DNA from: an uncultured Lachnospiraceae bacterium | Lineage (GTDB): Bacteria; Bacillota; Clostridia; Lachnospirales; Lachnospiraceae | Assembly (NCBI GenBank): GCA_905236545.1 | Contig: CAJOQO010000124.1 | Location: 1-18,951 of the forward strand | DNA length: 18,951 bases | Direction of reading: 5' to 3' | Shown here: piece after piece, positions 1 through 18,951 of the stretch | Position numbering within the stretch: position 1 is the stretch's first letter | How the letters are laid out: every line of letters begins with the position of its first letter | The notes under the pieces: model-generated | Database searches by the model: none | What the model saw: only the letters and a program-made list of their open reading frames with translations | Told to the model about the DNA's origin: nothing | Program-made: the position numbers and the translations under genes

Positions 1-1
1 G

Positions 2-71
2 GGTTGCTCATACGAACCTTGATTCTGTGCTTCGATAAATCGAGCACAGAATCAAGAACCGCATGGCAACC
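2..71. repeat. Large imperfect palindrome at window start
   Basis: Bases 18-35 pair with 40-56 to give a 17-bp stem with one bulged T (T32) around a TAAA loop. Beyond it, GGTTGC (2-7) pairs with GCAACC (66-71) and CAT (9-11) with ATG (63-65), so almost the whole 70 bases can fold back on themselves. There is no T-run on either side, so it is not an ordinary intrinsic terminator. It could be an extragenic palindromic repeat or the end of a small non-autonomous element. The window begins at its edge, so target duplications cannot be examined. Structure is seen directly; identity is unknown. Confidence 0.6.
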
Positions 72-150
72 GCACAGGTAGAAAAATAACGGATAGAAAC
101 AGACTGGATCTGAGACTGCGTAAGCCTTTCTATTTCACAGATATTCAGAG

Positions 151-182
151 GGCGCCTGCCGCTGCCAAACGGCAGGCGCTTT
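151..182 (+). terminator. Terminator-like GC-rich hairpin
   Basis: GGCGCCTGCCG (151-161) pairs with CGGCAGGCGCT (170-180) as an 11-bp GC-rich stem around an 8-base loop, followed by only three T residues. It would end a transcript entering from left of the window, 80 bases before the PAP2 gene. The short T tract makes it a weak intrinsic terminator candidate; it could instead be a processing or stability hairpin in the PAP2 leader. Bases 1-260 otherwise hold no convincing gene. Confidence 0.4.
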
Positions 183-260
183 GCATAAGGAACCGGATCG
201 GGCGGTTTTGCCGGCGGCAGGCCTGAGCGGCATGACCGGACAATTGAGGAGGTAGTTGTT

Positions 261-1199
261 ATGGACATTCAGTATCTGTTGTTCCTGCAGGGCATCAGGC
301 TTTCGACAGGAGGCGTATTTGACGAGTTTTTCAATTCACTCTCCAAGTTTGCGGTTGATATCATGGCGTTTCTGCCGTTTATCGTTTTCTGGTGCGTGAA
401 TAAAAAATGGGGATATCGCTATCTGGCGACCTTCTCGATCGGTGAGGTGGTGAACGGGGTCATCAAGCTGACAGTATGTGCCTACCGCCCATGGATCCGT
501 TCGGACAGGATCGAGCCGGCCGGCGATTCCAAGGTAGCCGCGACGGGCTATTCCTTCCCGAGCGGACATACGATGAGCGCAACCTGCACCTATGGAACGA
601 CCGTTGCGTGGCAGTATAAAAAGCGTACCTGGCTGGCGGTTATCTGCTGTATCCTGATCGCGCTGACCGGATTTTCCAGGAACTTCCTGGGAGTGCATAC
701 CCCGCAGGACGTGATCGTTGGTTTCCTGGTGGCGTTTTTCTGCATCCTGCTGGTTGGCTTTGCCCAGAGAAAGATTAACGGAGATGACAGGATCCTGGAT
801 ATTCTTTCTGTGGTCGGAATCATCGCATTGATCGCCGCGATGATCTATGTCATGAAGAAGCCTTATCCGATGGACTATGTGGAAGGCGTCCTTCTTGTGG
901 ACCCGGAGAAGATGAAGAATGACTTTTTCAAGGGCTGCGGGATGTTCCTTGGTTTTATCGTGGGAAGTTTCCTTGAGCGGCATTACATCCATTACGAGAT
1001 TCCGGTGGGGGCGAAGAACCTACCGATTCTGGGATTCGTGGGATTCATGATCTCCTTTGGATGGAAGGAATACTTTGCTCCGGCGATTCTCGTGACGGCT
1101 TTCGGCGGACACTGGGGCAACATGGCTGCCCGGTTCATCCTCTGGATCTTTGTAGTGGCGGTCTGGCCTGTCTGTATCCGGAAATGGGCAAATGACTGA
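261..1199 (+). CDS. PAP2-family membrane phosphatase
   Basis: A 312-residue polytopic membrane protein of the PAP2 (type 2 phosphatidic acid phosphatase) superfamily, which removes phosphate from lipid phosphates such as phosphatidic acid or polyprenyl pyrophosphate at the outer face of the membrane. All three catalytic motifs are visible: K69 with R76-P77 (KLTVCAYRP), PSGH at residues 100-103, and SR...H...D with S139, R140, H146 and D150 (GVHTPQD). About eight hydrophobic segments span the protein, and the C-terminal third (after about residue 185) adds helices beyond the minimal six-helix core. The ATG follows a strong GAGGAGGT site at 7-base spacing. It appears to be transcribed alone or with the next gene 97 bases downstream. 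The substrate cannot be predicted; undecaprenyl-pyrophosphate recycling is one possibility. Confidence 0.9.
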   Translation: MDIQYLLFLQGIRLSTGGVFDEFFNSLSKFAVDIMAFLPFIVFWCVNKKWGYRYLATFSIGEVVNGVIKLTVCAYRPWIRSDRIEPAGDSKVAATGYSFPSGHTMSATCTYGTTVAWQYKKRTWLAVICCILIALTGFSRNFLGVHTPQDVIVGFLVAFFCILLVGFAQRKINGDDRILDILSVVGIIALIAAMIYVMKKPYPMDYVEGVLLVDPEKMKNDFFKGCGMFLGFIVGSFLERHYIHYEIPVGAKNLPILGFVGFMISFGWKEYFAPAILVTAFGGHWGNMAARFILWIFVVAVWPVCIRKWAND

Positions 1200-1219
1200 C
1201 AGAATAACTGTCGTTTTTT
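1197..1219 (+). terminator. Weak terminator after PAP2 gene
   Basis: GACAG (1198-1202) pairs with CTGTC (1208-1212) around an AATAA loop, and six T residues follow after one G (1214-1219). The 5-bp stem overlaps the PAP2 stop codon. The T run is convincing but the stem is short, so termination is probably partial and some read-through into the oxidoreductase gene is likely. Confidence 0.4.
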
Positions 1220-1296
1220 GATAAGGAGCTGTAGAAGAAGTTCATAAGATACAGATCCTGAGTATGCAGCAGTCATGAATATGTAAGGAGGGTATC

Positions 1297-2289
1297 ATGA
1301 GAAATTTTGCGATACTTGGTGCAGGAGCGATTGCCGGAACCATGGCGGAAGCGATCTGCGGGATGAAGAATGAGGTGAAAGCGTATGCGGTAGCTTCCCG
1401 CAGCCTGGAGAAAGCCAGGGCGTTTGCGGGGAAGTATGGCTTTGAGAAAGCATACGGAAGCTATGAGGAGATGCTCATGGATCCGGCTGTGGATCTGGTG
1501 TACATTGCTGTTCCGCATTCTCATCATCACAGGTACACGATCGACTGTCTGAATGCGGGGAAGAACGTCCTTTGTGAAAAAGCGTTCGCGGTCAATGAAA
1601 GACAGGCAAAGGAGATGATCGATCTGGCAAGGGAGAAGGGGCTGCTTCTGACAGAGGCGATCTGGACCCGCTACCAGCCGGCCCGGAGACTGATCGATGA
1701 TCTGATCGCGCAGGATGTGATCGGAAAACCGGAGGTGGTTTCCGCGAATCTGGACTATCACATCACCTCCAAGGAGCGGCTGGTGAAACCGGAGCTTGCG
1801 GGCGGCGCTCTTCTGGATGTGGGGGTATATGTTCTGAACTTTGCCTCGATGATCATGGGAAATGACATTGAGCGAATCGTGGCGAACTGTGTGAAATATG
1901 AAACAGGGGTAGATGCCAAAGATAATATCTTCATCGAGTATAAGGATGGGGGAATGGCTTCCCTGTATGCTTCCATGACGGACGACGCAAACCGAACCTG
2001 CTGTATCAGCGGGCCGAAGGGATATATCGAGGTCAGCAATGTCAACAACCCGCAGGAGATCAAGGTTTATGAGCAGGAGGGAAACGGCAGCAGGCTGATC
2101 AGATCCGTGCCGGTTCCGGAACAGATCAACGGGTATGAATATGAGGTGCGCGCCGCGCTTGCCGCCATAGAGTCAGGCCAGGTTGAGTGTCCCGATATGC
2201 CGCATGCCGAGACCCTTGAGATCATGCGCCAGATGGATGAATGCAGGAGACAGTTTGGACTGAAGTATCCGATGGAATCATCCCTGTAA
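1297..2289 (+). CDS. Gfo/Idh/MocA family oxidoreductase
   Basis: A 330-residue cytoplasmic NAD(P)-dependent oxidoreductase. The N-terminal Rossmann domain starts at once with ILGAGAIAG (residues 6-14), and the conserved EK pair lies at 94-95. The central GGALLDVGVY stretch is the signature of the C-terminal alpha/beta domain and most resembles the dihydrodiol dehydrogenase / xylose dehydrogenase-like subgroup. Members oxidise or reduce sugars, inositols or related polyols. The family's usual EKP is EKA here, with Lys kept and the following Pro lost. Length is normal. The start has an excellent AAGGAGGG site 5 bases upstream. The gene sits 26 bases before an ABC exporter with no obvious functional link, and no sugar transporter or kinase is adjacent, so the substrate is unknown. 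Confidence 0.9.
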   Translation: MRNFAILGAGAIAGTMAEAICGMKNEVKAYAVASRSLEKARAFAGKYGFEKAYGSYEEMLMDPAVDLVYIAVPHSHHHRYTIDCLNAGKNVLCEKAFAVNERQAKEMIDLAREKGLLLTEAIWTRYQPARRLIDDLIAQDVIGKPEVVSANLDYHITSKERLVKPELAGGALLDVGVYVLNFASMIMGNDIERIVANCVKYETGVDAKDNIFIEYKDGGMASLYASMTDDANRTCCISGPKGYIEVSNVNNPQEIKVYEQEGNGSRLIRSVPVPEQINGYEYEVRAALAAIESGQVECPDMPHAETLEIMRQMDECRRQFGLKYPMESSL

Positions 2290-2315
2290 GGAAGACGGAA
2301 AGGCGGAACCCATAC

Positions 2316-3233
2316 ATGAGTTATATTCTTGAGACCCGGAACCTTACGAAGAAATATGGCTCCAAAGCTGTGGTAAACGAAGTGAATATGCATATCCCTG
2401 AGGGACAGATCTATGGCCTGATCGGCCGGAACGGGGCAGGAAAGACTACGATCATGCGAGTGATCAGCGGTCTCTCATCGCCGTCAGGAGGGGATTACAG
2501 CCTGTTTGGGAAGACCGGGTCTGAAAGGGAGAAGATGCTCAGAGAGGTTGGCGTATTGATCGAGGAGCCCGGATTGTATCCAAGGTACTCTGCGCAGGAG
2601 AATCTGAAGATCAAATGCATCGGTCTTGGGATCGATCCGCGCGTCCAGGTGCCGGCTTTGCTTGAGACAGTAGGTCTTGAAGGCGTTGACCCCAAAAAGC
2701 CTGCAGGATCCTTTTCGCTCGGGATGCGCCAGCGACTGGGCATCGCGCTGGCTCTGGCAGGGAATCCGAAGCTTCTTGTCCTTGATGAGCCGATAAACGG
2801 CCTGGATCCTCAGGGAATCGTGGATGTCCGCGAGATCCTGGTACGGATGAGGGATGAGAAAGGGATAACGATTCTGATCTCGAGCCATATTCTGGAGGAA
2901 CTGGACAAGGTGGCAGACTGCTACGGTGTGATCAATGAAGGCGTGCTGCTGGATGAATTCAGTTCTCAGCAGCTGCACCTGCGCAGCGGGAAATACGTGA
3001 AGATACGCACCTCAGATACGGAAGGCGCTTTGCGCGTACTGGAAGGACTGAATATCAGTGCCGAGCGGATGGAGGAGCAGGACTGCATCCGCGTGGCAGG
3101 AAATACGGACCGTACTTCGGAGATGGCGAGAGCGATCGTCGGCGCAGGACTGGATCTGCAGGAGATCTTTCTGAACACGGTATCACTTGAGGATTATTAT
3201 CTGAAAATGACAGGAGGGGTTCATCATGAGTAA
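2316..3233 (+). CDS. ABC exporter ATP-binding protein
   Basis: A 305-residue ABC ATPase of the multidrug/antimicrobial-peptide exporter type (BcrA/LanF-like). Walker A GRNGAGKT is at residues 37-44, a Q-loop-like region with IEEPGLYP around 82-89, the signature FSLGMRQR at 133-140, and Walker B LLVLDEP at 153-159 followed by a D-loop (NGLDP). After the ATPase core, the C-terminal ~90 residues match the extra domain usual in BcrA-type subunits. An in-frame upstream start at 2241 would lie inside the oxidoreductase gene and add 25 residues absent from the family, so the ATG at 2316 (MSYILETRNLTKKYG) was chosen; its ribosome site (AAGG/CGGA) is only moderate. The stop overlaps the permease start by 8 bases, so the pair is translationally coupled. 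It presumably powers export of a peptide, lipid or drug, with itself or neighbours as beneficiary. Confidence 0.92.
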   Translation: MSYILETRNLTKKYGSKAVVNEVNMHIPEGQIYGLIGRNGAGKTTIMRVISGLSSPSGGDYSLFGKTGSEREKMLREVGVLIEEPGLYPRYSAQENLKIKCIGLGIDPRVQVPALLETVGLEGVDPKKPAGSFSLGMRQRLGIALALAGNPKLLVLDEPINGLDPQGIVDVREILVRMRDEKGITILISSHILEELDKVADCYGVINEGVLLDEFSSQQLHLRSGKYVKIRTSDTEGALRVLEGLNISAERMEEQDCIRVAGNTDRTSEMARAIVGAGLDLQEIFLNTVSLEDYYLKMTGGVHHE

Positions 3234-4002
3234 TCTGATCCGGATGGATCTTCACCGGATGTTTCTGGCACGCAGCTTCAAGGTATGCCTCGTGCTGTCC
3301 TTTCTTTCAGGATTCATCATCGTCCCTGCGGCCAAAGTGTTTATGATGCTGGTCAGGATCCTTCCGGAAAGTGCGGGTATACCGGATCTGCTTCCGAAGA
3401 GCGCGGATCTTTCGTCCCTGCTCCGGGATCCGTTTCCGCTGATGAATGGCATGCTGCTTCTGTTCTCCGCCTGTTATTTTTACCATGCGGATCTTGAGCA
3501 CGGTTATATCAAGAATATAGCCGGCCAGATGCCGAAGAGAGGATATGCCGTTCTGTCCAGATACATCGCGCTGATCGTTCATAATCTGATCTTTGTCCTG
3601 ACCGGTATGGCAGGCAATCTGATCGGAACGGTTCTGTTCATAAAGATTACGCCGGACAGCGAAGCGGTCAGCTCGCTTGGCTATCTGGGGATCCGCCTGC
3701 TTCTGCTTCACGGAATCTGCGCGATCCTGCTTCTTTTTACAACGTCTCTTCGCAGCAAGAATTTCGGCATGGTTCTTGCCGTAATATTCGGCGCGAATAT
3801 GATGAGGGTTCTCTACATGGGGATCGATGCAGGGCTCGGAATCCTTCTGAAAAGGAGCGTTTCGATAGAGAACTACATGCCGGATTATCTGATGTGGCAG
3901 GAAACGCCGGATCCGGTCATCGCACTTCCCGTGGCAGCGGTAACGATTGTTATATTTGTCCTGCTGTCGATCCGGATCTTTGACCGCAGAGACGTAAAAT
4001 GA
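3226..4002 (+). CDS. ABC-2 type exporter permease
   Basis: A 258-residue integral membrane protein with about six hydrophobic segments (roughly residues 18-40, 73-86, 113-138, 152-170, 178-200, 232-252) in the layout of ABC-2 permeases such as BcrB and lantibiotic-immunity subunits. After the second segment, HADLEHGYIKNIAGQMPKR fits the cytoplasmic coupling region found in this group ('GYIKNI...R'). It partners the preceding ATPase: the ATG overlaps that gene's last codons and follows a strong AGGAGGGG site located inside it. Only one permease is present, so a homodimer with two ATPases is expected. No two-component system or bacteriocin gene lies nearby, so self-immunity versus general efflux cannot be decided. 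It ends 7 bases from a convergent gene, with no terminator visible between them. Confidence 0.85.
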   Translation: MSNLIRMDLHRMFLARSFKVCLVLSFLSGFIIVPAAKVFMMLVRILPESAGIPDLLPKSADLSSLLRDPFPLMNGMLLLFSACYFYHADLEHGYIKNIAGQMPKRGYAVLSRYIALIVHNLIFVLTGMAGNLIGTVLFIKITPDSEAVSSLGYLGIRLLLLHGICAILLLFTTSLRSKNFGMVLAVIFGANMMRVLYMGIDAGLGILLKRSVSIENYMPDYLMWQETPDPVIALPVAAVTIVIFVLLSIRIFDRRDVK

Positions 4003-4009
4003 CATCTTC

Positions 4010-5284
4010 TTACTTCTTTTCGTCGAGGATCTCGATGATGTCCTCCACTACATAGTGAAAGGAAGGGAAGGAGGAGTCCGCGTTCTCTGTATATCCTTTG
4101 CTCAGATCGATAATGTCGGCCGGATAGGCCGGATTCACACCGACCAGATCCGCGCGGTAAGCTGCCGCCGGATCTTTTTCTATTTTCCTGATCGCGCTGT
4201 CGATTGCTTTTTGTGTTCCCTTTGCCGCCAGGTTCAGATTCAGATCAAGAATCTCAAGAGAATCATCATTAAACCCGGAACTGACGTCTCCGGTTCCATG
4301 AACGGTTCCCGCAACGGCCGATTCGATCTTTGCATGACTCATGACAGCCTTCACCGCCTGAATGACATAGGGAGCCCAGTTGATCCGAATACTCAGAAGG
4401 GCAGTGGAAGGCGCGATATCCAGGTAGCTTCTGCTGCTTCCGCAGAAGATGAGAGGGTGTTCTTCCGACGCTTCCTCACAGGCGATGGAGGGGCCGATGG
4501 TATCGGAATGCTGTGAGATCACGATGCAGCCTCTGTCGATCAGTTCCGACGCGCAGGCTTTTTCCCTCCTGTAGCTCCCCCAGGTTCCCGTGTACCTGAC
4601 TTTCATCACGGCATCCGGAACGACAGAGCGCACGCCGATCAGGAAGGCGGTATAACCTGAGATGACGGAAGCGGCAGGATAGGCGCCGACGTAGCCGACA
4701 ATTGCCTGATCGGGGGTGATCACTCCGCTGTCGATCATCTCCTGAAGCTTCAGCCCGGCTGCGACGCCGCTTACATAGCGGGCCTGATAGATCTCGCCGT
4801 TAAAGGTGTGATAGTTCTCCGGACGCTGCGCAGGCGGCTGTTCCATATCACTGATCTGGCAGATCTGCACATCCGGGTAGAGAGAAGCCAGCCTGGCGAA
4901 GTTTTCGCTGTGGCAGTTGGTAAAGATAATATCACAGTCCTTCAGCACCAGCTCATGCAGCCGTTCTTCGATCTCATCGTCCGAGACGTTATTTCTCGTC
5001 AGGATCCGGACGCTGTCACGCAGTTCTTCTTCCAGCATGACAGCCGCCCGCGAAAAATTATAGGTATAGGGAGCGCTCTCGTCTCCCTCATACAGAAAGC
5101 CGACAGTGATGGAACTCATCGCGCTTTGAAAGCCCTGCGGCCTGGCCAGTACAAAGATAAGGGCTAAAACAGCGATACAGGTTAGGAAAGTGGTGAGATA
5201 TACACGTCTCATATACTGCCTCATTACGAAACAAGATTCTCTTCTGATACCAGTGCCTTTTACCGAAGGGCACTGGCTGTGCAC
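4010..5284 (-). CDS. BMP-family (basic membrane protein/PnrA-like) binding protein, membrane anchored
   Basis: A 424-residue (from GTG) extracytoplasmic solute-binding protein of the BMP/Med family, whose characterised members (PnrA, Med) bind nucleosides. Matching features are the N-lobe strand ITVGFLYEGD (about 59-68), the hinge region VGYVGAYPAASVISGYTAFLIG, TGTWGSYRREKACASELID, the ISQHSDT loop, and the late GVNPAYP/DIIDLSKGY stretch. The N-terminus has a single hydrophobic helix (about 29-47) without a lipobox cysteine, so it is probably anchored by an uncleaved signal rather than lipidated. The GTG at 5284 lies 11 bases after the sensor's stop, with GAAGG overlapping that stop, which suggests translational coupling; ATG at 5224 (MRQYMRR) is a real alternative. 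No permease or ATPase is adjacent, unlike genuine BMP importers. It is the last gene of a probable operon with the HD-GYP sensor. The ligand is unknown. Confidence 0.85.
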   Translation of the reverse strand: MHSQCPSVKGTGIRRESCFVMRQYMRRVYLTTFLTCIAVLALIFVLARPQGFQSAMSSITVGFLYEGDESAPYTYNFSRAAVMLEEELRDSVRILTRNNVSDDEIEERLHELVLKDCDIIFTNCHSENFARLASLYPDVQICQISDMEQPPAQRPENYHTFNGEIYQARYVSGVAAGLKLQEMIDSGVITPDQAIVGYVGAYPAASVISGYTAFLIGVRSVVPDAVMKVRYTGTWGSYRREKACASELIDRGCIVISQHSDTIGPSIACEEASEEHPLIFCGSSRSYLDIAPSTALLSIRINWAPYVIQAVKAVMSHAKIESAVAGTVHGTGDVSSGFNDDSLEILDLNLNLAAKGTQKAIDSAIRKIEKDPAAAYRADLVGVNPAYPADIIDLSKGYTENADSSFPSFHYVVEDIIEILDEKK

Positions 5285-5295
5285 AGGGTCTGCCT

Positions 5296-8200
5296 TCAGG
5301 AAGTTCCGGTTCCGCCGGCGGAAGGATCCTTTTCCTGCCTGTTCGGATAGAGCTTCTCCAGATCAATCGTGCCTTCCTCAAGGATTCCGAGGAAGATATC
5401 CACGACCTTTGGATCAAACTGTGTGCCGCGTCCCTTCTTCAGTTCATTCAGCACATACCCGATATCCATCTGATTGCGGTAGATCCGGTTGGCAGTCATG
5501 GCATCGAAGGCATCCGCCACACCGATGATCCGGCCATAGAGCGGAATCTCCTCGCCTTTGAGGCCCTGAGGATACCCGCGTCCGTCATAGCGCTCGTGGT
5601 GATACTTCGCGCCTTCTTTCACATGCTCCACCAGCGTGAATCCGGCAAGGATCTCTTCGCCGCGCGTGGTGTGGGACTTCATGATCGCGTATTCCTCGTC
5701 CGTCAGCCGGCTCGGCTTGTTGAGAATATGATCCGGAATCGCAATCTTTCCGATATCGTGAAGGCTGGCGGCTTTTCTCAGATTCTCGCATTCCTTTTTG
5801 GAAAAGCCCATTTTCTGTGCGATCAGAACCGAGTATTTTCCGACGCGCATCGAATGCTGGCTGGTGCGGGCATCCTTGGCGTCCACCGTATTTGCGATTG
5901 CTTCAATCGTCTGATCACCCATCCGGATGCGCAGATTCGCCTGGTCTATGGTATGCCTGAACCAGAAAGTCAGGAGGAAGAAACCGAAGAGCATCGCTCC
6001 GACGACAACGTAGACGATGAACCAGGGTTTGTCATAGATCGCCTCCTGTTTGATGAGCGGATAGGTACGTTCCTCCAGAATCCTGCTTTCATCACGTCCC
6101 AGAACGGCGATGTGGAAAGAATAATCACCGGAGGGGACATTTGTATACGTAATGCCGTTCAGGCTGCTGTGGGGAAGGATCGTCCACTGATCGTCAAAGC
6201 CTTCCAGCCAATAGCCGACATTCGGATCCTGTACCGTGAAATTGATCACCTCAGGGTACAGCTCGATCTTCCGGACGCTGCGGTCGACATGGATGGGAGA
6301 GGAGCTGTCCACCTGGAACGCCTCGCCATCCAGATAGATGGAGGACAGATTCATGCGGTAGATCCGGGTATCATCCGAATAGCTGTCGATATCCAGGATA
6401 CAGACACCGCTGTCACAGGCAAGAAACAGATTTCCCTCTCCGTCATAGTAGTTCCAGGAATTTGCCGTCAGCGCACTCTGAAGTCCCTTTCTGGAATCAA
6501 GAAGATCATAGGACAGATCAGGCTTTCCCGACAGGAGATCTTCGCGGTTCACGACATAGATCCCGGAGCTGCCTGTCACAAACAGCGTATCTTCATCGCG
6601 GATCCAGATATCATAGTTGTTAAAATACGGGAAATTGTCCAGTGTTCTGACCCGATAGGAAGCATCCATATAACACAGGCCGTTGCTGGTGACGATGAAA
6701 ACGCCGTCTCCTTTTCTGTCAAGAATCGTACGGAGAATCACGCCGGAGCTCAGTCCGTCCTCCCGCGTGATAATGCGCGAGATCTTCCGGTCATTTATCA
6801 CCGCGAGACCGTCCCCGTCTGTACCTGCGAGAACCGTGCCGTCATCCATCTCTGATACCGTGAGGATCATGGTATTGACCAGTCCGTCGGCTGAACCGAT
6901 TGTCCGCAGTACCTCATGGTCCCGGATAAAGCTCAGGCCGGTATCGCATGCCGCGGCAATGGTACCGTCTGACAGTTCCGTTGCCAGCCTGGACCGGTTG
7001 CCGAAGCTGCTGTTTTCACTGTTATAGAGAAACAGGTCTCCGTTCGGACACACTTCCCACAGCCCCTGCCCGTAGGTGCAGATCCACAGATGATCCTGAC
7101 TGTCTGTGAAGATACAGCGGATGCGCACATTTGTGAGCTGCGTGGTAAGGGAATTCGTGATCCGGCTGTGCAGGGATGAATCTATGATATCCAGGCCTGT
7201 ATCAGTTCCGATATAATAATCCCCCTGCCACATTCCGGTTGCGTTCACTACCTTATGCTCCAGGCCGACTGCCGTATAGATATCCCGGAAGGCTGAGGGA
7301 GCCAGGCGCAGAAGACCAAGACGGGAAGAAGTAAACCAGAGATTTCCCTGATAGTCCTTCAGAACATTGTCGATCGAGTTATTGAAATCGCTGACGTTAA
7401 TCTCGTGGAAGGTTCCTTCCGCGTCCAGACAGCCGATCCCATGTTCTCCGGTGAGAAAGATCTCACCGTTTTCCATCAGGCGAAGAGAATTGAGGCCGCC
7501 AAGCTCCTCATAGGTAAAGTCCGATACCGGCCGGAAGTATCCCTGTGAGATATCATACCGGTTTATCCGCCCTGAGGAGGTGCCCACACAAAGCGTTCCG
7601 TCCCGGTCGAATTCACAGCAGCTGATGATCTCTTCCCCGCGCGGCAGCTGCATGGAACACAGGATCCGTCCTTTCCGGATCAGGAACAGGCGTCCGTCAG
7701 AGGTGACAGCGGCAATATTCCCGGACAGGTCGGCGGAGATATCATCCGAATAATTGACTTCCCAGAGGGTAGAATACTTTTTCAGCCCGCTGTTGAGCGT
7801 CATGACCTGCATGCTGCCGGTGGTTCCGATATAATAATAACCATCGGCGCTTTCTATGATGCAGCGCACGGAGTCAGACGGAAGACCGCTTTCGGTATTG
7901 ACGACATTGACGATCTTCTCGTTGATCGCGATGGACAGACCGCTGTCGTTGGTTCCGATCCAGAGCCTGTCCTCATCATCGCGGTACAGGCAGTTGACAT
8001 TCCGGACAGAGTCATAACCGTCCATCCATCTGAACTCCTGCCCGTTGTAGCGGTAGAGTCCGGCGTAGGTTCCGATCCACAGTACGCCGTCATTGGTTTC
8101 CGCTATGTCATTGGCCTCTCCGCAGGGAAGCCCGTTCTCGCTGCTGAAGACAGTCTGGACATAATCGTTGTAGTCGAATTCTTTTTCCGCGGAGGCGGCC

Positions 8201-8868
8201 TCTGCCCGTCTGACTGGAGAGAGAATGCCCGCAAGGGAGAGGGTGGCCAGGAGCAGCATACCGGAAACCGTCTGCCGGCGGGACCTGGAAGCAGACCTGG
8301 TGCGGAGGCTGCGGAGTGCGCGGATCGCCAGATGGACAATGAACAGCGTGATCACCTTGTCGAAGAATTCCAGATAGAATTCCCCGAGAATCTTACACAG
8401 CAGGGATGGCCACTTCCAGGCCTGCAGAAACCGGATCACGCCGTCTCCCCAGATATTTCCCGTCATACCTTTGAAAAAGACATAATTGAGGGGAACGGAG
8501 ATAACGGTAGCGGCCACCGCACAGAGAATGCCGGCGAACATGGTGCCGGGAACTGTATCGAGGCTTTTTCTGCGGGCCAGAAAACCAATGAGAAAAGCCA
8601 GCGAGATACTGGTGATCAGGTAAGCCCAGTTCGTATGAAAGAGCATACTGTAGATCAGGTTGCCGGTGACGCCGACCATCATTCCACAGACAGGCCCCAG
8701 GATATAGGCACTGCAGATGGTCCCGAGGGAATCCAGCCACAAAAAGATCTGAATATGAGAGGTCAGTGCGCGTCCTGTACAGTTTGCCAGGATACACACC
8801 AGAACAAGCAGGATGATCTGATAGGTTTTTCTGGTTTTCAAAGCAATACCTTCTCTTTCCAATGCCAT
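5296..8868 (-). CDS. Membrane beta-propeller sensor with HD-GYP c-di-GMP phosphodiesterase output
   Basis: A 1190-residue sensor. Residues 15-185 form about six helices resembling ECF-transporter S components (LDSLGTICSAYILGPVCGMMVG). A second hydrophobic stretch at 201-218 is followed by AEAASA, like an internal signal/anchor. Residues ~230-860 contain about a dozen Reg_prop-type blades (VLWIGTYAG, RLWIGTNDS, NLWFTSSRL, HLWICTYGQ, TVLAGTDGDG), enough for roughly two propellers. A Y_Y_Y domain (NVGYWLEGFDDQW, GDYSFHI) precedes a transmembrane helix at ~950-970, then a cytoplasmic HD-GYP domain with H1037-D1038 (HDIGK) and HHERYDGRGYP from residue 1090. All metal-binding and GYP residues seem intact, so it should hydrolyse c-di-GMP. 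The ATG at 8868 has AGGA 5 bases upstream; the start at 8985 would add 39 unsupported residues. Binding-protein genes flank it on both sides. Confidence 0.9.
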   Translation of the reverse strand: MALEREGIALKTRKTYQIILLVLVCILANCTGRALTSHIQIFLWLDSLGTICSAYILGPVCGMMVGVTGNLIYSMLFHTNWAYLITSISLAFLIGFLARRKSLDTVPGTMFAGILCAVAATVISVPLNYVFFKGMTGNIWGDGVIRFLQAWKWPSLLCKILGEFYLEFFDKVITLFIVHLAIRALRSLRTRSASRSRRQTVSGMLLLATLSLAGILSPVRRAEAASAEKEFDYNDYVQTVFSSENGLPCGEANDIAETNDGVLWIGTYAGLYRYNGQEFRWMDGYDSVRNVNCLYRDDEDRLWIGTNDSGLSIAINEKIVNVVNTESGLPSDSVRCIIESADGYYYIGTTGSMQVMTLNSGLKKYSTLWEVNYSDDISADLSGNIAAVTSDGRLFLIRKGRILCSMQLPRGEEIISCCEFDRDGTLCVGTSSGRINRYDISQGYFRPVSDFTYEELGGLNSLRLMENGEIFLTGEHGIGCLDAEGTFHEINVSDFNNSIDNVLKDYQGNLWFTSSRLGLLRLAPSAFRDIYTAVGLEHKVVNATGMWQGDYYIGTDTGLDIIDSSLHSRITNSLTTQLTNVRIRCIFTDSQDHLWICTYGQGLWEVCPNGDLFLYNSENSSFGNRSRLATELSDGTIAAACDTGLSFIRDHEVLRTIGSADGLVNTMILTVSEMDDGTVLAGTDGDGLAVINDRKISRIITREDGLSSGVILRTILDRKGDGVFIVTSNGLCYMDASYRVRTLDNFPYFNNYDIWIRDEDTLFVTGSSGIYVVNREDLLSGKPDLSYDLLDSRKGLQSALTANSWNYYDGEGNLFLACDSGVCILDIDSYSDDTRIYRMNLSSIYLDGEAFQVDSSSPIHVDRSVRKIELYPEVINFTVQDPNVGYWLEGFDDQWTILPHSSLNGITYTNVPSGDYSFHIAVLGRDESRILEERTYPLIKQEAIYDKPWFIVYVVVGAMLFGFFLLTFWFRHTIDQANLRIRMGDQTIEAIANTVDAKDARTSQHSMRVGKYSVLIAQKMGFSKKECENLRKAASLHDIGKIAIPDHILNKPSRLTDEEYAIMKSHTTRGEEILAGFTLVEHVKEGAKYHHERYDGRGYPQGLKGEEIPLYGRIIGVADAFDAMTANRIYRNQMDIGYVLNELKKGRGTQFDPKVVDIFLGILEEGTIDLEKLYPNRQEKDPSAGGTGTS

Positions 8869-9009
8869 TATGTTCCTGTCGTACGAGCCTGAGGAACAGA
8901 TCCTGAGGAACTGTACAGAGATAACCTGCGCAGACGGTGCACGGTCTGTGGGAAAGGGGCCGTGACAGATAACATGAAATGGCATCGCCTCTGAAATGGC
9001 CTGGCGCAG

Positions 9010-10011
9010 TTACAGTCCGAGCTCGGAGGAGCGTTTGGCGGCTTTTTTGAGCCACTCCTCATACTGACCGGAAGAGACTGCCTCATCGATCACGCCATTC
9101 ACAAAATACATCAGCTCCAGGTCATCTTTCGGACCGGCGACCCGGTCTCCCTGAAACTGTTCTTCAACACCAAACGCCACACCTTCCATCAACACGAGCC
9201 CGCAGTCCGGGTTGTTCCGGAGATACAGCTTCGCGGTTTCCAGATCCACGCCGCCCGCATCCGCCAGACCATTGCTGACTGCGTCATATACATCCCGGAC
9301 GGAAGAAACACGGATGAACTGAAGGTAATCCGGCAGATTCTGCGCCACAAGCAGTTCCTGAAGGGATCCGCTCTGCGCCGCCAGATTCCTGCCGGCCAGA
9401 TCCTCCGGCCCGGCGATCTCCTCCGCGTCACTGCTTCGGATGATCAGGCCGGATGAGGCTTCTTCGGGGGAATAATGGTACCCTTTGGACATCTCCATGG
9501 AGGCCGCGCGGCCCGGCGTGTAGGAGAGGCCGGAGATTGCAAGATCATATTTCCCCGCGGAGATGGATGAGAGGACCTCAGGGAACTCCAGAGGCACAAT
9601 CTCCAGGCCGACGCCCATACGCTGAGCGATAAGGCGGGCGAGCTCCATATCCGCTCCGGCGTACTGATCCTGACCGGAAAGGTCGGGATCGATAAACTCC
9701 TGCGGCGCAAAATATGGCTCCGTTACGACAGTAAGAACGCCTTTATCCCGGATCAGCGACAGCCGTCCGGTGACAGTATCAGGAATCCCGGCCGAGACAT
9801 CCATGGAATCCTCCACATAGTTCCACTCATTCTCGTGGTAGAGGCTTTCCTGGACGGAGCCTGGTGTTCCCATGACAGCGGAAGCATTCTCCTCCGTTTC
9901 CGTCTGCGTTTCCGGCTCCGATGCATACGGAGCGTCTCCGGAAAGAGGAGGACTGACGGAAAAAAGAAGGGATGCCATAAAAACAGAAAGGGAGATTCGT
10001 AACGTTCGCAT
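9010..10011 (-). CDS. Family-3 extracellular solute-binding protein (SBP_bac_3), orphan
   Basis: A 333-residue exported binding protein. An N-terminal signal segment (MRTLRISLSVFMASLLF) lacks a lipobox cysteine; a low-complexity acidic linker (about 27-80) follows. The family-3 fold then begins with VLTVVTEPYFAPQEFID (about 92-108), continues with YAGADMELARLIAQRMG (117-133) and GKYDLAISGLSYTPGRAASMEMSKGYHY, and later LAGRNLAAQSGS. These are the hallmark positions of amino-acid/polar solute binders. An in-frame ATG at 10071 was rejected because ATG 10011 has a clean AAGGA site 6 bases upstream and starts a normal signal peptide. No permease or ATPase gene accompanies it. It is first in a probable operon with the propeller HD-GYP sensor (141 bases downstream) and the BMP protein, suggesting a sensing rather than importing role (inference). 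Confidence 0.87.
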   Translation of the reverse strand: MRTLRISLSVFMASLLFSVSPPLSGDAPYASEPETQTETEENASAVMGTPGSVQESLYHENEWNYVEDSMDVSAGIPDTVTGRLSLIRDKGVLTVVTEPYFAPQEFIDPDLSGQDQYAGADMELARLIAQRMGVGLEIVPLEFPEVLSSISAGKYDLAISGLSYTPGRAASMEMSKGYHYSPEEASSGLIIRSSDAEEIAGPEDLAGRNLAAQSGSLQELLVAQNLPDYLQFIRVSSVRDVYDAVSNGLADAGGVDLETAKLYLRNNPDCGLVLMEGVAFGVEEQFQGDRVAGPKDDLELMYFVNGVIDEAVSSGQYEEWLKKAAKRSSELGL

Positions 10012-10042
10012 ACTGGATCCTTTCTCAATTGTTGTTAATGAA

Positions 10043-10071
10043 AATATAACAGTTATACCGTGATTCATCAA
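10043..10071 (-). promoter_or_regulatory. Candidate sigma-A promoter for binding protein/sensor operon
   Basis: Read on the minus strand, TTGATG (10071-10066) is a -35 element and TATATT (10048-10043) a -10 element with a 17-base spacer; TG one base before the -10 makes an extended -10. It lies about 30 bases before the binding-protein start codon, with no competing element as good in the intergenic region. Inference from consensus only. Confidence 0.6.
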
Positions 10072-10073
10072 CC

Positions 10074-10098
10074 AAGTGTTTCACAGGGACAGACACTT
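10074..10098. promoter_or_regulatory. Inverted repeat overlapping the plus-strand promoter (possible operator)
   Basis: AAGTGT (10074-10079) and ACACTT (10093-10098) form a dyad with a 13-base centre. It covers the -35 and part of the spacer of the promoter reading into the HAD gene, and sits just upstream of the opposing operon's -35. The position suits a repressor or a regulator shared by both transcription units, but no regulator gene is present in the window. The site could also be chance. Confidence 0.35.
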
Positions 10099-10109
10099 TG
10101 TGGTAGAAT
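10080..10109 (+). promoter_or_regulatory. Candidate sigma-A promoter for HAD phosphatase gene
   Basis: TTCACA (10080-10085) and TAGAAT (10104-10109) are each one mismatch from the -35 and -10 consensus, with an 18-base spacer. This predicts a start near 10116 and a leader of about 60 bases before the ATG at 10178. It is divergent from the minus-strand promoter within the same 166-base intergenic region. Confidence 0.55.
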
Positions 10110-10177
10110 GGCAATGGTACTTTCTGACAGGCCGGAAAAGAAACAAACAGGAAAGAAACAGGAAAGGAGACTACGTA

Positions 10178-11680
10178 ATGTTGAAAAAGAAAATGACCCT
10201 GTGGATCGCTCTGATTCTGGCGATGCTTTTTGCGGGCATGGCTGTGGCTGAGCAGACAACGGAGGCGGATGCTTCGGAAGCAGAGGCTGCCGAAGAGCAG
10301 GCCTACGAGGACGAGGAGGTATTTCCGGAGTGGAATCCGGAAGCTCCGGCGCTGAACACCCTGATCGACTATGTCGAATCCGTAACGGATGAGAACTCGG
10401 AAGATTTTATCCCTGCTGCGGACAGATATGCCGTATTTGACATGGACGGTACGCTCTATGGCGAACTGTTTCCGACCTATCTGGAATACTATATGCTGGC
10501 ATGGCGTATCCTGAAGGATCCTTCCATTACGCCGGATGCGGAGATGCTGCAGGTGGGACGTACGATCCGTGACTGCGCGCTGGACAAGTCATTTCCGGAG
10601 GACATGCCCATGCAGCACGCAGTACAGGCGGCCCGCGCGTATGCCGGCCTGACACTGGATGAATTCTCCGATTTTGTGACGGAGATCCTGCTTCGGGACG
10701 TGGATGGCTTCGAAGGCATGACCTATGGGGAAGCGTTCTATCAGCCGATGATTGAGGTGGTCGAATATCTGCAGGAAAATGATTTCAAGGTTTATGTCGT
10801 CAGCGGAAGCGATCGGTTTATCTGCCGGACGCTGATCGAGGGTGCGCTGGATGTCCCCTATGAAAACATTATCGGAATGGATGATGCGGTGGTAGCCACC
10901 GGCCAGGGAGACACCGACGGTCTTGATTATGTGTTTACCGCGGAGGATCAGGTGATCCGGAGCGACAAACTCCTGATTAAGAACCTGAAGATGAACAAGG
11001 TCCGCCAGATCGTGCAGGATATCGGACACCAGCCGGTACTGTCCTTCGGAAACAGCAGCGGGGACGTCAGCATGCACAATTACACGATCTTCAACAACAA
11101 GTATAAGAGCGCGGCTTTCATGCTGATCGCGGATGATGAAACCCGTGACTATGGGAATGCAGAGAAGGTTCAGCCGCTGAAGGAAGAGTGGGAGAAGGAC
11201 GGCTTCCATGTGATCTCCATGAGAGATGATTTCCGTACCATTTATGGAGAAAACGTCGTGAAGACCGGAAGCTTCCACTGGATGGAGGAACTGGCGGATG
11301 ACAGAGGCGACGGGGAAGCCCCGGCGGATGGGACAGCAGATGCTTCCGGGGATGAGGCAAAAAATGACGTCCAGTATGTCATGTATGTCGGCACCAATGA
11401 CAAGGACACCAATGAGCCGGTATTCAGCCAGGAGGAATCCAGGGAAAAGGCGGAGGAGATTCTGATTGACCTCTTCGGCGGATATACCATCCAGGAGGCG
11501 GCTGGCGGCTGGAAGTCTGATGACGGTAAAATCGTGCAGGAGTATACGCTTGTGATCTACCTGAGTGATACCGATCTGGATCATGTCCACACCGCGGCGG
11601 ACAGGATGATCGATACGTTCCATCAAAGCTCGATCCTGATTCAGGAGAATCCGACCAGTACAGAGTTCTATACCGGCTGA
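10178..11680 (+). CDS. Secreted HAD-family phosphatase with DUF3574-like C-terminal domain
   Basis: A 500-residue exported protein. The signal peptide MLKKKMTLWIALILAMLFAG ends at a likely AVA/E site (~24-25), followed by an acidic linker. The HAD phosphohydrolase core carries motif I FDMDGTLYG (nucleophile D88, acid/base D90), motif II VYVVSGSD (S209), a Lys-rich stretch KNLKMNK (268-274) and motif IV GNSSGD (291-296). It should therefore dephosphorylate a small substrate outside the membrane. After a disordered acidic linker (~372-397), residues ~398-500 (VMYVGTND, AAGGW, IVQEYTLVIYL, FHQSSILI) resemble DUF3574, a domain of unknown function; this match is from memory. The start was chosen for AAGGAG at 8-base spacing and the signal peptide; an in-frame ATG at 10076 gives a non-signal N-terminus and lies inside the promoter. 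No terminator is visible downstream. Substrate unknown. Confidence 0.87.
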   Translation: MLKKKMTLWIALILAMLFAGMAVAEQTTEADASEAEAAEEQAYEDEEVFPEWNPEAPALNTLIDYVESVTDENSEDFIPAADRYAVFDMDGTLYGELFPTYLEYYMLAWRILKDPSITPDAEMLQVGRTIRDCALDKSFPEDMPMQHAVQAARAYAGLTLDEFSDFVTEILLRDVDGFEGMTYGEAFYQPMIEVVEYLQENDFKVYVVSGSDRFICRTLIEGALDVPYENIIGMDDAVVATGQGDTDGLDYVFTAEDQVIRSDKLLIKNLKMNKVRQIVQDIGHQPVLSFGNSSGDVSMHNYTIFNNKYKSAAFMLIADDETRDYGNAEKVQPLKEEWEKDGFHVISMRDDFRTIYGENVVKTGSFHWMEELADDRGDGEAPADGTADASGDEAKNDVQYVMYVGTNDKDTNEPVFSQEESREKAEEILIDLFGGYTIQEAAGGWKSDDGKIVQEYTLVIYLSDTDLDHVHTAADRMIDTFHQSSILIQENPTSTEFYTG

Positions 11681-11821
11681 AGAAACGCTGAAACTCCCAA
11701 AGAGGAGGAAATCCCTGTGAGCGCGCGGTGAAAATGCCGCGCGCGCGGGAGGATCTGCGCCGGGAGGCGCAGGAGCCCCGGACTGAGTTGCGCAGAAAGT
11801 CTGTGCAGGAAAGGAGTAACT
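11681..11821 (+). promoter_or_regulatory. Structured intergenic leader before FMN-dependent enzyme
   Basis: This 141-base gap can form at least three hairpins if transcribed: GCGCGCGG (11721-11728) with CCGCGCGC (11737-11744), GCGCC (11757-11761) with GGCGC (11766-11770), and a GCGCAGA/TCTGTGC stem near 11790-11807 with a three-base loop just before the AAAGGAG ribosome site. No T-run follows any stem, so these are not classic terminators. I match it to no known riboswitch class. It may be an unidentified structured RNA or simply GC-rich spacer. Confidence 0.3.
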
Positions 11822-12715
11822 ATGGGTAATATCGGCAACTCCAACACGATCGCGAGAGCGTATCTCGACTCTCTCCTGATTGAGACACGCTACATGAATT
11901 CGGACATTCCTGATACTACACTTGAGCTGTATGGAGAGACTTTTTCGTCACCGATTATGACAGCAGCGCTATCTCACCTGGATCATATGATGTTTCCGGG
12001 AGCTCATGAAGCATATGTAAAGGGAGCGGCGGCGGCAGGCGCGATCCTGTGGATCGGCATGGAAGAGACGGATGAGGCGATCGAGCTGTGTGCTTCCTCC
12101 GGAACCCGCGTGATTGAGATCATCAAGCCCTATGCGGACCGCGGCAGGATCATCGACAAGATCAGGCGGGCGGAAAAGCTGGGGCATCTCGCTGTGGGAG
12201 TAGACATTGACCATCCCTTCGGAGAAGACGGTTCCCATGATGTTGTAGACGGATTCGAACTTTCGCCCCTCACTACGAAGGAGCTGATGGCGATTGTGGA
12301 CGCAACGAAGCTTCCTGTGATCGTAAAGGGAGTTTTAAGCATGCGGGACGCGGAGACCGCACTTGCATGCGGCGCGCAGGGAATCGTGCTTTCGCATCAT
12401 AACAACCGGATCGAATACGCGATCCCTCCCCTTTCTATTCTTCCTGAAGTGGCAAGGGCAGCCGCCGGGCGTATTCCTGTTTTTGTGGACTGTGAGATCA
12501 GAACAGGGATGGACGCTTTCAAAGCGCTCTCCCTTGGCGCGACTGCAGTCGGGATCGGGAGACCGCTGATGACGGCAATAAAACAAAACGGTGCGGACGG
12601 TGTGACACAGTACCTGAAGAAGACGGTCGATGAACTGAAGAAGGCGATGGCCTTCACCGGTACGACCAACCTGAAGAAGATGGATCCCGGCGTGATTCAC
12701 AGAAGAGATTTTTGA
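11822..12715 (+). CDS. FMN-dependent alpha-hydroxy-acid dehydrogenase family protein (divergent, short)
   Basis: A 297-residue cytoplasmic TIM-barrel flavoprotein related to lactate/glycolate oxidases. LPVIVKGVLSMRDAETAL gives the FMN-contacting Lys (K169). SHHNNR (191-196) aligns with the family's SNHGGR, keeping the presumed catalytic His193 and substrate-binding Arg196 but replacing both glycines with asparagine. DCEIRTGMDAFKALSLGATAVGIGRP (from 223) aligns with the phosphate-binding DGGIRRGTDVLKALALGA, with GG replaced by CE. It is shorter than the usual ~350-380 residues, mainly at the N-terminus, where the family's substrate-contacting tyrosine is not obvious. The start has AAAGGAG 5 bases upstream. 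The enzyme probably binds FMN and oxidises or senses a 2-hydroxy acid, but the altered loops make the substrate uncertain. It precedes the Wadjet operon by 141 bases, with no sign of joint function. Confidence 0.82.
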   Translation: MGNIGNSNTIARAYLDSLLIETRYMNSDIPDTTLELYGETFSSPIMTAALSHLDHMMFPGAHEAYVKGAAAAGAILWIGMEETDEAIELCASSGTRVIEIIKPYADRGRIIDKIRRAEKLGHLAVGVDIDHPFGEDGSHDVVDGFELSPLTTKELMAIVDATKLPVIVKGVLSMRDAETALACGAQGIVLSHHNNRIEYAIPPLSILPEVARAAAGRIPVFVDCEIRTGMDAFKALSLGATAVGIGRPLMTAIKQNGADGVTQYLKKTVDELKKAMAFTGTTNLKKMDPGVIHRRDF

Positions 12716-12766
12716 GAATCAGGAGCTGTACCGGAATGTGTTGCACCGGCCAGCGCTGTTTTACCG

Positions 12767-12811
12767 TCAGCCCGGGTCTGCTCACGCCGGCCCGGGCTGA
12801 TCTGTGAGCAG
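12767..12811. promoter_or_regulatory. Nested hairpin / pseudoknot candidate upstream of jetA
   Basis: TCAGCCCGGG (12767-12776) pairs perfectly with CCCGGGCTGA (12791-12800). CTGCTCAC (12778-12785), inside that loop, pairs perfectly with GTGAGCAG (12804-12811), just beyond the first stem. The two pairings interlock, so they could form an H-type pseudoknot or act as alternative structures; in DNA they are two overlapping dyads. It lies 46 bases before the jetA start codon and has no T-run, so it is not a plain terminator. It may control Wadjet expression as an operator or leader RNA, or it may belong to the preceding gene's 3' end. Confidence 0.45.
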
Positions 12812-12856
12812 GTATCTGACAGCGTGATACAAAGGATGAATGGACAGGGATCTTGC

Positions 12857-14275
12857 ATGCAATTATTTGGGAAAATACCGGACAGGTTTTTTAGTATTCT
12901 GGCTTCTTCGAAGAAGGAACTGTACGTTCAGGCATTGTTTGTTCTCAGGCAGGCTTTCCGTACGGAGCTGGTGATCCGGAGAGAAGAACTGACCGCAATG
13001 CTGATGGACAGCCTGGAGACAGACATTCTGGAAGCGGACTTCACCGAGGAAGCCCGGGAAGAGGATGAGCCGGGCTCCTTCGACGGCGGCGGACTGTCCG
13101 CGAAAGCACATCTGCTTGTCCGGAGGCTGAAGGAAACAGGATGGATCGAGACAGAATATGAGAGGGGCACATTTGAAGAGAATGTGACGATCCCTGACTA
13201 TGCCATCAGCGTTATGAATCTTCTGTATGACCTCTCCCAGGAGAAGATCCGTGAATACAACAGCTACGTATACGCGACCTATGCATCCCTTTCCAATGCG
13301 GCGATGAATCCGGATTACCTGTATCAGGCGCTCCAGACGGCCTGGGAAAATACGGTCCGCCTGGTAGATGAACTGAAATCCCTGTTCAATAATATCCGTG
13401 CCTATTACAGAAGAATCCCTGGTGAGGATGATGTGAATGCGCTTCTGGCAGAGCATTTTGATGAGTATAAGGAGAAGATCTTTGATGCCGTTTACTATCC
13501 GCTCAAGACGATCGACTCTGTTCCCCGGTTTAAGCACGCGATCCTGAAGATCATGAATGACTGGCTGTCGGATGACAGCGTCCAGGAGCAGATCGTGCGG
13601 CAGGGCGTTGTCAGGCGTGTATTCGACGATGAGGAAGCCGGCCGTGAAGAGATGCTTAAGATGATCAATTACATTGCAGATACCTATGACGGGATCGAGG
13701 AGATGATCAATGAGATTGACAGGAAGCACGTGGAATACACCAGTGCATCCATCGAACATATACGGTATCTGATGAACGCGGACCGCGGCCTTAAGGGCAG
13801 GCTGATCGAGCTGCTGAAGCATTCCTCTGACGGGAAGATCCTCGCAGAGATGAAGGATCATATCGATGTTTTTCGACATCAATATTATGATGACAGATCC
13901 CTGTATGCGGAGGTCCGGCGGACAAAAAGAAATGTCGGCGCTCCGATGGCACTCCCTGAGACAGCCGGTTCGGATCAGATGGTGCGCAGTTTCCTGAAGG
14001 ATGTACGCAACCAGTTCCCGAACAGCCGGATCGATTCCTATATGGAACGCTGCCTGGCAAAAGACGGACAGGCATCCACGCAGACCGTCCCAATGGGAGG
14101 ATCCGATGACTTCATTCTCTTCATGCTGGGGACTGTCAGAGGAAGGGAGAGGAGCGCGCCGTTTACGGTTGAGTTTGGTGAAAGCTATATCGAAAGGGAT
14201 GGATATCATCTTCCGGCGGTTGTATTCCGCAGGAAAAAGGGAACCGGCACAGCGCTTCATAAACCGGAGCAGTAA
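12857..14275 (+). CDS. jetA: Wadjet defence protein JetA (kleisin-like subunit)
   Basis: A 472-residue cytoplasmic protein recognised as the JetA-family component of Wadjet, an SMC/condensin-like system that restricts plasmids. The opening MQLFGKIPDRFFSILAS and the helical body rich in YNSYVYATYASLSNA-type segments fit clostridial JetA proteins. A winged-helix-like region (AHLLVRRLKETGWIETEYE, about 84-102) follows an acidic insert (about 61-77). JetA acts as the kleisin that bridges the JetC ATPase heads and binds JetB. The start at 12857 has AGGGA 6 bases upstream; the in-frame ATG at 12824 would add 11 unsupported residues. The stop codon abuts the jetB ATG, and jetC and jetD follow, which makes the assignment firm. 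I cannot assign the Wadjet subtype (I, II or III) from sequence reading alone. Confidence 0.88.
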   Translation: MQLFGKIPDRFFSILASSKKELYVQALFVLRQAFRTELVIRREELTAMLMDSLETDILEADFTEEAREEDEPGSFDGGGLSAKAHLLVRRLKETGWIETEYERGTFEENVTIPDYAISVMNLLYDLSQEKIREYNSYVYATYASLSNAAMNPDYLYQALQTAWENTVRLVDELKSLFNNIRAYYRRIPGEDDVNALLAEHFDEYKEKIFDAVYYPLKTIDSVPRFKHAILKIMNDWLSDDSVQEQIVRQGVVRRVFDDEEAGREEMLKMINYIADTYDGIEEMINEIDRKHVEYTSASIEHIRYLMNADRGLKGRLIELLKHSSDGKILAEMKDHIDVFRHQYYDDRSLYAEVRRTKRNVGAPMALPETAGSDQMVRSFLKDVRNQFPNSRIDSYMERCLAKDGQASTQTVPMGGSDDFILFMLGTVRGRERSAPFTVEFGESYIERDGYHLPAVVFRRKKGTGTALHKPEQ

Positions 14276-14986
14276 ATGCAGGCTGTCGAAGGGATGCCGG
14301 TGATGGCAGATTCAGAACGGAGAAAGAACGGGATGCTGCAGGAATATGACAGATTTAGTCTTACGGATAAGGAAAACTTTGCGAGGATAGTGAATCTGCT
14401 GCTCTCGCACACCTTTTTGCTGGTGGAGGAGTATGATTTCAGGGAAGGTATAACCAGGGTCAATAAGGACTATTTGTTTGTGGAACGTAACTATGAGCTT
14501 TTCCGGCAGTATTTCGAGATGGCCGGTTTTGGCTTATCCAGGGACTCTCACTACGGCGTGATCAGCCTGAGCAGCAGGTTTGACGGGACGAGGGTCCGCC
14601 TGGATAAACTGTCGACGATCATGGTTTACGCGCTTCGGCTGATCTACGAGGAAGGGCGCGAGAATCTGACACTGACAAAGGAAGTGATTCTGACAACGGG
14701 CGATCTGGTGCATAAGCTGATCAACCTCGGGGCGGTGAAAAAGAAACCGTCCAATCAGGCCCTGCATCAGGCGCTGCGATCCCTGGCCCAGTTCCGTATT
14801 GTAAATAAGTTTGAGGGGGCATGGGAAGATGCCGCAACGAAACTGATGATTCACCCGTCGATCCTTTTCGTGGTCTCTTCCGAACAGATCTCGAACATGA
14901 GCAGGCTGATCGAACCGGATGGAGACGCTTCCTCCGGCGATGAGGCGGATACGGAAGAGGATGAGTATATCGATGGTGATGAATAA
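14276..14986 (+). CDS. jetB: Wadjet defence protein JetB (KITE-like, DUF4194-type)
   Basis: A 236-residue protein matching JetB/MukE-like accessory subunits: tandem winged-helix architecture with NYELFRQYFEMAGFGLSRDSHYGVISL in the first half, then RLDKLSTIMVYALRLIYEEGRE and LRSLAQFRIVNKFEGAWED in the second. JetB dimers bind the JetA kleisin and regulate the JetC motor and DNA engagement. The final 24 residues form a strongly acidic tail (13 Asp/Glu), likely disordered. The ATG immediately follows the jetA TAA, with GGAG 6 bases upstream inside jetA, so the two are coupled; ATG at 14303 is a possible internal alternative. It is followed by an 84-base gap before jetC, the only sizeable gap inside the operon. 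Confidence 0.88.
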   Translation: MQAVEGMPVMADSERRKNGMLQEYDRFSLTDKENFARIVNLLLSHTFLLVEEYDFREGITRVNKDYLFVERNYELFRQYFEMAGFGLSRDSHYGVISLSSRFDGTRVRLDKLSTIMVYALRLIYEEGRENLTLTKEVILTTGDLVHKLINLGAVKKKPSNQALHQALRSLAQFRIVNKFEGAWEDAATKLMIHPSILFVVSSEQISNMSRLIEPDGDASSGDEADTEEDEYIDGDE

Positions 14987-15070
14987 GAGCAAAGCCTTTT
15001 CCTGCATGGCAGTGATAAGATTCCGGAACAGAGGCGTGAAGAAGGATGGAAGAGGCGGAGGTGAGCGGAT

Positions 15071-18000
15071 ATGAAGAAACTGAACAGGCTTCTTCTGATA
15101 AACTGGTATACTTATGTAAAAGAAGTGATTGGTTTCGAAGGGATCAATTTTCTTACGGGGAAGACTGCTGCAGGAAAATCGACGGTTATCGATGCATTGC
15201 AGCTGATCGTTCTCGGCGACACCACAGGGAGCTTCTTTAACAAGGCAGCCAATGCCGGCGCAGACCGCTCGCTGAGAGGCTATCTGTATGGAGAAAACGG
15301 AGATGACGGAAGCACCGGATTCCGGTATCTGAGAACGCAGACCTTTACGAGCTATGTTGTTGGCGAGTATCTGGATACAGAGAGAAACACAATGTTCCTG
15401 ACAGGGATCGTGTGCGACTGCTATCCGGATCTGCATTATGATTATAAGTGGTTCATCGCCGACCGTACATCTCTTCCGGAGCAGTGTTTTGTGGAGGATG
15501 AAACGAACGTCCCTTACACGATTCCGCAGCTTCGGAGCTGGCTGAAGCGTCATGTAAAGTCTTATGAGATCATTGACACAAACCGCCGCTATCAGGAACT
15601 GCTGCTGGGCAGATTCGGAACCGTAAAAAGGAAATATCTCACCTTGTTCCGGAAGGCAGTTCCCTTTACTCCGATTACCGATATTGAGAAATTTATCACG
15701 GAGTCGGTCTGCGATGTGAAGAACAAACCGGAGATCGAACAGATGCAGAGCGACATCCGCCAGTACAAGAATCTGGAGGCGGAGGCCGAGCGCGCGCAGG
15801 AGAAGATCGAGGCTCTGAGCGGGATCCGCGAGATCACACGCGAATATGAGGCGGATAAGGAACGCAGGCACCAGCAAAGCTATATTATCCTCCGTGCCCG
15901 GAAGGAGGAGGAGAAGGAAAAGCTGGACGCGGCCAGAGCCAGGGCAGATGAGCTTCGCCGGATTCTGACGGACACGGCACGGACGCTGGAGGAGCAGGAG
16001 AGGATGCTGCAGGCTCTTGAGGAGGAGATCTCAGCGCTGGAGGAGGAATACCATACATCAGACCTGGTGAGAAAGCAGAAGTCCCTTCAGGAGCGGATCG
16101 ATGCCCTTACAAAGGAAATGGCCGGCCTTGTTGTGAATCTGCAGAAAGCGAAGCGGCAGCTGAAAAACTATGGTACCTCATGGCTGGAGCAGATCCGCCG
16201 CCTGGATCGGATCGATTATCCCGTAGAAGAAGAATTCCGCTCGCTTATCAGCGCTCTCGCGGAAGAATCAGTTCCGGTGACGCAGTTTGACTTTCAGAAT
16301 GCGGCCAGGCTTATGGAGGATTTTCATGGAAATCTGGCTGGTTTCGGGTATGAGCTTCGTACCCGGATCGATCAGCTGAAGCAGTCGGCCGGAGAACTGG
16401 AGCTACGGATCGATAACCTGAAAAAAGGAATCAAGCCGTATCCGTCGCAGGTTCTGATGCTGAAAAAACGGATCGAATCAGGCCTGTTTGAAAAGCAGCG
16501 GAAGGCGGTTGAGATCCCGATCTTCGCGGAACTGCTGGAGATCCGTGATCCAAAGTGGCAGAACGCGGTTGAGGGATATCTTGATCGTCAGAAGTTCAAT
16601 CTTCTGGTACCGGAGGCGTACTATGAACAGGCACTCAGGATCTATGATGAGATCCGGAAGGAGGAACAGATCTACGACGCCGGAATCGTCGACCTGAAAA
16701 AACTGCGAAACAGCAGATGCCGTCCTCCTGTGCCGGGATCTCTTGCGGAGGAGATTCAGACGGAGGATGCTTCCGCCCGTCTCTATGCAGACTATCTGCT
16801 GGGGAGTGTGATGAAATGCGGGGATCCTTCCGAACTGAACCGCTTCCGGATCTCCATTACACCCAATGTCATGCTGTATAAAAATTTTGTCGCCCGCAGG
16901 CTGAACCCAGCAAGGTATGCCGATCCGTTCATCGGCAGGCGCTCCATGCAGATACAGATTGCAAACCTGACCAGGCAGCTGGAAAGGGAGAAAAAGGAGC
17001 TGGAACGTCTGCAGGAGGAGAACCGCTATGCGCAGAGCGCGCAGAAAACACAGTTCATGAGTTCTTTTGAAGCAGGCGAACATGTCCGGGCAGTGGAGGA
17101 GGGCAGGAAACTTCCAACACTTGAGGAGGAAACGAACAAAGTCAGAAAGGAACTGGAGGCGCTGGATCTGACATGGCTGAACCGCCTGAAGGATGCAATC
17201 GACAGAAAACGTATCGAGAGAAAGCAGCTTCAGTCAGAGAAGGAAAAGGCCATCGCTGCCCATGCCGGGGCGCAGACAACCCTCGCGGGGCTCGAGGAAG
17301 AAGATCTGCCTGCAAGGGAACGATCGCTGCGTGAGACGGAGGAGAAGATCAGCCAGGAATTCTCTGCGGAATGGGTTGAAACGACCGGTGAGCCCAGATT
17401 CCGGAAGGAGCTGCAGGCGAACGGGCGAAGGCAGCTCTCGCTTCTTGAAAGCTTCACCAGAGCCCGCACGCAGACCGATACGATCATGGAAAACCATCGG
17501 CGGGAGCGGGCAAAAAAGCGGGTTGACTATAATCTTGCCTACCGCATGCCATATGACACGGAACGGGAGGACAATGAGGAATATGACAGGGAGCTTGATA
17601 CCCTGAGCCGGATCCGGCTGCCGGAGTACATGGAACAGATCCGGGACGCGAAGGAAAAGGCCTACAATCAGTTCCGGGATGACTTCATCGCGAAGCTGAA
17701 ATCCAATATCGAATCGGTCCGGGAACAGCTGAATGAACTGAATCATTCTTTGCGCAGCAGCGTATTCGGAACGGACCGGTATCATTTTACCATGAGTCCG
17801 CGGGCCGAGTACCGGAGCTATTATGACATGATCACCGACCCGCTCCTGATGGATACCGGTGGCTGGAATATCGCTTCACAGAGTTTTAATGACAAGTATC
17901 AGAAGGAGATTGACCATCTGTTCCGTGCGCTGATTATCAATGAGACGGATCTGACTGCCGAGAAGCGGGCGGAATATGAGCGCAGCATTAAGAAATACAC

Positions 18001-18433
18001 GGACTACAAGACATACCTTGTGTTTGATCTCATCGTAACCAATGATCAGGGCGAGGAACAGCGTTTGTCGAGAACGCTGTCCAGAAAATCGGGAGGAGAG
18101 ACACAGATTCCGTTCTATATCGCGCTGCTGGCGTCATTTTCCCAGATCTGCAGGATCAGAAGCAAAGGAAAGAACAACACCATCCGTCTGATCATACTGG
18201 ATGAAGCGTTCAGCAAGATGGATGGTGAGAGGATTAAGGAGAGCATCGTATTGCTCCGGAGATTCGGCCTGCAGGCGATCTTCTCCGCCCCGCCGGAAAA
18301 GATCGCTGAGATCGCACCGCTGGCGGATCGCAACATAGCGGTATATAAGGATGGAAAACACTCCTTCACGAGACATTTCGATCCGGCACAGGCGGAGGTT
18401 GTCTCAGAGGAGATAGATGAAATGGAAGAGTAG
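15071..18433 (+). CDS. jetC: Wadjet defence protein JetC (SMC/MukB-like ATPase)
   Basis: A 1120-residue SMC-like motor ATPase that with JetA and JetB extrudes DNA loops and recognises small circular DNA. The N-terminal head holds Walker A GKTAAGKST (30-38). Long coiled coils (about 230-330 and 640-870, rich in E/K/R/L heptads) flank a hinge-like middle domain (about 455-625, including IPIFAELLEIRDPKWQNAVEGYL). The C-terminal head has the signature SRKSGGETQ (1004-1012) and Walker B LIILDEAFSKMD with D1044-E1045, then a switch-like FSAPPEK. This COG4913/MukB-like layout separates it from SbcC (no zinc hook CxxC) and RecN. The start has GGAGGTG 7 bases upstream. The gene stops 7 bases before jetD. 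All ATPase motifs look intact, so the system should be functional. Confidence 0.92.
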   Translation: MKKLNRLLLINWYTYVKEVIGFEGINFLTGKTAAGKSTVIDALQLIVLGDTTGSFFNKAANAGADRSLRGYLYGENGDDGSTGFRYLRTQTFTSYVVGEYLDTERNTMFLTGIVCDCYPDLHYDYKWFIADRTSLPEQCFVEDETNVPYTIPQLRSWLKRHVKSYEIIDTNRRYQELLLGRFGTVKRKYLTLFRKAVPFTPITDIEKFITESVCDVKNKPEIEQMQSDIRQYKNLEAEAERAQEKIEALSGIREITREYEADKERRHQQSYIILRARKEEEKEKLDAARARADELRRILTDTARTLEEQERMLQALEEEISALEEEYHTSDLVRKQKSLQERIDALTKEMAGLVVNLQKAKRQLKNYGTSWLEQIRRLDRIDYPVEEEFRSLISALAEESVPVTQFDFQNAARLMEDFHGNLAGFGYELRTRIDQLKQSAGELELRIDNLKKGIKPYPSQVLMLKKRIESGLFEKQRKAVEIPIFAELLEIRDPKWQNAVEGYLDRQKFNLLVPEAYYEQALRIYDEIRKEEQIYDAGIVDLKKLRNSRCRPPVPGSLAEEIQTEDASARLYADYLLGSVMKCGDPSELNRFRISITPNVMLYKNFVARRLNPARYADPFIGRRSMQIQIANLTRQLEREKKELERLQEENRYAQSAQKTQFMSSFEAGEHVRAVEEGRKLPTLEEETNKVRKELEALDLTWLNRLKDAIDRKRIERKQLQSEKEKAIAAHAGAQTTLAGLEEEDLPARERSLRETEEKISQEFSAEWVETTGEPRFRKELQANGRRQLSLLESFTRARTQTDTIMENHRRERAKKRVDYNLAYRMPYDTEREDNEEYDRELDTLSRIRLPEYMEQIRDAKEKAYNQFRDDFIAKLKSNIESVREQLNELNHSLRSSVFGTDRYHFTMSPRAEYRSYYDMITDPLLMDTGGWNIASQSFNDKYQKEIDHLFRALIINETDLTAEKRAEYERSIKKYTDYKTYLVFDLIVTNDQGEEQRLSRTLSRKSGGETQIPFYIALLASFSQICRIRSKGKNNTIRLIILDEAFSKMDGERIKESIVLLRRFGLQAIFSAPPEKIAEIAPLADRNIAVYKDGKHSFTRHFDPAQAEVVSEEIDEMEE

Positions 18434-18440
18434 CAGCAGT

Positions 18441-18951
18441 ATGAATGATCCTGTTGAAAACAGTGCAGTTGAAAAGCAGATTCTCGGGGAACTTCTTGAC
18501 CGGTATGAGCGGAGCAAGGTCTTCCGGGAACGGAGCCTCGATTCAGGTTCCGTTCCTTCTGGAAAAACGCGGCGGATCCTTCTTCGGATTGATGCGGATG
18601 AGAAGCTTTCCGCGCTTATGGAAGACACGGACAAGCGCAAGGAATTCCTGCGCGCTGCAGAGAATCTGCGTCTGAAGGGCGTGATCGATTATTCCTGGGC
18701 AAGGTACGAGAAGGGCAATCTGATCGATAGAATCTGGCTGCTGACCGAAGAGGAGAGCCTCCGGAAAAGCTATCGGATCACCGGCCGGATCGGGAAACAC
18801 GCGCTGCTTGACCTGCTGGAGAGACAGATCTGCTCCGTTCTGGAGAGCGGTTTGGCACCGCAGACAGAGGAAGGAGCGGAGCCAGGCGATCCCGCAGAAC
18901 CGGAGATGGATGCGAAATCAGGCGTCCGCACAGAACCGGAGATGGATGCGA
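18441..18951 (+). CDS. jetD: Wadjet defence protein JetD, N-terminal part (cut by window end)
   Basis: An open frame from ATG 18441 to the right edge (170 codons) with no stop. It was placed by position, 7 bases after jetC, and by content: an N-terminal arm rich in short helices (ILGELLDRYERSKVFRE, KRKEFLRAAENLRLKGVIDYSW, KGNLIDRIWLL) that fits the JetD arm domain. The expected C-terminal Toprim-like nuclease domain (DUF2220) that cleaves the plasmid lies outside the window and cannot be verified. Residues from about 140 onward are an acidic, Pro/Glu-rich linker with the start of a 12-residue repeat. The ribosome site (GGAAGAG within jetC) is modest, implying coupling to jetC. A competing ATG at 18445 is in a different frame and closes after 76 codons. 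Confidence 0.8.
   Translation, partial: MNDPVENSAVEKQILGELLDRYERSKVFRERSLDSGSVPSGKTRRILLRIDADEKLSALMEDTDKRKEFLRAAENLRLKGVIDYSWARYEKGNLIDRIWLLTEEESLRKSYRITGRIGKHALLDLLERQICSVLESGLAPQTEEGAEPGDPAEPEMDAKSGVRTEPEMDA
18883..18951 (+). repeat. 36-bp in-frame tandem repeat in jetD linker
   Basis: Unit 1 is 18883-18918; unit 2 begins at 18919 and is cut at 18951 after 33 bases. Both start CAGGCG, differ over the next six bases, and are then identical for 21 bases (18895-18915 and 18931-18951). The period is exactly 12 codons, giving repeated EPEMDA-type motifs in the JetD linker without disturbing the frame. More copies may follow beyond the window. Confidence 0.8.

Follow-up and report, generated by a model that had tools for sequence, protein, structure and literature searches.

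To our knowledge, c-di-GMP enzymes whose input is a binding protein have been characterised in very few cases, of which NspS–MbaA is one, and c-di-GMP inputs are little known in the Lachnospiraceae of rumen and gut. Reviews treat the activation of c-di-GMP enzymes by solute-binding proteins (SBPs) as a general mechanism (PMC9602780, accessible portion). For the NspS–MbaA system of Vibrio and Sinorhizobium, the available part of PMC9993111 describes a binding protein, NspS, that has no permease and whose gene overlaps that of its partner, the membrane c-di-GMP enzyme MbaA; in its loaded form, NspS attaches to MbaA and modifies the enzyme's output. According to excerpts of PMC11113362, 10 of the 11 characterised SBP-activated histidine kinases are encoded next to their SBP, but such a position does not guarantee an interaction; AgtS bound neither of two neighbouring SBPs in calorimetry, and adjacency of an SBP gene and a sensor gene is therefore not proof of interaction. 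The available text of PMC11109136 describes 5TMR-LYT/S-component-fold receptors such as BtsS and YpdA, in which an S-fold membrane receptor stands ahead of signalling domains, GGDEF and EAL among them; that text contains no match for HD-GYP, propeller or binding protein.

Here we describe three genes in a window of DNA (the whole stretch that was analysed, 18,951 nucleotides) from an uncultured Lachnospiraceae bacterium. They encode a family-3 solute-binding protein (SBP3), a membrane sensor with an HD-GYP domain, and a BMP-family binding protein (BMP). The module resembles NspS–MbaA, as far as that system is described in the text available, in its permease-less binding protein and its overlapping gene pair with a c-di-GMP enzyme. 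It differs in that MbaA is a GGDEF-EAL protein with a plain periplasmic domain, whereas the module's sensor has HD-GYP only, beta-propellers and an S-component domain; and NspS is PotD-like, whereas the module has a BMP and an SBP3, with BMP placed after the sensor. The sensor shares its extracytoplasmic Reg_prop and Y_Y_Y modules with the HTCS propeller hybrid sensors, but its output is HD-GYP rather than a histidine kinase and binding-protein genes are attached to it. Unlike the 5TMR-LYT receptors, it has propellers and Y_Y_Y between the S-domain and the output. We did not find this gene set described in the open-licence PMC literature, although it may still be published, and PMC4212101 contains no match for binding-protein terms.

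Results

The three genes lie on the minus strand of the window and are transcribed in the order SBP3, sensor, BMP (Table 1). The families given for them in the initial annotation are those that Pfam finds (SBP_bac_3; Reg_prop, Y_Y_Y and HD_5; Bmp), but the gap of 11 bases that it reported between sensor and BMP depended on a start at GTG 5284, which is probably not the BMP start. Because BMP homologues begin with MKRVY, which matches ATG 5212 (with GAGG ahead of it) or ATG 5224, the gap is 83 or 71 bases. The sensor probably starts at TTG 8841, which is preceded by AGAGAAGG. The promoter that had been called good is located correctly, but matches of this kind are no commoner in the sequence than in shuffles of it (3 versus 4.1 expected). 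An Rfam search found no family.

Table 1. Features of the three-gene locus, with positions in the window
Feature	Position	Strand	Evidence or remark
SBP3, family-3 solute-binding protein	9010..10011	−	PF00497 1.4e-21
Sensor	5296..8868	−	Pfam: Reg_prop 4.1e-20, Y_Y_Y 1.7e-08, HD_5 3.7e-42
BMP	4010..5212 (alternative start ATG 5224)	−	PF02608 1.7e-16
Possible promoter upstream of SBP3	10043..10071	−	TTGATG-17-TATATT, 9/12 matches
S-component-fold domain of sensor	8305..8829	−	residues 14-188
Signal-peptide-like segment between S-domain and propellers	8182..8283	−	basic n-region, hydrophobic core, AEA-A site
Extracytoplasmic Reg_prop beta-propellers (approximate limits)	6229..8181	−	PF07494 4.1e-20
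Y_Y_Y domain of sensor	6085..6216	−	PF07495 1.7e-08
Transmembrane helix after Y_Y_Y	5959..6024	−	hydrophobic segment WFIVYVVVGAMLFGFFLLTFWF
HD-GYP domain of sensor	5404..5898	−	HD_5 3.7e-42; catalytic motifs complete

Elsewhere in the window, a Wadjet type I defence operon occupies 12824-18951 on the plus strand (JetA1 2.4e-158, JetB1 8.9e-76, JetC1 E 0, JetD1 2.7e-15), with JetD1 running off the window end. Divergent from SBP3, a plus-strand gene at 10190-11680 encodes a fusion of a HAD hydrolase domain with DUF3574.

Retention of the trio in relatives had been set beforehand as a condition of the proposal. Among the best 80 of 573 relatives, a sample that leans to close kin, BMP lies directly downstream of the sensor at 76 loci, and at the remaining four (L064, L070, L083 and L084) the sequence stops at the sensor. 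The end of the sensor gene and the start of BMP share 4 bases at 57 of the 67 loci of this sample where this is measurable. SBP3 lies directly upstream of the sensor at 28 of the 80, at a distance of 8 to 98 bases from match to match, and is missing from 52, of which 46 have more than 1 kb of sequence upstream. A second, independent sample of 150 family genomes contained 13 others in which a close full-length sensor occurs; BMP adjoins it in 11 of these, is divided by a contig edge in one (G112) and is missing from G009, a 96% complete genome with no BMP match anywhere, and a search of 1.5 kb around the sensor found SBP3 in none of the 13. Outside the host's own genome, the 12 strongest BMP matches in the 150 genomes are all sensor loci, one of them spread over two contigs. 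At 16 loci with other propeller HD-GYP sensors (L019-L034), tblastn gave no BMP or SBP3 match in the 1.5-kb flanks, and a Pfam search of ten flanking proteins gave no BMP or SBP3 and one Peripla_BP_4. The association is thus a property of the clade of sensors to which that of the window belongs.

Based on these counts, we conclude that the three genes form a real, conserved module, kept in many species, in which BMP and SBP3 are probably co-translated or co-transcribed with the sensor. The idea that both binding proteins always belong to it does not hold, since the absences make SBP3 an optional input. Of the proposal that the binding proteins are receptors in a sensor module, the conserved module and its freedom from a transporter stand, while the constancy of SBP3 does not.

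In a FastTree phylogeny of 76 sensors (75 of the 80 loci plus the window, midpoint root), SBP3 presence changes 3 times, versus 22.7 times in shuffles; L043 was left unlabelled because it has no upstream room, and a few SBP3-negative loci with less than 1 kb upstream were labelled. SBP3 is spread through deep branches and is absent from one large Lachnospiraceae clade, and the trio therefore looks old, with SBP3 lost later, a direction that depends on the midpoint root.

BMP scores 60.6 bits against PF02608, above the gathering cut-off of 24.1, and its model has an AtzT-like fold, with AtzT and 3s99 as the nearest structures; AtzT holds guanine and 3s99 a modelled adenine (PMC6834077). BMP is putatively assigned to the purine-nucleobase class, AtzT-like rather than PnrA-like, a point absent from the initial annotation. 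Pocket residues were counted in full-length BMPs from 63 of the 80 loci (best 80 of 573 relatives). The Tyr, Glu and Trp that correspond to AtzT Y45, E165 and W194 are each present in 60 of 63; the positions of AtzT N218 and N220 are His in 57 and Asp in 55, as in 3s99, and that of S97 is mostly Gly (48). The window BMP reads Y, C, S, W, H, D at the positions of Y45, S97, E165, W194, N218 and N220. Because Ser replaces the conserved pocket Glu and Cys stands at the Ser97 position, its ligand may differ from the norm of the trio. In MAGs labelled Chloroflexota, two loci (L095 and L105) carry the trio nested among Bacillota on the tree, which may reflect transfer or mis-binning; their BMP pockets are without the Tyr, Trp and Asp.

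Trio BMPs differ from AtzT and 3s99 in a loop after the Ser97 position that is two residues shorter, in their place beside a sensor, and in an N-terminal anchor helix. This helix spans residues 2-26 of the model, is rarely followed by AxA (5 of 58), and is likely a membrane anchor, to judge from the model. With a lax pattern, a lipobox was found in 8 of 64 trio BMPs and 2 of 21 trio SBP3s versus 15 of 17 transporter-type BMPs. A separate long protein (L220 803-2731), with similar frames of about 640-690 amino acids in many family genomes, has a BMP domain (PF02608 4.4e-20) at residues 302-486 and no second Pfam match.

SBP3 scores 77.1 bits against PF00497, above the cut-off of 26.4, and its best PDB match is the amino-acid binding protein 4i62 (1.5e-29). 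Its Arg168 and Asp256 (numbered from the ATG) align with the Arg and Asp of SBP_bac_3, which we take to hold the amino acid backbone in HisJ/LAO, and with those of PDB amino-acid binders; each of the two columns is conserved at 90% or more across 20 homologues, with the separate lipoprotein SBP of L091 left out. Domain and residues together point to an amino-acid-binding SBP_bac_3 protein. SBP3 appears to be secreted, without a lipobox and with a signal peptide that looks cleavable (13 of 21 have AxA). Family membership suggests that the host is a monoderm, in which a soluble, lipid-free binding protein would be lost unless a partner holds it. Between the signal peptide and the SBP domain, trio SBP3s keep a motif, ENEWNYV...MDxSxGIP, that is a candidate docking strip.

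That SBP3 was found at 28 of 80 loci (best 80 of 573) and in none of the 13 family genomes within 1.5 kb means that the sensor works without it, and would fit a reading in which BMP alone partners the sensor while SBP3, in some lineages, is secreted for a purpose of its own, such as scavenging. We consider this unlikely, given that SBP3, where present, is always directly upstream and is stable on the tree, and that its extra N-terminal motif could serve docking.

As initially reported, neither binding protein has a permease or an ABC ATPase of its own inside the trio. The ABC genes found at 2310-4002 lie on the opposite strand and appear to be an ABC-2-type export-like pair. The suspicion that homologues of the binding proteins always go with permeases was not borne out: within about 1.5 kb of BMPs from the family genomes, a BMP-transporter ATPase stands beside 0 of 12 trio-type and 18 of 18 transporter-type BMPs. 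In the sample of 80 loci (best 80 of 573 relatives), neither permease of the host's own BMP operon has a match, a generic ABC ATPase matches at 19, and a HisM-type permease occurs at three, all lacking SBP3. Apart from the genes of the module itself, the neighbourhood yielded two sizeable clusters. One (29 ORFs, 18 loci) groups Walker-A proteins, almost all of them ABC-like, which lie on either strand at 73 to 8926 bases from the sensor; the other (16 ORFs, 14 loci) is made up of minus-strand frames mostly overlapping or antisense to module genes, and the next-largest reaches 5 loci in this sample.

Orphan SBPs that feed distant permeases exist, and BMP and SBP3 could be such orphan parts, with the sensor merely co-regulated. 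The host's own genome has a complete BMP-ABC operon (L152) whose BMP is 39% identical to that of the trio, with a pocket that matches the trio consensus except at one residue. That operon already has a BMP, however, and trio BMPs stand apart as a top-scoring group of matches that tracks the sensor, are without the usual lipobox, and overlap the sensor gene at 57 of 67 loci (best 80 of 573), all of which makes an uptake role improbable in our judgement.

The sensor begins with a six-helix ECF S-component-like domain that the initial annotation did not have. It matches the NCBIfam model CD3073 ECF_S (NF045596) at 1.5e-20 and 73.5 bits, below the cut-off of 180, as are nine standalone relatives scored with the same model. 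VIA-align recovers the six-helix S-component fold, and it is the source of the fold assignment; a profile of the domain gave 0 matches to PDB sequences up to E 10, and Foldseek gave nothing below E 0.001. A match to 5TMR-LYT (PF07694) is also below cut-off (19.5 versus 24.6 bits). Signature residues of the domain recur in nine standalone S-components, and the likeness to the CD3073 family extends to sequence, fold and signature. EcfT adjoins seven of the nine that share the signature. Among 30 standalone relatives, taken from about 35 short-frame matches, a nucleoside phosphorylase or hydrolase is nearby in 17, versus 1 of 58 control loci; a phosphorylase is near only four of the nine that bear the signature, three of the four from one genus, and the most distant relatives have neither signature nor nucleoside genes.

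The domain differs from CD3073-family S-components in its fusion to a sensor and in helix 1, where two positions are both Ala or Gly in 15 of 16 ECF-linked and 8 of 14 other standalone proteins versus 0 of 74 fused domains. In the range scanned, 7 fused domains out of 74 and none of the 16 ECF-linked S-components have a literal AxxxA, which leaves the motif itself ambiguous. Receptors with the S-component fold have lost the small helix-1 residues (AXXXA), according to the available part of PMC11109136, and the fused pattern fits that loss, although our two positions may not be the AXXXA pair. No EcfT or EcfA partner was found in the window. With neither partners nor small helix-1 residues, the domain is very unlikely to be an ECF transporter subunit; probably it derives from a CD3073-like ECF S-component and is a second, membrane-embedded receptor for the same ligand class. 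A reading in which it continues to dock an ECF module and to import purines, with HD-GYP reading the flux, would accord with the retained fold and with a signature shared by S-components that mostly have EcfT beside them, but the helix-1 difference and the parallel loss in described receptors leave this very improbable.

The S-domain is a reused input module, as seen from shorter proteins (586-728 amino acids) in which it is joined to HD-GYP without propellers: L151 334-2517 (own genome, G000:C22), L162 4593-6353, L165, L168 and L169. At L161 4200-9194, S-domain and propellers stand on a hybrid histidine kinase that adjoins a short protein and an S-domain HD-GYP protein.

The HD-GYP domain is complete, as had been claimed, and the metal-binding His/Asp set is present along with its HD and GYP motifs. 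The window sensor has GRGYP at 5569-5583 and HDIGK at 5746-5760, and GxGYP and HDxGK are each found in 73 of 73 sensors of the related loci (best 80 of 573 relatives); with its motifs intact, it is predicted to be a c-di-GMP phosphodiesterase.

The segment between S-domain and propellers, which the initial annotation also lacked, was compared in 72 sensors (74 taken; L038 and L051 skipped). A strict AxA follows it in 49 and a looser pattern in all 72, versus 4 and 21 for the transmembrane helix after Y_Y_Y; the AxA frequency resembles that of the SBP3 signal peptides (13 of 21). Net charge ahead of the core is positive in 38, zero in 19 and negative in 15, which is mixed evidence for an n-region. 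Since propeller HD-GYP proteins without an S-domain occur in the same family, the segment may descend from the signal peptide that such a protein had before the fusion. A more far-reaching idea, which we put forward tentatively and hold to be rather unlikely, is that the sensor is made as a polyprotein: signal peptidase I would cut after the internal AxA and free the S-domain, as a membrane receptor, from the propeller-HD-GYP part. The S-domain and BMP would read the same purine-type ligand, within the membrane and outside it, SBP3 would read an amino acid, and all three receptors would feed one c-di-GMP phosphodiesterase as a logic module. If so, the cell would couple nitrogen-rich nutrients to lifestyle without import.

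Discussion

We favor, as reasonably probable, the reading that the locus is a self-contained c-di-GMP input module in which a purine-type BMP and, where kept, an amino-acid SBP3 control a sensor with intact HD-GYP motifs. BMP would be tethered to the membrane and bind a purine-type ligand, either a nucleobase or a nucleoside, as its receptor, and SBP3, in lineages that retain it, would be a secreted amino-acid receptor. Loaded BMP or SBP3 would touch the extracytoplasmic propellers, the S-component-fold domain of the sensor, or both, and the resulting change would pass through Y_Y_Y and the last transmembrane helix to HD-GYP, altering c-di-GMP hydrolysis. If NspS–MbaA is a guide, hydrolysis could fall when the loaded protein binds, and the module would work like that system, its closest working parallel, from unrelated parts. 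With 39 GGDEF and 5 HD-GYP matches in its genome, the host is, on sequence grounds, a c-di-GMP user and c-di-GMP-rich.

If this reading is true, the module would combine a binding-protein input and an HD-GYP output with binding proteins of two classes and a receptor of the S-component type. Its hosts are rumen and gut Lachnospiraceae, some of them cultured and others uncultured. As a compact, conserved unit that could be moved to a laboratory host, it would make c-di-GMP sensing in gut Clostridia testable with named ligand classes.
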